DNA of 64,000 nucleotides from Salibacterium aidingense DSM 18341 (GTDB lineage: Bacteria > Bacillota > Bacilli > Bacillales > Marinococcaceae). A model generated the notes under the pieces. The model made no database searches. It was not told the DNA's origin and saw only the letters and a list, made by a program, of their open reading frames with translations. Both the position numbers and the translations under genes were made by a program. Shown one piece after another: positions 1-64,000 of this stretch. Numbering within the stretch: the first letter of the stretch is position 1; each line of letters opens with the position of its first letter. The DNA is taken from NCBI RefSeq assembly GCF_000429685.1, contig NZ_AUCI01000006.1, positions 186,001-250,000 on the forward strand, written 5' to 3'.

Positions 1-119
1 GCTTCTGAGCTTGTTTTCAAAGAAGTTATAATCATCCAAAAAAATGGAATCATTAACACTATCGCGCCAATAATCAAAACGAGGTGCACACTAAGTGATT
101 TTATAGGAACCGCCCGCAA
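1..119 (-). CDS. Sugar ABC transporter permease (MalG type), 5' part only
   Basis: The gene runs off the left edge of the window, so only about 39 N-terminal residues are visible. A TTG at 117-119 (minus strand) follows an AAAGGGTG ribosome binding site and opens a frame with a short basic start and one strongly hydrophobic segment ending IPFFWMIITSLK. That is the usual first membrane helix of the second inner-membrane permease of carbohydrate ABC importers. It starts 15 bases after the stop of the first permease, in the same operon. The family call rests on the helix pattern and on context; the EAA loop is not visible. Confidence 0.75.
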   Translation of the reverse strand, partial: MRAVPIKSLSVHLVLIIGAIVLMIPFFWMIITSLKTSSE

Positions 120-134
120 AAAATTTCACCCTTT

Positions 135-1049
135 CTATTGATAGTGGACCCACTTTTTTTGGTAATAAAGCTGAAGTAATGTTACGCCGAAAATCATCAA
201 AAACAGCACTACCGATTGGGCCGCCGCATAACCCATGTTGTAAAATTTGAACCCTTCCTCATAAATTTTGTAAACGATAGACTGGGTTTCATTTAATAAA
301 GACGGGTGTTCTCCCACCATCACAAATATCAAATCAAACACCTGGAAGGAATTAATTAATGAAATAACAATCACAAAAAATAAACTGGGGGAAAGCAATG
401 GTAAAGTGACATTAAAAAACTTTTGTATGATGCTGGCCCCATCTATATCCGCCGCTTCATAAAGACTGCGGGGAATAGATTGCAAACCTGCCAATAAAAT
501 TACTAGATTATATCCCATTCGATGCCAAACTTCAGCTATAATAATAGAAAACAACAATAAACCGGGATCTGTCAGCCATTGCGGCTGAGGTAAGTGCAGC
601 AAACCAAGCAAATAATTGATTAATCCATATTCTGAATTGTATAACCAGCGGAATATAGAGCCTACTGCAATTAACATCGTAACAACCGGGAGAAAGTAGA
701 TGGTCCTGTAAAACCCCGTCCCTTTCAAGCCCATGTTCAATAACACAGCAAAAATAGTTGCCAATATAACTTGTAATGGAACGGCACCCAAGACAAATAA
801 AATCGTATTCCAAACAGAGTGCAGAAATTCACCATCTTTCATGAGCGCCATGAAATTAGCAAAGCCTACAAATTCAGGAGCTGTCAATCCGTTCCACTTC
901 GTCAAGGAATACCAGAAAGAAGAAAGGGCCGGGCCAATATGAAACATCAGAAGGATTAAAAAGGCCGGCAAGGTAAGGACATACGCCCAAATAACTTCTT
1001 TATGCTTATCTGTAATAATTGGGGTTCTTTGCTGGGATCCATCCTTCAT
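135..1049 (-). CDS. Sugar ABC transporter permease (MalF/UgpA type)
   Basis: About 304 residues with six predicted membrane helices. The binding-protein-dependent transport signature sits in the last third (LYEAADIDGASIIQKFFNVTLP), the EAA loop that docks on the ATPase. I place the start at the ATG whose last base is 1049, because GAGGTG lies 6 bases upstream of it. An in-frame ATG at 1073 has no ribosome binding site and falls in a hairpin. It follows the binding-protein gene and precedes the second permease. No ATPase gene is visible, so a shared MsmX-like ATPase is likely (inference). Confidence 0.9.
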   Translation of the reverse strand: MKDGSQQRTPIITDKHKEVIWAYVLTLPAFLILLMFHIGPALSSFWYSLTKWNGLTAPEFVGFANFMALMKDGEFLHSVWNTILFVLGAVPLQVILATIFAVLLNMGLKGTGFYRTIYFLPVVTMLIAVGSIFRWLYNSEYGLINYLLGLLHLPQPQWLTDPGLLLFSIIIAEVWHRMGYNLVILLAGLQSIPRSLYEAADIDGASIIQKFFNVTLPLLSPSLFFVIVISLINSFQVFDLIFVMVGEHPSLLNETQSIVYKIYEEGFKFYNMGYAAAQSVVLFLMIFGVTLLQLYYQKKWVHYQ

Positions 1050-1070
1050 AACATACACCTCGAATGAGTT

Positions 1071-1105
1071 CATATGGACAGAGAAAGGAAGAGTCTGTCC
1101 ATATG
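1071..1105 (-). promoter_or_regulatory. Stem-loop between binding-protein and permease genes
   Basis: Perfect 12-bp inverted repeat, CATATGGACAGA at 1071-1082 and its complement at 1094-1105, with an 11-base loop. There is no T-run after it on the minus strand. In sugar importer operons such hairpins commonly protect or attenuate the transcript so that the binding protein is made in excess over the permeases. That role is inferred here. Confidence 0.55.
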
Positions 1106-1122
1106 GTTATAATTGGTAACCT

Positions 1123-2403
1123 TTATCTATTTTCCTCTTCAAGAATCTCATTCATTTGTTCTTCAATAGTTTGCGAAACTTCCTCAGCTGGAGTATTGTT
1201 TGATATCCCACTTGTCAATTCAGATGTAACAACTTCCTGCCATTCGGAAATCGTCAAAGATGATGGATAGGGAACGGTATCATCCAATCCTTCTCGAAAG
1301 GCACTAAGTTCAAGCTCTGGATGAGATTGTTCCCACACCTCCACCACTTCCATATGAGCGGGAAAGTTACTCCCTATCTCACCCAAAAATTCCTGCGTGT
1401 CATCTCCAGTCAGTACTTTAATAAACTCAAATGCTTCTTCTTTGTATTCTGAGTTCGCATTTACGGAGAAAGCCGAGCCATGAATCGGGTATCCTTTCTG
1501 CTTGTGCTGAGGAAGAACAGAAACACCCAATTTATCTCCCAGCGATTCGGAGAAAAAGCTCACGTCATAGGAACCACTCGTGTACATAGCTCCCCTTTCT
1601 GATCCAAACATTTGTTTCGCTTGTGTTTCCTGCAAAGTACTTACGGGCGGAGAAATCCCTTCTTCCGTAAGTGTTTGCAAAAACTGAATAGCTTCGGTGG
1701 TTTCAGGTGTTCCGAATCCAGATTCCGTTTTATCATCGCTAATAATAGATCCCCCTGCCTGGTGCACTAATGGAAATAAGCCTGCCTGTTGGGTAAACGT
1801 CGTGGTATCAACAATAAAACCGTATGTGCCGTCTTCGTTGTCCGCTAGCTGTCCTCCGTATTCTTCTACATCCTCCCAGGTCCAGCTTTCATCCGGATAA
1901 TCTACCCCGGCTTCATCAAATATTTCCTTATTGTAGTACAAGGCCATCGGCCCCATTACAAAAGGAATTGCATAATGCTCCTCTTCATACTTGTACAAAT
2001 TGTTCATCCCGTCCGGATAAACACTCATATCCAAATCGGAGTCTTCAATGTAAGAATTCAAATTTTCAAGCAATCCAAGGGAAGCTAATTGCAAATAATT
2101 ACGACCATCCATTAATAAAATATCAGGTCCCTGTCCTCCAGAAAGACTTGTTTGCATTCTTGTCCAATAATTATCAAAAGGGACCGACGTGAACGTAATT
2201 TCCACATGTTCATGATCGTCATTATAAATCTCAATAGCATGTTCTAAGATTTCTTCCATCCCAGTGTCCTGAGTCCAGTACGCAAGCTCCAGCGTGATGT
2301 CCTCGGCCTCTGTGTCGGACGAAGATCCATCGGAACCACAAGCTGCCATTGCAAGCAAACTAAGAAAAATCGAAAAGATAAAGAATATTTTTACTTTTTT
2401 CAT
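1123..2403 (-). CDS. Sugar ABC transporter substrate-binding lipoprotein
   Basis: 426 residues of the family 1 extracellular solute-binding fold. The N-terminus is a lipoprotein signal: MKK, a hydrophobic stretch, then the lipobox LAMAAC with Cys22 as the lipidated residue, followed by an acidic Ser/Asp/Glu linker. The YWTQDTG and GPDILLMDG segments are typical of oligosaccharide-binding members. It captures sugar outside the membrane and hands it to the permeases encoded downstream. A good AAAGGAGG precedes the ATG. The substrate cannot be read from the sequence. The adjacent glycoside hydrolase suggests an oligosaccharide or glycoside. Confidence 0.9.
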   Translation of the reverse strand: MKKVKIFFIFSIFLSLLAMAACGSDGSSSDTEAEDITLELAYWTQDTGMEEILEHAIEIYNDDHEHVEITFTSVPFDNYWTRMQTSLSGGQGPDILLMDGRNYLQLASLGLLENLNSYIEDSDLDMSVYPDGMNNLYKYEEEHYAIPFVMGPMALYYNKEIFDEAGVDYPDESWTWEDVEEYGGQLADNEDGTYGFIVDTTTFTQQAGLFPLVHQAGGSIISDDKTESGFGTPETTEAIQFLQTLTEEGISPPVSTLQETQAKQMFGSERGAMYTSGSYDVSFFSESLGDKLGVSVLPQHKQKGYPIHGSAFSVNANSEYKEEAFEFIKVLTGDDTQEFLGEIGSNFPAHMEVVEVWEQSHPELELSAFREGLDDTVPYPSSLTISEWQEVVTSELTSGISNNTPAEEVSQTIEEQMNEILEEENR

Positions 2404-2509
2404 TATATCCTCCTTTATATTTAAACTTTTTTACTGACCCAAGCCATGGGAAAGATCGTTCCCTCCGCCGACCCCTAAACATTCAGGATCTTATTGCGTT
2501 AAAGTTCCG

Positions 2510-4054
2510 TCAAGAAAGTCCGGCTTTTTTTCGGTACTCCATCCACAGATCGCGCCATTCTATATAGTCTTCTTCCGTGAATGGCTCGTAACCATAAGAA
2601 TCGGCTCCCATGCCAAATACACCCTGGGTATGCCAGGCAGCGGGAATTCCTTTCGTTGGCGCATACTTTTGATACTTTCTCCATTGTTCAAGATCATACA
2701 TCCACCAATTATCCATATTAATTAACCAATCAGACGTCATTGCTGCAATATTGTAACGATACTCCCCCTGCTGCACAGAATTTGGAGCTTTGGACAGAAA
2801 ATCATTTAGTCTAAATACATCTGTCACATCCGCAAAGTAAGGGTGGCAGCAATGAGTCATAATCATTGCGTCCGATTTGGCCGATTTTGCATTATCGTGG
2901 ATGCATTTAACATAATCATACAGCAGTTCCATTCCCCATTTATCTCCGTACTTCTTACAATTTTCTCCATTTGGATGCCGGCCGGTAAAATCAATAAAGA
3001 AACCATCCATATCAAAACCATCCGGGCTAATTAATTGTTTGATATCTTCTTTCATCACTTTCCGTAGTTCCGGATGTTCTGGATCTAGTGTCAATGGCTT
3101 TCCGTTTTCATCCCGTATGCTCCATTCCGCAGGGGCGCCGTCAATATGCCACAGCCCCCACCAGGCAATCACTTTTCTTCCTTCCCTGTGATGCCAGTCC
3201 ACAAAAGCTCGCAGATCTTCATAACGGTCTTCATCAGGAACCGGCCGGTAACGATCAAGCTGCCATTTATCCGATGTACTTATAATGCCTACGGGAATAC
3301 CATAATCTTGCAGCGTTTTAAACCATTTTGTTTGGTTTGCCTGCGTCTCATACGTTGTTATATGATGGGTTTCTGTTTCTTTATTAGGTTTGGACTGATT
3401 AATTTTGGTTATATTAAATTGATCACCCCAAGTACAGAGAAATGTTTCTTTCCACCAATCAGGGATCGATCGTTTTGGGGCAGGCGCCCATTTCAACTCC
3501 TGAAGAAGCCGGGAATAAGAAGCAATCACTTCATTTGGTGAAGCGTGATACTCGTTTGTAAGAAATACAGTACAGGCTTTTCCCTCCTCCTTATAATACC
3601 CGTCATAATAGACATGTACCTCGTACTCTCCGGTACCTGCAGCTTTTAATGAAACTGTTGTAAATAGATTACGCCCCGGCTCGGCCCCCACAGCAATCCC
3701 AATCCATCCCTGCTCCATTCTTAAGGGAAATACGAGTGGAGGAGGAGTAAAAAACCACTGTTTCCCGAAATGATAATCTGGATGTTCTTCCAGTATGCCA
3801 AGGGAGATGGTTTGATCAGGATGCATCATTTGCACATCTTCGACATTCGGAGAACATGGAAACGCTTCCAAAACTTTTTTTAATTGTTCCTCTTTTAGGG
3901 AAACGATTACCTTATAAACACTTCCCTCCCCCTGTAAATCTGAGTAAAGAGCTGTCCATTCCTCTGTTGTATGTTGATGGAGTTTCCCAGTGAATTGGCC
4001 ATGTCTGCACAGAACCGACAGCTCAGTTTTCAGTGCTGCCCAAGAAAATACCAT
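2510..4054 (-). CDS. Putative TIM-barrel glycoside hydrolase
   Basis: 514 residues and no signal peptide, so cytoplasmic. Residues 1 to about 190 look like a beta-rich N-terminal domain. From about 197 (IPDWWKETFLCTWGDQ) a (beta/alpha)8 barrel begins. GIISTSDKW (256-264), KVIAWWGLWHIDG (294-306) and DGFFIDFTGR (350-359) resemble the strand ends of alpha-galactosidase-like clans (GH27/31/36), with Asp355 a candidate nucleophile. I do not recognise a named family, so the substrate is open. It is the first gene of the transporter cluster and is divergent from the AraC regulator, which points to intracellular cleavage of the imported sugar. AAGGAGG precedes the ATG. Confidence 0.6.
   Translation of the reverse strand: MVFSWAALKTELSVLCRHGQFTGKLHQHTTEEWTALYSDLQGEGSVYKVIVSLKEEQLKKVLEAFPCSPNVEDVQMMHPDQTISLGILEEHPDYHFGKQWFFTPPPLVFPLRMEQGWIGIAVGAEPGRNLFTTVSLKAAGTGEYEVHVYYDGYYKEEGKACTVFLTNEYHASPNEVIASYSRLLQELKWAPAPKRSIPDWWKETFLCTWGDQFNITKINQSKPNKETETHHITTYETQANQTKWFKTLQDYGIPVGIISTSDKWQLDRYRPVPDEDRYEDLRAFVDWHHREGRKVIAWWGLWHIDGAPAEWSIRDENGKPLTLDPEHPELRKVMKEDIKQLISPDGFDMDGFFIDFTGRHPNGENCKKYGDKWGMELLYDYVKCIHDNAKSAKSDAMIMTHCCHPYFADVTDVFRLNDFLSKAPNSVQQGEYRYNIAAMTSDWLINMDNWWMYDLEQWRKYQKYAPTKGIPAAWHTQGVFGMGADSYGYEPFTEEDYIEWRDLWMEYRKKAGLS
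3856..3870. promoter_or_regulatory. Candidate cre (CcpA) site inside the hydrolase gene
   Basis: ATGGAAACGCTTCCA fits the relaxed consensus WTGNAANCGNWNNCW at every position. It lies about 190 bases inside the coding region. Intragenic cre sites near the 5' end are common in catabolic operons of Bacillus, where CcpA blocks elongation. Function is inferred; a chance match is possible. Confidence 0.4.
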
Positions 4055-4086
4055 TTTTTTCCTCCTTCCATTTCATTTTAAAAAGG

Positions 4087-4175
4087 ACTACAAAAGAATA
4101 AGTTAATACTGATAATAAGTTAGTTGTAACAAAAAAACTATCTATAAAAGTAGATTCTTATTGCACTTTTGTAGT
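4087..4175. promoter_or_regulatory. Divergent control region with long-range inverted repeat
   Basis: The 179-base region between the hydrolase (minus) and the AraC-type regulator (plus) contains ACTACAAAAG at 4087-4096 and its exact complement at 4166-4175, 69 bases apart. Widely spaced half-sites fit two regulator dimers acting on divergent promoters. The assignment to the adjacent AraC protein is inference. The region is AT-rich and I see no confident -35/-10 pair. Confidence 0.4.
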
Positions 4176-4233
4176 TGGAGGGATTCAATGGTATGCTGAA
4201 GAATAAATAGTATGAATCTGGGGGAAACGATAT

Positions 4234-5118
4234 ATGGAATATATTTTCCATTTAGATAGACTCTACAGTGCTGTGCATTTAACAAAAGTCCAGTATTCCA
4301 AAGTTTCAAAAACCTGGTCCTACCCCAATCATAGGCACAGCTTCTTTGAATTTTTATATTGCACCAAGGGAAATCTGATCCAATGGGTTAATGGAAAAAA
4401 ATACAGCCTCGCCTCAGGTAACGCGATGATTATTAAATCGGATTTGTATCATCATACGGAAGCCCTGCAAGACAGTGAATTCTTCGATTTTCACTTTGAC
4501 ATTGAACGTCCCGAGGTCCATTCCATTTTTCAGACAATGATTAATCCCATCATCATGGATGAAAAAACAAATAGTGAGGTGATAGAGAAGTTCAATCAGT
4601 GGGCGAACAACATCTTACAACAATTTGAAGCTCATTTTAATGATAAAAATCAGAAAAACCTGCCTCCGCAGCAACGCATTCCTGCAGCCATGAAAGAATT
4701 ACAAATTCAAACAAGCGTCCTTCAATTTATTACCTTCCTTGCTCAGGAAGCATTAACCCGTGAACAAAAAGAATACGAAACAACCCAGCCTTCCACCTCT
4801 TACATCGCCCATAAAGTAGCATATTTACTGGAGTATTATTCTGATAAAAATATAAGCATACAAGTCATGGCTGAAAAATTAAATGTACATCGAACACACA
4901 TCCACAACTGCTTCAAAAAAGTATACGGAGTATCACCGAAGACCTATCTGTCCCAGCTTCGTATGAAAAGTGCCAAACAATTACTTCTCGAAAGTGAGTT
5001 AACCGTGGAACAAATCGCAGAACAATTATCGTTTTCTTCTCCAAGCCATTTTATCCGTTTCTTCGCAGCCAATGCAGGAATGTCTCCCACCAACTACAAA
5101 AAGCGGGCAAAGCAGTAA
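4234..5118 (+). CDS. AraC family transcriptional regulator
   Basis: 294 residues. Residues about 15-110 form a cupin-like sensing domain (HRHSFFEFLYCTKG, then a YHH segment). Residues about 195-292 form the double helix-turn-helix DNA-binding domain: first helix pair NISIQVMAEKLNVHRTHIHNCF, second LTVEQIAEQLSFSSPSHFIRFF, ending with the family signature GMSPTNYKK. It is transcribed away from the hydrolase and transporter operon and is most likely its local activator, responding to the transported sugar. GGGGG lies about 9 bases before the ATG. The effector is unknown. Confidence 0.9.
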   Translation: MEYIFHLDRLYSAVHLTKVQYSKVSKTWSYPNHRHSFFEFLYCTKGNLIQWVNGKKYSLASGNAMIIKSDLYHHTEALQDSEFFDFHFDIERPEVHSIFQTMINPIIMDEKTNSEVIEKFNQWANNILQQFEAHFNDKNQKNLPPQQRIPAAMKELQIQTSVLQFITFLAQEALTREQKEYETTQPSTSYIAHKVAYLLEYYSDKNISIQVMAEKLNVHRTHIHNCFKKVYGVSPKTYLSQLRMKSAKQLLLESELTVEQIAEQLSFSSPSHFIRFFAANAGMSPTNYKKRAKQ

Positions 5119-5349
5119 AATGATAATTTGTAAAACCGCGATAAAATGACCAGACAAACTTAATCACCAATAAAAAGTGGAGAATAATAAACAGGTGACT
5201 TATATAGATGATAAACTGACATCAGAATCTAACCTTAGATGGGAAAGTATGCGGATGTTAACGTTTCATTTAAAGTTAACTATAAGAGGAATACAACATT
5301 AAAAATGGTACATCCTAAAACATAACAAGTATACTTTTAAAGAGTAGGG

Positions 5350-6360
5350 ATGCAATTGTTAGAACGAGACATACCATTAACGTCAGCAGAAATCTCACAA
5401 TTATGGGTGACATATATGAATGACAGTGCTGCCATTTGTCATCTGGAGCACGAATTAAACATTGTTGAAGATAATGAAATAAAAAGTATCTTACAATACG
5501 TCTTAAAGGTTTCTCAATCTCATATCAATAGCGTCGTTGAAATATTTAATAAGGAAAATCATCCAATTCCCCATGGCTTTAAACTAAGCGAAGACGTGGA
5601 CGTTACAGCTCCCCGTTTGTTTACCGATAAGTACTATTTAAATACTCTTAATCAACTGGGAAAAATTGGATTAAACAATTACAGTTTGGCAGTGAGTTTG
5701 GTTGCGAGAGAGGACATTTATCATTTTTTTAGTACTTGTCTCAATGAGTCAGATAAAATCATAAAATGGACCAATGATGTTTTATTGTCAAAGGGGTTGT
5801 ATGTTAGGCCTCCGCAACTCCCCAAAGCAGAATCGTTTGACTATGTTACCAAGCAAAGTTTTTTAACCGGATATTTTGGAGAAAGAAGACCGTTAACAGC
5901 AACTGAAATAGCACATCTTTATGCCAATTTTCAAAGAAATGCGTTGGGTTCCGCTACAATGATGGGATATAGCCAAGTTGCAAAGGACAAAGATGTGGTT
6001 CAATATTTTATAAAGGGAAAAGAAATTGCTCAAAAACATTGTGCAATATTTGAATCCTATTTGAAGGAAAATGATTTACCGAGCCCTATGATGTTAGATT
6101 CTGAAGTTACTGATTCAACAATATATACTTTTTCCGATAAAAAAATGACCTTTTACTCCTCAACTTTAACAGCTGTCAGTCTTGGATATTATGGTACAGG
6201 CATGTCCATGAGTCCACGCAGGGATCTCGGTGTTATGTATAGCAGACTGATGGCTGAAGTAGCAAAATTTGCCGACAATGGAGCGAAACTCATGATCAAA
6301 CACGGATGGATGGAGGAACCTCCACAAGCTGCGGATCGGGATGAATTAACTAATAATTAG
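5350..6360 (+). CDS. DUF3231 family protein (duplicated helical domain)
   Basis: 336 residues, mostly helical, made of two related halves: residues about 10-165 beginning LTSAEISQLW and about 180-330 beginning LTATEIAHLY. This two-copy layout is typical of DUF3231 proteins of spore-forming bacilli, whose function is not established. The ATG at 5350 directly abuts AGTAGGG with no spacer. A TTG two codons later (5356) has a normal 6-base spacing and may be the real start. It stands alone between the sugar island and the prophage remnant and looks like accessory DNA. Confidence 0.75.
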   Translation: MQLLERDIPLTSAEISQLWVTYMNDSAAICHLEHELNIVEDNEIKSILQYVLKVSQSHINSVVEIFNKENHPIPHGFKLSEDVDVTAPRLFTDKYYLNTLNQLGKIGLNNYSLAVSLVAREDIYHFFSTCLNESDKIIKWTNDVLLSKGLYVRPPQLPKAESFDYVTKQSFLTGYFGERRPLTATEIAHLYANFQRNALGSATMMGYSQVAKDKDVVQYFIKGKEIAQKHCAIFESYLKENDLPSPMMLDSEVTDSTIYTFSDKKMTFYSSTLTAVSLGYYGTGMSMSPRRDLGVMYSRLMAEVAKFADNGAKLMIKHGWMEEPPQAADRDELTNN

Positions 6361-6478
6361 ACCGCTTTGTTTATTATATTAAAAACAGGATATCCTAATA
6401 AATAATCCTTTGTGTATTCATAAAGGTTTTGAATAGAGCAGCATTCATTTCCTCATTCCATACTGCTCTTTTCTATGT

Positions 6479-6516
6479 AAGAGCAAGGGCAAAGCCCCTG
6501 CTCTTTCTTATTTTTT
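6479..6516. terminator. Rho-independent terminator at prophage remnant
   Basis: AAGAGCAAGGGC (6479-6490) and GCCCCTGCTCTT (6494-6505) form a stem with a 3-base loop. It is followed on the plus strand by TTATTTTTT. It probably ended the former phage lysin gene on the opposite strand or ends the DUF3231 transcript. A second, looser AGAGCAG/CTGCTCT pair lies just upstream at about 6435-6470. Confidence 0.6.
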
Positions 6517-6687
6517 CATCTTATCGTATCGTTTCAGCACAGTCGCAGCCTGTTGCCTTGTGATTGGTTTGCGCGGGTCCTTCCCGTTGAACAATCCCTT
6601 TTCCTCAGCCCATTTCCAGATTTCTTTGTGTCCTGCGCTTGGCTCTTGTATGATCGCTTCCTCCTTCATTTCCTCAAGTTTTTCCAT
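6508..6687 (-). pseudogene. C-terminal remnant of a phage lysin/SLH-like protein
   Basis: Not a full gene. This 59-codon frame reads SAGHKEIWKWAEEKGL, then ITRQQAATVLKRYDK, then a stop. It matches the SLH-like tail found at the C-terminus of phage amidases and related late proteins of Bacillus phages. Its apparent ATG has no ribosome binding site, and its upstream side runs straight into the truncated integrase, so the N-terminal catalytic part has been deleted. Read as a prophage deletion scar. Family recognition is from memory of the motif, not a search. Confidence 0.55.
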
Positions 6688-7222
6688 TACTCAGGGATGC
6701 GAAAAGGGGAGCTCCTTGCCTTAATCTGGGGCGATGTTGATTTTGAAACAGACACGATTAATGTTGATAAAACAGCGTACAATCGAACCAACGACAAAAA
6801 CGCAAGCATCGCGGCGGAAAATCATTATGTCGTCTCATATTATGCGGCTGTTATCCCAATTGAGAGATGACGAAAAAATGAGATATGTTGTGTTCGGTGA
6901 ATTTTATGACCATGTATCCACGACAACACTTGACCGAAAGTATGAGCAATACGTAAAGGCTGCTGGCGTCAAAAAAATTAGGCTGCACGACTTTAGGCAT
7001 TCCCATGCCAGTTACTTGATTAATAAAAATATCATGGTGTCTGTCATAGCCCAACGATTGGGTCATAGTGATGTAGCCACCACGCTAAACACGTATAGCC
7101 ACTTATACCCCACGACAGAAAAAGAAGCCGTCCTCAAAATGGAAGACGACTTCACCCCAGCGCAGGTATTTCAATTTGATGCTAAACCACGAATGTTACC
7201 ACAGTTATTAAAATCCCTTTAA
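6676..7222 (+). pseudogene. Tyrosine recombinase (phage integrase), truncated and frameshifted
   Basis: The catalytic core of a phage-type integrase survives in two frames. The first frame carries YSGMRKGELLALIWGDVDF with the first catalytic Arg, up to about 6790. The second carries KTQASRRKI, then HDFRHSHASYL (HxxR), LGHSD and the nucleophile region LNTYSHLYP, ending at 7222. About half of the N-terminus (SAM-like and arm-binding domains) is missing and a frameshift sits near 6785-6800, so it is inactive. It lies 19 bases from the 3' end of ssrA, the expected position for an island that entered there. Confidence 0.85.
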
Positions 7223-7241
7223 ATCAACGTTTATTATGTAT

Positions 7242-7606
7242 TGGTGGAGACGGTGGGAATCGAACCCACGTCCAGAGATATCGCTGACTGAGCTTCTACG
7301 AGCGTAGTCACTATATTGTGATTCGCCGCTGCGTTGGCCTAGTGACGGGCCGCTGCAGGGCTAGTCTGATTGGTCTCTTCTGTCAGCCTCAGACGGCGGC
7401 TGAACAGCGTAGCCCACTATTAGTGAGACCCCGTATCACTCCACATGGGCGATGGAGAGCGGGATCCGCAGAAAACTGGTTATGCAGCTACTGCGAGGTT
7501 TTCTTCTGATTTGCCAGTTATTATTGGCGTGGGCCTTTTTCGAGGCCTGCCCAGCTCGGCTCGCAACTCAGCCTCGACCTATCCCTGTCGAAGCCGTGTC
7601 GTCCCC
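7242..7606 (-). ncRNA. ssrA: Transfer-messenger RNA
   Basis: The tRNA-like ends are clear: 5' GGGGACG pairs with 3' CGTCTCC-ACCA, and the T-arm GGGTTCGATTCCC and the segment TACGGCT-like CACGGCTTCGACAGGGAT match bacterial tmRNA. The tag frame in the middle reads GKSEENLAVAA then TAA, giving the expected AVAA degradation tail after the charged alanine. It rescues stalled ribosomes with SmpB. CCA is encoded. It is a classic integration site and carries an integrase remnant at its 3' side. Confidence 0.95.
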
Positions 7607-7656
7607 ATTTTGTTAGTAAGCAAAGGAGATTGGTTATGATCCCCTTTGGACATTTT

Positions 7657-7684
7657 ATTATAACATATGCACACACAAATGCAA
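7657..7684 (-). promoter_or_regulatory. ssrA promoter
   Basis: On the minus strand TTGCAT (7679-7684) and TATAAT (7657-7662) are separated by 16 bases, a good SigA promoter. It would start the transcript about 42 bases before the mature tmRNA 5' end. It begins only a few bases after the smpB stop codon, so ssrA is transcribed independently of smpB. Confidence 0.7.
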
Positions 7685-7689
7685 GGGTT

Positions 7690-8163
7690 TTATTCACCTT
7701 TCATCTGCCGGCGTACCGCCCGGTCCATTTCGCGTTTGGCATCCTTTTCTTTGAGCGCCTGGCGCTTGTCATATTTTTTCTTTCCCCGTGCTACGCCGAT
7801 CAACACTTTGGCTACTCCATTTTTAATATAAACTTTTAAGGGAATCACGGAATAACCCGGTTCCTGGCTTTTCCCAATCAGTTTATTGATTTCCCGTTGA
7901 TGAAGGAGCAGTTTCCGCGTCCGCAGCGGGTCATGATTAAACTGGTTACCCTGTTCATAATGACTGATGTGGGCGTTATGCAGAAAGATTTCTCCCTTTT
8001 CTGCTTTCGCGAAACTGTCTTTGATGTTTATTTTGCCGGCACGTATCGCTTTTATTTCTGTTCCTTTTAACACAAGCCCTGCTTCAAATGTTTCTTCGAT
8101 AAAAAAATCGTGGCGGGCTTTCCGGTTTTGCGCTAACACTCGTCCTTCCGTTTTTGTCGCCAT
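7690..8163 (-). CDS. smpB: SsrA-binding protein SmpB
   Basis: 157 residues from [20 protein letters not shown], the usual length. The OB-fold core holds [15 protein letters not shown] and [11 protein letters not shown]. The basic C-terminal tail ([19 protein letters not shown]) enters the mRNA channel of stalled ribosomes. It binds tmRNA and delivers it to the ribosome. I start at 8163 because GGTG/GGGAG precede this ATG; the longer frame to 8208 would add 15 non-conserved residues. The ssrA gene follows directly. Confidence 0.95.
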
Positions 8164-8410
8164 CTCCCGTACACCTTTCTTTTCTCCTTCATTCCTACAT
8201 CGTAGCAAAATAATTGTAAAAACGTCAACAGAAGCCGCCGAAAATAAAAAGGAGGTGAGCCTGGACAGAAGTTCATAACGTCCTTTAGCTACTAGGAAGT
8301 CGTTGTGAAAACTTGGTTGGTTTTACACCGCCTCCATTTGCCGGGACTAAAAGGCGGCTGGCTCTATTTTAAGGCTGCCCGTATAGGGCATTTCGTAAGC
8401 GCTGTATTCT
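8164..8410. other. Intergenic stretch between rnr and smpB, smpB-proximal part
   Basis: The rnr-smpB gap is 638 bases. This part holds no convincing gene or RNA. GGAGG at 8250 is followed by a seven-codon frame only. The middle of the gap (8411-8650) is a dispersed repeat. The rest (8651-8801) has one long hairpin (GCTCCCG/CGGGAGC, about 8721-8751) without a T-run on the minus strand. Confidence 0.5.
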
Positions 8411-8650
8411 GGAGGACAGACCGGACGAATTATTTTTTATAATCGGCCCCATACGAAGTTGGAGACCGGTAATGGTTTCTTTTTCTCTTTTTGTAGCCCC
8501 CAAAAGCATGTGGGGAACACTTTTTCTCCTTTTTTTCTGCTAATGGTTCCAAAAGTCGAATTGGAAGACAGGAGAAGCCGGGAATTATAATTAGCGTCCT
8601 CCAAAGCTCCATCGAAGAAAGGAATCCGGAGCAATTGCTGTTCCAGAGAC
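8411..8650 (+). repeat. Dispersed intergenic repeat, family 2, copy 1
   Basis: Related to 47338-47650 in the same orientation. Shared blocks in order are CTGGAGGACA, GGAGRCC-GTAA, a pyrimidine-rich tract, CCAAAAGCATKTGGGG, a second pyrimidine tract, GCTAATRG, CAAAAGYCGA, GTCCTCCA and CAATTGCTG. The core of about 110 bases aligns almost without gaps. No coding capacity is shared. Origin and role are unknown. Confidence 0.65.
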
Positions 8651-8801
8651 GTCTTTAAACATCCTCTGGCGGCCATCAGCGTTCCATCTCGACCTAATGC
8701 GAGGTGTTTGTCTTCCGCAGCTCCCGATTACACGGGAAAAGCGGGAGCTTTATGGAAGGCTTCGCACCAGACTACATTCTGTACACCGCTTGCCGCAGCA
8801 C

Positions 8802-11114
8802 TTACTTCTTCTTGCCTTTTTTCTTCGGGGCATTTTGGTAAAATGCTTTATTTCCCTTGGTGCCGCCATTTTTTCCTTTCTGCCGGCCTTTTTTCGCCTT
8901 TGGTTTCTCTTTTTTCGAGCGGTCGCCCCCTTCAATGACCGTTGGGCTTTCTTTGCGTTTCCGTTTTTTCGGAGGCTTCATGCCGACGATTTCAAAGTCG
9001 ATATCGGCTTCGTCCAGATTGACCTGGAGAACGCGGACTTCGACTTGATCGCCGATACGGAAGACGTTGCCGGTACGTTCGCCGATCAAGGCATATTGTT
9101 TTTCATCATAGTGATAATAATCGTCGGTGAGGTAGCTGATATGCACCATGCCCTCGATGGTGTTTTCGAGTTCGACAAACAGACCGAAGTTGGCCGCACC
9201 GCTGATAAATCCAGTAAATTCTTCGCCGACTTTGTCCTGCATATACTGGGCTTTTTTCAGATCATCCACTTCGCGCTCGGCATCGACCGCGCGTCGTTCC
9301 ATTTCCGAAGAATGCTGAGCGATATCCGGCAGTTTTTCTCTCCAGGCTTCTTTCGTTTTCCCATCCAGGTTTTTGTTCACGAGATATTCACGGATCAAAC
9401 GGTGGACGATAAGGTCCGGGTAACGTCTGATCGGGGACGTAAAATGGGTATAGAAATCTGAAGCCAATCCGAAGTGACCAAGGTTTTCTGCATCGTATTT
9501 GGCCTGCTGCATCGAACGCAGCAGTACAGTGTTGATAACTGCTTCTTCCGGTTCCCCCTTCACTTCATCGAGTACTTTCTGCATCGCACTCGGGTGAATG
9601 GTGTTTGCCGTGCCTTTTACCACATATCCGAAGTTTGTAACGAACTCAAGGAACCGTTCCAGCTTCTCAGAATCCGGGTCCTCGTGAATACGATAAATAA
9701 ACGGCACCTTCATCCAATGAAAATGCTCGGCTACTGTTTCGTTGGCAGCCAGCATAAATTCCTCGATCAACCGCTCCGCCACAGAACGATCGACTAGTTC
9801 CACATCCAGAGGAGTGCCGTCGTCATCTACTTTCACTTCGGCTTCTTTAAAATCAAAATCGATGGCACCGCGGGCAAAGCGTTTCCGGCGCAGAACAGCT
9901 GCCAGCTCTTCCATCTGCTCAAAAAACGGAACGAGTTCTTTATATTTTTCCCGCGTTTCTTCGTCTTTCTGTTCTAAAATAAGACGGACATCGCTGTAGG
10001 TCATCCGCTCGTTGGTACGTATCACGCTTTCAAAAATATCGTGATCCACGATCTCCCCTTTTCCGTTGATCTCCATTTCACAGGAGAGAGTGAGCCTGTC
10101 CACCTTCGGGTTAAGGCTGCAGATTCCGTTCGAAAGACGGTGCGGAATCATTGGAATAACACGGTCTACTAAATACACGCTGGTAGCCCGGTCGTAGGCT
10201 TCTTCGTCAATGGGGGAGCCTTCTTCTACATAATAGCTGACGTCGGCAATATGCACGCCGAGCATATAATTGCCGTTTTCCAGTTTTTTTACCTGGACGG
10301 CGTCATCCAGGTCTTTGGCGTCCGCCCCGTCGATCGTTACAATCGTTTCTTCCCGCAAATCCCGGCGCTGGGATATTTCGTCTGCGGAAATTTGGTCCGG
10401 CACGCTGTTCGCATGCTCCAGAGCGGGTTCCGGAAAGTCCCCCGGAAGGCCGTGCTTGTGAATAATCGTTAGAATGTCTACCCCCGGATCGTTTTTATGG
10501 CCGATAATATTGACCACTTTTCCTTCTGCACTAAATCGGCCCTCCGGATACTTGGTGATTTCTACGACTACTTTATGTCCGTCCACTGCCCCGTTTTCTG
10601 CATCCTGCGGGATAAATATATCGTTGTTAATGTGCTTGTCATCGACTTCTACAAATCCGTAGGAACGGTTGTCTGCATACGTCCCGACGACTTTCGTTAC
10701 ACCCCGTTCCAAAATCCGGACGATAGCACCTTCCGGTTTAGATCCGGAAGATTTACGCTGCACCCGGACCAGCACCGTGTCTTTATTCATGGCGCCATTT
10801 AATTCATTAGCCGGAACAAACACATCATCGTCTTCTTTATTTTCCGGCAAAATAAACGCAAAGCCGCGTTGATGGCTCTGCACCTGGCCTTTCAGAAGGT
10901 TCATTTTTTCGGGGACCCCGTAGCGGTTGCTTCGGGTTCGTACAATATCTCCCGTTTCTTCCATTTCATTTAATGCTTTCATCAGCTGTTTTGTTTCATC
11001 TCCGCCGCTCATGCCAAAGGCTTCCTGTATTTCCTCCACCGCCATTGGTTTGGCGGCATCTTCTTTCATATACTGCAGTAATTGCTGCTTCTGTTCTTGA
11101 TCCAACTGTTTCAT
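8802..11114 (-). CDS. rnr: Ribonuclease R
   Basis: 770 residues, a 3'-5' exoribonuclease that degrades structured RNA and acts with tmRNA/SmpB on messages of stalled ribosomes. In order: N-terminal helix-turn-helix (1-70), cold-shock OB folds (75-230), RNB catalytic domain with the metal-binding Asp cluster [12 protein letters not shown]1 domain (about 620-705), and a Lys-rich tail ending KKKGKKK. AAAGGAG touches the first ATG with no spacer. A TTG at codon 4 (11105) has a 9-base spacing and could be the true start. It lies between est and smpB, the standard order in Bacillus. Confidence 0.95.
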
Positions 11115-11163
11115 CTCCTTTCGTATCTATTTTTTCGTTAGATCGTATAATTTCAGATAACAT

Positions 11164-11919
11164 CTAGTTATCTGATTCCCAATCGAGCCGTTCTAAAAAC
11201 TGATAAATGTCTTCATGAAGCTGATCCTTCTCCGGCCCATGGGTAATCACGTGAGGGGAGTTTTCATACCATTTTATTGTTTTATCGTGAGAAGCTATTT
11301 CGTCGTGAATCAAGTTGGCACTTTCCAGTTCCACCATCTGATCCTTCTCTGCCTGAACGATGAAAGCCGGGCTGTATATCATATCCAGGGAGCCCCTGAC
11401 ATCTTCTATCGTTTCATTAATCGAATACAGCGTATCCAGAGGCCGTTTCCGAAAAGCCTCCATTTCTTTTTCAATCTGCTGTTCGTCTTTTTTCTCTAGC
11501 TGTTTGAAGTCTTTTGCATATTGCAGAACCCCTTCATACAGCCGATCTTTGTTCTCTGATGTCGTTAACGGGGCACACATTGGTATGATGCCCTTTACAT
11601 CAAACATGTATGCTGTCTTCAGTGTCATTAATCCCCCCAGAGACAGCCCAGCCACGGCTATTTCATCATACCCTTCATTTTTAAGATACTGCCAGGCTTT
11701 TTCAACATCCTGCCACCAGTCCGATGCTTTAGCTTCCATCAGTTCTTCGGGAGGCACGCCGTGTCCCTTCAAAATGGGAGCATGGCACGTATAACCCCGT
11801 TTCTGCAGAAAACGCCCGAGCATGCGGACATCGGCGGAATTTCCCGTAAATGCGTGCAGCAGAAGAACAGCGCGGTTTCCTCCTTCGAATGTGAACGGCT
11901 TTGGCGGTACTACTTTCAT
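11164..11919 (-). CDS. est: Carboxylesterase (Est30/YvaK type)
   Basis: 251 residues, single-domain alpha/beta hydrolase without signal peptide. The nucleophile elbow GLSLG places Ser93. Asp193 (AEKDQ) and His223 (SPHV) complete the triad at the spacing known for the Geobacillus Est30 family. LLHAFTG forms the oxyanion region. It hydrolyses short-chain carboxyl esters; the natural substrate is unknown. AAGGGG precedes the ATG. It sits between secG and rnr, the order conserved in Bacillus. Confidence 0.92.
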
Positions 11920-12019
11920 TATAGGTTCCCCTTTCTCTCTTTATCCTTTTTCCTTTCTTTCTTCCTATCCATTTTCTTACCAATATACCCTATTTCCGTG
12001 TATTCCAGCCATTAATCAT

Positions 12020-12190
12020 AAGAAAAGCGAAAGCGTCCGCCTAAAAATAAAGGTGTGCCTACTAAATGCGCCCACGTCCTGTGCGCAGCGTAGAAGCCCC
12101 CACCTCCTGTGTAAGTACTTCCTGTGACAACGTCGAATGACCCCCTTCGTGCGGGCCTCCGAGCGGCTGGGCGCTGAAGCTGGATCTTAA
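12020..12190. repeat. Bacillaceae-type intergenic repeat, family 3, copy 1
   Basis: Starts TAAGAAAAGCG-AAGCG and ends GAGCGGCTGGGCGCTG-A-CTGGATCT, as does the copy at 28903-29078. Internal short words (CACCTCCTGTG, CCACGTCCTGTG and the inverse) differ in order and orientation between the copies, so ends are better conserved than middles. I recall similar elements in other Bacillaceae genomes. It fills most of the est-secG gap (11920-12282), which otherwise holds only the secG terminator. Confidence 0.65.
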
Positions 12191-12220
12191 GAACGCGAAT
12201 TTTTATAAACTCTAATACTA

Positions 12221-12254
12221 TAAAAAAGCAGCAAGATTCCATCCCGCTGCTTTC
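12221..12254 (-). terminator. Terminator after secG
   Basis: Minus strand: AAAGCAGC, 13-base loop, GCTGCTTT, then TTTATAG. It lies 28 bases after the secG stop. Confidence 0.75.
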
Positions 12255-12282
12255 CTTTATTCTCTATCCTTCTCTCTGTCTT

Positions 12283-12513
12283 CTACAGAAAATAACCAAG
12301 TAAAAGCGTTAGAACAAAAAACAAAACGGCCAGGACCACGGTGGCACGGCTTAAAAATGCCTCAACCCCGCGTGCTTTTTGTTTTCCGATCATCTGCTCC
12401 GCTCCGCCGGAAATAGCTCCTGATAATCCCGCACTGCGGCCGGCCTGCAGCAGTACTACTGCAATCAAGGCCAAAGAAACGATAATCAGCAGCACATAAA
12501 GCAACGTTTGCAA
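12283..12513 (-). CDS. secG: Protein translocase subunit SecG
   Basis: 76 residues with two membrane helices joined by the conserved loop [16 protein letters not shown], then GKQKARG. Part of the SecYEG channel. I choose a TTG start at 12513: GGAGGTG is 6 bases upstream, and the protein then begins [10 protein letters not shown] as in other bacilli. The longer ATG frame at 12534 would place the ribosome binding site inside the coding sequence. Monocistronic between eno and est. Confidence 0.9.
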
Positions 12514-12617
12514 ACATGACACCTCCACGTCCATTTACACTATTGATAATGTAACACAAGCATCCTGTCTTGGCAATCACTACTTAAATAACGCAGCCCC
12601 TCCAGACGTAAAGCTTT

Positions 12618-12636
12618 ATGAACCAAATTGGTTCAT
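12618..12636. promoter_or_regulatory. Perfect 9-bp palindrome upstream of secG
   Basis: ATGAACCAA, one base, TTGGTTCAT, about 105 bases before the secG start. The shape suits a dimeric repressor of the TetR type, but no such gene is nearby and no T-run follows. Function unknown. Confidence 0.35.
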
Positions 12637-12689
12637 TCTGCGGGTTTTTGCCTCATGCCATTCAGCTGTTTTATTTATAGACGCGCGAT

Positions 12690-12775
12690 CCCTGCGCAGA
12701 CTCGCTTTCCGCGGGCAGCACCTCAGCTTCATCAGACGGCCCCCGTCAGATGGAATGTTCGACAGCTGCTCTTCC
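12690..12775. repeat. Bacillaceae-type GC-rich repeat, family 4, single copy
   Basis: On the minus strand it contains GACTTGCGGGAAGAGCAGCTG, a short middle, GAAGCTGAGGTGCTG and CCCGCGGAAAGCGAGTCTG. I recall the same skeleton (GACTCCTGCGGGA ... GCCCGCGGAAAGCGAAG) from many Bacillaceae intergenic regions. Only one copy is in this window, so the family call rests on memory. It lies in the eno-secG gap. Confidence 0.45.
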
Positions 12776-12793
12776 CGCAAGTCCTGACTTATC

Positions 12794-12830
12794 AAGAAGC
12801 CGCAGTGGAGGGAGCAGACTGCGGCTTCTT
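12794..12830. terminator. Terminator after eno
   Basis: AAGAAGCCGCAGT (12794-12806) pairs perfectly with ACTGCGGCTTCTT (12818-12830), 11-base loop. It is 6 bases past the eno stop and ends the glycolytic operon. Confidence 0.75.
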
Positions 12831-12835
12831 TTCTG

Positions 12836-14134
<1,299 letters not shown>

Positions 14135-15670
14135 TTATGATTTGATTAAAGACTCGCCTGTCATTTCATCAGGTTTTTCCATTTTAAGCAGTTCCACTGC
14201 CGTTGGACAAAGATCTGCAAGAATCCCTTGATCCCGTAGATCTATGCCTTGTTTCGTGACAATCACCGGCACATTATTCGTCGTATGGGCTGTCATCGGT
14301 TGACCCTCGGGGGTAATGACTTCATCTGCGTTGCCGTGATCAGCTGTAATGATCGCATGCCCCCCCTTTTCTGTAATCCGATCGACTACCCTGCCAAGGC
14401 ACTCATCCACTGCTTCCACCGCCTGGATGGTAGCATCGAGTCTGCCGGAATGGCCCACCATGTCCGGATTGGCAAAGTTCAAAACAATAAAATCATGACG
14501 GTCTGCGTTGATTTCATCGATTAATGCATCTGTAACCTGATAGGCGCTCATCTCGGGCTGCAGGTCATACGTTGCCACTTTTGGCGAATCGATAAGAATT
14601 CGTTTTTCCCCGTCGAATTCCTCTTCCTGCCCGCCGCTGAAAAAGAAGGTCACGTGCGGGTATTTTTCTGTTTCCGCAATTCGGAGCTGCGTCCGCCCCG
14701 CCTTCGCTACTGCTTCTCCCATCGTATTTTTCAAATCCTGCGGCGGATAAGCGACCTCCGCCTGAACGGAATCGCTGTAAGCCGTCATTGTAACATAATG
14801 CAGGTTTTCAGGGGCTTTGTTTCCTATATCAAAACCGTTAAAGTTCTCGTTCGTAAACACTTCTGAAAGCTGTATCGCCCGGTCGGGACGGAAATTAAAG
14901 AACACCACCGCATCATTGTCCTGGATCGTGGCGGTTGGTTCTCCCTCTTGATTTTTCAATACACACGGTTCGAGAAATTCGTCCCATACTTCCTCATTAT
15001 ACGAATGTTCAATGGCTTCTTCCGGACTGTTAAAAGCAGGACCTTCTCCTTCCACAAGGACACGGTAAGATTTTTCCAAACGTTCCCAGCGGTGATCGCG
15101 GTCCATCGCGTAGTACCTTCCGTGCAGACTGGCGAGCTGACCGAGGCCGGCGTCTGCCATTTTCGTCTGCAGCTCTTCCACATAGGTTTTTGCTGTCGTC
15201 GGCCCGACATCTCTTCCATCCAGAAAACCGTGAATATATACTTTATCTATCCCTTTTTCCTTGGCGACATCAAGTAGGGCAAACAAATGTTGAATATGGC
15301 TGTGTACGCCGCCGTCCGAAAGAAGTCCGTATAAATGAAGGCTGCTGTTATGCGTTTTCGCGTGTTCTACTGCACCTAACAATGCTTCGTTTTCACGGAA
15401 AGTTCCCTCTTCGATTGCTTTGTTTATTCTTGTCAGGCTTTGGTACACAACTCTTCCTGCTCCGATATTCATATGGCCGACTTCAGAATTGCCCATCTGC
15501 CCTTCAGGCAGTCCAACAGAAGTTCCACAGGCTTCCAGCTGTGTATGCGGATATGTTTTCCAGTAGCGGTCAAAATTCGGGGTATCCGCCTGTGCGACAG
15601 CATTGCCTTTCGTCTCCTCCCGCAGTGCATAGCCATCTAGTATAATTAGTGCGACCGGTGTTTTACTCAT
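14135..15670 (-). CDS. gpmI: 2,3-bisphosphoglycerate-independent phosphoglycerate mutase
   Basis: 511 residues, alkaline-phosphatase superfamily enzyme with two Mn2+ ions that interconverts 3- and 2-phosphoglycerate. LIILDGYAL carries the first metal Asp, [15 protein letters not shown] the catalytic Ser, and ITADHGNAD the C-terminal metal site. I start at 15670 ([13 protein letters not shown]), with GGAGG 9 bases upstream. The longer frame to 15703 would overlap tpiA deeply. With this start it overlaps the tpiA stop by 8 bases, which suggests translational coupling. Confidence 0.97.
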
Positions 15671-16427
15671 TTCTGCCAGCCTCCACGAGCTGAAGGAAAG
15701 CATCGGGTTTTAAGCTGGCTCCGCCGACAAGAGCGCCATCAATATGTTCTTTTTCCATATAGCCGTCAATGTTTTCCGGCTTGACGCTGCCGCCGTACTG
15801 AATACGAACCGCTTCCGCCGTATTTTCATCATACAGTTCTGCGAGAACTTTCCGCACGGTGCCGCATGTTTCATTTGCATCCTCGGCCGTGGAAGATTTG
15901 CCGGTTCCAATCGCCCAGATCGGCTCATAAGCCACAACGACGTCCGGTGCTTTTTCCGCACTGATACCTGCAAAGCCTTTTTCCACTTGATCGCGGACAA
16001 TCTGCTCTGTCTGGTTATTTTCCCGCTGCTCCAGGGATTCGCCGCAGCACATAATCGGTGTAATGCCGTATTGGAAGGCGGCATGCAGTTTCTGATTCAC
16101 ACTTTCATCGGTTTCATTAAACATTTCCCGACGCTCGGAGTGCCCAATGATAGAGTGTGTTATTCCAAGATCTTTTAACGCGGCAGGGCTTATTTCTCCA
16201 GTGAAGGCTCCGCTTTCTTCAAAATGCATAGTCTGCGCCCCGATTTTCACATCAGAGCCGGCTGCTTTATCCTTCATTTCCTTAAGAAACAAAGCTGGAG
16301 CACACACCACCGTTTCTACTTCTTCTTCACTGGATGGGATATTTCCTTTTATTTCATCGATGAATGAAACAGCTTCCCCATGTGTTTTGTTCATTTTCCA
16401 GTTCCCTGCGATAATTGGTTTTCTCAT
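15663..16427 (-). CDS. tpiA: Triosephosphate isomerase
   Basis: 254 residues, TIM barrel. Interconverts dihydroxyacetone phosphate and glyceraldehyde 3-phosphate. Conserved: AGNWKMNKT with the catalytic Lys, GHSERR with the catalytic His, [12 protein letters not shown] with the catalytic Glu, and the phosphate-binding GGSV and VGGASL loops near the C-terminus. GGAGG precedes the ATG. Fourth gene of the glycolytic operon, overlapping gpmI at its end. Confidence 0.98.
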
Positions 16428-16457
16428 CGTTTCATTCCTCCCTGTTTTCGTTGGATT

Positions 16458-17642
16458 TTACTTATCATCCAGAGCAGCTACACCAGGCAGTTTTTTTCCT
16501 TCCATAAATTCAAGCGATGCACCGCCGCCGGTTGAAATATGACTCATCTGCCCGGCCAGTCCGAACTTTTCTACCGCTGCTGCCGAGTCTCCGCCGCCAA
16601 TGACGGAATACGTATCCTCGGCTTCAGCAAGGGCTTCTCCAATTCCTCTAGTTCCTTTGGAGAAGATTTCATATTCAAACACTCCCATCGGCCCGTTCCA
16701 TAATACCAACCGGGACTGCTGAATAATATCTTTGTACGTATCGATCGTTTTCGGACCAATATCGAGGGCTTCCCAATCGGAAGGGATGTTATCAATATTT
16801 ACTACCTTGGTATTGGCGTCCCGGCTGAAATCGTCAGCTACCGTAACATCAAGCGGCATGTAAAACTGCACGCCCTGGTCTTCTGCTTTTTTCATAAAGT
16901 CTTTCGCCAGATCCAGCTTATCTTCTTCAAGAAGCGACTTTCCGATCTCATATCCTTTTGCTTTTACAAAGGTGTAGGCGAGGCCGCCGCCTATAATCAA
17001 GTTGTCTACCTTATCCAGTAGATTGTCAATAACCCCTATCTTGTCCTTCACTTTGGCCCCCCCGACAATAGCTGTAAACGGACGCTCAGGGGTTGTTAAC
17101 GCCTGGCCGAGGACATCCAGCTCTTTTTCCATAAGCAGGCCGGATACCGACGGCAGATGGCGGGCCACACCCTCCGTGGAGGCATGAGCGCGATGTGCTG
17201 CGCCAAACGCGTCATTTACATAAACGTCGGCCAGGGAAGCCAGGTTTTCAGCCAGCGTCTCGTCATTTTTTTCTTCTCCCGGTTCAAAGCGGAGATTTTC
17301 GAGAAGAAGTACTTCTCCTTCTACCAGATCCCCGGCCGCTTTTTTCGCTTCTTCTCCAAACACTTCATCCACTTTCTTCACGTCTTTATGAAGAAGCTCT
17401 CCCAGCTTCACAGCAACCGGCCCGAGACGCAGTTCATCATGCGCTTCTCCCTTAGGACGGCCGAGATGACTTCCGAGGATAATTTTTGCCCCCTGTTCCA
17501 CCAAATGTTCGATCGTTGGAAGAGCGGCACGGATACGCGTGTCATCTGTTACTTTCCCTTCGCTCATTGGGACATTAAAATCGACCCGGCAAAAAACCGT
17601 TTTCCCTTTTAAATCAAGATCTCGAATGGACTTCTTATTCAT
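16458..17642 (-). CDS. pgk: Phosphoglycerate kinase
   Basis: 394 residues. Transfers phosphate from 1,3-bisphosphoglycerate to ADP. The N-terminal domain shows RVDFNVPM and SHLGRPKG, the C-terminal nucleotide domain [14 protein letters not shown] and the ending [12 protein letters not shown] then [16 protein letters not shown] precedes the ATG. It follows gapA after a 204-base gap with a hairpin that may tune the ratio of the two messages. Confidence 0.98.
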
Positions 17643-17777
17643 CCAGGAGCCTCCTTCATTCTACTTACCTATGGATTGTCTTTCCCACACACATTGTATT
17701 AAAAACCAGGATTCCCTGCCAGTCCCCCTCTCTGTGGGAAGCAGAAAGAGGACGGCGGGTATAAAATCCTCCACAAG

Positions 17778-17818
17778 GAAAAGAAAGGGAGCAAGAAATA
17801 TATTTTTCTTCTCCCTTT
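17778..17818 (-). terminator. Hairpin between gapA and pgk (partial terminator or processing site)
   Basis: Minus strand: AAAGGGAG, inner AAGAAA/TTTCTT pairing, CTCCCTTT, then CTTTTCC. The tail is weak, so read-through into pgk is expected. It could lower pgk-eno expression relative to gapA or protect the gapA 3' end. Confidence 0.5.
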
Positions 17819-17846
17819 CTGTATCTTTCCCGGGGGTCTATTTTTA

Positions 17847-18878
<1,032 letters not shown>

Positions 18879-18892
18879 TTATTTTATATTAT

Positions 18893-18943
18893 CCGTATGG
18901 GAGTTTAAAACTCTCTACGGAGTCCTCAGGATCATCCGGGACT
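18893..18943 (-). promoter_or_regulatory. Two hairpins between cggR and gapA
   Basis: First hairpin (nearest gapA): CCGTA...TACGG enclosing GAGTTT/AAACTC, 18893-18920. Second: AGTCC...GGACT enclosing GGAT/ATCC, 18921-18943, starting at the cggR stop. In B. subtilis the cggR-gapA message is cut here and a 5' stem-loop stabilises gapA mRNA. The same layout suggests the same control. Confidence 0.5.
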
Positions 18944-19964
18944 AGGAAAGACCGAGAACGGCCTGAGCAGCCCCTTCATCTGTGATCAATACATCACTGG
19001 GCCGATAATTCATATAAGCACTGATCGCTTCCGCCTTTGAGGCCCCGCCGGCAACAGTGACAACAGTCTGACTATCTTTCAGATCATCCAGCTGCAAACC
19101 AATCGTTTTTTCTTTATGGACAATATTCCCGTCTCTGTCGAAATAATAACCAAAGGCCTCTGCGACGGCTTGTTTTTCTTTTAACGTTTCCATCGTGGCT
19201 GGCGGAGTTTCCCGTCTTTCAGCCATCGTGGAAGCAGCCCCGACCCCATGAACGACCATTTTCGCCTGGCGGATAGAGCGCAGCAGTTCTTTTATCCCTG
19301 GTTCAAGAACAAGGGACTCCCTGGTTTCTTCGCTCAGCTGATCCGGTACATGCAGCAGTCTGTATTTTCCTTTGGCTTTGGTTGCCATGGTTGAGCTTAT
19401 CGTATTTGACTGTATTTCCACCTTCTCTCCAAGTCCTCCCCGGGCGGGCACAAACGTGACGTTGCTTAGCTTTTCATCCGGTGTCATCATTTCGGCTACA
19501 TCGGCAAGTGTTGTCCCGCCGGCCACCGCTACGATATCATCAGCCTCCAGCATGGCTTTCATCTGCTGAACGCAAGCTCTTCCTAACTCCTTTTTTACCC
19601 ATGTATAGCGGTCACTATTCCCGGGAACAATAATCACTCTCTGAACATCCAGTATGTCCGCCACCCGATATTCCCAGTCAGCCAGCCCGGTCACAGATTT
19701 CATCGTTTCTTCCAGACCTTCCAGGAGTGCTTCACCATCTTCAGTCAAGGTCATACCAGCTGTGCCAATATAAACGAGACCCTGTTCTTTAAGAAAGAGA
19801 ACTTCTCCCCTTAGAATCCGTTCCGAAACGTCAAGACTGCCCGCAAGTGTACGTCTGCCAACAGGCTGCATCAGCCGGAGGTACTGCAGTATCCGGTACC
19901 TCTTCTGCATGACTTCAAGTACATCGGGCTGTAGTTTTTTTTGAAGTTCAATAAATTGCCGCAT
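18942..19964 (-). CDS. cggR: Central glycolytic genes regulator CggR
   Basis: 340 residues of the SorC/DeoR-like repressor family. Residues about 28-60 form a winged helix (RRTLAGSLDVSERILRGEV). Residues about 95-340 form the sugar-phosphate-binding domain with VIIVPGNSD, VAGGTT and VVTVAGGASKAEAI. The known protein represses the gapA operon and is released by fructose 1,6-bisphosphate. It is the first gene of the operon it controls, and a well-matched operator lies just upstream. Confidence 0.96.
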   Translation of the reverse strand: MRQFIELQKKLQPDVLEVMQKRYRILQYLRLMQPVGRRTLAGSLDVSERILRGEVLFLKEQGLVYIGTAGMTLTEDGEALLEGLEETMKSVTGLADWEYRVADILDVQRVIIVPGNSDRYTWVKKELGRACVQQMKAMLEADDIVAVAGGTTLADVAEMMTPDEKLSNVTFVPARGGLGEKVEIQSNTISSTMATKAKGKYRLLHVPDQLSEETRESLVLEPGIKELLRSIRQAKMVVHGVGAASTMAERRETPPATMETLKEKQAVAEAFGYYFDRDGNIVHKEKTIGLQLDDLKDSQTVVTVAGGASKAEAISAYMNYRPSDVLITDEGAAQAVLGLS

Positions 19965-19989
19965 ATGTACCCCATCACCAGCCTTCCGG

Positions 19990-20025
19990 GACGTAATTTG
20001 TCCCTATGAGACATTTTAAGTCCCG
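19990..20025 (-). promoter_or_regulatory. CggR operator
   Basis: Minus strand reads CGGGAC-N6-TGTC-N4-AGGGAC-N6-CGTC. This is the tandem arrangement described for B. subtilis (CGGGAC-N6-TGTC twice) with one mismatch in each element of the second half-site. It sits between the promoter and cggR, 26 bases before the start codon, where bound CggR would block elongation. Confidence 0.85.
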
Positions 20026-20064
20026 CTTGCGGAATAAAAAAAGATCTTTCCTCTTTCTCTTAAT

Positions 20065-20093
20065 ATATTACCAAGTTTTCTGACAGCAGGCAA
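20065..20093 (-). promoter_or_regulatory. cggR-gapA operon promoter
   Basis: TTGCCT (20088-20093), 17 bases, TAATAT (20065-20070) on the minus strand, a good SigA promoter. Transcription would start near 20058, upstream of the CggR operator. Confidence 0.7.
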
Positions 20094-20181
20094 GAACGAA
20101 GAACTCTTTTTTGTCTAAATAAAACGGCGGCCGCCGGTCCTTATAAAGGGGGCCGTCCGCTGCAAAAGTCGGGACATTGTG

Positions 20182-20358
20182 CGGACATTTATTCCGTTAA
20201 CTGGCCGGATGGCCGGTCTGCGGAGGTTTTTCGGACATTTGTTCCGCTATTTTGGTTCTGGACCGCTTCTTTGACCCTCAAAAGGGGGAATAACGGAACA
20301 GATGTCCGCAACCCCCTTCAAAATAGGAAAAATCGAAGAAATAACGGAATAAATGTCC
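20182..20358. repeat. Nested inverted-repeat element, family 1, copy 1
   Basis: Four related words: A CGGACATTTATTCCGTTA (20182), B CGGACATTTGTTCCGCTA (20232), B' TAACGGAACAGATGTCCG (20291) and A' TAACGGAATAAATGTCC (20342). B pairs with B' around a 41-base loop, and A pairs with A' outside it. Offsets of 50, 59 and 51 bases almost equal those of the second copy at 39944-40123, and the loops align. No open frame is shared. It lies between the cggR promoter and the rpoN stop. Confidence 0.8.
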
Positions 20359-20415
20359 CCTTCATTAGGGAGACCTGCCTGAAATAGTCAATCCCCCGCT
20401 GCCGGCAGCTCCCTG

Positions 20416-21771
20416 CTACATATAACGTTTTCTTTTGGATGAAGCAGGAATACTTAACTCATCGCGGTATTTAGCAACCGCCCGCCGTGAAACGGAGATT
20501 CCTTTTTCCGTTTCGATAAAGGAGGAGATTTTTTGGTCCGATAATGGTTTCTGCTTATCTTCATGTTTCACTACATCCTTTATCATATTTTTAATAGCAA
20601 ACGTAGAGGTCTGCTCACCTTCATGGTTATTCATGCCGGCGGAGAAGAAATATTTCAGTTCAAACAGCCCGTGCGGAGTCTGTACATATTTATTTGTTGT
20701 TGTGCGTGACACGGTGGATTCATGTACTTCTGCCTCCTCTGCCACATCCCTAAGCGTTAACGGCTTCATGGCGGAAGAACCGTCACGGAAAAAATCACGC
20801 TGAAATTCCACGATTGCTTCAGTAATACTGCGGATCGTCTGCTGTCTTTGATCAATACTTTTCAGCAGCCAAACCAGCTGCTTGTATTTTTTCTTTGCAT
20901 ATTCTGCGGCCTCCCCTTCTGCTTTTTGCTCCAGCAGATGGCGGTAGTGCCGATTCATTCGTATTCTGGGCAGCCCTTCATCATGCAGGCGGACGGTAAA
21001 ACGTTCTCCCTCCCGCTCTACATACACATCAGGGACCAGCCGTACCGGGTTTTCTCCTCCAAAACCAGCTCCCGGGTGCGGATCCAGCTCCTGTATATCA
21101 TCATAAACCGCTTGAATATCAAGCAGGGTCACACCAAGTTTATCCGCCAGGCTTCTCCAGTTTCTTTCCCCCAATGCTTCCAGATGCTCTGAAACAACTT
21201 TTTCAGTTAAAGGCTTACGCGGAGATATCCGCTCCAGCTGAAGCAGCAGGCATTCCCCGAGCGATCTGGCTGCAACCCCGGCTGGTTCAAGACTCTGCAG
21301 CCTTGCCACTGCGTATTCATACTGCTCCGGGGAAATGGAAAATACAGCGGCTGTTTCTTCATATGTTCCTTCGAGGTATCCCTGATCGCTGACATTGCCT
21401 GCCAGATATTTTAACAGCTTTAATTCCAATGGATCCGCAGGCAGCAGCCGGATCTGGTGAATTAAATAGTCAGATATTCTTTCCCTTGCATCTTTTAATT
21501 GGTCAAAGGGAGAAAAGTCATCCCGATCCTGATATTCCTGGGAATCCGACGGTTCATCCTTCCACATTACCGGCATATCGTAGCGGGGCTCTTCCCGCAT
21601 CGGTGACTCCTGTTCTTCGATTTCCATCAGCGGATTCTCTAAGGCCGCTTCTTCTATATAATTATTCAATTCAAGTGTGGAAAGCTGTAATAAGGAGATT
21701 GCCTGGCGAAGCTCCTGTGTCATGACGAGATTCATTGTCTGTTTCTGATGCAGCCCCATTTCCAGGTTCAT
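20416..21771 (-). CDS. rpoN: RNA polymerase sigma-54 factor
   Basis: 451 residues. Region I is the Gln/Leu-rich N-terminus (LHQKQTMNLVMTQELRQAISLLQLS) that contacts enhancer activators. It is followed by an acidic linker, the core-binding region, a helix-turn-helix (TLRDVAEEAEVHESTVSRTTTNKY) and the RpoN box SRRAVAKYRDEL at the C-terminus. It directs transcription from -24/-12 promoters and needs an AAA+ activator, none of which is encoded here. GGAGG precedes the ATG. Transcribed alone, with a cre box at its start point. B. subtilis sigL is likewise under CcpA. Confidence 0.97.
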   Translation of the reverse strand: MNLEMGLHQKQTMNLVMTQELRQAISLLQLSTLELNNYIEEAALENPLMEIEEQESPMREEPRYDMPVMWKDEPSDSQEYQDRDDFSPFDQLKDARERISDYLIHQIRLLPADPLELKLLKYLAGNVSDQGYLEGTYEETAAVFSISPEQYEYAVARLQSLEPAGVAARSLGECLLLQLERISPRKPLTEKVVSEHLEALGERNWRSLADKLGVTLLDIQAVYDDIQELDPHPGAGFGGENPVRLVPDVYVEREGERFTVRLHDEGLPRIRMNRHYRHLLEQKAEGEAAEYAKKKYKQLVWLLKSIDQRQQTIRSITEAIVEFQRDFFRDGSSAMKPLTLRDVAEEAEVHESTVSRTTTNKYVQTPHGLFELKYFFSAGMNNHEGEQTSTFAIKNMIKDVVKHEDKQKPLSDQKISSFIETEKGISVSRRAVAKYRDELSIPASSKRKRYM

Positions 21772-21795
21772 GCCGTTTCCTCCTTCTGCTTCTAA

Positions 21796-21810
21796 TTGAA
21801 AGCGTTTACT
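21796..21810. promoter_or_regulatory. cre (CcpA) site at rpoN transcription start
   Basis: TTGAAAGCGTTTACT fits WTGNAANCGNWNNCW at all positions and the stricter palindrome except its last base. It lies just downstream of the rpoN -10, over the expected start point, so CcpA bound here should block initiation. Confidence 0.7.
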
Positions 21811-21811
21811 T

Positions 21812-21820
21812 ATTATATCA
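21812..21820 (-). promoter_or_regulatory. rpoN promoter, extended -10
   Basis: Minus strand TGATATAAT, an extended -10 of the TGNTATAAT type. No convincing -35 lies at the normal distance, as is usual for extended -10 promoters. The other half of this 392-base divergent gap is the clpP control region. Confidence 0.6.
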
Positions 21821-22077
21821 TATGTAAAAGCGCTCGTACTTTATCTCTTAAAATTTTTCGACATATTTTTATTATATCTTAAAGAAAAGGAATGCCGTGT
21901 ATAATCGTCAGATTTCTTTACGAAGTTTGAAGAACAAAAATTTCGGATATGATACAGAAGGAATTTCGTTTTACATAAGCGAAACAGTTAACGAGCTGTG
22001 TTATTTGCAATTCATTCGAGCTGCTGGTTTAATTGTTGTACAATGGTCGAAGAGATTTTCAGGTTGTTGTCTTTTTA

Positions 22078-22094
22078 TTTGACCATTACTGACC
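22078..22094 (+). promoter_or_regulatory. CtsR operator of clpP
   Basis: The plus-strand sequence is the complement of GGTCAGT-AAT-GGTCAAA, two direct heptads three bases apart. It matches the CtsR consensus RGTCAAA-NAN-RGTCAAA with two changes in the first heptad. It overlaps the clpP -35 and spacer, so CtsR would compete with polymerase until heat or protein stress releases it. Confidence 0.75.
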
Positions 22095-22107
22095 ATAGGA
22101 GTATGAT
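22079..22107 (+). promoter_or_regulatory. clpP promoter
   Basis: TTGACC (22079-22084), 17 bases, TATGAT (22102-22107): a good SigA promoter. The start point would be near 22114, leaving about 50 bases of leader before the clpP ATG at 22164. Confidence 0.7.
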
Positions 22108-22163
22108 GGAATCAGCAGCTTCCTACAGGGCTGAACGTACTAAACAAAGGAGGATGTAATCAC

Positions 22164-22742
22164 ATGAACTTAATTCCAACAGTCATTGAACAAACGAACC
22201 GCGGGGAACGCGCCTATGACATTTATTCGCGTCTTCTGAAAGACCGTATTATTATGCTCGGCTCCGGGATTGACGATAATATTGCCAACTCAGTCGTCGC
22301 CCAGCTTCTATTCCTGGCTGCGGACGATCCAGAGAAAGATATATCTCTTTATATTAACAGTCCCGGCGGCTCGATCACAGCCGGCATGGCGATCTATGAT
22401 ACCATGCAGCATATCAAGCCGGAAGTTTCCACTATTTGTGTAGGCATGGCAGCTTCCATGGGATCCTTTTTGCTGGCTGCCGGGCAGGAAGGCAAGCGTT
22501 TTGCCCTTCCAAACAGCGAAGTGATGATTCATCAGCCGCTTGGAGGCACGCAGGGGCAGGCTACAGATATTGATATTCACGCCCGCCGTATCCTGCAGAT
22601 TCGTGATAAGTTAAACCATATTCTGTCTGAACGCACCGGACAGCCGCTGGAAGTAATTGAACGGGATACCGACCGTGATAACTTCATGACGGCTGAGGAT
22701 GCCAAATCCTATGGTTTAGTGGACGATGTTTTATATAAATAA
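22164..22742 (+). CDS. clpP: ATP-dependent Clp protease proteolytic subunit
   Basis: 192 residues. Forms the double-heptameric chamber that works with ClpX, ClpC or ClpE. Catalytic Ser98 is in GMAASMGS, His123 in MIHQPLGG, and the third member lies in the C-terminal handle. The N-terminus [22 protein letters not shown] is the family standard. AAGGAGG precedes the ATG. It is monocistronic, one of the few plus-strand core genes, with a CtsR-controlled promoter and a shared terminator. It also removes SsrA-tagged proteins. Confidence 0.98.
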
Positions 22743-22752
22743 AACGTATATT

Positions 22753-22789
22753 AAAAAAAGCGGCATCGTTAAGCGATGCCGCTCTTTTT
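22753..22789. terminator. Bidirectional terminator between clpP and crh
   Basis: AGCGGCATCG (22759-22768) pairs with CGATGCCGCT (22774-22783), short loop. A-run before and T-run after serve both converging genes. Confidence 0.85.
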
Positions 22790-23045
22790 ATTCTTCTTTT
22801 TCTACGAAACCGGCCAATTCTTCAACCGCGTCTTCTTCATCATTCCCATCTGCCGTGAGCTTGATTGTTTCTCCTGTTCGTGCCGCCAGACTCATAATGC
22901 CCATAATACTTTTGGCATTTACTTTTTTATTTTCCTTTTCGATAAACACATCCGATTGGAAGCGGTTCGCTTCCTGAACAAATAAAGCCGCGGGCCTGGC
23001 CTGCAGCCCCGTCTTTAATCGAACTTCTGCTGTTTTTTCAATCAA
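22788..23045 (-). CDS. crh: Catabolite repression HPr-like protein Crh
   Basis: 85 residues, HPr fold. The decisive residue is Gln15 (KTGLQARPAA) in place of the His15 that PTS HPr uses for sugar transport. Ser46 (NAKSIMGIMSL), the HprK target, is kept. Crh-Ser46-P is a CcpA corepressor. The start is a TTG at 23045 with GGGAGG 9 bases upstream. Last gene of the rapZ-yvcK-whiA-crh series. Its kinase gene hprK lies at 38743-39678. Confidence 0.95.
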   Translation of the reverse strand: MIEKTAEVRLKTGLQARPAALFVQEANRFQSDVFIEKENKKVNAKSIMGIMSLAARTGETIKLTADGNDEEDAVEELAGFVEKEE

Positions 23046-23066
23046 ATCCTATTTCCTCCCTCCAGG

Positions 23067-24041
23067 TTAATCTGCATATACACCGTTTTCCGGCTGCACA
23101 TCCTCGCCATTTCGAATTTTTTCAGCTAACTGGTCAATTTTACGGAGCCTGTGGTTTACTCCTGATTTGCCGACAGGGCCGCTCGGCACCATTTCTCCCA
23201 GCTCTTTCAAGGTCACGTCCTGGTATTTCACCCGCAGCTCCGCCATTTCCCGGACCTTGTCCGGCAGCTGCTCCAATCCTATTTTATTTGCCACAAGTTG
23301 AATATTCTCCACCTGTCTGAGCGCAGCTCCTACCGTTTTATTTAAGTTAGCCGTTTCGCAATTGACAAGTCGGTTGACAGAATTTCTCATGTCTTTCATG
23401 ATGCGCACATCTTCAAAATAAAGAAGAGCCTGGTGCGCCCCAATGACATTTAGAAATTCTGTTATTTTTTCACTTTCTTTAATGTAGAGGATAAATCCTT
23501 TTTTTCGTTCCAAACTTTTTGAAGAAAGTTCAAATTCCTGGAGCAGGTCGCGTAAGGCCCGGTTATGTTCTTCGTATAATGAAAAAATTTCCAGATGATA
23601 CGAAGACGTTTCTGGATGATTGACAGATCCACCGGCTAAGAACGCTCCTCGAAGATAAGCCCGTTTGCAGCAGGTATCCTTTAAGATGTCCCGGGAGATG
23701 GTGCGGATAAAACGATACCCGTCTTCCATAATGCTTAAATCACGCAGCAGATCACGGCTTTCCTCCACTATCCGGACTAAATAAACATTATTCTTTTTCA
23801 GTCTCATCTTTTTCCGTACCATCAGTTCCACAGCAATATCCGCATAAACCCGTTTGATTAACTTATAAATACGCCGGGCAATCGCTGCGTTTTCGGTGGA
23901 TACATCTAAAATCAGCTTTCCATCACTAAAAGATATAACGCCATTCATACGGATCAAAGCAGCAAGCTCCGCTTTTGCGCAGCAGTCCTCTGATTCAAAC
24001 TGGGTCAGCTCTTTTTTTGTCATAGCTGCAAAAGACGACAT
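23067..24041 (-). CDS. whiA: WhiA-type regulator
   Basis: 324 residues from [12 protein letters not shown]. The N-terminal part ([30 protein letters not shown]) is the LAGLIDADG homing-endonuclease-like fold that has lost nuclease function. The C-terminal part ([25 protein letters not shown]) is a helix-turn-helix. In B. subtilis it affects Z-ring assembly and chromosome segregation. I prefer the start at 24041, which matches the family N-terminus; the frame extends to 24074. It lies between yvcK and crh. Confidence 0.94.
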
Positions 24042-24087
24042 ACTTTTGGCACCGCCTTTCCTTTCCACATTCACTCGTAAAAACTAT

Positions 24088-25032
24088 TTATATTTCGGTT
24101 AGAAGCGATTGGGAGACTTTGACCGCATCATGACGAAATAAGTTGTCCTGATAATGCATAAATGCATCTCTTACTACGCGGTAACCGAGCTTTTTCAACC
24201 GCTGTTCATCAAAATGGACAGGAAATGCGGATTCTTCCGCGTACTTTTGCAAAATCTCCGCCGGGATCTCTGTATTGTTGACAAGCACGGTTTCAATAAT
24301 ATTATATCCAATATGAGACCGAATGGCCTCCACGTGGTCAGCCACCGTAAAATCATCGGTTTCTCCCGCCTGGGTCATCCCATTGCAAATGTAGATCTTA
24401 CGGGCGGAAGCATGATAAATCGCTTCAGATATCCCGGGAACGAGCAGATTCGGGATCACACTGGTATAAAGACTTCCCGGCCCCAGCACGATTAAATCTG
24501 CCTGCCGCACAGCCTCCAGGCTCTCCGGCAGAGGTTCCACGTTCTCTGGAGAAAGACGGACTTTTTTTATTTGTTTTCCGGAGTTAGGTATATTAGATTC
24601 CCCGGCAACGGTAGTCCCATCCATCATTTCCGCTTCCAGTTCGATGCTCTGATTTGCTGCCGGGAAGACATTTCCTTTCACATTCAGGACCGTGCTCAGT
24701 TCGCTTATACCCCGGGCAAAATCTCCGGTAATCGATGTCATGCCGGCCAAAAGCAAATTGCCAAGGGAGTGGCCGCTCAGTCCATTTCCATTTTGAAAAC
24801 GGTGCTGAAACATCTGTTCAATCATGGGCTCTACTTCGGCAAGTGCCACCAGTACGTTGCGGACATCTCCGGGCGGCGGGATATTTAATTCTTTGCGCAG
24901 AATCCCTGAACTGCCGCCGTCATCTGCCACCGTTACAATCGCTGTAATGTCTACAGGAAATGTTTTCAATCCCCTTAACAGCACAGACAACCCGGTTCCC
25001 CCGCCTATGACAACTATATTTGGTCTATTCAC
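24088..25032 (-). CDS. yvcK: Gluconeogenesis factor YvcK
   Basis: 314 residues, UPF0052/CofD-like fold. The N-terminus NIVVIGGGTGLSVLLRGLK and VADDGGSSGILR form the nucleotide-sugar site (UDP-GlcNAc binding is known for the family). YvcK supports growth on gluconeogenic carbon and cell-wall synthesis. Start: GTG at 25032 with GGGAAGGA 8 bases before it and only 4 bases after the rapZ stop. The upstream ATG at 25083 would overlap rapZ by about 47 bases and adds non-conserved residues. Confidence 0.93.
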   Translation of the reverse strand: MNRPNIVVIGGGTGLSVLLRGLKTFPVDITAIVTVADDGGSSGILRKELNIPPPGDVRNVLVALAEVEPMIEQMFQHRFQNGNGLSGHSLGNLLLAGMTSITGDFARGISELSTVLNVKGNVFPAANQSIELEAEMMDGTTVAGESNIPNSGKQIKKVRLSPENVEPLPESLEAVRQADLIVLGPGSLYTSVIPNLLVPGISEAIYHASARKIYICNGMTQAGETDDFTVADHVEAIRSHIGYNIIETVLVNNTEIPAEILQKYAEESAFPVHFDEQRLKKLGYRVVRDAFMHYQDNLFRHDAVKVSQSLLTEI

Positions 25033-25036
25033 GATG

Positions 25037-25918
25037 TTAATCCTTCCCTTTCCCCATATCCCGATGGCTTTTATGCGTAGCATATTCGCCGGCGAAATAA
25101 TCTGCTACATATTCCGCCAGTGTCACCGAACGATGCTTCCCTCCGGTACAGCCTATTGCAATAATAAGCTGGCTTTTTCCTTCCCTCTTATACTGAGGAA
25201 GCATATAGCCTAGTATATCAAGCAGTTTTTCTATAAATTCTTTCGTCTCCGTCCATTTTAACACATAGGAAGAGACTTCTTCCTCCAATCCGGTTTTTGG
25301 CTCCAGGTGCTCAATGTAATGTGGATTGGGCAGGAAACGAACATCAAACACTAAATCGGCATCGATGGGGAGGCCGTATTTATAACCAAATGATATAACA
25401 TTTACCGAAAACGCATCTTTTTCAGGCCCGGAAAAATACTGAATGATTCGTTCTCTGAGCTGCTTTGGCTTCAGTTCACTTGTATCAATGATTTGACGGG
25501 CTCTCCCCTTCAAATCTTCCAAAATTTCCCTTTCCTGCCTGATTCCTTCCAGCGGTGTTTCTTCCGCCGCCAGCGGATGGGAACGACGCGTTTCCTTAAA
25601 GCGCTGGACAAGGACATTATCCTTCGCATCTAAAAACAAGATATGGGTGCTTAAATTGGATTTTAAGCGCAGATTGTCCACGGCTTCAAACAGGTGATCA
25701 AAAAATTCGCGTCCCCGCAGGTCAATGACAAGAGCAACTTTATTCATTTTTCCGCCTGAGTTTTCAATCAGCTCAATAAATGTGGGAATGAGCGCCGGCG
25801 GCAGATTATCCACACAATAATACCCTAAATCCTCAAAACTCTGGACGGCCACAGTCTTCCCTGCGCCGGACATTCCTGTGATAATAACCACATGAATGTC
25901 CTCTGTCATTTGGCCCAT
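25037..25918 (-). CDS. rapZ: RNase adapter / nucleotide-binding protein RapZ (YvcJ)
   Basis: 293 residues. Walker A GMSGAGKT at the N-terminus, [14 protein letters not shown] after it, and the C-terminal [10 protein letters not shown] with the [10 protein letters not shown] segment that binds small ligands in the family. In Enterobacteria RapZ guides RNase E to the GlmZ RNA; in B. subtilis YvcJ is a GTPase affecting competence. Start at 25918 ([10 protein letters not shown]), preceded by GGAAGGA. Downstream of the nudix gene and almost touching yvcK. Confidence 0.92.
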
Positions 25919-25954
25919 TGTTTCATCCTTCCCTTCGTCCCGATTCCTGTACAA

Positions 25955-26416
25955 CTACTCATCTTTTTGAAACTCCGAGCGGATTAGTTGGTAATCCGGG
26001 GTATAATGAAATGTTCCGTACAATACACCTTTTTCCTGAAATATGTGCTGAAATATAGAGCGGTCGCCTGCTGCCATAGGCAGGTGCAGGACGTCCTCCA
26101 CCGGCATCCATTCCAAGCGGCCTTCGGGCGACTGCTCCAGCATGGTGCCGCTCCACTTTCTTGCTTCAAACGTGAACATCATCCATTCTGAATAATGCTG
26201 TTTGTTTTCTATTATAACAAAAGTAAAAATCCCCCGGACGACGGGGTCTTTCACAGTAATTCCTGTTTCTTCACGAAACTCCCGCACAGCAGCTTCCCGG
26301 ACGGATTCGCCTGCTTCCATTTTCCCGCCCGGAGCCACCCACCAGTTTCGACTTGGCTTTTGTAACAACAGGACCTCCTTATCCTTATGGAGAATACAAT
26401 TCGTTACTCGCTGCAT
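25955..26416 (-). CDS. Nudix hydrolase (YvcI type)
   Basis: 153 residues. The nudix box is complete (GGKMEAGESVREAAVREF then REETGI), which coordinates Mg2+ for cleavage of nucleoside diphosphate derivatives. The N-terminus QRVTNCILHKDKEVLLLQKP resembles 8-oxo-dGTP diphosphatase-like members, but the substrate is not proven. Start is the ATG at 26416 with GAGGTG 6 bases ahead; the longer frame begins at the GTG inside that ribosome binding site. First gene of the nudix-rapZ-yvcK-whiA-crh series. Confidence 0.88.
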   Translation of the reverse strand: MQRVTNCILHKDKEVLLLQKPSRNWWVAPGGKMEAGESVREAAVREFREETGITVKDPVVRGIFTFVIIENKQHYSEWMMFTFEARKWSGTMLEQSPEGRLEWMPVEDVLHLPMAAGDRSIFQHIFQEKGVLYGTFHYTPDYQLIRSEFQKDE

Positions 26417-26724
26417 ATATGCCACCTCGCCTGTTCTCCTTACAGTATACTATGGATACGAGCGGTTGCTCAATTTTTTACGCTGGGACCCGACATTGTT
26501 TGAAAGGAGGGGAAAACGTGACATCGCTGTTTTCTGCCTAATGGATCCTTTACGTTTTCAAATGACAAAAAAAAGAACACAGGCATGTTATACGCCTGTG
26601 TTTCTCCAATTATTATATAAAAAAGGGGGTCAATTACTGATTCCATCATAACACGTTAATTATTTCACATCTGTTACAAACGGGTTAAAATCGATTTAAA
26701 AAATGTTCAGCCTTTTTAACAAAA
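26417..26724. other. Gap between trxB and the nudix gene
   Basis: 308 bases. It holds the trxB terminator (26564-26604). A GGAGGGG followed by GTG at about 26515 opens only a seven-codon plus-strand frame. I see no further gene. Confidence 0.5.
26564..26604 (-). terminator. Terminator downstream of trxB
   Basis: Minus strand AACACAGGC, 9-base loop, GCCTGTGTT, then CTTTTTTTTG. It lies about 120 bases after the trxB stop. Confidence 0.85.
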
Positions 26725-27675
<951 letters not shown>

Positions 27676-27797
27676 TCACTCCTCTTTCTCATCCATAATA
27701 TCCCCTATCCTGTTTAAGCAGATACATCCATATATCGAATCTCTCACCGTTATCGTAAAAAAAAAGGGAAAGAAAGTCTACCAATCTGCTTCACTCG

Positions 27798-28841
27798 TTA
27801 TAACTGATAATACGTCCAGGCTTCCAGGTGCACATCACTGGAGTATAACAGATCGTTTCCCAGTTTCTCCAGCAATGTCTCCGCCCCGCGATGGCCCTGT
27901 GCTTTCGCCAGTTCCCACTGCTTTCTGGCTGCTCCAAGCCTGCCGGATTCATAAGCAGCCACGCCGTAATGGAAGAAAAAGTTGGCATCCTCCGGGGTGA
28001 AACGAAGGAGATACATGCGGAATAAACGATGGGCTTTTTCCCATTCGTGCAGAAGGCATAACGTAGAGGCCAGCCGGAACAGGTTATCCCGATCCATCGG
28101 AATGAGCCGTTTCAACATACCTGCAGCTTCTACCGCTTCCTTATCCCGTCCTGCCTCGCTGTAAAACAAGGCAAGCTGGCAGCCGGCCGGTAAATAATGA
28201 TGCTCCAGCCACACATCTTTTGCATAAGCAAGCGCTTCTTCGATCTGTCCTTTTAAAAAGAAGACACGAGCCAGCTGGCTTTGAGCCGCAAAATACAGAG
28301 GATACTCCGCAACGATGTTTTCCAGATAGGTCTCCGCTTCGTAATAACGGTTTTCTTTTATCATACGAAGCGCCCGTTCATACGTTATAATCAGTTCATC
28401 ATCCGTATCCGGCGGAATTACATCCTCCTGCTCTTCCTCCATCTGCAGCATATCCAGAAGGTCTCTTGCATCTTCGGAAAAATCGCCTTCCGGCACAAGG
28501 GACAAATACTGCCTGGCTGTTTCTCCGGCTTTATCGAAAAATCCTTGATAGGCATAGTTATTGGCAAGAAAAAAATAGCATTCGTATAAATCGGCATCCA
28601 CGTCGTCCAGTACATGCAGGAGAAGATCGTTTGACGTATGGTATTCGCCCATATCCGAATAAATGGCAGCAAGCTGACATTGGAACACTCCCTGCTGCGG
28701 ATTTAGTTCCACTGCCCGGCGCACATATTTAACGGCGCGCTTCAGCTCCTGTTTCTGGTAAGCGTGGACGCCCCGTTTAAAGAAGTATTCACTATTTTGT
28801 ATAAAAGGGATCACTTGTCCCTGGGTATGTTGCGATTTCAT
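27798..28841 (-). CDS. Tetratricopeptide repeat protein (YvcD type)
   Basis: 347 residues made almost wholly of TPR-like helix pairs (for example AYQKQELKRAVKYVRRAVELNP and ALRMIKENRYYEAETYLENI), with no signal peptide or catalytic motif. Probably a cytoplasmic scaffold. The partner is unknown. Start at 28841 with GGAGGGG before the ATG; the frame can be extended to 28871. It lies downstream of the his operon, separated from it by a terminator and a repeat. Confidence 0.8.
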   Translation of the reverse strand: MKSQHTQGQVIPFIQNSEYFFKRGVHAYQKQELKRAVKYVRRAVELNPQQGVFQCQLAAIYSDMGEYHTSNDLLLHVLDDVDADLYECYFFLANNYAYQGFFDKAGETARQYLSLVPEGDFSEDARDLLDMLQMEEEQEDVIPPDTDDELIITYERALRMIKENRYYEAETYLENIVAEYPLYFAAQSQLARVFFLKGQIEEALAYAKDVWLEHHYLPAGCQLALFYSEAGRDKEAVEAAGMLKRLIPMDRDNLFRLASTLCLLHEWEKAHRLFRMYLLRFTPEDANFFFHYGVAAYESGRLGAARKQWELAKAQGHRGAETLLEKLGNDLLYSSDVHLEAWTYYQL

Positions 28842-28902
28842 GGCATCCCCTCCATCGGAGAAACAGTTCACAGTAAAGCCAGTATATCATCCATTGTACA
28901 GG

Positions 28903-29078
28903 TAAGAAAAGCGCAAGCGCCCTGGGCAGCCGCGACAGGTTCTGCGACGCACAGGAGGTGCTAGTGCCGCCGTTTTCCACAGGACGTGGGAGCTTGTAGG
29001 CGGCGATTCTTCTACTGCGCAGGACAGCCTGCTCCGGAGAAGAAACCCCGAGCGGCTGGGCGCTGGAACTGGATCTCG
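28903..29078. repeat. Bacillaceae-type intergenic repeat, family 3, copy 2
   Basis: Begins TAAGAAAAGCGCAAGCGCC and ends GAGCGGCTGGGCGCTG followed by GAACTGGATCT, the same ends as the copy at 12020-12190. The middle holds CACAGGAGGTG, CACAGGACGTGG and a GCCGCC/GGCGGC pair that could fold. It occupies most of the gap between the TPR gene and the his terminator. Confidence 0.65.
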
Positions 29079-29108
29079 AAAACGCCCAAAATTTATGCTT
29101 CCCTATAC

Positions 29109-29140
29109 AAAAAAAGAGAGCATCTCCGCTCTCTTTTCCC
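29109..29140 (-). terminator. his operon terminator
   Basis: Minus strand AAAAGAGAGC, 6-base loop, GCTCTCTTTT, T-run. It starts 6 bases after the hisI stop. Confidence 0.85.
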
Positions 29141-29145
29141 GGCTC

Positions 29146-29772
29146 CTATTTCCCATGTCGTTCTTCTAATACTTGAAGAACCTGATCCAGCGGCAGTTCC
29201 TGTTCTCTTAAAAGGACAAACAGGTGATACAGCAAATCCGCGCTCTCCATGCTCAACTCCCCGGGATCGCGATTTTTAGCAGCAATGATAACCTCGCTTG
29301 ATTCTTCTCCGACTTTTTTTAGAATTTTATCTACACCTTCCGTGAATAAATAGGTGGTATACGCTCCTTCCGGCATTTCTGCGAATCGTTTCGCGATCGT
29401 TTCCTCCAGTGTATTCAATATCTCAAACCGGCTGGTCTTTCCGTTTGGAACGTCGTTCAGCAGCGACTCTGAAAAACAGCTGTAGGTGCCTTCATGGCAG
29501 GCTGGTCCATTCGGAAGAACGAGAACAACGAGAGAATCCTGATCACAGTCATAACGGATATCTGTGACCTGCTGCGTGTTTCCAGAAGTCTCTCCCTTAT
29601 GCCAGAGCTTCCCGCGGGAGCGGCTGTAAAACCAGGTCTCTTTCGTTTCCATTGTTTTTCCAAGCGATTCTTCATTCATATAAGCAAGCGTCAGCACTTC
29701 TTTACTAACTGCATCCTGTATAATCGCAGGAATTAATCCATTTTCATCAAATTGAAGGTCTGCAATGTTCAT
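29146..29772 (-). CDS. hisI: Histidine biosynthesis bifunctional protein HisIE
   Basis: 208 residues. The N-terminal half is phosphoribosyl-AMP cyclohydrolase ([34 protein letters not shown] with its metal Cys). The C-terminal half from about residue 115 is phosphoribosyl-ATP pyrophosphatase ([26 protein letters not shown]). It catalyses steps 2 and 3 of histidine synthesis. Last gene of the operon, overlapping hisF by 4 bases. Confidence 0.97.
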
Positions 29773-30527
29773 CGCACCCGCACTCCTTTTTCACGTAAAT
29801 GCTTTTTCACTTCTTCCACGGACGTTTCCTTATAGTGAAAAATGGAAGCAGCCAGGGCCGCGTCCGCGTTCGTTTTTTCAAATACATCCGTGAAATGTTC
29901 TTTCGCTCCGGCCCCCCCGGAGGCGATAACCGGGACAGAAACTGCCTGATTCACCGCTTCTGTAAGAGAAAGATCAAAGCCATTTTTGGCACCGTCCTGA
30001 TCCATACTCGTTAACAGGATTTCTCCGGCCCCGCGTTGGACGACCTCTTTAGCCCAGTCGGTTACTTCCCAATCGGTGGAGGTACGGCCGCCATGGGTAT
30101 ATATTCTCCAGGATGCAAGCGCTTCGTCAAACTTGGCGTCTATTGCTGTCACGATGCACTGGGATCCGAAATAATCGGCTCCTTCACTGATTAACTCCGG
30201 CCGTTTCACAGCAGCTGTATTCAGAGAGACCTTATCAGCCCCGGCGCGAAGAATGGTGCGCATGTCATCGAGGGTATTAATGCCCCCGCCGACCGTAAAC
30301 GGGATGGCCAGGGTGCCGGCAACCTCCCGTACAACATCCACCATCGTTTTACGTCCTTCATGGGAAGCGGAGATATCAAGAAACACAAGTTCATCCGCCC
30401 CCTGTTCATCATAAAAAGACGATAATTCGACCGGATCACCTGCGTCCCGGAGGCCCACAAACTGAATTCCTTTTACCACCCGGCCTTCCTTCACATCCAG
30501 GCATGGAATAATACGTTTTGTAATCAC
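29769..30527 (-). CDS. hisF: Imidazole glycerol phosphate synthase, cyclase subunit
   Basis: 252 residues, TIM barrel. Uses ammonia from HisH to close the imidazole ring. [16 protein letters not shown] holds the catalytic Asp near residue 11, and [16 protein letters not shown] the second at about 130. GTG start at 30527 with GGGAGG 9 bases upstream. Overlaps hisA and hisI by 4 bases each, so translation is coupled. Confidence 0.97.
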
Positions 30528-31261
30528 AGCTTATTCACCTCCCGCAGCGCTTCTTCGAGATCCAGCTTCCCGGTATAAATGGCTTTTCCGGTGATGGCAC
30601 CTGTGACTCCTGCCTCGCGGTATTTCACTAATTCTTTTACATCGCTCAGACTACTCACACCTCCAGAAGCAATCACTTCCGCTCCTGTCTGTGCTGCAAG
30701 ATCCGCCACAGCTTGAACATTGGGTCCTTCCATCATGCCGTCTTTGGAAATATCCGTAAAAATAAACGTCCTGGCTCCATAGGCAACCATTTTACGGCCG
30801 AGTTCCACCGCGGTAACTTCGGATGTTTCCAGCCAGCCATTCACAGCCACATAGCCGTTCCGGGCATCCAGTCCGACCGCAATTTGTTCTTTATAACGGG
30901 CCAGCATTTCTTTCGCAAAATCAGGATGCTGCACCGCCACACTGCCAAGAATAACCCGGTCCACTCCACTTTCGAGGTAAAAGGCAACATCTTCCGCCGT
31001 CCGGATGCCTCCGCCTGCCTGCACCTTGATATCCAGAGAACGTGCCGTGTGAACAATCTCTTCATGGTTCACCCGCTTTTTTTCTTTCGCTCCGTCTAAA
31101 TCAACCATATGTATCCAGGAGGCCCCTGCCTTCCGGAACCGCTCTGCCATCGCTGCAGGAGAATCCCCGTATACGGTTTCTTTCTCATAATCCCCCTGCA
31201 GAAGTCGTACACATTTCCCGCCCCTTATATCAATAGCTGGATAAAGGTCGAACTTACTCAT
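30524..31261 (-). CDS. hisA: ProFAR isomerase HisA
   Basis: 245 residues, TIM barrel homologous to HisF. Isomerises ProFAR to [21 protein letters not shown] carries the first catalytic Asp and [14 protein letters not shown] the second. I start at 31261 (MSKFDLYPA) with AGGGAG ahead; the frame runs back to 31303 without conservation. With this start it overlaps hisH by 8 bases. Confidence 0.96.
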
Positions 31262-31898
31262 CCGTATTTCTCCCTTCCGACACCATTCGGCCGAAGTTTT
31301 CAAGTAGTTTCATGCCGAGGGTGCTGCTTTTTTCGGGATGAAACTGTGTTCCAAGCACCCGGCCTCTGCCAACAACAGCTGGTACTTCCCCATAATAATC
31401 ACTGGTGGCGATTAAAACATCTTTATCTTCGGTGTCGATCACGTAGGAATGGACAAAATAAACGTGCCCTTCTTCTGTGTCCTGCAGAAGTATGTGCTGC
31501 GGCTGTTGAAAGGTCAGTTTATTCCAGCCCATATGCGGCACCTTATACGCTGTTCCTTCCTTTGTTTTCCCTGGAAAAAGCTTCGCATATCCCGGAAGAA
31601 ATCCCAGGCCTTCCGTCTCCCCATTTTCTTCACTGCCCTCGAACAGCAGCTGCATGCCAAGGCAAATACCAAGGAGCGGCCTGCCGTCCGCGGCCCATGT
31701 TTTAATAAATGTCTCCTGCTCTTTTTCCTTCAGCAGACCCATTGCGTCATGGAAAGAGCCGACTCCCGGGAGAATAAGGCCGTCTGCTTTATTCAGTTCG
31801 TCCGTATTTTCTGATAAAAAATAGGGAAGGTTCAAACGTTCCAACGCCTTACTCACACTGTGAAGATTTCCCATTCCATAATCAATAATACCGATCAT
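31254..31898 (-). CDS. hisH: Imidazole glycerol phosphate synthase, glutaminase subunit
   Basis: 214 residues, class I glutamine amidotransferase. The nucleophile Cys is in [17 protein letters not shown], and the His-x-Glu pair in [11 protein letters not shown]. It supplies ammonia to HisF. It sits between hisB and hisA in the usual operon order. Confidence 0.97.
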
Positions 31899-31917
31899 GC
31901 CCTGTCCACTTCCTTCC

Positions 31918-32508
31918 TTACAGCAATCCTTTTGTTGAGGGGACCCCTTTCACCCGTTCATCCAGCTGCGTCGCTTCATCGAGCGCCCGTCCCATCGCCT
32001 TAAAAACCGCCTCAATGATATGATGAGTATTGTAACCATAATGAACAATAATGTGCAGATTGATTCTGGCTTCCAGAGCGAATTTCCATAAAAATTCATG
32101 GACAAGCTCTGTGTCAAATGTTCCGACCTTCGCTCCCGGGAGATCTGCCCGGTATTCTAAATGCGGACGGTTGCTGAGGTCGACCACTACCTGGGCAAGC
32201 GCATCATCCATCGGCACCATCGCCTGCCCGTAGCGGCGTATGCCTTTTTTATCCCCGACTGCTTCATGAAAAACCTGACCGAGACAGATGCCTATATCCT
32301 CTGTGGTATGATGATCATCCACCTCGGTATCGCCCTGCGCCTCGATCGTCACATCAAAGTGGCCGTGTTTGGTAAACAGGTCGAGCATATGACTCATGAA
32401 AGGAACCCCGGTCGTAATCGAGCTGTTTCCCTCCCCGTCAATATTCATGTCCAGGCGGATATTGGTCTCCTTCGTATTTCGTTCTATCGAACTGCGTCTT
32501 TCTGTCAT
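31918..32508 (-). CDS. hisB: Imidazoleglycerol-phosphate dehydratase
   Basis: 196 residues, monofunctional bacterial HisB without the phosphatase domain of enteric bacteria. Mn-binding HxxH-type signatures: [26 protein letters not shown] and the mirrored [26 protein letters not shown] precedes the ATG. Overlaps hisD by 4 bases. Confidence 0.97.
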
Positions 32509-33782
32509 TGCTCTTCTCCTTTCCTGCGCAGTTCCACTGCCCGGGCGTGGCCTTCCAGCCCTTCCAGCCGCGCAATCTCGGCAATGTCCTCCACATTTTC
32601 ATAAAAAGCCCTGCTGCTGTAAGAAATGATACTTGACTTTTTCGTAAAATCATCGACGCTTAATGGACTCGAAAAACGGGCCGTCCCGTTGGTCGGCAGG
32701 ACATGGTTGGGCCCTGCCATATAATCTCCTACTGGTTCGGAACTGTAGGATCCGAGAAAAATCGCCCCTGCATGGCGTATTTTGCCCAGCAGCGCATGGG
32801 GATCGTCCACCAGTAATTCAAGATGTTCCCCGGCAAGCTGATTCACCGCATCTACCGCCTCGTCCATCGTCTTTGCCAAATATACAGCTCCAAAATTCTC
32901 CAGAGCTTTTTCAGCTATCTCTTTTCTTGGCAGGGTTTCGAGCTGCTTCTCCAGTTCTGCTGTCGTTTTTTCCGCGATTTCACGGGAGGTCGTCACCAGC
33001 ACGGCCGAGGACCTTTCATCATGCTCCGCTTGAGAAAGCATGTCAGCCGCCGCGTAATCCGGACGTGCCGTTTCATCAGCCAATACCACAATTTCACTGG
33101 GCCCGGCGATCATGTCGATATCGACCCGTCCAAATACAGCTCGTTTCGCAAGGGCCACAAAAATATTCCCCGGTCCGGTAATCTTATCCACCTGCGGCAC
33201 AGACTCCGTCCCATAGGCAAGAGCTGCTATGGCCTGGGCGCCGCCTGCTTTTAAGATACGGGAGACGCCAAGTTCTGCTGCCGTTACTAAAACAGCCGGT
33301 GTCAGATTCCCCTCCTTATCCGGCGGCGAAGCCATAATAATGGTTTTCACCCCTGCTTCCTGGGCGGGTATCACATTCATCATTATCGTTGAGGGGTAGG
33401 CCGCCGTTCCACCAGGCACATACACCCCGGCGCAATCAAGCGCGGTGATTTTCTGACCGAGCATCGTCCCGTCTTCATGCGTCGTTATCCAGGACTGCTG
33501 CTTTTGTTTTTCATGAAATGCCCGGATAGTAGTGATCGCTTTGCGTAGCGACTGCAGGGATTTTTCATTAAAGGTTTGATAAGCATCCTCTATTTCTTTT
33601 TCTGTAACGAAAAAACGATCAAGCCGCACGCCGTCATATAGTTCCGTCAAATCCTTCAAGCCCTCGTCTCCATTTTCACGGATTTTACTGATGATGGCTT
33701 CCACCGATTCTCTTTCCTTATGAGTGCCCGACTCCAGATTCCGGGCAAGGCTGACATTCTTCCTAAGTTCTGTAATATTCAT
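32505..33782 (-). CDS. hisD: Histidinol dehydrogenase
   Basis: 425 residues, zinc enzyme for the last two NAD-dependent oxidations to histidine. [16 protein letters not shown], the long signature [18 protein letters not shown], the SQAEHDERS segment and the late [15 protein letters not shown] are typical. Overlaps hisG and hisB by 4 bases. Confidence 0.97.
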
Positions 33783-34417
33783 GCTTCTTCCCCCTCTACT
33801 ACCCGTGCCAGACGTTCCACCATGTCATCAATACGGGTATCTTTCATCCGGTAGCTGACGGGATTGACGATCAGACGGGAGGTGATAGAAACAATCGTTT
33901 CAAGCTCCACCAAGCCGTTTTCTTTTAACGTCTGCCCGCTGGAGACAATATCAACAATCCGGTCTGCCAGGCCGACCAGCGGTGCAAGTTCAATCGAGCC
34001 GTTGAGTTTTATAATTTCCACCTGCTCGCCCTGCTCTTTAAAGTATTGGGTGGCGAGATTGGGGTATTTGGATGCCACTTTCGGATTAATATCTGTTTTT
34101 TCATAACCGGGGAGACCTGCGACAGCCATGTAACATTCACTGATATGAAGATCAAGCACTTCATACACGTCCCGTTCTTCTTCAATCATCGTATCTTTGC
34201 CTGCCACTCCGATATCGGCCACGCCATGCTCCACATAGGTGGGCACATCCATCGGTTTCGCCAAAATAAAACGCAAATTTGCATCCGGGGCATCTACAAT
34301 TAACTTTCTCGAGTCCTCAAATTCAGGAGGGAGCGAAAAGTCCGCCTGACGCAGGAGTTCCACGGCTTCTTCAAAAATTCTTCCTTTCGGCATCGCGACT
34401 TTTAATGGATCGTTCAT
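33779..34417 (-). CDS. hisG: ATP phosphoribosyltransferase, short form
   Basis: 212 residues, short HisG lacking the C-terminal allosteric domain and therefore dependent on His[15 protein letters not shown] at the start and the PRPP loop [14 protein letters not shown] near residue 155 mark the family. First committed step of the pathway. Overlaps hisZ and hisD by 4 bases. Confidence 0.97.
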
Positions 34418-35595
34418 GTCTGTCTGCCTCCCTTCCTACCGATCAAGTCGATCACTTCCGTGAAAGCTTCGGTCCATTGATCAATATTGTCTACACCCTG
34501 TAAATCCTGCAGCACTACCCGTTTCCCCTGATTTCTCTGGTTTTTGGCCTCTTCCACCGCTTCTTTTCTGCGTTCCTTGCTAAAGAGAATGCACGTCTGG
34601 CCGGGCTTTTCTTCGGCGTGCCCGAGAGCCTCCACCAATAAATCAAGACGGATGCCAAAACCTGTGGCTTGTGCCGGGCGCTCGAATTTTTCGAGCAGTT
34701 CGTCATAACGGCCGCCGCTGGACAGAGGAAAACCAAGCCGGCTACCATATCCTTCAAACACAATGCCTGTGTAATAGCTCATATGCATGACAAGATTGAA
34801 ATCAAGCTTGATGTATTTCTCCACGCCATAACACTCCAAAACGTCCCAGAGCTGACGCAGATTCTCAAGCGCTTTTGCGGCTTCTCCATTGTCAACAAGC
34901 GTCTCTGCTTCATTGAATTTTTCTGGTCCGCCGCGCAGCTGCAGCAAGCCTAATAGTCGTTTTTCATCGATAGAAGAGAGCGATAGACTTTTAACATGCT
35001 GCTTAAAGCCGACGTAATTTTTTTCATACAAGAAGCGGCGCAGGGTATCTGCACGCTCTTGACTTCCCAGGACATCAAGCAGCAGCGCATTGACATAACC
35101 GATATGACCAACAGCAACCTGAAAATCCTGGAGACCAGCTTCCTGTAGAGAAGCAACCATCAGGGCAATGACTTCCCCATCTGCACTGGCCGTACCGTCT
35201 CCAACCAGTTCTACCCCCATTTGTTCAAACTCTGCCGGTCTCCCGCCTTCCCGCTGCTGGGACCGGAAGACATTCGTATGATAAGAGAGACGGAGCGGAA
35301 AGGACTGGTCTTTCAAACTGGACGCCGCCACTCTTGCAATCGGGGCGGTCATATCCGGACGCAGCACGAGGGTATGCCCCTGCTGATCCAGTAATTTAAA
35401 CAACTGCTGTTCCAGGATCGCAGAAGCATTCCCTACGGTGTCATAGTATTCGAGAGCGGGCGTTTCCATGGGAAGGTAGCCCCATTTTCCAATTTCTTCT
35501 TCCATCCCATCCTGTACACTCCGCTTTATCTGATAATAAGCCGGCAGCGTATCCCGCATTCCTAACGGTTTTTCAAACATAAATGGCTGGCTCAT
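34414..35595 (-). CDS. hisZ: ATP phosphoribosyltransferase regulatory subunit HisZ
   Basis: 393 residues, a histidyl-tRNA synthetase paralogue without aminoacylation activity. It binds HisG and confers histidine feedback. Class II motif 2 region is kept ([16 protein letters not shown]) and [12 protein letters not shown] corresponds to motif 3 surroundings. AAAGGAGC precedes the ATG. First gene of hisZGDBHAFI. No hisC is present in the operon. Confidence 0.96.
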
Positions 35596-35734
35596 CGCAG
35601 CTGCTCCTTTCCAAAGGTTTTATGGTTTATATCACTCATTTTATGTACTTTAGTATGCTAATGTAATAGAGAGATAAAGTGTATATCGTGTAGTTTACAC
35701 CCGATTGCACACGCCGTCAATCTGGAAATTATAA

Positions 35735-35782
35735 ACGAAAACCCTTTTCCGTCACTTCATTACTGCTCAGGAAAAGGGTCTT
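35735..35782 (-). terminator. Terminator overlapping the yvoF 3' end
   Basis: ACCCTTTTCC and GGAAAAGGGT form the stem on the minus strand, followed by TTTCGTTTAT. The 5' arm is coding sequence of the last yvoF codons and the stop lies in the loop. It ends the hprK-lgt-yvoD-ppaX-yvoF transcript. Confidence 0.75.
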
Positions 35783-36257
35783 TTGATATGATCTGGAGCG
35801 GGTTACCGCCGACCACGGTTCCCGCTTCCACGTCTTTATGAACAACTGATCCTGCAGCAACAACAGCATGATCCCCGATATGGACTCCTGGAAGAATGGT
35901 GGTATTCGCACCGATCATTACGTGATCCCCAATGCTCACTACGCCGAGCCGGTATTCCGTAATTAAGTATTCATGCGCTAAAATGGTGGTATTATATCCA
36001 ATCACGCTGTTTTTTCCGACCCTGATTTTTTCCGGGAACATGATGTCCGGCATCACCATCAGGGCAAATGCCGTTTTTTCCCCCACTTTCATGCGCAGAA
36101 AGGTCCGGTACATCCAATTTTTCATAGGCAGAAAGGGAGTATATCGGGCCATTTGAATGACGGTAAAGTTTTTAACCACCTTCCAGAAAGGGACGGTTTT
36201 ATAAATATGCCAGAGGGAATTGCCTGTCTTTACAGGATAGCGTTCGGTGCGTCTCAT
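35760..36257 (-). CDS. Left-handed beta-helix acyltransferase (YvoF type)
   Basis: 165 residues. The C-terminal half is hexapeptide repeats (GVVSIGDHVMIGANTTILPG, HIGDHAVVAAGSVV), the trimeric beta-helix of CoA-dependent O/N-acetyltransferases. The N-terminal third is basic and aromatic and may contact membrane. Acceptor unknown. Starts inside the ppaX stop (ATGA overlap), last gene of the hprK operon as in B. subtilis. Confidence 0.85.
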   Translation of the reverse strand: MRRTERYPVKTGNSLWHIYKTVPFWKVVKNFTVIQMARYTPFLPMKNWMYRTFLRMKVGEKTAFALMVMPDIMFPEKIRVGKNSVIGYNTTILAHEYLITEYRLGVVSIGDHVMIGANTTILPGVHIGDHAVVAAGSVVHKDVEAGTVVGGNPLQIISKDPFPEQ

Positions 36258-36901
36258 GTCATTTTCACTCCGAGATAGTCAAGGAGAGCCGGCATCTTTG
36301 GCAGCATAATATCCGGTTCAAACGATTGAAGATGAGCCTCTCCTTTAATTGTCCAACCCACCCCGGCGGTGGTCACTCCGGCATTTTTCCCAGCCAGAAT
36401 GTCATACTGGCTGTCCCCCACCATCATTGTCTCCTCCGGCTGTGCATCAAAGGACTGCATCGCCTTGTGCAGGGGTTCTGGATGAGGTTTGGCGTGCTGC
36501 ACGTCAGTCAGGGTAATGACAGTTGGAAAATACGGGGCCAGCCCTGACGTTTTCAACCCCATCTGTGCCGTTTCTCTGCGTTTTGTCGTGACAACAGCAA
36601 GGTTAAACCCCTGCTGATGCAGGGTTTTTATGGTGTCCGTTACCCCCTCGTATTCTTCAATCAACTCATCATGGTTCTCCAGGGTGTACTGCTGATACAT
36701 CCGGATCATTTCTTCCGCACGCTCCGGATCAACGCTGCGGAAATTTTCGGGCAGCGGCTGACCGATGAATTCTACGATATCCTCTCGGCTGTATTGCCCG
36801 GGATAATAGGCTTCCAGCACATGTTCAAACGAAGCAATGATTAATGTATTGGTATCTACGAGGGTGCCATCAAAATCAAATAGTATCGTGTTGATAGTCA
36901 T
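36254..36901 (-). CDS. ppaX: Pyrophosphatase PpaX
   Basis: 215 residues, HAD superfamily. Motif I LFDFDGTLVDT, motif II VVTTKR, motif III with KPHPEPL, motif IV MVGDSQYDILAG. PpaX hydrolyses the pyrophosphate released when HprK/P dephosphorylates HPr-Ser-P or Crh-Ser-P, which fits its place in the hprK operon. Its start overlaps yvoD by 26 bases and its end overlaps yvoF. Confidence 0.93.
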   Translation of the reverse strand: MTINTILFDFDGTLVDTNTLIIASFEHVLEAYYPGQYSREDIVEFIGQPLPENFRSVDPERAEEMIRMYQQYTLENHDELIEEYEGVTDTIKTLHQQGFNLAVVTTKRRETAQMGLKTSGLAPYFPTVITLTDVQHAKPHPEPLHKAMQSFDAQPEETMMVGDSQYDILAGKNAGVTTAGVGWTIKGEAHLQSFEPDIMLPKMPALLDYLGVKMT

Positions 36902-37841
36902 AAGCCGCCTCCCTGCGGATAGATTTCTTTTTCTCCGCTTTATTCCAAATGTAAGCCACGATCATCGTCAAAACGATCGCTGTCAGCAGACGGATTCCCA
37001 ATAATGGAAGCACCGGAATGCCAAGCGGTAGAAAAATCAGCGTGTCTTCAATAACAGCATGGCAGGCCACGAGAAATATAAATACTAAGTACAAGTCCTT
37101 CCTTTTTACATTATCGTCCTCAATCGCCTGCATCATAACACCTGCCCCGAATGCCAGCCCGAAAAAAATGCCGGAGGCCAGAGTGGTGGAGGTGTTTTCG
37201 CGGATTCCCAGCATTCTCGTGAAGGGAGACATAGCTTTCGAAAACAGATTCAGCCAATGCAAATCTTTCATAATTTGAATAAAAATCATTAACGGGATCA
37301 CAACCGCAGCCAGCTGCGCGACGCCCAGAACGGCACTGGAGACCCCTTCCCATAGAATGGCACCTGCTCCTTCCGCCTGGTGGGATGCTCCGCCGGAAAC
37401 AAAGCCATATTGAGCCGGTTCAGTACCGCCGCTCCATAAAAGATGAATAAAAAGCGCTGAAACGAAAGCGAGACCAATCCGAACGGCCAGCACCACGGAC
37501 ATGCGGACACCAACCTTCACAGCGACAGCGGACTCAATAAATAAATTATGGGAAAATGAAAGCATGACTGCCAGAATAAAAACTTCTTTGACAGCCAAAT
37601 CCATCGATAGAATCGCCCCAATCGCTGCATATAAGTTAAGGACGTTTCCAAGGACAAGCGGAATCGCCGCTTCCCCGGGGAGTCCGATGATGTTCATCAG
37701 CGGGGCCAGCAGTTCCGCTGTCCATGGAAGAATAGGCGTATAACCCAATATGGTAATAATGAGAGTGATGGGAAATATAACTTTCCCCAGTATCCATGTT
37801 GTTTTAAGACCGGCCAAGCCGCCTTTACGTAATGTGTTCAT
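36876..37841 (-). CDS. yvoD: Nucleoside-recognition (gate) domain membrane protein YvoD
   Basis: 321 residues, about eight membrane helices, two Gate domains (residues about 35-160 and 190-310) as in SpmA/B-like proteins. Function unknown. Start at 37841 with GGGGGAGAGG just upstream; the frame extends to 37919 into lgt with a basic non-conserved extension. Found between lgt and ppaX in B. subtilis too. Confidence 0.85.
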   Translation of the reverse strand: MNTLRKGGLAGLKTTWILGKVIFPITLIITILGYTPILPWTAELLAPLMNIIGLPGEAAIPLVLGNVLNLYAAIGAILSMDLAVKEVFILAVMLSFSHNLFIESAVAVKVGVRMSVVLAVRIGLAFVSALFIHLLWSGGTEPAQYGFVSGGASHQAEGAGAILWEGVSSAVLGVAQLAAVVIPLMIFIQIMKDLHWLNLFSKAMSPFTRMLGIRENTSTTLASGIFFGLAFGAGVMMQAIEDDNVKRKDLYLVFIFLVACHAVIEDTLIFLPLGIPVLPLLGIRLLTAIVLTMIVAYIWNKAEKKKSIRREAAYDYQHDTI

Positions 37842-37860
37842 ACCTCTCCCCCTGTCCTTT

Positions 37861-38724
37861 TTATTTCTTTTTTCGGGTTTTGTTCTTTTTGGACCCTGGC
37901 ATTCCACTCCCGTCCTCATCCAAATACCGGGCAGAGGCCATGCCGGTTTTTCTGCGGTAGATCCAAAGAATCACCGCGGCAAGAACAAGCAGTACAGAAA
38001 TAACCTGTGCGGCCCGCAGTACGTCTCCAATCATAAGACTGTCCGTACGCATACCTTCGATGAAGAAACGGCCGATGGAATACCAAATCACATAACTTAA
38101 GAACAATTCTCCCCGTTTTAAGTTGACCCGGCGCAGCAGCAGGAGCAGGACGAATCCTGTCAGACTCCATAACGATTCATATAAAAAAGTAGGGTGATAA
38201 TAGGTGCCATCAATAAACATTTGGTTAATAATAAACTCAGGGAGCTGCAGCCCTTCCAGGAATTCGCGCGACACCGGTCCGCCGTGGGCTTCCTGGTTAA
38301 TAAAATTTCCCCAGCGTCCGATGGCCTGCCCCAATATAATGCTGGGTGCCGCAATATCTGCCATTTTCCAAAACGAAACCCTTCGTTTTCTTGTAAATAC
38401 CAGGGCTGTTAAGACCGCACCGATCAAACCGCCGTGTATCGCCAGGCCGCCTTCCCAGACAGCAAGAATCTCACCGGGATGGTCGGCATAATAACCCCAG
38501 CGGAAAATGACGTAATACAATCTTGCACATAAAATCGCGATCGGAATCGCGAAAATCAGCAAATCAGCAAAAATATCTTTCGGCAGGCCGCGCTTTTTCG
38601 CTTCCTGATTGGCAATAATAAATCCTAGAAAGGCACCAAGCCCTATGATAATACCATACCAATAAACCGGCCATGACCCTATTTCAAATGCGACACGGTC
38701 GATAGGTTCTATTGTATAAATCAT
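37861..38724 (-). CDS. lgt: Prolipoprotein diacylglyceryl transferase
   Basis: 287 residues, seven membrane helices. Transfers diacylglycerol to the lipobox Cys of prolipoproteins such as the sugar-binding protein and CccB in this window. Signatures: [12 protein letters not shown] with the essential His, [16 protein letters not shown] basic C-terminal tail ends [15 protein letters not shown] precedes the ATG. 18 bases after hprK. Confidence 0.96.
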
Positions 38725-38742
38725 CTGATTTCGCTCCTAACG

Positions 38743-39678
38743 TTAAAAATCCTCACGATCTCCCTCTTCGATCACGTCTGTCAAACGGTCGGAAAACTGC
38801 TGCGCGGTATTAATTCCCATTCGTTTCAGACGGAAATTCATGGCTGCGACTTCCACAATTACAGCGAGGTTCCGCCCGGGACGGACCGGGATAGTATACT
38901 TGGGGATTTCCGTATCGATAATCTGCAGTTTTGCTTCTTCGAGACCCAGCCGGTCATATGCTTTGTTTTCATCCCAAAGCTCCAGGTGAATCGTCAGCCC
39001 GATCCGTTTAAAAGGACGCACCGCTCCGGCACCAAACAAGGTCATCACGTCTATAATTCCAAGACCGCGGATTTCCAGGAGATGGCGGATCAATTCCGGA
39101 GCACTTCCCACCAGCGTATCTCCGTGCTGCTGAAAGATCTCTACTGAATCGTCTGCTACCAGGCGGTGGCCGCGCCGTACCAGATCCAGTGCCGTTTCAC
39201 TTTTCCCAACTCCGCTTGCTCCGGTGAGCAGGACACCGATACCGTAAATATCAACGAGCACCCCATGTACGGCCGTCGATTTTGCAAGCCGGGCTTCCAG
39301 AAAATTTGTTAATTGACTGCTCAAACGAGTTGTCGTGACATCCGCTCTCATAACAGGTACCCCCATATTTTCCGCACTCTCTATTAGTTCAGGGGGAGCA
39401 ATCAAACCGCGTGAGATAATAATACCGGGTGTATCATATGTACAGAGTTTTGTCATTCGTTCCTTTTTTTCCTCGTCACTTAACTGCTGGAAAAAAGAAA
39501 GCTCCGTGCGCCCCAGCAGCTGAAGCCTTTTTGCCGGATAGTACGTAAAAAAACCAGCCATTTCTATCCCCGGGCGGGAAATATCGCTTGTGGTGATGGC
39601 ACGGTAGACACCATCCTGCCCCGCCAGTACTTCTAAGTTGAATTGATGGACTAAATCATTGGCACTTACTTTTGGCAT
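38743..39678 (-). CDS. hprK: HPr kinase/phosphorylase
   Basis: 311 residues. Phosphorylates HPr and Crh on Ser46 and removes the phosphate by phosphorolysis, setting CcpA-dependent repression. Walker A GASGVGKS at 153-160, ADDSVE after it, and the HprK signature [11 protein letters not shown]. The N-terminal domain (1-130) is of unknown function in the family. GAGGGG precedes the ATG. First gene of the operon, with a hairpin in its leader. Confidence 0.97.
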
Positions 39679-39694
39679 ACATACCCCTCTAACC

Positions 39695-39720
39695 TTTCCA
39701 GCGCGAAAGACGGCTGGAAA
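39695..39720 (-). promoter_or_regulatory. Leader hairpin upstream of hprK
   Basis: TTTCCAGC and GCTGGAAA, 10-base loop, ending about 6 bases before the ribosome binding site. No T-run follows. It could affect translation or message stability. Role unknown. Confidence 0.35.
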
Positions 39721-39943
39721 TCATCAGAATTTTTCTCCTTATACTTGTATTATTGTAGCACGATTTCACCTTCTATTGGAAATGGCAAATCAGCGGGAAA
39801 GGTTTGAAACAGAGAGGAAGGTGATGGTTTTTACAGAAGGCTGAGAAAAAGAAAAGAAAGGAACCCAGGTCCCTCGTCTTTCGTCCCTTGGAGCATTGCA
39901 AAAAAGGAGCTGCCAAGAATAGACACCCTTTTGCAGAAGCATG

Positions 39944-40123
39944 AGGACATTCGATCCGTTATTCTCTGGATTTTTCGCTTTTGCAAGGGGGATTCGGACA
40001 TTTGTTCCGCTAATCGGGGCCTAGAGCGCTTTTTTTCGCTAAAAAAAGGGGAAATAAAGGAACAAATGTCCGAAAAAAACGGCACAGGCCGATCATTTGG
40101 CCATTTAACGGCACAAATGTCCG
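39944..40123. repeat. Nested inverted-repeat element, family 1, copy 2
   Basis: Words A GGACATTCGATCCGTTA (39945), B CGGACATTTGTTCCGCTA (39995), B' TAAAGGAACAAATGTCCG (40055) and A' TAACGGCACAAATGTCCG (40106). Offsets of about 50, 60 and 51 bases match copy 1 at 20182. B is identical in both copies. The inner loops align (CTAGAGCGCTT-TTT against CTGGACCGCTTCTTT, then AAAAGGGGGAA-like). It fills the yvlD-hprK gap (39679-40172), which has no gene. Confidence 0.8.
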
Positions 40124-40172
40124 CAGGGAGCTTCTCATATAGGCGGCCGGCCTTTCCGTGTTCCTGTTAGAT

Positions 40173-40529
40173 TTATTTTCTTCGCAGCGGCTCGACGATA
40201 AAGTTGTTGATTAACACGTTTAACAGAGCGATGACCACGGCAGCAAGCAGCGCCATGCCAAAGCTGGAAATGTTAAACGAATCTCCCATCAACCCGGCTG
40301 TCAGCATAAGCAAGGCCGCGTTGATAATAAAGATAAAAAAGCCGAGCGTAAATACGGTAATCGGCAGGGTAAGAATCACAAGCAGCGGTCGAATAAGAAC
40401 GTTTATAATCGATAAAAGAAGGCTTGCCATAAACGCTGCGGCAAGTCCGTCAAGCTCAAATCCCGGGAAGAACCCGGCGACCACCATGAGCGTTACCATA
40501 TTCACAAGAAACGGAACGAGACACCCCAT
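40173..40529 (-). CDS. yvlD: Phage-holin-like four-helix membrane protein YvlD
   Basis: 118 residues, four hydrophobic helices and a basic C-terminus (VEPLRRK). DUF350-like membrane proteins of this family (Pfam 'membrane protein of unknown function', mycobacteriophage superfamily IV type) have the LLLSIINVLIRPLLVILTLP segment seen here. The role is unknown; in B. subtilis it is in the cell-envelope-stress operon yvlABCD. Its start overlaps the yvlC stop by one base. Confidence 0.82.
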   Translation of the reverse strand: MGCLVPFLVNMVTLMVVAGFFPGFELDGLAAAFMASLLLSIINVLIRPLLVILTLPITVFTLGFFIFIINAALLMLTAGLMGDSFNISSFGMALLAAVVIALLNVLINNFIVEPLRRK

Positions 40530-40729
40530 TACTCTGTGACATCTCCTTCATTGGGCATGATGATCGCAAGGGCAATATAAGCGACAAGGACCGGGAAACC
40601 TGCTGTAACAAAAAATAAAAGAACACTGACAATACGGATCAGAGTAGGATCCACATTAAAGTAGTCAGCGATGCCGCCGCATACACCGGCAAGCATTCGA
40701 TTACTCTGGCTGCGTACTAGTTTTTTCAT
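40529..40729 (-). CDS. yvlC: PspC domain protein YvlC
   Basis: 66 residues, a single PspC domain: KKLVRSQSNRMLAGVCGGIADYF followed by a membrane helix and the ending AIIMPNE. Phage-shock-protein C-like proteins act in membrane-stress sensing. Between yvlB and yvlD. Confidence 0.9.
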   Translation of the reverse strand: MKKLVRSQSNRMLAGVCGGIADYFNVDPTLIRIVSVLLFFVTAGFPVLVAYIALAIIMPNEGDVTE

Positions 40730-40742
40730 TGCTTTTCCCTCC

Positions 40743-41927
40743 TCAGGTGTAGTCCGGTTTCACCGAAATAGAACCGGTTTTCGTACTGGCATTCAAACGC
40801 AGTCTTGGAGCGGCTGCATGATTAGATGTGAAGCGCAGCGATTTTTGAATAAAATCTTTTTTCTCTTCATGAATGTCCATATCGCTCAGGGAATAATTGT
40901 AATTCCCAACATTCGTCCGTAATTGTCCTTCGGTACGAATATGCTCCGGAACGGTAACAAATATACTTCCTGTGGTTGCCGAGAGGTTCGCTCTGGCATC
41001 CTGAGTAATTTTGATCAAGCTGTCAATCGTCCCATTCACAGATTCCGCTTCCAAATCCCGGATTTCGGAGTTTAGTTCTATGGTGCCGTTCATGGTTTTA
41101 ATATCTCCAATGTCCACGCGCCCGCCCGTTATTTTTATGGGGCCGTTCACTGTTTCCGCATGAAACTTCATGGCATCCGGGTTTTGGATCGTGAGGCTTC
41201 CATTCACTGCTTTAGCAGAAAAACTGTTTACTTTTACTTCTTCCCCTTTCAAATGCCCGTTAAACGTGTAGGCCTGCAGACGTTCATACGTTTTACGCGG
41301 AACATACATTACGGCATTCACTTTTATTGATTTGGTTCTCGTATAAAACTGCAGATGACTGCCGTCAACTTCAAATGCGGTCTGGTTCAGAAATTCCTCC
41401 CGGGCTTCGTCCTGGGTTCTGCCCTTATATACCTTCACATCACATTCTATTTTCACATCCGGCTCATCCCAGGGTTTCCATTCCAGCGAGCCGTTTTCAA
41501 GCGAAACATCAACCACCGACTGTTCCATATTTTTATGCTGGAAGATATGGTGAACTTCCTGATACGGGCCAAAATTAAAATCAAGATCTAGTTCTTTTAT
41601 TTTCTGAATGGCACTGTCGATAAAGTCAGTGAATCCTGTGGCGGGATCCGTTTTTTTCCGCCTTTCGGATTCCTCGCCGTTTTCTGTCTGCTGCTCTTTC
41701 TCCCGGCTGACCCGGGTCGACAATTCTGTCTCTGTTGAAGCTTCCGTGACAGTCCCCTGCTGCTCTTTCGGACCAGAACCTTCCTCCGGCCCGGAAACCG
41801 AAGCATTGCTATCCTCTTGCTGATCCTCCGATTTAGAGTTTAAGGCTTTTAAAAGTTTCGATCCATCTTCCGGAGTGATTTTTCCCTCTTCCACCATTTT
41901 TAATATTAGTTTGCGTTCTTCCTCCAT
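40743..41927 (-). CDS. yvlB: DUF4097 envelope-stress protein YvlB
   Basis: 394 residues. Residues 1-45 are the short helical hairpin EEERKLILKMVEEGKITPEDGSKLLKAL seen in LiaX/YvlB proteins, followed by an acidic low-complexity linker (about 45-95). Residues about 150-390 are repeated beta-strands of the DUF4097 type (AKAVNGSLTIQN, AETVNGPIKITGG, AESVNGTIDS). Start at 41927 with AAGGAAGGG ahead; the frame extends to 41969. In B. subtilis the operon responds to envelope stress. Confidence 0.88.
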   Translation of the reverse strand: MEEERKLILKMVEEGKITPEDGSKLLKALNSKSEDQQEDSNASVSGPEEGSGPKEQQGTVTEASTETELSTRVSREKEQQTENGEESERRKKTDPATGFTDFIDSAIQKIKELDLDFNFGPYQEVHHIFQHKNMEQSVVDVSLENGSLEWKPWDEPDVKIECDVKVYKGRTQDEAREEFLNQTAFEVDGSHLQFYTRTKSIKVNAVMYVPRKTYERLQAYTFNGHLKGEEVKVNSFSAKAVNGSLTIQNPDAMKFHAETVNGPIKITGGRVDIGDIKTMNGTIELNSEIRDLEAESVNGTIDSLIKITQDARANLSATTGSIFVTVPEHIRTEGQLRTNVGNYNYSLSDMDIHEEKKDFIQKSLRFTSNHAAAPRLRLNASTKTGSISVKPDYT

Positions 41928-42080
41928 GATTGATCCCTTCCTTTTATTCAATTTAAGGGTATTTCGCAAACATGATTGCTTATTCCTTTATACGTCAACG
42001 ATACCGTTTCCGTTTCAATATTTCTTCCGTCTGAAGTCGGAGTCCCTCTCCCTCTGGTGCCCGTTTTTCCGTTCGTAAAG

Positions 42081-42153
42081 GAAAAAGCTGCTCCGCAGAA
42101 AAAAGCAAATGGCCGGTTCGCGGTATCCATTTCTCGTCTGCAGGGCAGCTTTC
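42081..42153 (-). terminator. Long-hairpin terminator after uvrA
   Basis: AAAGCTGC-CC-TGCAGA pairs with TCTGC-GGA-GCAGCTTT across a 37-base loop on the minus strand, then TTCCTTT. It begins 4 bases after the uvrA stop. Confidence 0.6.
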
Positions 42154-42156
42154 ATG

Positions 42157-45042
42157 TTAGGAAGAGGAAGGCTCCGCCACCTGCCGGGCAGCTGCCAATC
42201 GTTCTTCCATCCGTTTTTGTTCCCGCTCTAAAATTGGTTTCAAATAATAGCCGGTGTAAGATTGTTTATCTTCCGCTACGTTTTCAGGAGACCCGGTGGT
42301 TACAATTTTACCGCCGCCGTCTCCTCCTTCCGGTCCGAGATCAATAATATGATCTACCGTTTTGATCACATCCAGGTTATGCTCAATGATAATAACAGTA
42401 TCCCCATTATCCACTAACCGCTGCAATACTGTCATCAACCGGTCTATATCATCGACATGCAGCCCTGTGGTGGGTTCATCAAGAATATAAAGAGACTTTC
42501 CGGTAGAGCGGCGCTGCAGCTGGCTGGCAAGTTTCACCCGCTGCGCTTCCCCTCCGGAGAGCGTTGTCGCCTGCTGGCCCAGAGTAATGTAGCCTAATCC
42601 CACATCATACAGGGTTTGGATTTTCCGCCTGATTTTCGGGATGTTTTCGAAGAAAGAAAGAGCTTCTTCTACGGTCATGGCCAGGACATCCGCTATATTT
42701 TTTCCTTTGTAGCGTATGTCAAGTGTATCTCGATTATACCTCGTTCCGCCGCACTCTTCACATGGAACATAAACGTCCGGCAGAAAATGCATTTCAATCT
42801 TGATAATTCCGTCCCCTTTGCAGGCTTCACAGCGCCCGCCTTTAACGTTGAAGCTGAACCTTCCTTTTTTATAACCTCTTGTTTTAGCTTCGTTAGTCAT
42901 CGCGAACACATCACGAATGTCATCAAACACCCCGGTATAAGTTGCCGGATTAGAGCGGGGAGTGCGGCCGATCGGGGATTGGTCAATATCCACAACCTTT
43001 TCCAGCTGTTCTATTCCCTCTACTTTTTTATGGGCTCCTGGTTTATCCTTGCCGCGGTGAAGCTTCTGCGCCAGTGATTTATATAAAATATCATTGATCA
43101 GTGTGCTTTTACCCGAACCAGATACTCCGGTTACCGCCGTCAGCAGACCAAGCGGAACCTTGGCATTAACATTACGAAGGTTGTTTTCCCGTGCTCCCTT
43201 TATCGTAACCCACCTGTTCTGAGGCTGCCTGCGGACCGCGGGGAGCGGAATGAATTTTGCCCCGGACAGATACTGGCCGGTTAATGATTCTCTGTCTTCC
43301 TTTATTTCATCCGGAGTTCCCTCCGAGACAACGTAACCGCCGTGAACTCCCGCTCCAGGGCCGATATCTACGATATGATCGGCAGCAAGCATCGTATCTT
43401 CATCATGCTCTACTACAATAAGCGTATTCCCGAGATCACGCATTCTTTCAAGAGTTTGAATAAGACGATTGTTATCGCGCTGATGCAGGCCGATAGAAGG
43501 TTCATCCAGAATATACAGAACCCCCATTAGAGACGAGCCGATCTGGGTGGCCAGACGGATACGCTGCGCTTCTCCGCCTGATAAGGTTCCAGCTGATCTG
43601 CTCAGTGTCAGATAATCAAGACCGACATTAATTAGAAAACCAAGTCTCTCTTCAATTTCCCGTAAAATAAGCCGTGCAATGGTGAGCTCTTTCTCCGACA
43701 GTTCAAGATACTCAAAAAAGCTCCTCGCATCTTTAATGGAAAGGTCAGCAACCTCGCCGATATGGCTTCCTCCAACCTTGACTGCCAGACTTTCTTTACG
43801 CAGACGGTGACCTTTGCACGTCGGGCAGTTGGTCTTGGCCATATACTGTTCCATCTGTTCCCGGATAAAGTCGGAAGAGGTCTCGTGATAACGGCGGGAC
43901 ACATTGTTCAGCACGCCTTCAAAATAAATATTCCGTTCCGTAATACGGCCGCGGTCGTTTTCATAGCGGAAGGTCATTCGCTCTTTGCTGCTTCCGTGCA
44001 GCAGAATGTCCACTTTCTCTTGCGGCAGCTCTTTCACCGGGGTATTCATATCAATATTAAAGTGACGGCAGACCGAAGACAGAAGCTGCGGATAATAATT
44101 TGAGCTGGTCGGCTCCCAGGCTGCAATCGCATGATCATTCAGCGTCCGGTCCCAGTCGGGGATCACCAGTTCTTCATCCACTTCCAGTTTACTACCTAAT
44201 CCATCACAAGAAGGGCAGGCGCCGAAGGGACTGTTAAACGAGAACAGCCGCGGTTCCAGCTCACCAATGGAGAATCCGCAGTGTGGACAAGCATGGTGCT
44301 GATTAAACAGAAGTTCCTCTCCATCAATAACATCAGCCATTGCTTTCCCGCCGCTTAATTCAAGGGCGGTTTCCAGAGAATCCGACAGACGCGTATCAAC
44401 ACCTTCTTTGATAACCACCCGGTCTACAACAACTTCAATATCATGTTTTTTGTTCTTTTCAAGGCTGATTTCCTCACTGACTTCCCGCATCTCCCCATCG
44501 ACACGAACCCGGACAAACCCTTTTTTCTTGAGGTCATCCAGTACTTTTACATGCTCTCCCTTACGCCCTGATATCAATGGAGCCAGAATCTGCATTTTGG
44601 TACGTTCCGGATATTCCATCATCATATCCACCATCTGCTGGACAGTCTGAGATGAAATTTCCACTCCGTGTTTCGGACAAATCGGCCGTCCTACCCGGGC
44701 AAACAAAAGGCGCAGGTAGTCATAGATTTCTGTGACCGTTCCCACGGTGGAACGCGGATTACGGCTGGTTGTTTTCTGGTCAATCGATATAGCAGGGGAA
44801 AGCCCCTCAATTGAATCGACGTCCGGTTTATCCATTTGTCCCAGAAACTGTCTGGCATAAGCGGACAGTGATTCTACATAACGGCGCTGTCCTTCCGCGT
44901 AAATGGTGTCAAAGGCAAGCGACGACTTCCCGGATCCCGATAAACCAGTTAACACGACCAATTTACCGCGGGGAATGGTCACGTCGATATCCTTCAGGTT
45001 ATGGGAACGGGCTCCTTTGATCTGCAAATTTTCTACCGACAT
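42157..45042 (-). CDS. uvrA: Excinuclease ABC subunit A
   Basis: 961 residues, damage-recognition ATPase of nucleotide excision repair. Two ABC modules, each split by insertions: Walker A GLSGSGKS near residue 30 and GVSGSGKS near 645, signature LSGGEAQR in both halves. Zinc modules are CPHCGFSIG...CPSC and CEACKGDG...CEECGG. Start at 45042, the fourth codon of the longest frame, because GGAAGGA has proper spacing only to it. 5 bases after uvrB. Confidence 0.98.
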
Positions 45043-45047
45043 AATCG

Positions 45048-47024
45048 TCATCCTTCCGCTTTTAATTCAAGTAACATATCACGAAGTTCGGCCGCGCGTT
45101 CAAATTGAAGGTCTTTGGCGGCACTTTTCATTTCCGCTTCCATTTCGTCTATAACTTTCTGACGCTCTTTTTTACTCATTTTATCAAGAGCTGGTTTATC
45201 AAAGTCTTCTTTTTCATCCGAAGCAATGGTAGCCTGAATCAGTTCCGGTATTTCTTTTTGGATAGTTTTTGGTGTGATGCCGTGCTTTTCATTGTATTCT
45301 TTCTGAATCGCGCGGCGCCGGTTCGTTTCTTCGATCGCTGTATTCATCGATTTCGTGATGTTATCGGCATACATAACAACATGTCCGTTTGCATTTCGCG
45401 CCGCGCGTCCCATCGTCTGAATGAGAGAACGTTCGGCCCGGAGGAATCCCTCTTTATCTGCATCCAAAATCGCAACAAGAGAAACTTCTGGTATATCGAG
45501 CCCTTCCCGGAGCAGGTTGATGCCGACCAGCACATCAAATTCTCCGAGCCGCAGCTGCCGGACAATGTCGATCCGCTCCAGCGTTTTCACTTCCGAGTGC
45601 AGGTATTTCACGCGGATACCGACTTCCTTTAAATAGGAAGTCAGATCTTCTGCCATTTTTTTCGTAAGCGTTGTGACGAGAACCCTTTCATTACGCTCCC
45701 GCCGCTCGTGGATTTGTCCAATCAAGTCATCAATCTGTCCTTCAATCGGCTTTAATTCAATCGTTGGATCGAGCAGGCCGGTCGGACGGATAATTTGTTC
45801 AATCACTCCCGGTGAATGTTCGAGCTCATAAGGACCTGGGGTGGCTGATACATACACTACCTGCTGCAGCCGGTTTTCAAATTCCTCAAACTGCAGCGGC
45901 CGGTTATCCATGGCAGAAGGCAGACGGAACCCGTGATCCACCAGGACCTGCTTCCGCGCCCGGTCCCCTTTGAACATCCCGTTGACCTGCGGCAGGGTGA
46001 CGTGCGATTCGTCCACCACCAACAGAAAATCGTCCGGGAAAAAGTCCATCAGCGTATAAGGAGATTCCCCGGGACTGCGGAACGTCAGATGACGGGAATA
46101 GTTTTCGATCCCGGAACAGAATCCCATTTCACGCATCATCTCCAGATCATATTTCGTACGCTGCTCCAGACGCTGCGCCTCGAGTTCTCTTCCTTTATCC
46201 CGAAAAGCCTGAAGCTGCTGCTCCAGTTCCTTCTCTATATTCTCAATCGCCCGCTGCATCTTTTCCTCCCGCGTCACAAAGTGGGACGCGGGGAAAACAG
46301 CAACATGCTGGCGCTCTCCCAGTATTTCACCGGTTAGAGCATCCACTTCCGTAATCCGGTCGATTTCATCGCCGAAAAACTCGACACGGATGCAATGTTC
46401 ATCGCGGGAAGCCGGGAATATTTCTACGACATCCCCGCGCACCCGGAACGTCCCGCGCACAAAGTTAATGTCATTTCGTTCATACTGGATGTCAACTAAC
46501 TCTCTTAAAAGCGTGTTCCGTTCTTTTTCCATATCCTTGCGCAGAGAAAGCACAAGATCCCGGTACTCCTCCGGGGAACCCAGCCCGTAAATACAGGAAA
46601 CACTAGCCACAATGATCACGTCATTTCGTTCAAACAGCGCACTGGTGGCGGAGTGCCGTAATTTATCTATCTCATCATTAATACTGGCGTCTTTTTCAAT
46701 ATACATGTCGGTGGAAGGAACATATGCTTCCGGCTGGTAGTAATCATAATAACTGACAAAATACTCTACCGCATTATTGGGAAACAGTTCCTTAAACTCG
46801 TTGTAAAGCTGGCCTGCCAGCGTTTTATTATGAGCCATAACCAGAGTGGGCTTGTTCACATTCTGAATAACATTGGAAACCGTGAATGTTTTCCCCGTTC
46901 CCGTCGCCCCCAGCAGAGTTTGGTGTTTTTCTCCACGCTGCAGTCCCTTCGTAAGAGCTTCAATCGCTTCCGGCTGGTCGCCCTCGGGGGCATAGCCGGA
47001 AACCAGTTTAAATGTTTCATTCAT
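45048..47024 (-). CDS. uvrB: Excinuclease ABC subunit B
   Basis: 658 residues, helicase-like subunit that verifies damage with UvrA and recruits UvrC. Walker [11 protein letters not shown], beta-hairpin region [24 protein letters not shown], helicase motifs SATPGPYE and [14 protein letters not shown], and a C-terminal UVR domain ([22 protein letters not shown]). Start at 47024 ([13 protein letters not shown]) with GGGGGCG ahead. A LexA box lies upstream. First gene of the uvrB-uvrA operon. Confidence 0.98.
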
Positions 47025-47084
47025 TATGTCGCCCCCATTTATTACACTCAAGTTTATTCCAAATTCGTACATTACCGCTTATAC

Positions 47085-47093
47085 ATTATACCA
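47085..47093 (-). promoter_or_regulatory. uvrB promoter, extended -10
   Basis: Minus strand TGGTATAAT fits TGNTATAAT. No clear -35. Start point would be near 47078. Confidence 0.55.
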
Positions 47094-47121
47094 CATCTTA
47101 CATCAATTTAAACGACTTATT

Positions 47122-47135
47122 CGAATATATGTTCG
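47122..47135. promoter_or_regulatory. LexA (SOS) box of uvrBA
   Basis: CGAATATATGTTCG matches the Gram-positive LexA consensus CGAACRNRYGTTCG at 13 of 14 positions. It lies about 30-45 bases upstream of the -10, over the -35 region. DNA-damage induction of uvrBA is expected. Confidence 0.75.
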
Positions 47136-47337
47136 TTTTTTTATTAAAAAAATACATGCGGAACGTATGGTAGGACCGCACGTGTATCAAAGGAACGATG
47201 TCTTTTTGGTTATCCTTCACAAGCATCCTGCCGGAAGCTTTCCACTTGCTTCGTATAGCTTATGGTTTTTATCCAAATTTGTTCTGGCAGGGGCAGCAGC
47301 ATCTTCGAACAACTGGCGGGAGCCATGCAGGGAAACT

Positions 47338-47650
47338 GGAGGACATGAGAGCGGAATGCATGTATTCTAATGATCTCCACTTGGGGATGGAGGCCAGTAA
47401 ACTTTCCTTTTTTCTTTTCGTAACCGCCAAAAGCATTTGGGGGCCGGCCCTTCTTCTTTTTTCTTTGCTAATAGGGGCAAAAGCCGATGTGGAGGACATT
47501 AAAAGCTTCGTTCCGTTGCTTTGTGTCCTCCACGACTGTCTTCAGATTCCAGATCTTTACTGTCCCCCCTGAGGTATCCAGAAATCGAAACCGGACATCA
47601 AACGCAAAGTCCCTTCAAAAGGAGAAACCCATTCAATTGCTGTCCTTCAG
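47338..47650 (+). repeat. Dispersed intergenic repeat, family 2, copy 2
   Basis: Counterpart of 8411-8650, same orientation, about 70 bases longer through insertions after the core. Shared blocks are CTGGAGGACA, GGAGGCCAGTAA, CCAAAAGCATTTGGGG, GCTAATAG, CAAAAGCCGA, GTCCTCCA and CAATTGCTG. It occupies the uvrB-minJ gap (47025-47721). Apart from the uvrB control region I see no gene there. Confidence 0.65.
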
Positions 47651-47721
47651 GCACACCGCTTTCTAAAAAGATGTGCCTTAATAAACACGTCCGCTGCTGA
47701 ATTCTGCTTTAGCCGTCCTTT

Positions 47722-48915
47722 CTATAGCTGCACACCGGAGACAGGGTATTCTTCTTTTTCTTTTACCGTCAGCACCCCGATTTCATGGTGTTCGTTGTCA
47801 TATACGGCGGATTGGACATGGCGGAGTTCCCCGTTTATATCCAGTACTTCCACTTTGCAGTATGCAGAGTTTTTCTGAAGCCCTTTATAAAATTCTCTTT
47901 CCGTATGAACCGGCAGTCCGTTCACTTTCATGATGGTTTCCCCCGGTGCAAGACCCATTTTTGCGGCCGGGGATTCCGGGAGAACCGCTAAAATCAAGAC
48001 TCCATGGGAACGCGGCCTGAAAAACGCCGGCCTGCTGCTTTCTTCCGTATTCCGCCATACAATCAGCGCTTCCCGGAGCACAAACACGATAACAGCGGTG
48101 TATAAAACGGCTTCGGGATAATAAAAAGAAACAGCGGCTCCCACCCCGGCTGCGAGCCCGAGCATAATAATCCGCAGGCCTGTCCGTTTCACAGCTGGCG
48201 CAGGAAGTGTGTGAAAGATAGAGTAATCTGCTCCGACCGCAAGGGGAAGGATAAACAGAGCCAAACCTCCTTCTCCTGCCGAAAGAAGCGGCCACCAGGA
48301 AACAGGGTCAATCATCCCTTCAGGAACAAACATGACGGACGGGACCAGCCAAATCCGCCGAAGCCGGTGGGCCCCCACCCACTTTCCGCGGGTGCTTTTC
48401 ACTATCACCGGAGAGGTATTCTGCTTCCCATTGCGGAGTACAAGCAGCCCTTCCAGCACAATGAACGCAGCAAGCCAGATCAGCACAGGCTGGTAATTCA
48501 TCTCTTCCAGGACCTGAAACCAGCTGTCCACCATCTGATTTCCCGTTTCCCAAACCGGTAAAAAGAGAGCAAGAATGATCGCGGCGCTCACGGTGAAAGC
48601 CGGAGAAAGCCACTGTATCCGTCCTGTAAGCAGAATGAGAAAAACAAGGAGAGATACCAGACCTATAAAGACGAGAGGAATAGCCATACCTGTCACCACC
48701 ACAATGATCGATAACAAAGCTCCTGCGGCCAATCCTGGTAAAAGGGGAGCCGTAACGTCAAAAGCTGCCCGGAACATCCGGGTATGAAATGAAGCACGTT
48801 CTTTTTTTACGCGAAGGATGCCAAGCACAAACATCGCGACAGGAATCACATATGTAAGCGGATGAACAAAAAATCTTCCGAAACCCTGTAACAGTTCCCA
48901 GCCTATGTCACTCAT
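47722..48915 (-). CDS. minJ: Cell division topological determinant MinJ
   Basis: 397 residues. Residues about 15-290 contain roughly seven membrane helices. Residues about 300-385 are a cytoplasmic-side PDZ domain (VLPESPAAKMGLAPGETIMKVNG). MinJ bridges DivIVA and MinD at the pole and septum in Bacillus. The match rests on architecture and position (between uvrB and ctpB). GGAGGAG precedes the ATG. Confidence 0.85.
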   Translation of the reverse strand: MSDIGWELLQGFGRFFVHPLTYVIPVAMFVLGILRVKKERASFHTRMFRAAFDVTAPLLPGLAAGALLSIIVVVTGMAIPLVFIGLVSLLVFLILLTGRIQWLSPAFTVSAAIILALFLPVWETGNQMVDSWFQVLEEMNYQPVLIWLAAFIVLEGLLVLRNGKQNTSPVIVKSTRGKWVGAHRLRRIWLVPSVMFVPEGMIDPVSWWPLLSAGEGGLALFILPLAVGADYSIFHTLPAPAVKRTGLRIIMLGLAAGVGAAVSFYYPEAVLYTAVIVFVLREALIVWRNTEESSRPAFFRPRSHGVLILAVLPESPAAKMGLAPGETIMKVNGLPVHTEREFYKGLQKNSAYCKVEVLDINGELRHVQSAVYDNEHHEIGVLTVKEKEEYPVSGVQL

Positions 48916-48941
48916 GGCGGTTACTCCTCCTTTATTATGAC

Positions 48942-48970
48942 AAAAGCGCAGCGTTTACTGCGCTTTTTTT
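48942..48970. terminator. Terminator between ctpB and minJ
   Basis: AAAGCGCAG, 6-base loop, CTGCGCTTT with T-rich flanks on both strands. It separates ctpB from minJ. Confidence 0.75.
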
Positions 48971-49012
48971 ATTCTATTCTGTCTGCCTTCCTCTCCGTAA
49001 GGAACCCGGCTG

Positions 49013-50497
49013 TTATTCCGAAATTTTATCCACCATAACTTCAAGAGCTTTATTCAGCTGTTTGTCATTTTCCTGATCCCGTATTAATTCCAATAGATCC
49101 TGATTCATCCGGCCGGCCGTGTCTTCATCAATCATTCCTGTAACAGAAAGCTCTTCTGCGGACTCCTGGTAACTGCGGACGGCTTCCGCTGTCTGCCCGT
49201 CAAAGTAGCCATCTGTTCGGCCTGGATCGTAACCAAGCCCCTTCAGCATTTGCTGGGCAATCTCCACCTGTTCTCCGTTTGCTTCTTCCTTCAATTCATT
49301 CTCAGGGGAGAGCGCGGCCGAATAAAAGTATTCCGGCTGTTCTACTTCCACTGTCGGTTTGACGCCTTTTTCATGTATCCAGTTGCCGTCGGAGGTCAGC
49401 CATTTGAACATGGATAACTTCAGCTGGCTTCCATCTCCCAGCTCCATCGACTGCTGAACGGTTCCTTTCCCATAAGTGGTCTGGCCGACCAGTTCATAAT
49501 CGCCTGCTTCTTTCAGGGCTGCCGCAAGGATTTCAGACGCGGAAACACTGCCTTCGTCAATTAAGCCAACGATTGGGTATTCTTTTTTCTCATCCAATGT
49601 TGAGATGGATCGGGTCGTATTGCCGTCTGGTTCCTGAATCTGAACCACCGGTTCATCGCCGGGAATAATCAGGTCCCCAATATCTTCTACACTATTCAAA
49701 AAGCCGCCGGGGTTGCCCCGCACGTCAATCAATAACCCATCAATGCCTTCCTCTTCCAGTGAGTTTAACTGCTCCTCAAATTCGGAGGCTGTATCTTCAG
49801 AAAAGGAGGTCAATTCCAACAGGCCGATCGTCTTTCCGTTGTGTTCTATCGTATCCGAATGAACGGTTTCAATCGGAATCTTATCCCGTTCCACATCAAC
49901 TTTGAAAGGTTCCGAAGAGCCCTGCCTCTGAACAGTCAGTGTAACCGTAGAACCTTTTTCTCCGCGGATCTTCAGCACTGTCTCATTTAGAGTGTCGCCT
50001 TCTGTACTTTCGCCATCGACTTCAAGAATCTGGTCATTCGGCTGCAGGCCTGCTTTTTCAGCGGGGGATCCGCCAAATGGGGATACGATCGTTACCGTAT
50101 CATCCACCATGCTCACTTCCGCCCCGATTCCTTCAAAAGAAGATTCGAGCGACTGATTAAACTGAGAAGCCGTCTCTTCATCCATGTAAGCGGAATGAGG
50201 ATCATCCAGTTCATCCACCATCCCTTTTAACGCGCCTTCCCATAGTTTTTCTTCCTCTACATCTTCTACGTATTGGTTCTCAATCATTTGATAGACTTGT
50301 TCTACTTTATCCATGCCCTCCGCCGCAGTATCAGCGTCCGCCTGCTCTTGGGTGTTACCCTTTTGATCGGAGTTAGAAGCAGAAGAAGGGCCGTCGCCGG
50401 GCTGGTCGTTTATATTCATGCCGGCAAACACACCACCGGCTCCTGATATAAGAACAGCACCGGTTACCGCTGAAGCCAGCTTCACTTTCCATTCCAT
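49013..50497 (-). CDS. ctpB: Carboxy-terminal processing protease CtpB
   Basis: 494 residues, S41 family. An N-terminal membrane anchor or signal (1-27) is followed by an acidic linker, a helical domain (60-115), PDZ (about 120-200), the protease core and a C-terminal peptidoglycan-binding domain (about 405-475). The catalytic dyad is Ser319 in EGSVSASE and Lys344 in YGKGTVQ, 25 residues apart as in the family, with Gln348 following. In B. subtilis it cleaves SpoIVFA during sporulation. GAGGTG precedes the ATG. Confidence 0.95.
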   Translation of the reverse strand: MEWKVKLASAVTGAVLISGAGGVFAGMNINDQPGDGPSSASNSDQKGNTQEQADADTAAEGMDKVEQVYQMIENQYVEDVEEEKLWEGALKGMVDELDDPHSAYMDEETASQFNQSLESSFEGIGAEVSMVDDTVTIVSPFGGSPAEKAGLQPNDQILEVDGESTEGDTLNETVLKIRGEKGSTVTLTVQRQGSSEPFKVDVERDKIPIETVHSDTIEHNGKTIGLLELTSFSEDTASEFEEQLNSLEEEGIDGLLIDVRGNPGGFLNSVEDIGDLIIPGDEPVVQIQEPDGNTTRSISTLDEKKEYPIVGLIDEGSVSASEILAAALKEAGDYELVGQTTYGKGTVQQSMELGDGSQLKLSMFKWLTSDGNWIHEKGVKPTVEVEQPEYFYSAALSPENELKEEANGEQVEIAQQMLKGLGYDPGRTDGYFDGQTAEAVRSYQESAEELSVTGMIDEDTAGRMNQDLLELIRDQENDKQLNKALEVMVDKISE

Positions 50498-50604
50498 TGT
50501 GTTTACACCTCAGCTCTATATTTTTCCCGCTTTTTCATCAGTTGTGTCATCGGCGTCATTCTTCTATTCTAGCATGAATCTCGATTTCAACAAATATTAT
50601 TGGA

Positions 50605-50637
50605 TGAAAAAAACAGTCCCTGGCATACGGAACTGTC
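50605..50637 (-). terminator. Minus-strand terminator upstream of ctpB
   Basis: Minus strand ACAGTTCC, 8-base loop, GGGACTGT (one G-U pair), then TTTTTTTC. It lies about 110 bases before the ctpB start, so it ends transcripts reading antisense from tatC or acts as a ctpB leader attenuator. Confidence 0.6.
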
Positions 50638-50733
50638 CACATTTCGATCCCCCTCCCTCCGTACCTTGTTTTAACAACATTTTTATTATATTGTTTGGGT
50701 AAGACAGTACTTACCATAAAGGAGAGACCGGGA

Positions 50734-51855
50734 TTGGGCTATATATACATGGATTACAATGCGAGTACTCCGATTGCTCCAGAGGTTAAAGAAACGATGC
50801 TGAAACTGCTTGATGAAGCGTACGGAAATCCTTCCGCTTCCCATTGGGCCGGCATTCCGGCAAAAGAAGCAGTCGAGCAGGCGCGGGAAGAAACGGCTTC
50901 TCTCATCGGAGCTTCTCCCGAAGAAATTGTATTTACAAGCGGAGGCACCGAATCAAATAATCATGTCTTGAAAGGAATATTTCATACGTATAAAGAAAAG
51001 GGCCATATCATCACTTCCAACGCCGAACATCCTGCTATTCAAGAGCCTTGCCGCTATCTTGAAGAACAGGGGGCCCCCGTAACGTTCCTGGGAACGGATG
51101 CTTATGGCCGCGTGGATCCAGCTGATGTAGAAGCGGCCATAACAGAAAATACAAAGCTCATTTCTATTATGCATGCCAATAACGAAACAGGGACCATTAA
51201 CCCAATTGAGCAGATAGCCGCTGCTGCCCGCCGGCACAATGTTTTCATGCACACGGATGCGGCACAGTCGATTGGTAAAATCCCGGTGCATGTGAAGGAC
51301 CTGGATGTTGACTTTTTATCTATCGCCGGCCATAAACTTTATGCGCCCAAGGGAATAGGCGCTTTATATATACGCAGCGGAAATACTCTGCCTTCCTTCA
51401 TGCATGGGGCAGGTCATGAACAGGGGCGCAGAGCCGGAACAGAAAACGTAGTGCTTGCTGCTGCGCTGGGGAAAGCATGCACCCTTGCCGCCGGGGCGGA
51501 CCAGACCGGCCTCCGGCATCTCCGTGATGACTTTTGGGAACGGCTTCAGAAAACGTTCGGCAACGCTGTGGTATTAAATGGTCACCCAGAAAAACGGCTT
51601 CCCAATACGTTAAACGTTAGTTTTGCCGGTCCTGCCGGACAGGAGCTGTTGGCGGAAATCCCGGAACTGGCGGCTTCAACCGGTTCCGCCTGCCATTCCG
51701 GTTCGGTTACCCTGTCCCCGGTACTGAAAGCAATGGGAACGGATCCCGAAATCGGCAAAGGCGCGATTCGTTTCAGCCTGGGGCGGTACTCTGAAAAAAA
51801 TGATATTATTCAGGTCACGGAAAAGCTGGAAAAAGCCATGAAGCGGCTGTCCTAA
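50734..51855 (+). CDS. Cysteine desulfurase (NifS/IscS family)
   Basis: 373 residues, PLP enzyme, fold type I. PLP Lys is at residue 201 (IAGHKLYAPKG), the HTDAAQS segment binds the cofactor, and the active-site Cys is at residue 320 in TGSACHSG. It takes sulfur from cysteine for Fe-S clusters, thiolation or other acceptors. Start: TTG at 50734 with AAAGGAG 9 bases upstream; the frame could extend to a TTG at 50695 that lacks a ribosome binding site. No scaffold gene is adjacent. It is on the strand opposite to its neighbours, its stop overlapping that of tatC. Confidence 0.92.
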   Translation: MGYIYMDYNASTPIAPEVKETMLKLLDEAYGNPSASHWAGIPAKEAVEQAREETASLIGASPEEIVFTSGGTESNNHVLKGIFHTYKEKGHIITSNAEHPAIQEPCRYLEEQGAPVTFLGTDAYGRVDPADVEAAITENTKLISIMHANNETGTINPIEQIAAAARRHNVFMHTDAAQSIGKIPVHVKDLDVDFLSIAGHKLYAPKGIGALYIRSGNTLPSFMHGAGHEQGRRAGTENVVLAAALGKACTLAAGADQTGLRHLRDDFWERLQKTFGNAVVLNGHPEKRLPNTLNVSFAGPAGQELLAEIPELAASTGSACHSGSVTLSPVLKAMGTDPEIGKGAIRFSLGRYSEKNDIIQVTEKLEKAMKRLS

Positions 51856-52598
51856 GCCGGAGATTGCGGCTGCTCCGCCTTCCTTTTTTTCTTGTACATG
51901 ACGCTGGAAAGCAGCACCCCCAGCTCATATAAACCAAAAAGCGGACCTAATACAATAACCTGTGACATTACATCCGGCGGTGTAATCAGAGCAGAGATCA
52001 CAGCCATGAGGATATAACCATATTTTCTTATTTCCTTTAATTTCTGCGGAGTCACTGCCCCGATAGCGGTTAGAAACATAAGAAACAGAGGCACTTCAAA
52101 CAAGAAACCAAGAGGAATCGAGGTCATCAGCATAAAGGAAAAGTATTCTTTCGCCGTGATCATCATATCAAAATGGGTCGTGCCGAGGCTCATTAAAAAC
52201 TGGTACACCGTAGGAAATATGACAAAAAATCCGAATAGCAGCCCGGTGATAAAACTGAAGAAAATCCCCGGGAGGAAGGTCAGCGCCGTTTTGCTTTCCT
52301 TTTTCGTCAAGGCAGGTCTTACAAATTTCCAGGCCTGATAACCGATAAACGGCGCTGACACACCTAAACTTAAACTTCCGGCAATACCGGTATAAAACCT
52401 TACCACGTCCAGCGGCCCCAGCATCACAAGCTGGTTTTCATCCGTCAGCAGCGGCACGACATAATTGATAGAGAGGAGAAAAAGTACAAAACATACCACA
52501 AAAAAAACGGAGGAGCTGATCACCGCTTTTCGAAGGTCTGTGATATGTTCTACCAGGGTCTGTTCTTCGTTTTTCTTTGGTACATGTACCTCATTCAT
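51852..52598 (-). CDS. tatC: Twin-arginine translocase subunit TatC
   Basis: 248 residues, six membrane helices. The N-terminal EQTLVEHITDLRKAVI corresponds to the conserved E-HL-ELR signal-binding region, and FLFEVPLFLMFL follows in the fourth-helix area. TatC recognises the RR signal peptide. Preceded by tatA and two Tat-dependent oxidoreductase genes. The charged tail (KKKRKAEQPQ) is cytoplasmic. Confidence 0.96.
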   Translation of the reverse strand: MNEVHVPKKNEEQTLVEHITDLRKAVISSSVFFVVCFVLFLLSINYVVPLLTDENQLVMLGPLDVVRFYTGIAGSLSLGVSAPFIGYQAWKFVRPALTKKESKTALTFLPGIFFSFITGLLFGFFVIFPTVYQFLMSLGTTHFDMMITAKEYFSFMLMTSIPLGFLFEVPLFLMFLTAIGAVTPQKLKEIRKYGYILMAVISALITPPDVMSQVIVLGPLFGLYELGVLLSSVMYKKKRKAEQPQSPA

Positions 52599-52613
52599 GC
52601 TGGGCCCCCTGCG

Positions 52614-52832
52614 TTATACGGAAGATTCATCTTTGTTTTTCTTTGCCTGGCCTTCACTTTTGCTTGGTTTCGGTTCTTCATCATTCATAATACTGTTTGC
52701 TGATTTTTTAAACTCTGACAATGTCTGGCCCACGGCGGAACCGATTTCCGGCAGTTTTTTCGGACCGAAAATAATCAGCGTAATCACCAGAATAATAATC
52801 AAACCAGGCACTCCAATATTTGTAAGACTCAT
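52614..52832 (-). CDS. tatA: Twin-arginine translocase subunit TatA
   Basis: 72 residues: a short N-terminal membrane helix ([16 protein letters not shown]), hinge [10 protein letters not shown], amphipathic helix [14 protein letters not shown] and a charged tail. It forms the pore with TatC. As in other Gram-positives, one TatA may serve both TatA and TatB roles. GGAAGGAGAG precedes the ATG. 15 bases before tatC. Confidence 0.95.
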
Positions 52833-52868
52833 CGTACTCTCTCCTTCCTTTCAGGAAAAATTGGGAAG

Positions 52869-52908
52869 GAGACAGGCTATTCTTCTCTGCTCGGAACTAG
52901 CCTGCCTC
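52869..52908 (-). promoter_or_regulatory. Hairpin between GMC oxidoreductase and tatA
   Basis: GAGACAGGCTA and TAGCCTGCCTC form an 11-bp stem with one wobble and an 18-base loop, 7 bases past the oxidoreductase stop. The T-run is weak on the minus strand, so it may be a partial terminator that keeps tatAC expression below that of the enzyme. Confidence 0.4.
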
Positions 52909-52916
52909 TCTTTCGG

Positions 52917-54656
52917 TTATACTTTTTTGCTGCTGTGTCTCGCTGTCACCAGCTGTCCGTTTTCTTCCCTGAACTTCATGATCCCTTCCGCGGCGCGGTA
53001 GGCCAGTGCTCCTACGGTTCCGGTAGGATTATACCCGCCGTTATGGGCAAAAGCGGAGGATCCAACCACAAATAGATTATCGACATCCCACATTTGCAGG
53101 TAATTATTGACGGCGGAGGTTTCTGGGTCTCCCCCCATAATGACCCCCCCTGTGTTATGGGTGGTCTGATAAGGAACAATGCTGTAGTGGTCACTGATTT
53201 CTCTTGGTTCTACAGTATCCGCCCCCATTTCTTTCACAATCTCCGCACACTTTTCACTTAAATAATCATGCAGGTTGCGGTCCTGTTCTGTATAATCATA
53301 GGTCATGCGCAAAAGCGGCTGTCCGAATATATCTTTATAATCCGGGTCAAGACTCAGGTAGTTATCCCGGTGCGGGATCGAGGCACCCTGGGCTCCCACA
53401 GACAAGACCCGGTGATAATATTTAATCGACTGGGATTTGAATTCCTGCCCCCAGTTCGGGGTCCCGTTTGGTACGGTATTGTTATTAATCGGGCGCTGTC
53501 CTGTCTGTGTAATGGTAGCCACCCCGCCGTGAATAAAGTTTACATCCGAATGGTCAAAGTTATCTCCGTTATAATCGTCAATGGCAGCCCCCAGAGATCC
53601 AGCTCCCATATACGTGTTAAATTTCTCTTCTTCGAAAAACCCATTAGCTCCGGGTAAAATTTGATAGCAGTAATTTTTGCCGATCACTCCGGAGCCTGTT
53701 TCCGGATCATAAGGACGGCCAATGCCGGAATTAAGGAGCAGCCGGACGTTGTTCATCACATAGCTTGTCAGCACCACAACATCCGCCGGCTGGATAAATT
53801 CATCGCCGGTCTGGAGATCCACGTATTTCACGCCAGTCACTTTCCCCCCGTCGTAAACAAGTTCTGTCACATTGGCGTGCATTCTTAATTCAAAATTTCC
53901 TGTATCCTGCGCCGTAGGGATCACAGTGACATTAGGTGATGATTTGGCTCCGTATTCACAGCCGAATCGTTCGCAGAACCCACAGTACTGGCATTGATAA
54001 ACGGTCTGCCCATCCGGATTCTCATACGATTCAGATAAATTCCCGGATGGAATGTGAAAAGGATGAAGATCCAGATTATTTGCGGCGTCTTTAAATCGCT
54101 GCGTAATCGGTGTTTCCTTCATCGGAGGTGTCGGATACGGTTTACTGCGCGGCGCCCCGTTCGGGTTGTCCTCCCCACTGATGCCGGCCATTTCTTCGAA
54201 CTTGTAAAAATACGGTTCTAGTTCGTCATAGGTAATGCCCCAATCCTGAAGGGTATAATCGGCCCCCAGTTTATCCGGACCATATTTTTCATCGGTTTTG
54301 GATTTAATCTGCAGATCGTACGGTAAAAAACGCCAGGTTTGACCGTTCCAATGCACCCCGGCTCCGCCCAGGCCTTCTCCGAGTAGAAAGGAACCGAGCT
54401 GCCGCATCGGAAGGGCCCTTTCGTCGCGGTGATTTCGAAATGTGATGGTTTCGCGGGAAAGATCCTGCATTAATTCGTACCGAATCGCATAGCGGTATTC
54501 ATCGTGAACGTGTTGAAAATCCTCGGTCGATCTTGGTTTTCCTCGCTCCAGGCCAACGACCTGAACGCCCTGCTTGGCGAGTTCTGCTGCGATAATTCCG
54601 CCGGTCCAGCCCACTCCTACGGTAAGTACTTCTACTTTATCCAGTGTTTTTGCCAC
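52917..54656 (-). CDS. GMC oxidoreductase, gluconate 2-dehydrogenase-like flavoprotein
   Basis: 579 residues. FAD motif VGVGWTGGIIAAELA at the N-terminus, FAD-contacting GGAGVHWNGQTWRF, and C-terminal HNTGGVIMGG with FVVGSSAFAHNGGYNPTGT carrying the catalytic His/Asn region. A Cys cluster CQYCGFCERFGC near residue 220 resembles the iron-sulfur motif of membrane gluconate and FAD-glucose dehydrogenases. It has no signal peptide of its own and probably travels with the Tat-targeted small subunit. GTG start with AGGTGGG ahead. Sugar or sugar-acid substrate not determinable. Confidence 0.9.
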   Translation of the reverse strand: MAKTLDKVEVLTVGVGWTGGIIAAELAKQGVQVVGLERGKPRSTEDFQHVHDEYRYAIRYELMQDLSRETITFRNHRDERALPMRQLGSFLLGEGLGGAGVHWNGQTWRFLPYDLQIKSKTDEKYGPDKLGADYTLQDWGITYDELEPYFYKFEEMAGISGEDNPNGAPRSKPYPTPPMKETPITQRFKDAANNLDLHPFHIPSGNLSESYENPDGQTVYQCQYCGFCERFGCEYGAKSSPNVTVIPTAQDTGNFELRMHANVTELVYDGGKVTGVKYVDLQTGDEFIQPADVVVLTSYVMNNVRLLLNSGIGRPYDPETGSGVIGKNYCYQILPGANGFFEEEKFNTYMGAGSLGAAIDDYNGDNFDHSDVNFIHGGVATITQTGQRPINNNTVPNGTPNWGQEFKSQSIKYYHRVLSVGAQGASIPHRDNYLSLDPDYKDIFGQPLLRMTYDYTEQDRNLHDYLSEKCAEIVKEMGADTVEPREISDHYSIVPYQTTHNTGGVIMGGDPETSAVNNYLQMWDVDNLFVVGSSAFAHNGGYNPTGTVGALAYRAAEGIMKFREENGQLVTARHSSKKV

Positions 54657-54671
54657 GTTATTTTCCCACCT

Positions 54672-55424
54672 TTATTCTGAGACTATATGTGCCCGTAATG
54701 GCTGGGGCTCTTTATTAATAAACTCTTCTTCTTCAATTTCTTCAATATAGCTCATGTAGCTGCCTGGGAATTCCTTCATTAACCAGCCTTTCATGTTTCC
54801 ATTTCCGCCATAGAGCGGATCCGAATACGCTCCTTCCAACGTAGCGGAACGGAGAAGTTCAAAGAAGGTACTTGACGTTACTCCTTTTAGAGCCACGTCG
54901 TTATCCTGAAACTTTTGCAGAATCTGATCCTGCTGATCTCCTTCCAGCCCTGTGAACGAGGAATCAAATTCTTTCCGGCTTTCTTCTTCTATTCCTTTGA
55001 TCCCAACATCAAACACCTCGTGCCGTTTCAGCCTGGTTTGATAGCCCTGAAAATCGGAGCCCGGGTAAAACGGTCCCTGCATGTATTCTCTGTCATTGTG
55101 CCCATAGGAGCCGGCTAACTGGTGATCGATAAAAAAGGGAACTCCCAGTTCGATGGCACCGGGCCCATTATCATCAGCTGGAAAAATTCGTTCGACAGCT
55201 GCGCTGAGAAGTTCAAAATCACTTTGCCTTGTGAAATGCATAAGGGCGCGGTTAAAATCATTGACAGAATTCTCTCCATTGGAATTCTGCTGTGTCCCGC
55301 GCAACAAATCTCTGCCCAGGAAGGTTCCGAGAAAACCGCCTCCGATAGCTCCTCCTGCAACATAGCTTGAATTTTTAAGAAAACGGCGGCGCGACATGGT
55401 CGAGCGCTCCTCATTTTCCGCCAT
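54672..55424 (-). CDS. Gluconate 2-dehydrogenase subunit 3 (Tat substrate)
   Basis: 250 residues. The N-terminus has a textbook twin-arginine motif SRRRFLK at residues 11-17 and a hydrophobic stretch AGGAIGGGFLGTFLG, so it is exported folded by Tat. The body (FFIDHQLAGSYG, FYPGSDFQGYQTRL, NMKGWLMKEFPGSYMSY) is the GADH small-subunit family. It escorts and stabilises the flavoprotein encoded next. First gene of the operon with flavoprotein, tatA and tatC. GGAGG precedes the ATG. Confidence 0.93.
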   Translation of the reverse strand: MAENEERSTMSRRRFLKNSSYVAGGAIGGGFLGTFLGRDLLRGTQQNSNGENSVNDFNRALMHFTRQSDFELLSAAVERIFPADDNGPGAIELGVPFFIDHQLAGSYGHNDREYMQGPFYPGSDFQGYQTRLKRHEVFDVGIKGIEEESRKEFDSSFTGLEGDQQDQILQKFQDNDVALKGVTSSTFFELLRSATLEGAYSDPLYGGNGNMKGWLMKEFPGSYMSYIEEIEEEEFINKEPQPLRAHIVSE

Positions 55425-55534
55425 CCTCCTGCCTCCTTTCCTAACTTTCTCTATACTGTGTCCATCTCAAGGAAAATATATACTTTCATTAGTATTTTCT
55501 GGTGCAATCTGAACCTGGCGGCGTACAATTGGAT
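55425..55534. other. Control region upstream of the Tat oxidoreductase operon
   Basis: The gap between the small-subunit gene and the M23 gene spans 55425-55860. This part should hold the operon promoter, but I see no strong -35/-10 pair. It continues into a degenerate repeat array and then the M23 terminator. No gene is visible. Confidence 0.4.
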
Positions 55535-55690
55535 AGAACAAGACGGAAAAGGACTGAAACAATAAGTAAATGGAATGGGACAATAAGAAATCGGCCCAGA
55601 GTAGTAAGTAAACCCAGCTTGGTAAATGACCCTGAACCATGAGAAAAACACTAATGACGAGAAATAAATCGGGGAAAATCCTGACAATCT
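55535..55690. repeat. Degenerate tandem array of about 21-bp units
   Basis: Six to seven imperfect units with the core RACAATAAGWAAA: AAACAATAAGTAAATGG, GGACAATAAGAAATCGG, AGTAGTAAGTAAACCC, GGTAAATGACC, ACTAATGACGAGAAATAAATCGG, CCTGACAATC. Spacing is about 20-23 bases. It is not a CRISPR: there are no conserved palindromic repeats or unique spacers. It lies in the gap between the M23 gene and the gluconate dehydrogenase operon. Confidence 0.4.
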
Positions 55691-55810
55691 TGGAGGGCAG
55701 CCAGTGGCTGGTCTGAGTTTCCTACCAATTGTAAGGGCGGTTGAAACAAAGGGGAGAAAATGAAAGAGGAGTCCGGCCAACCTTCAAAAAGTTTCTACTT
55801 TACTACTACA

Positions 55811-55850
55811 TGAAAAAGCACCCTTTTCCGCGCGGGATTAGGGTGCTCCT
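55811..55850 (-). terminator. Terminator after the M23 peptidase gene
   Basis: Minus strand AGCACCCT, 14-base loop, AGGGTGCT, then TTTTTC. It lies 11 bases after the gene and ends the ftsE-ftsX-M23 transcript. Confidence 0.8.
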
Positions 55851-55860
55851 TTGAATTCTA

Positions 55861-57117
55861 TTATTCAAGATAGTTTCGTGGATTCACAGCGTTTGATTTG
55901 GAGCCGTTCCATGGTCCTTCATGTACTTCAAAATGAAGGTGTTTGCCCTGGGAAGCGCCGGTGTTGCCCATCATGCCGATCTTATCTCCGCGGGAAACGC
56001 TTTGTCCGCTTGATACATTGGTGGATGACATATGAGCGTACAGGGTGGTAATCTGCTGGCCGTCAACTTGGTGGGAAATCATTACTGTATTTCCGTACCC
56101 ATTCATATAGCCGGCTTTTACCACGGTCCCGCTTGCCGCTGCCACGATCGGCACACTAGAACGGCCGCCTGATCCAATATCAATGCCGAAATGGGTTCTT
56201 CCCCAGCGCGCTCCGAATTCCGAGGTATAGGAGCCTGTCGCTGGTTTCATCAGGGAACCTCCGCTGTCGGAAGGAGTGTCCGCCTCCATGGTGCCGGCGC
56301 TGTTATTCTGCGATTCCTGTGCTGCGCGTTTTTCTGCCTGCCGCTGTTCATAAGCCTCCAGCTCTTTTTTCGCAGCTTCTTCCTGTTCTTTCAGCAGCTC
56401 TTCATCATCCTGCAGGGAAACAAGGGTTTCTTCCAGGCCGTGTTCTTCGTCTTCCAGATCTCCGAGAATATTACGCTTTTCTTCGCGCTGCTCTTCCTGA
56501 TCCGCCTTTAAATCCTCAAGATCAGCGAGGGCGGCTTCCAGTGAATCGCGTTCCTCTTCTACTTCTTTCTTCGCTTCTTCCAGTTCATTCTGGTCCTTGA
56601 TGTGAGCTTCCAGAATCTCTTTGTCCTGGTCTGCGATGGTGTTCAAAGCCGAAACACGGTCCAGAAAGTCGCCGAAACTTTTCGCTCCCATTAACACTTC
56701 CAGATAGTCCACGGACCCGCCGTTTTTATACATCGCATTTACCCGGTCTTTCAGAAGTTCATCGCGTTCTTCAATCCGCTTCTGAAGTTCATCAATCCGA
56801 TCCTCCAGCTTGTCAATCCGTTCTTCGGTTTCCTCGATGTCTTCCTCTTTTTCCCGGATGTTTTCATTCGTCTCTGTCATTTTTTCATCCAGGCTGCGGA
56901 TCTCGTCATTGATCTCCTGTATTTCTTCTTCCAGCGCTTCAATTTCTTCTTTGGTTTCTTCCGAATCAGCTTCCGTACTTTCCCGCTTATCCTGGAGCTC
57001 GTTAATTTTATCCCGGAGCTCTTCGCCATCCGCCTCAGCAGTATCCACGGAAGTTCCATAAGCCAGCCCGGAAGCCGTAATGAATATAAGCAGTGTCTGC
57101 AAGAATCGTTTTCTCAT
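55861..57117 (-). CDS. Coiled-coil M23 peptidase (EnvC/CwlO-like, FtsEX partner)
   Basis: 418 residues. Signal peptide 1-29, long acidic coiled coil (about 31-130 and 165-265) with a hinge region between, then an M23/LytM domain (about 300-418). All zinc ligands are present: His309 and Asp313 in HFGID, His362 in AHM, His393/His395 in HLHFE, so unlike E. coli EnvC the domain looks catalytically intact. Coiled coil plus peptidase matches PcsB/EnvC proteins gated by FtsEX. It directly follows ftsX in the same operon. Confidence 0.9.
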   Translation of the reverse strand: MRKRFLQTLLIFITASGLAYGTSVDTAEADGEELRDKINELQDKRESTEADSEETKEEIEALEEEIQEINDEIRSLDEKMTETNENIREKEEDIEETEERIDKLEDRIDELQKRIEERDELLKDRVNAMYKNGGSVDYLEVLMGAKSFGDFLDRVSALNTIADQDKEILEAHIKDQNELEEAKKEVEEERDSLEAALADLEDLKADQEEQREEKRNILGDLEDEEHGLEETLVSLQDDEELLKEQEEAAKKELEAYEQRQAEKRAAQESQNNSAGTMEADTPSDSGGSLMKPATGSYTSEFGARWGRTHFGIDIGSGGRSSVPIVAAASGTVVKAGYMNGYGNTVMISHQVDGQQITTLYAHMSSTNVSSGQSVSRGDKIGMMGNTGASQGKHLHFEVHEGPWNGSKSNAVNPRNYLE

Positions 57118-57152
57118 CCCAACGGTTCCTCCTCTATCTTTTCCCAGCGAAA

Positions 57153-58046
57153 CTAAACTTTTAAAAATTTACGGACAGACGTAATACTTCCCCAGACTCC
57201 CACTAAAATGCCGATTCCGACCAATACGAGGGAAACCTGTAATGTTAATGGAAAAATAGGCAGCATTTCCGCAAAATTCAGGCTGAGCCTGTCCGCATAA
57301 TTGTCATATAAATAGTGATAACCCGTGATCACTGCCGCAATCGGCAGCACCGAGCCTGCCACCCCGAGAAGCAGCCCTTCTACAAAAAACGGCCATCGAA
57401 TAAAGCCATTGGCTGCTCCCACCAGCTTCATAATCTGGATTTCTCTCTGTCTGGCGACGATCGTCAATTTGATGGTATTGGAGATCAAAAACATCGCTGT
57501 AAACATAAGTCCCAAAACGAGAACAATCCCAATCACACGTAAAATCTTGGTAACATTGAACAGCTGCTCGACCACCTGCTCTCCGTAATCCACCGAGTCA
57601 ATGTAAGGAAGCTCTCTAGCCTCTTCCGCAACATTTTCAGTCAGCTGCGGTTCAGCGGCCTGGAGGATAAATGCATCATTCAAAGGATTTTCGTCCCGCA
57701 GAGATTCAAACGCTTCGCTGTTTTCACCGAGACTTTCAATCAGTTGATCCAATCCTTCATCCTTGCTCAAGTATGTAACACTTTCTACATTCTCCAGGTC
57801 TTTTAATTGTTCTTCGAGTTCTGCCTGCTCTTCATCCGACGTAGCGAGTTCAATATAGACTCTGACTTCGACGTCTTCTTCCACGGAAGACATGAAATTG
57901 TTCATATTCATGATGAGCAGCAGAAATACACCAACCACCAGCAGCATGATCGTGACGGCACTGATGGAGGCAAAGCTCATCCAGCCGTTGCGGCCAAGGT
58001 TTTTCACGCCTTCTTTGCTGTGACGGAGAAGGGTCCTACCTTTCAT
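57153..58046 (-). CDS. ftsX: Cell division protein FtsX
   Basis: 297 residues, four membrane helices, and a large extracellular loop between helices 1 and 2 (about 50-165) that contacts the hydrolase. LGRNGWMSFASISAVTIM at the start is the family hallmark. I start at 58046 (MKGRTLLRHSK), overlapping the ftsE stop; GGGGGG lies 9 bases before. An ATG two codons upstream is also possible. With FtsE it forms the ABC complex that activates wall hydrolysis. Confidence 0.96.
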   Translation of the reverse strand: MKGRTLLRHSKEGVKNLGRNGWMSFASISAVTIMLLVVGVFLLLIMNMNNFMSSVEEDVEVRVYIELATSDEEQAELEEQLKDLENVESVTYLSKDEGLDQLIESLGENSEAFESLRDENPLNDAFILQAAEPQLTENVAEEARELPYIDSVDYGEQVVEQLFNVTKILRVIGIVLVLGLMFTAMFLISNTIKLTIVARQREIQIMKLVGAANGFIRWPFFVEGLLLGVAGSVLPIAAVITGYHYLYDNYADRLSLNFAEMLPIFPLTLQVSLVLVGIGILVGVWGSITSVRKFLKV

Positions 58047-58722
58047 AACCATAGTCCCCCCTGAACTCATCACGAACAATCCTGCCTGCCTCGATAGCTA
58101 TCACCCGTTTCTTTATCGCGTTTACAATTTCGCGATTATGGGTAGCCATAAGAATAGTCGTGCCGTTTCGATTAATGTTTTCGAGGATATCCATAATCTC
58201 CCAGGAGGTGTCCGGGTCCAGATTACCGGTAGGCTCGTCCGCTATCACCACACGCGGATAATTCACGATAGCCCTGGCAATCGATACCCGCTGCTGTTCT
58301 CCTCCTGATAGTTCATCCGGCAGAAAACGTGCCTTGTTCTTCAGTCTGACCACATCAAGAACTTCCATCACCCGTTTTCGTATAACATCCCGGGGCTCTT
58401 CGATCACTTCAAGGGCAAAGGCTACATTTTCAAACACGGATAATTTCGGGAGCAGTTTAAAATCCTGAAACACCACGCCGATTTTTCTGCGCAGATAAGG
58501 GACGTCCTTTTCCTTCAGCGTCGTCAAATCTGTGCCGTGAATCCGGATAATACCTTCTGAAGGTTTTTCCTCCCGGTAAATCATTTTTATAAAAGACGAT
58601 TTTCCAGCGCCGCTTGGCCCGACGATGTAAACAAATTCCCCTTTTTCAATGACCACTTCGATGTTGTTCAATGCATTAACGCCATTGGCGTACGTTTTCG
58701 ACACGTTGTTCATTTCTATCAT
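58036..58722 (-). CDS. ftsE: Cell division ATP-binding protein FtsE
   Basis: 228 residues, ABC ATPase. Walker A GPSGAGKS, Q-loop VFQDFKLLP, signature LSGGEQQR, Walker B VVIADEPTGNLDP, switch His ATHN. Drives FtsX. First gene of ftsE-ftsX-M23. Confidence 0.97.
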   Translation of the reverse strand: MIEMNNVSKTYANGVNALNNIEVVIEKGEFVYIVGPSGAGKSSFIKMIYREEKPSEGIIRIHGTDLTTLKEKDVPYLRRKIGVVFQDFKLLPKLSVFENVAFALEVIEEPRDVIRKRVMEVLDVVRLKNKARFLPDELSGGEQQRVSIARAIVNYPRVVIADEPTGNLDPDTSWEIMDILENINRNGTTILMATHNREIVNAIKKRVIAIEAGRIVRDEFRGDYGYER

Positions 58723-59089
58723 TCAATCACTTCCTGAAGCAAACGTATTCTAAGTTGTTTTTCCTTCGATGGTTGTCCACTTTCCTCTTTACATGAAAAG
58801 ATACTTGGGCAAAAGCGCCAAGCATTCTGGATGTTTTCCGCTGCGCGGTGCGTGCGTCTTTCATGTTGAAAAACATAGAGAATCGGAGTATCTTGTCATC
58901 TTCCATGACACATTATATCATCTTTCGGGAACAAAAAATGCTAAAAAAGTATTACATTTTTATTTCAATGTAGAAATTATAAAATTAAGCAATTTTATGA
59001 TTGCTGTTTTATCAGGGTTTTTGCTTCATTTTCGCTGTAATAAAAAATTAGGCTGATTTAATTGTAGGTTAAAAGTCCTGTAAAAAAGA
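58723..59089. promoter_or_regulatory. ftsE upstream region with extended -10 promoter
   Basis: The 411-base cccB-ftsE gap contains TGATATAAT on the minus strand (58912-58920), an extended -10, about 190 bases before ftsE. Upstream of it is a very AT-rich stretch. I see no gene in the gap, and the rest of the leader has no clear structure. Confidence 0.45.
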
Positions 59090-59121
59090 GAGAAAAAAGG
59101 ACCGGTTTCCACCGGTCCTTC
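59090..59121 (-). terminator. Terminator after cccB
   Basis: AAGGACCGGT, 4-base loop, ACCGGTCCTT, then TTTTCTC on the minus strand, 12 bases after the stop. Confidence 0.9.
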
Positions 59122-59133
59122 CCGTCGTAATAC

Positions 59134-59463
59134 TTATTGATCCGCGACCCACGCCGCTACATTTTCTGCTTCGTCTCCTTCAATGATATTGGGCGGCATT
59201 CCATTTCCGCCGTTTTCAATCATCGACAGAACATCTTCCTGGGATAAATCATTGTCTGCCAGGGCCGGGCCGCTTTGACCTTCAAGATTTTCGCCGTGGC
59301 ACTGCAGACAGTTGGAATCGTAACTTTCCTGGGCAGCCTGTGCATCGTACGAGCCGCCGTCTTCACCGCCGCCTGTGTCCCCGGCTTCGTCATCGCCGCC
59401 TCCGCCGCAGGCACCAAGCACTAAAACGAGACTTCCCACAAGCGTAACCAAAGTTTTCTTCAT
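59134..59463 (-). CDS. cccB: Lipoprotein cytochrome c-551 (CccB type)
   Basis: 109 residues. Lipobox LVLGAC with lipidated Cys19, a Gly/Asp/Glu-rich linker, then a small class I cytochrome c: haem site CLQCH (52-56) and probable Met ligand at 89 (GGNGMPP). Anchored outside the membrane, it passes electrons to an oxidase. Start at 59463 with AAGGAGG ahead; the frame extends to 59505. It is a possible electron acceptor for the gluconate dehydrogenase 4 kb away, which lacks its own cytochrome subunit (inference). Confidence 0.95.
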   Translation of the reverse strand: MKKTLVTLVGSLVLVLGACGGGGDDEAGDTGGGEDGGSYDAQAAQESYDSNCLQCHGENLEGQSGPALADNDLSQEDVLSMIENGGNGMPPNIIEGDEAENVAAWVADQ

Positions 59464-59526
59464 GGTGATAACCTCCTTGGGCTTATCATGGACAGATTTT
59501 TTCATTTCATTATTATACCCGGGTGT

Positions 59527-60393
59527 TTATTTTTTAAAACCCTTTCCAAGAACTTCTGTGGCGTTTGAAACCACGACAAATGCTTCGGAATCTACGGATT
59601 GTACCAGATGTTTCAATTTGGTGACTTCCGTACGGTTTACAACACACATAAGGACAGGTTTTGGTTCTTTCGTATAGCCGCCCTCGCCTGTCAATCTTGT
59701 CACACCCCGGTCGACTTCATTCAATATTACGTGCTGGACACTTTCTTCCTCCCGGGTAATGATCAAAGCAACCTTCGCATATCCCACACCGGTTTGAACA
59801 ACATCAATGGTTTTCCCAGTCACAAAAAGGGCAATCAGAGCATATAACGCGTATTCCAGGCTGAATACAAAAGCGGAAGTCGTCACGATCAGCCCGTCCA
59901 TAATGAATACACAGGCTCCGAGCGAGGCACCGGTGTATTTATGTATAATCTGCGCAATTAAGTCGGTGCCGCCGGTAGAAGCATGGGCCCGAAAAACCAG
60001 ACCCAGACCGGCCCCTACCCCGATACCACCGAATAAGGCAGCCAGCAGCGGGTCCTGCACAGCGGCATCGACGTTTCTCGTCAAATAGATGACCAATGGC
60101 ACAAACAGGGTGCCTGCCAGTGTTTTGCCTCCATAGGTTAAACCGCCTAATAATAAGATCCCCGCAACAAATACGGGGATATTCAAGCTCCACAGCGTGA
60201 GCGCCGGTTCAATGCCGGTTACTTCATAAACAATCGTCGCAAAACCGCTTAATCCCCCGGAAGCGATGCGATTCGGAAGCAAAAACAGATTATAGGAAAC
60301 AGCCAGAATCATCGAACCAGCCAATATGAAAAAAGTATTCAAAGTGACCTGGAGATTTTTTGGCATCGGCTCCCGCTGCTTTTTCCAATTCAT
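59527..60393 (-). CDS. YitT family membrane protein (YvjA)
   Basis: 288 residues. Residues about 12-205 hold five to six membrane helices (DUF161/YitT: ASGGLSGFATIVYEVTG, LVFRAHASTGGTDLIAQII). The C-terminal domain (about 215-285, DUF2179) has the ACT-like YTKEPKPVLMCVVNRTEV. Function unknown in the family. It keeps its B. subtilis position between cccB and prfB. Confidence 0.85.
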   Translation of the reverse strand: MNWKKQREPMPKNLQVTLNTFFILAGSMILAVSYNLFLLPNRIASGGLSGFATIVYEVTGIEPALTLWSLNIPVFVAGILLLGGLTYGGKTLAGTLFVPLVIYLTRNVDAAVQDPLLAALFGGIGVGAGLGLVFRAHASTGGTDLIAQIIHKYTGASLGACVFIMDGLIVTTSAFVFSLEYALYALIALFVTGKTIDVVQTGVGYAKVALIITREEESVQHVILNEVDRGVTRLTGEGGYTKEPKPVLMCVVNRTEVTKLKHLVQSVDSEAFVVVSNATEVLGKGFKK

Positions 60394-60416
60394 GTGAGCC
60401 TCTCCCCCATTTATTA

Positions 60417-61202
60417 TCAGTATGCTTTGACAACGCCGCCTTCGACCAGCAGCGTCTGGCCGGTAACGTACGTATTGGCACCAGAGCCGTAAAAGACTAC
60501 GTGTTTTGCAAACTCTTCCGGCGTTCCATAACGACCCAGAGGTATCGCTTCTTCACTTTCGGCCCTCACGTTTTCAAACGACGTTCCCCGTCTTTCCGCT
60601 TTTGCCTCATCCAGCGCCTTCGTCCGGTCTGTCGCAATCCGGCCCGGCCCAATCGTATTAATCAAAATGCCATCCGCGGCAAGCTCCCGGGCCAGGCTTT
60701 TGGCCAAACCTGCAATCCCCATTCGAAACGTATTAGAAAGAATCAAATGATCCACCGGCTCTTTTACCGAAGAGGAAGCGATATTGACGATGCGGCCCTC
60801 ATTTTTTCTTAATTCCGGAAGGGCAGCCCGGATGGCTCTTATAAAACTGAACAGGGTTAATTCAAACGCCTGCTGCCAGTCTTCATCGCTCATATCTTTA
60901 AAGGAACCGCCCTTTGGGCCGCCGGCATTGTTTACGAGCACGTCAATACGTCCCATCTTATCCTGAGCTTCCTGCATCAAAGCCTGGATATCCTCGGACT
61001 TCGTGATATCGCAGACCTGCCAGTATACCGGGGTCTCCGTTTCCACACTAATCTCTTTCGCTGTTTTTTGAAGACTTTCTTCGTTCCGGCCGCTGATCAT
61101 CACCTGGGCCCCTTCCAGAGCAAACTGCCTGGCGGATTCTTTTCCCAGCCCTTTACTTGAAGCAAGCACGACCGCGGCTTTTCCTTTTAACTCCAGATCC
61201 AT
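60417..61202 (-). CDS. Atypical short-chain dehydrogenase/reductase
   Basis: 261 residues, Rossmann fold of the SDR family (VLASSKGLGKESARQFA, LVNNAGGPKGG, C-terminal GQTLLVEGGVVKAY). The catalytic YxxxK is missing: the aligned positions are Ser156 and Arg160 in ILSNTFRMG. The nucleotide motif is also altered (ASSKGLG). This matches the non-canonical BKR-like SDR subgroup. Whether it is an active reductase is uncertain. It lies between yvjA and prfB, a position not occupied in B. subtilis. Confidence 0.85.
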   Translation of the reverse strand: MDLELKGKAAVVLASSKGLGKESARQFALEGAQVMISGRNEESLQKTAKEISVETETPVYWQVCDITKSEDIQALMQEAQDKMGRIDVLVNNAGGPKGGSFKDMSDEDWQQAFELTLFSFIRAIRAALPELRKNEGRIVNIASSSVKEPVDHLILSNTFRMGIAGLAKSLARELAADGILINTIGPGRIATDRTKALDEAKAERRGTSFENVRAESEEAIPLGRYGTPEEFAKHVVFYGSGANTYVTGQTLLVEGGVVKAY

Positions 61203-61271
61203 ACGGCGTTCCTCCTTTTTACAAAGCCAGGGTCCGGCTCTGCAGGAGCCAGACCCTTTGCGGCTTCATTA

Positions 61272-62376
61272 TTAAATGTCCATGCTTGATCGTAAATAAT
61301 CATTAATGAAAGGATCAATCCCGCCATCCATGACAGCTGAGGTGTTTCCTATTTCCCGGTTGGTCCGATGGTCTTTCACCATGTTGTAGGGATGAAACAC
61401 ATACGAGCGGATTTGACTTCCCCAGCCGATTTCTTTCTGTTCTCCTCTGATTTCATCCAGTTCTTTCTGGTGCTCTTCCAGTTCTCTTTGATACAGTTTA
61501 CCTCTTAGCATTTTCATGGCCGCTTCCCTGTTTTTCAGCTGGGAGCGTTCGTTTTGACAGGTCACGATAATATTGGTCGGCAGGTGGGTAATCCGCACCG
61601 CTGAATCCGTGGTGTTGACATGCTGGCCGCCTGCTCCGCTGGAACGGTACGTATCAATCCGCAGGTCTTCGTTATTGATTTTAACTTCAACATCATCATC
61701 CATTTCCGGCATGACCTCACAGGAGGCAAAGGACGTATGGCGGCGTCCGGATGAATCAAACGGAGAAATCCGCACGAGGCGGTGCACCCCTTTTTCAGCT
61801 TTTAAATAACCATAGGCGTTATACCCTTTAATATGCAGCGTGACACTTTTCAGGCCTGCCTCATCACCGGCCAGATAATCAAGCGTCTCTACTGTAAATC
61901 CTTTATTTTCTGCCCACCGTTTATACATACGGAGCAGCATTTCCGCCCAATCCTGGGATTCTGTTCCACCTGCTCCCGGGTGCAGCTCTAAGATTGCGTT
62001 ATTTTTATCATAGGGTTCGTTTAACAGCATGTTTAATTCGAATTCATCGACTTGTTTTTTCAACGTCCGCACGCCTTTTTCCAATTCCTCCTGGAGTTCT
62101 TCGTCCTGCTCTTCTTTTACCAGATCATAAGTGAGCTCCAGATCATCGTAAGCCTCTGCCAGTTCCTTGTATCCATGAACAGTATTTTTGAGGGCGTTGG
62201 ATTCATCAATAACTTTTTTTGATTCGTCCGGCTGGTCCCAAAAACCCGGTTCCGTCATTTTTTGTTCCAGTTCTGCAATGCGGTCTTCTTTTTCCGTCAG
62301 GTCAAAGAGACCCCCTGAAATCTGCTAAACGTTTACTGATATTTGTTAGTTCGTGCTGCATTTCTGCCATATCCAT
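61272..62376 (-). CDS. prfB: Peptide chain release factor 2, with programmed +1 frameshift
   Basis: 367 residues after a programmed shift. Codons 1-24 ([12 protein letters not shown]... ending FRGSL) run from 62376 to an in-frame TGA at 62302-62304. The site is AGGGGG, three bases, CTT TGA C, the standard RF2 autoregulation signal: low RF2 lets the ribosome slip +1 to GAC and continue to 61272. [10 protein letters not shown] carries the GGQ, and SPFDSSGRR the stop-reading SPF motif. GAGGTGA precedes the first ATG. Directly downstream of secA. Confidence 0.96.
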
Positions 62377-62407
62377 ACGACGTCACCTCAATTAAGAATT
62401 CTTTTCC

Positions 62408-64000
62408 TTACTGCGCCTGCTCCTCCCGGCCGTGACAATGTTTGTACTTTTTTCCGCTTCCGCACGGGCACGGTTCATTCCGGCCGACATTCTGCGTTTT
62501 CCGGATGGGGCGGCGCTTCTTATTGTCCCGTTCTGTATTATCACCGTGGACGGCTTTTCCTTCCGCTACTTCTTCGCGCTCAAGGTTGCTGCGCACCTGT
62601 GCTTTAATCACATACATGGCTACTTCTTCTTCAATCGATTCGACCATTTCTTCAAACATATTAAAGCCTTCGAATTTATATTCGCGGAGCGGATCATTCT
62701 GGCCGTATGCCCGCAGATGAATACCCTGACGGAGCTGGTCCATCTGGTCGATATGGTTCATCCATTTGCGGTCGACAGCCCGGAGCATTACCACCCGTTC
62801 AAATTCGCGCATGGTTTCCTCCGGCAGCTCCTGCTCTTTTGTCTCATAATGCTGATAAGCTTTTTCGAGTACGGTCTCGGTGATTTCTTCCGGCTCCATG
62901 CCGCTGATATCTTTGACTTCCAGATCATCTGGCAGCAGAACGGTCCCTTTCAGATAGTTAACAAGGCCTTCCAGGTTCCATTCTTCCGGGACCATGCTTT
63001 CCGGTGTGTACGTGCCGACAGCCCGCTCCACAACAGATTTGATCATATTTTTCACAATTTCGCTTAAGTTTTCGGACTCGAGCACTTCCATGCGCTGGGC
63101 ATAAATAATATCCCGCTGTTCCCGCATGACATCATCATACTGCAGTACTTGTTTCCGGGCATCAAAGTTATGACCTTCCACCCGTTTTTGGGCCTGCTCG
63201 ACGGCACGGCTGACAAGTTTACTTTCAATCGGCTGATCATCTTCCATGCCGAGCTTTTCCATCATGCCCCGCATGTTGTCCGTGCCGAAGCGGCGCATCA
63301 GTTCATCATCCATGGAAAGATAAAACTGGGAAGCGCCGGGGTCGCCCTGACGGCCCGAACGTCCGCGGAGCTGATTGTCAATCCGGCGGCTCTCATGCCG
63401 TTCCGTTCCAAGTACAAACAATCCGCCAAGATCCGTGACACCTTCGCCGAGTTTGATATCTGTTCCGCGGCCGGCCATGTTCGTGGCAATGGTAACCATA
63501 CCGCGCTGTCCGGCATCTTCAATTATATTTGCTTCGTTTTCATGATGTTTTGCGTTCAAGACATTATGGGGTACTTTACGCTTGTTCAGGAGCTGGGAAA
63601 TCAGTTCGGACATTTCCACGCTGACCGTCCCGACAAGAACCGGCTGGCCTTTGTGATACAGCTCTTCCACTTTGTCGGCAATGGCCCGGTGCTTGCCTTC
63701 TTTGGACTTATATATCATATCGGGTTTATCGTCCCGGACGACCGGTTCGTTCGTCGGAATCGATGTCACATTCATTCCGTAAATATTGCGGAATTCTTCT
63801 TCTTCCGTCTTCGCCGTACCTGTCATGCCGGCCAGCTTTTCATACATACGGAAATAGTTCTGAAAGGTAATGGAAGCAAGGGTCATGCTTTCCTTCTGTA
63901 CTTCCAGTCCTTCTTTTGCTTCTATCGCCTGATGAAGCCCATCGCTGTAACGACGTCCTTTCATCAGCCGGCCGGTAAATTGGTCGACGATGACAACTTG
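62408..64000 (-). CDS. secA: Preprotein translocase ATPase SecA, C-terminal part
   Basis: The C-terminal 530 residues are visible; the gene continues beyond the right edge. The first codons read [23 protein letters not shown]2 follows with [12 protein letters not shown] and the helicase motif [16 protein letters not shown], then [25 protein letters not shown], split by strand ends, then the scaffold and wing domains. The C-terminus ends with the zinc motif [19 protein letters not shown]-driven motor of the Sec channel. 31 bases before prfB. Confidence 0.97.

Follow-up and report, generated by a model that had tools for sequence, protein, structure and literature searches.

Element copies in the window

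The window (the whole stretch of DNA analysed, 64,000 nucleotides of Salibacterium aidingense DSM 18341, contig NZ_AUCI01000006.1, positions 186,001 to 250,000) carries two copies of a repeated element (Table 1). Copy 1 lies between the 3' end of rpoN and the 5' end of cggR, and copy 2 between hprK and a gene that we take to encode a YvlD-like membrane protein (the names rpoN, cggR and hprK are those of the original prediction). Genomes, contigs and loci are denoted by G, C and L numbers where needed; C5 is the contig of the window.

Table 1 Coordinates of the element copies, their neighbours and the probable partner gene. Positions are those of the window unless a contig is given.
Feature	Position	Strand	Remarks
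Probable partner gene, this genome	C5:34915-35559		first site 7 bp after stop codon
Element copy 1	about 20181..20360 (C5:206181-206360)	+	from sequence and covariance model
Copy 1 sites	20183-20199, 20233-20249, 20291-20307, 20342-20358		spacing 50/58/51
hprK	38743..39678	-	start ~265 bp from copy 2
Element copy 2, four-site	39944..40123	.	from sequence and covariance model
Copy 2 site A, GGACATTCGATCCGTTA	39945..39961	+	from sequence
Copy 2 site B, GGACATTTGTTCCGCTA	39996..40012	+	from sequence; 51 bp after A
Copy 2 site B'	40055..40071	-	from sequence; 59 bp after B
Copy 2 site A'	40106..40122	-	from sequence; 51 bp after B'
Membrane protein gene, presumably YvlD-like	40173..40529	-	3' end ~50 bp from copy 2

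The second copy of a nested inverted repeat, which the original prediction placed here, is real. Its description was correct but incomplete: the element consists of four sites, A, B, B' and A' in this sequence, each a copy of a single 17-bp motif (GGACATNTNTTCCGYTA) and the last two reversed. The inner repeat B does have an identical core in both copies, of 20 bases rather than the 18 first given (TTCGGACATTTGTTCCGCTA at 20230 and 39993), and copy 2 is upstream of hprK, as had been stated, although the 3' end of the gene before it is nearer than the start of hprK. The segment from B to B' of copy 2 is reversed relative to the outer spacers, an arrangement that suggests a possible inversion between these inner repeats; since outer spacers and inner loop have opposite orientations, no single strand was assigned to this copy (139 bits on one strand and 116 on the other with the covariance model). 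The folding z-score of copy 2 is -5.4 as DNA and -6.4 as RNA. As predicted, no transposase was seen in either of the two gaps.

A link of the element to carbon control, raised earlier from the neighbouring genes and tentatively ascribed to chance, is not supported, and the tentative ascription stands, because copies adjoin many different genes and the yvlD-hprK gaps of relatives within the genus carry no such element. The hprK orthologues of three genomes of the same genus are 95-96% identical; the gap sequences of two of them (L134 and L135) lack the element, while in the third (L133, G002) the gap measures 196 bp between BLAST blocks versus 397 bp here. The covariance model found no element in the same-genus genomes G002 and G003. 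The gap at L134 (G003) contains a different palindromic repeat, GGACACTACAT...ATGTAGTGTCC.

Number, position and orientation of the elements in the genome

An 18-base form of the motif, TTTCGGACATTTGTTCCG, matched this genome 149 times with up to 3 mismatches, compared with 6 matches of the reversed control, and the repeat is thus far beyond chance. BLAST searches gave 74 matches, grouped into 40 elements (40 of 94 candidates scored). A covariance model built from 24 copies gave 136 matches over both strands, which were merged into at least 79 distinct elements; this is a minimum, given that 150 of the 2339 candidates received a score. This genome-wide count supports the dispersed element of the original prediction.

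The elements are not distributed at random among gap types. With gaps taken from a simple gene caller, which left the neighbours of 13 of the 79 elements unresolved, 26 of the other 66 lie in convergent gaps, 40 in co-directional gaps and none in a divergent gap, versus 37, 276 and 67, respectively, of 380 other gaps; among the other gaps of at least 100 bp (n=216), 63 are divergent and 23 convergent (Fisher tests against these, p 5e-9 and 5e-7). In co-directional gaps the element is nearer to the 3' end of the upstream gene in 29 of 40 cases, and no element was placed within a gene by the gene caller.

Owing to the asymmetry of the spacers in this genome, the model strand reveals how an element is oriented. 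After omission of 6 of the 79 elements with a strand difference below 15 bits, 64 of 73 confident elements fit one rule, in which the sign of the local GC skew gives the direction of replication. By replichore, 38 of 40 elements agree, and among them all 16 in convergent gaps, in which gene direction favours neither orientation (this test omits contigs on which fewer than 3 elements lie or whose mean skew is at most 0.03; contig C15 was split at 30 kb, where the skew changes sign, and its elements were thereby lost to the three-element minimum). The pattern suggests that insertion or retention is tied to the replication fork. Replichore orientation was seen in this genome only: an orientation asymmetry of 37 elements in Alkalihalobacillus bogoriensis and a relative (g17; p 0.004) may reflect base composition, and the tests were not significant in Rossellomorea marisflavi (12 elements, p 0.21) or in G277 (6 elements, p 0.058).

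Architecture of the array

The four sites are usually spaced at 51/58/51 bp. In genomes of other genera (A. bogoriensis, R. marisflavi, Texcoconibacillus, Gracilibacillus, Pseudalkalibacillus, Aquibacillus and Bacillus suaedae), the A-B spacing was exactly 51 in 46 of 48 pattern matches, with 48-53 permitted, and the inner spacing was 58 in 40, 59 in 8 and 57 in 4 of 52 cases. An inner spacing of 58 was also found in 38 of the 39 copies of this genome that passed a loose threshold, in a scan in which the outer spacings were fixed at 51 and hence only the inner one was tested. Spacing is the most constant feature of the element. The spacers of A. bogoriensis are nearly free except for one A-run and one T-run, and the motif itself varies by lineage (GGATCCTCATTCCG in G387, GGACTCAGAATCCG in G177).

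Distribution across Bacillales

The 68-bp A-B unit was found in 25 of 397 Bacillales genomes, none of which had a control match, as was the case for all the others. The distribution is patchy: G143 and A. bogoriensis (G033) have 435 and 361 matches, and G078, of the same genus, has none (one with a looser pattern); likewise, G254 has 188 matches and the 14 other g39 species have none. In 14 syntenic stretches of G033 and G143, each of the 24 elements of G033 is matched in G143 by a counterpart that is either whole or interrupted; L257:8013, in stretches compared earlier, is the sole element lacking one. A comparison of these two genomes revealed no clean empty site showing a target duplication: the edges of one present/absent candidate are blurred, and one G143 element is absent from G033 by a deletion that left a single site behind. 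The R. marisflavi element had no match in plasmid or phage collections.

The genome G277 contains sets of near-identical copies, which point to recent dispersal or duplication. Its elements at L166-L175, except L170, lie within larger dispersed palindromes of ~470-680 bp, and at L102:905-1789 of R. marisflavi four elements form a tandem with a unit of ~230 bp. At L262:5671-15610 of G033, a segment of ~9.7 kb lies between two direct copies of the element, where G143 has one copy and no segment. A region of more than 200 kb (G033:C1, ~86-300 kb) lacks any called element, as does its syntenic counterpart in G143, compared with a genome-wide density of roughly one per 28 kb by half-element count. 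At L176-L179 of G143, the element stands at the end of a 3.18-kb repeat common to the four loci, which are possibly rRNA operons, and at L070 of this genome it is ~370 bp from a 5S gene.

Insertion sequences were met at several elements. A PF00872 mutator-family insertion sequence, presumably of the IS256 type, splits a G143 element (L317:10422-11804, compared with L296:8912 of G033), and in this genome an insertion-sequence-like end abuts the element at L042/L043, L047/L057 and L060. Several contigs of this genome end a few hundred bp past an element. The elements look like insertion hot spots.

Selection on the sites

In 29 orthologous pairs of elements from G033 and G143, the conserved positions of the sites show a divergence of 4.9% (80 of 1623 positions), compared with 12.5% for spacers (392 of 3147) and 14.1% for flanks (315 of 2227); a Wilcoxon test by element gave p 2e-4. 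The variable positions of the sites had changed at 39 of 348 (11%). Three of 32 pairs had been dropped, two with at least 25% divergence and one partial. Elements are detected through their sites, which biases the comparison towards conserved ones, at a loose limit (14 to 16 mismatches permitted in 68).

Compensatory changes were not in excess (2 double changes, 1.9 expected, among 568 base pairs of 17 pairs), and no covariation of A with A' or of B with B' was found in 33 copies of this genome or in 28 of A. bogoriensis. In an RNAalifold analysis of 24 copies, 5 of 21 pairs had at least one double change, with a covariation term near zero. A search of Rfam with positions 39000-41000 of the window gave nothing above a gathering score, the best match being RNA-OUT with 19.1 bits (gathering score 41). 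An RNA family or RNA stem was therefore rejected for lack of both an Rfam match in the stretch searched and covariation. Since the sites diverge less than the spacers and compensatory changes are lacking, the sites act as DNA rather than as RNA stems; most simply, they are predicted to be protein-binding sites in double-stranded DNA.

The probable partner gene

When the proteins encoded next to elements were clustered over many genomes, one protein of ~217 amino acids was the only group present in four genera; among the others, a solute-binding-like protein reached three genera and the rest two, which by a rough estimate is near chance. In this genome the gene for this protein is on the same contig as the window copies (Table 1) and is likely the partner of the element. 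The first site follows the stop codon by 7 bp in R. marisflavi, 6 bp in P. caeni and 13 bp in G277, and the R. marisflavi gene has two elements on either side.

A profile search of the 397 genomes detected intact copies (more than 300 bits) in 23, of which 19 have a single copy, as well as fragments in others and a second type of the protein (type II) scoring ~170 bits. A four-site array downstream of the gene exceeded the 99% level of shuffled sequences in 23 of 27 loci, second-type genes included (L361, L362 and L366 were omitted from this test); it exceeded all 540 shuffles in 19 loci and started within 60 bp in 19 of the 23. Four of the 27 gene loci had no scored downstream array, and two of these (G401 and G150) have arrays upstream.

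The pairing of gene and element was examined with a looser half-element pattern (GGA-N7-TCCGYTA twice at 51 bp, 2 mismatches permitted), which matched at least three times in 33 of the 397 genomes, controls giving at most one match per strand. The protein or a fragment of it is present in 26 of these 33 element-rich genomes versus 5 of the 364 others (p 2e-29), and the intact protein in 20 versus 3; the genomes are related, so that such p-values overstate independence and are too small. The cut-off of three matches was picked after the counts had been seen, and cut-offs of 2 and 5 gave p-values of 5e-27 and 3e-29. Score and judgement were used to assign fragments to type I, and G191 and G354 were counted differently in two tallies. 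Five genomes with at least three half-element matches (G030, G072, G098, G226 and G234) had neither protein type detected, two element-rich genomes (G090 and G231) have the second type only, and three genomes (G056, G330 and G043) have the intact protein and fewer than three matches. In G387, a genome that the first pattern had missed, the protein is encoded beside a GGATCCTCATTCCG array; the looser pattern revealed 71 half-element matches in this genome, and the 10 listed belong to the GGATC group, as expected from the array beside the gene.

The distance between motifs is correlated with that between proteins (Mantel rho 0.375, p 0.004) over 19 loci with confident arrays; the test did not include the type II loci, L343, L349, L352, L353, L359 or the two broken loci, L361 and L362. 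When the protein was divided, the correlation was 0.475 (p 0.0005) for its winged helix and 0.195 (p 0.07) for its nuclease part (n=19, shared ancestry still being included in these values). The winged helix co-varies with the motif.

Structure and relatives of the protein

An AlphaFold model from 29 sequences had a pLDDT of 86.9 (an earlier model from 4 sequences, with a pLDDT of 47.4, was discarded). Residues 36-148 match the catalytic domain of I-Bth0305I (3r3p_A; Z 11.3, rmsd 2.1, 97/97 aligned) and, next, the putative endonuclease-like protein 3hrl (Z 10.2, rmsd 2.5, 93 aligned), in a comparison that covered the chains in the Foldseek listing; Foldseek itself gave no match at E <0.001. 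Residues 152-217 match winged helices by structure alignment. Residues E60, E62, D74 and E87 are invariant in the family alignment, and nuclease activity may be guessed from the modelled fold and this conservation.

Weak matches to DUF559 and MTES_1575 (best E 6e-4 and 4e-4) were obtained with 3 of 29 family members, presumed to be of type II. Sequence searches of PHROGs, PADLOC and the PDB gave weak matches only, mostly to the helix-turn-helix part. The protein had no match in the phage collection and one weak match in the plasmid collection (31.8% identity, on a 2.7-Mb Paenibacillus record). Beyond Bacillales, among 398 genomes of the phylum, strong matches came from G537 and from four members of family f48, which is of the same class. 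Neither the motif nor the protein family nor their pairing was found described in the open-access literature searched, in which six exact motif strings also had no match, and no description of the protein was found in the family databases searched.

Comparison with known systems

To our knowledge, large families of small palindromic repeats belong in bacteria to transposases, RAYT above all. PMC3116915 and PMC8049555 describe RAYT-REPIN as a single-copy gene with an adjacent cognate repeat, which has conserved ends, variable spacers and up to hundreds of intergenic copies and co-varies with the gene. Here, too, the cognate gene adjoins the repeat and co-varies with it, but the gene is not a RAYT: its product combines a fold like that of Vsr and EDxHD nucleases with a winged helix and is not a Y1 HUH transposase. 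Moreover, there are four sites at 51/58/51 bp, instead of two in a REPIN, and the arms show no covariation, which argues against recognition of a single-strand hairpin unless mismatches are tolerated. As the defining Y1 transposase was not found beside the elements, apart from two IS200-type fragments among the 30 Y1 loci fetched, the system is not a member of RAYT-REPIN, though similar in its working.

I-Bth0305I, an EDxHD enzyme, was described from a phage, and no dispersed non-coding repeat is known to us as its partner. The protein shares the fold of its catalytic domain and differs in having a winged helix after the nuclease domain. TnsA of Tn7 has a restriction-type nuclease followed by a winged-helix-like domain, and insertion of Tn7 can have a single polarity with respect to the replication fork; the domain order of the present protein may resemble that of TnsA. 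According to a review (PMC3943268), the target on which I-Bth0305I forms dimers measures nearly 60 bp, which is close to the spacing of 51-58 bp found here. In size, inverted repeats and intergenic location, the element is like bcr1, NEMIS, ERIC, RUP, EFAR and MITEs, as these are described in PMC3733652. It is unlike MITEs and small palindromic repeats in its fixed four-site array, the constraint on its sites and its non-transposase partner gene.

Proposed mechanism and alternative explanations

With a probability of roughly 0.6, we interpret the dispersed non-coding four-site array and the co-varying protein with a nuclease fold and a winged helix as an intragenomic replicator similar to RAYT-REPIN, in which a nuclease replaces the transposase. 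This reading builds on the observed architecture, distribution, gene-element pairing, motif co-variation and site constraint, and on the orientation in this genome; binding, cleavage and nuclease-driven spread of the element are what we infer from them. The protein, mostly encoded once per genome with its own array closely behind the gene, carries a domain similar to Vsr and EDxHD homing endonucleases, and its co-varying winged helix would recognise the sites as double-stranded DNA. Protein dimers would then bridge two sites 51-58 bp apart and cleave one or both DNA strands, after which the element would be copied, through repair or replication at the fork, to a new intergenic place with one strand polarity.

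Alternatively, the arrays may serve the host as genome-wide binding sites of a domesticated DNA-binding protein with a nuclease fold, having spread long ago and now acting in place, in chromosome organisation, in a supercoil- or fork-related role or in the control of transcription ends. The lower divergence of orthologous sites than of spacers is in line with such a function, as are the preference for 3' ends and convergent gaps, the replichore orientation and the fact that nearly all elements compared between the two related species are common to both. Against it speak the patchy occurrence, with hundreds of matches in G143 and G033 and none or one in G078 of the same genus, and the near-identical sets of copies in G277, which suggest that dispersal or duplication may be recent; we regard a host function as unlikely, though by no means negligible. 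A less probable view, which we would call improbable, is that the element is an ordinary MITE belonging to some unrecognised insertion sequence whose ends each hold two transposase sites, with the nuclease gene as a passenger. Inverted symmetry, intergenic dispersal and patchy occurrence would suit a MITE, but no longer element with such ends was recognised in the loci scanned and A-B halves without a partner were few (3 in the G033/G254 stretches and 8 in the other loci scanned). L075, which was read for genes, holds no transposase and resembles a degenerate full element, and the adjacency of gene and element, the motif co-variation and the site constraint would be left unexplained.

An RNA-level element kept for its stem, be it a terminator, an RNase III target or an sRNA, agrees with the strong predicted fold and the location mostly behind genes; it is made very improbable by the lack of excess compensatory changes, of covariation between the arms and of an Rfam match above the gathering score in the stretch searched, and by an orientation that follows the replichore in convergent gaps. 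Least probable of all is a REPIN moved by a RAYT, a Y1 tyrosine transposase. The REP-like location would be accounted for, orientation relative to replication would fit single-strand transposition (PMC6006769), and this genome has one RAYT-like gene, at C1:378426 (NF047646, 78.2 bits at a cut-off of 80). However, the motif is absent within 1.5 kb of that gene, and when 30 Y1 loci were fetched, out of 40 matches from 16 genomes, an element was present at only 2, both of them IS200-type fragments in G254. Moreover, no Y1 match was found in G290, with its 89 half-element matches, and no element match in G003, G275 and G256, which have Y1 genes.

Significance

The intragenomic replicator proposed here looks like a repeat-and-gene partnership of a previously undescribed kind. 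It is quite possible, and is put forward tentatively, that it represents a new class of replicators, in which a homing-endonuclease-like winged-helix protein does not copy its own gene alone but maintains and spreads non-coding four-site arrays, in numbers of up to hundreds, at the ends of genes and with one fork polarity, gene and array co-evolving across Bacillales and the protein extending beyond them. If this is true, a second, unrelated class of enzymes would have its own repeat, and this lifestyle would have evolved twice. The family would also provide a natural set of protein variants paired with 17-bp motifs from which winged-helix specificity could be read and, since selection acting on these sites is measurable in place, would make it possible to test whether such repeats are parasites or sites of the host.
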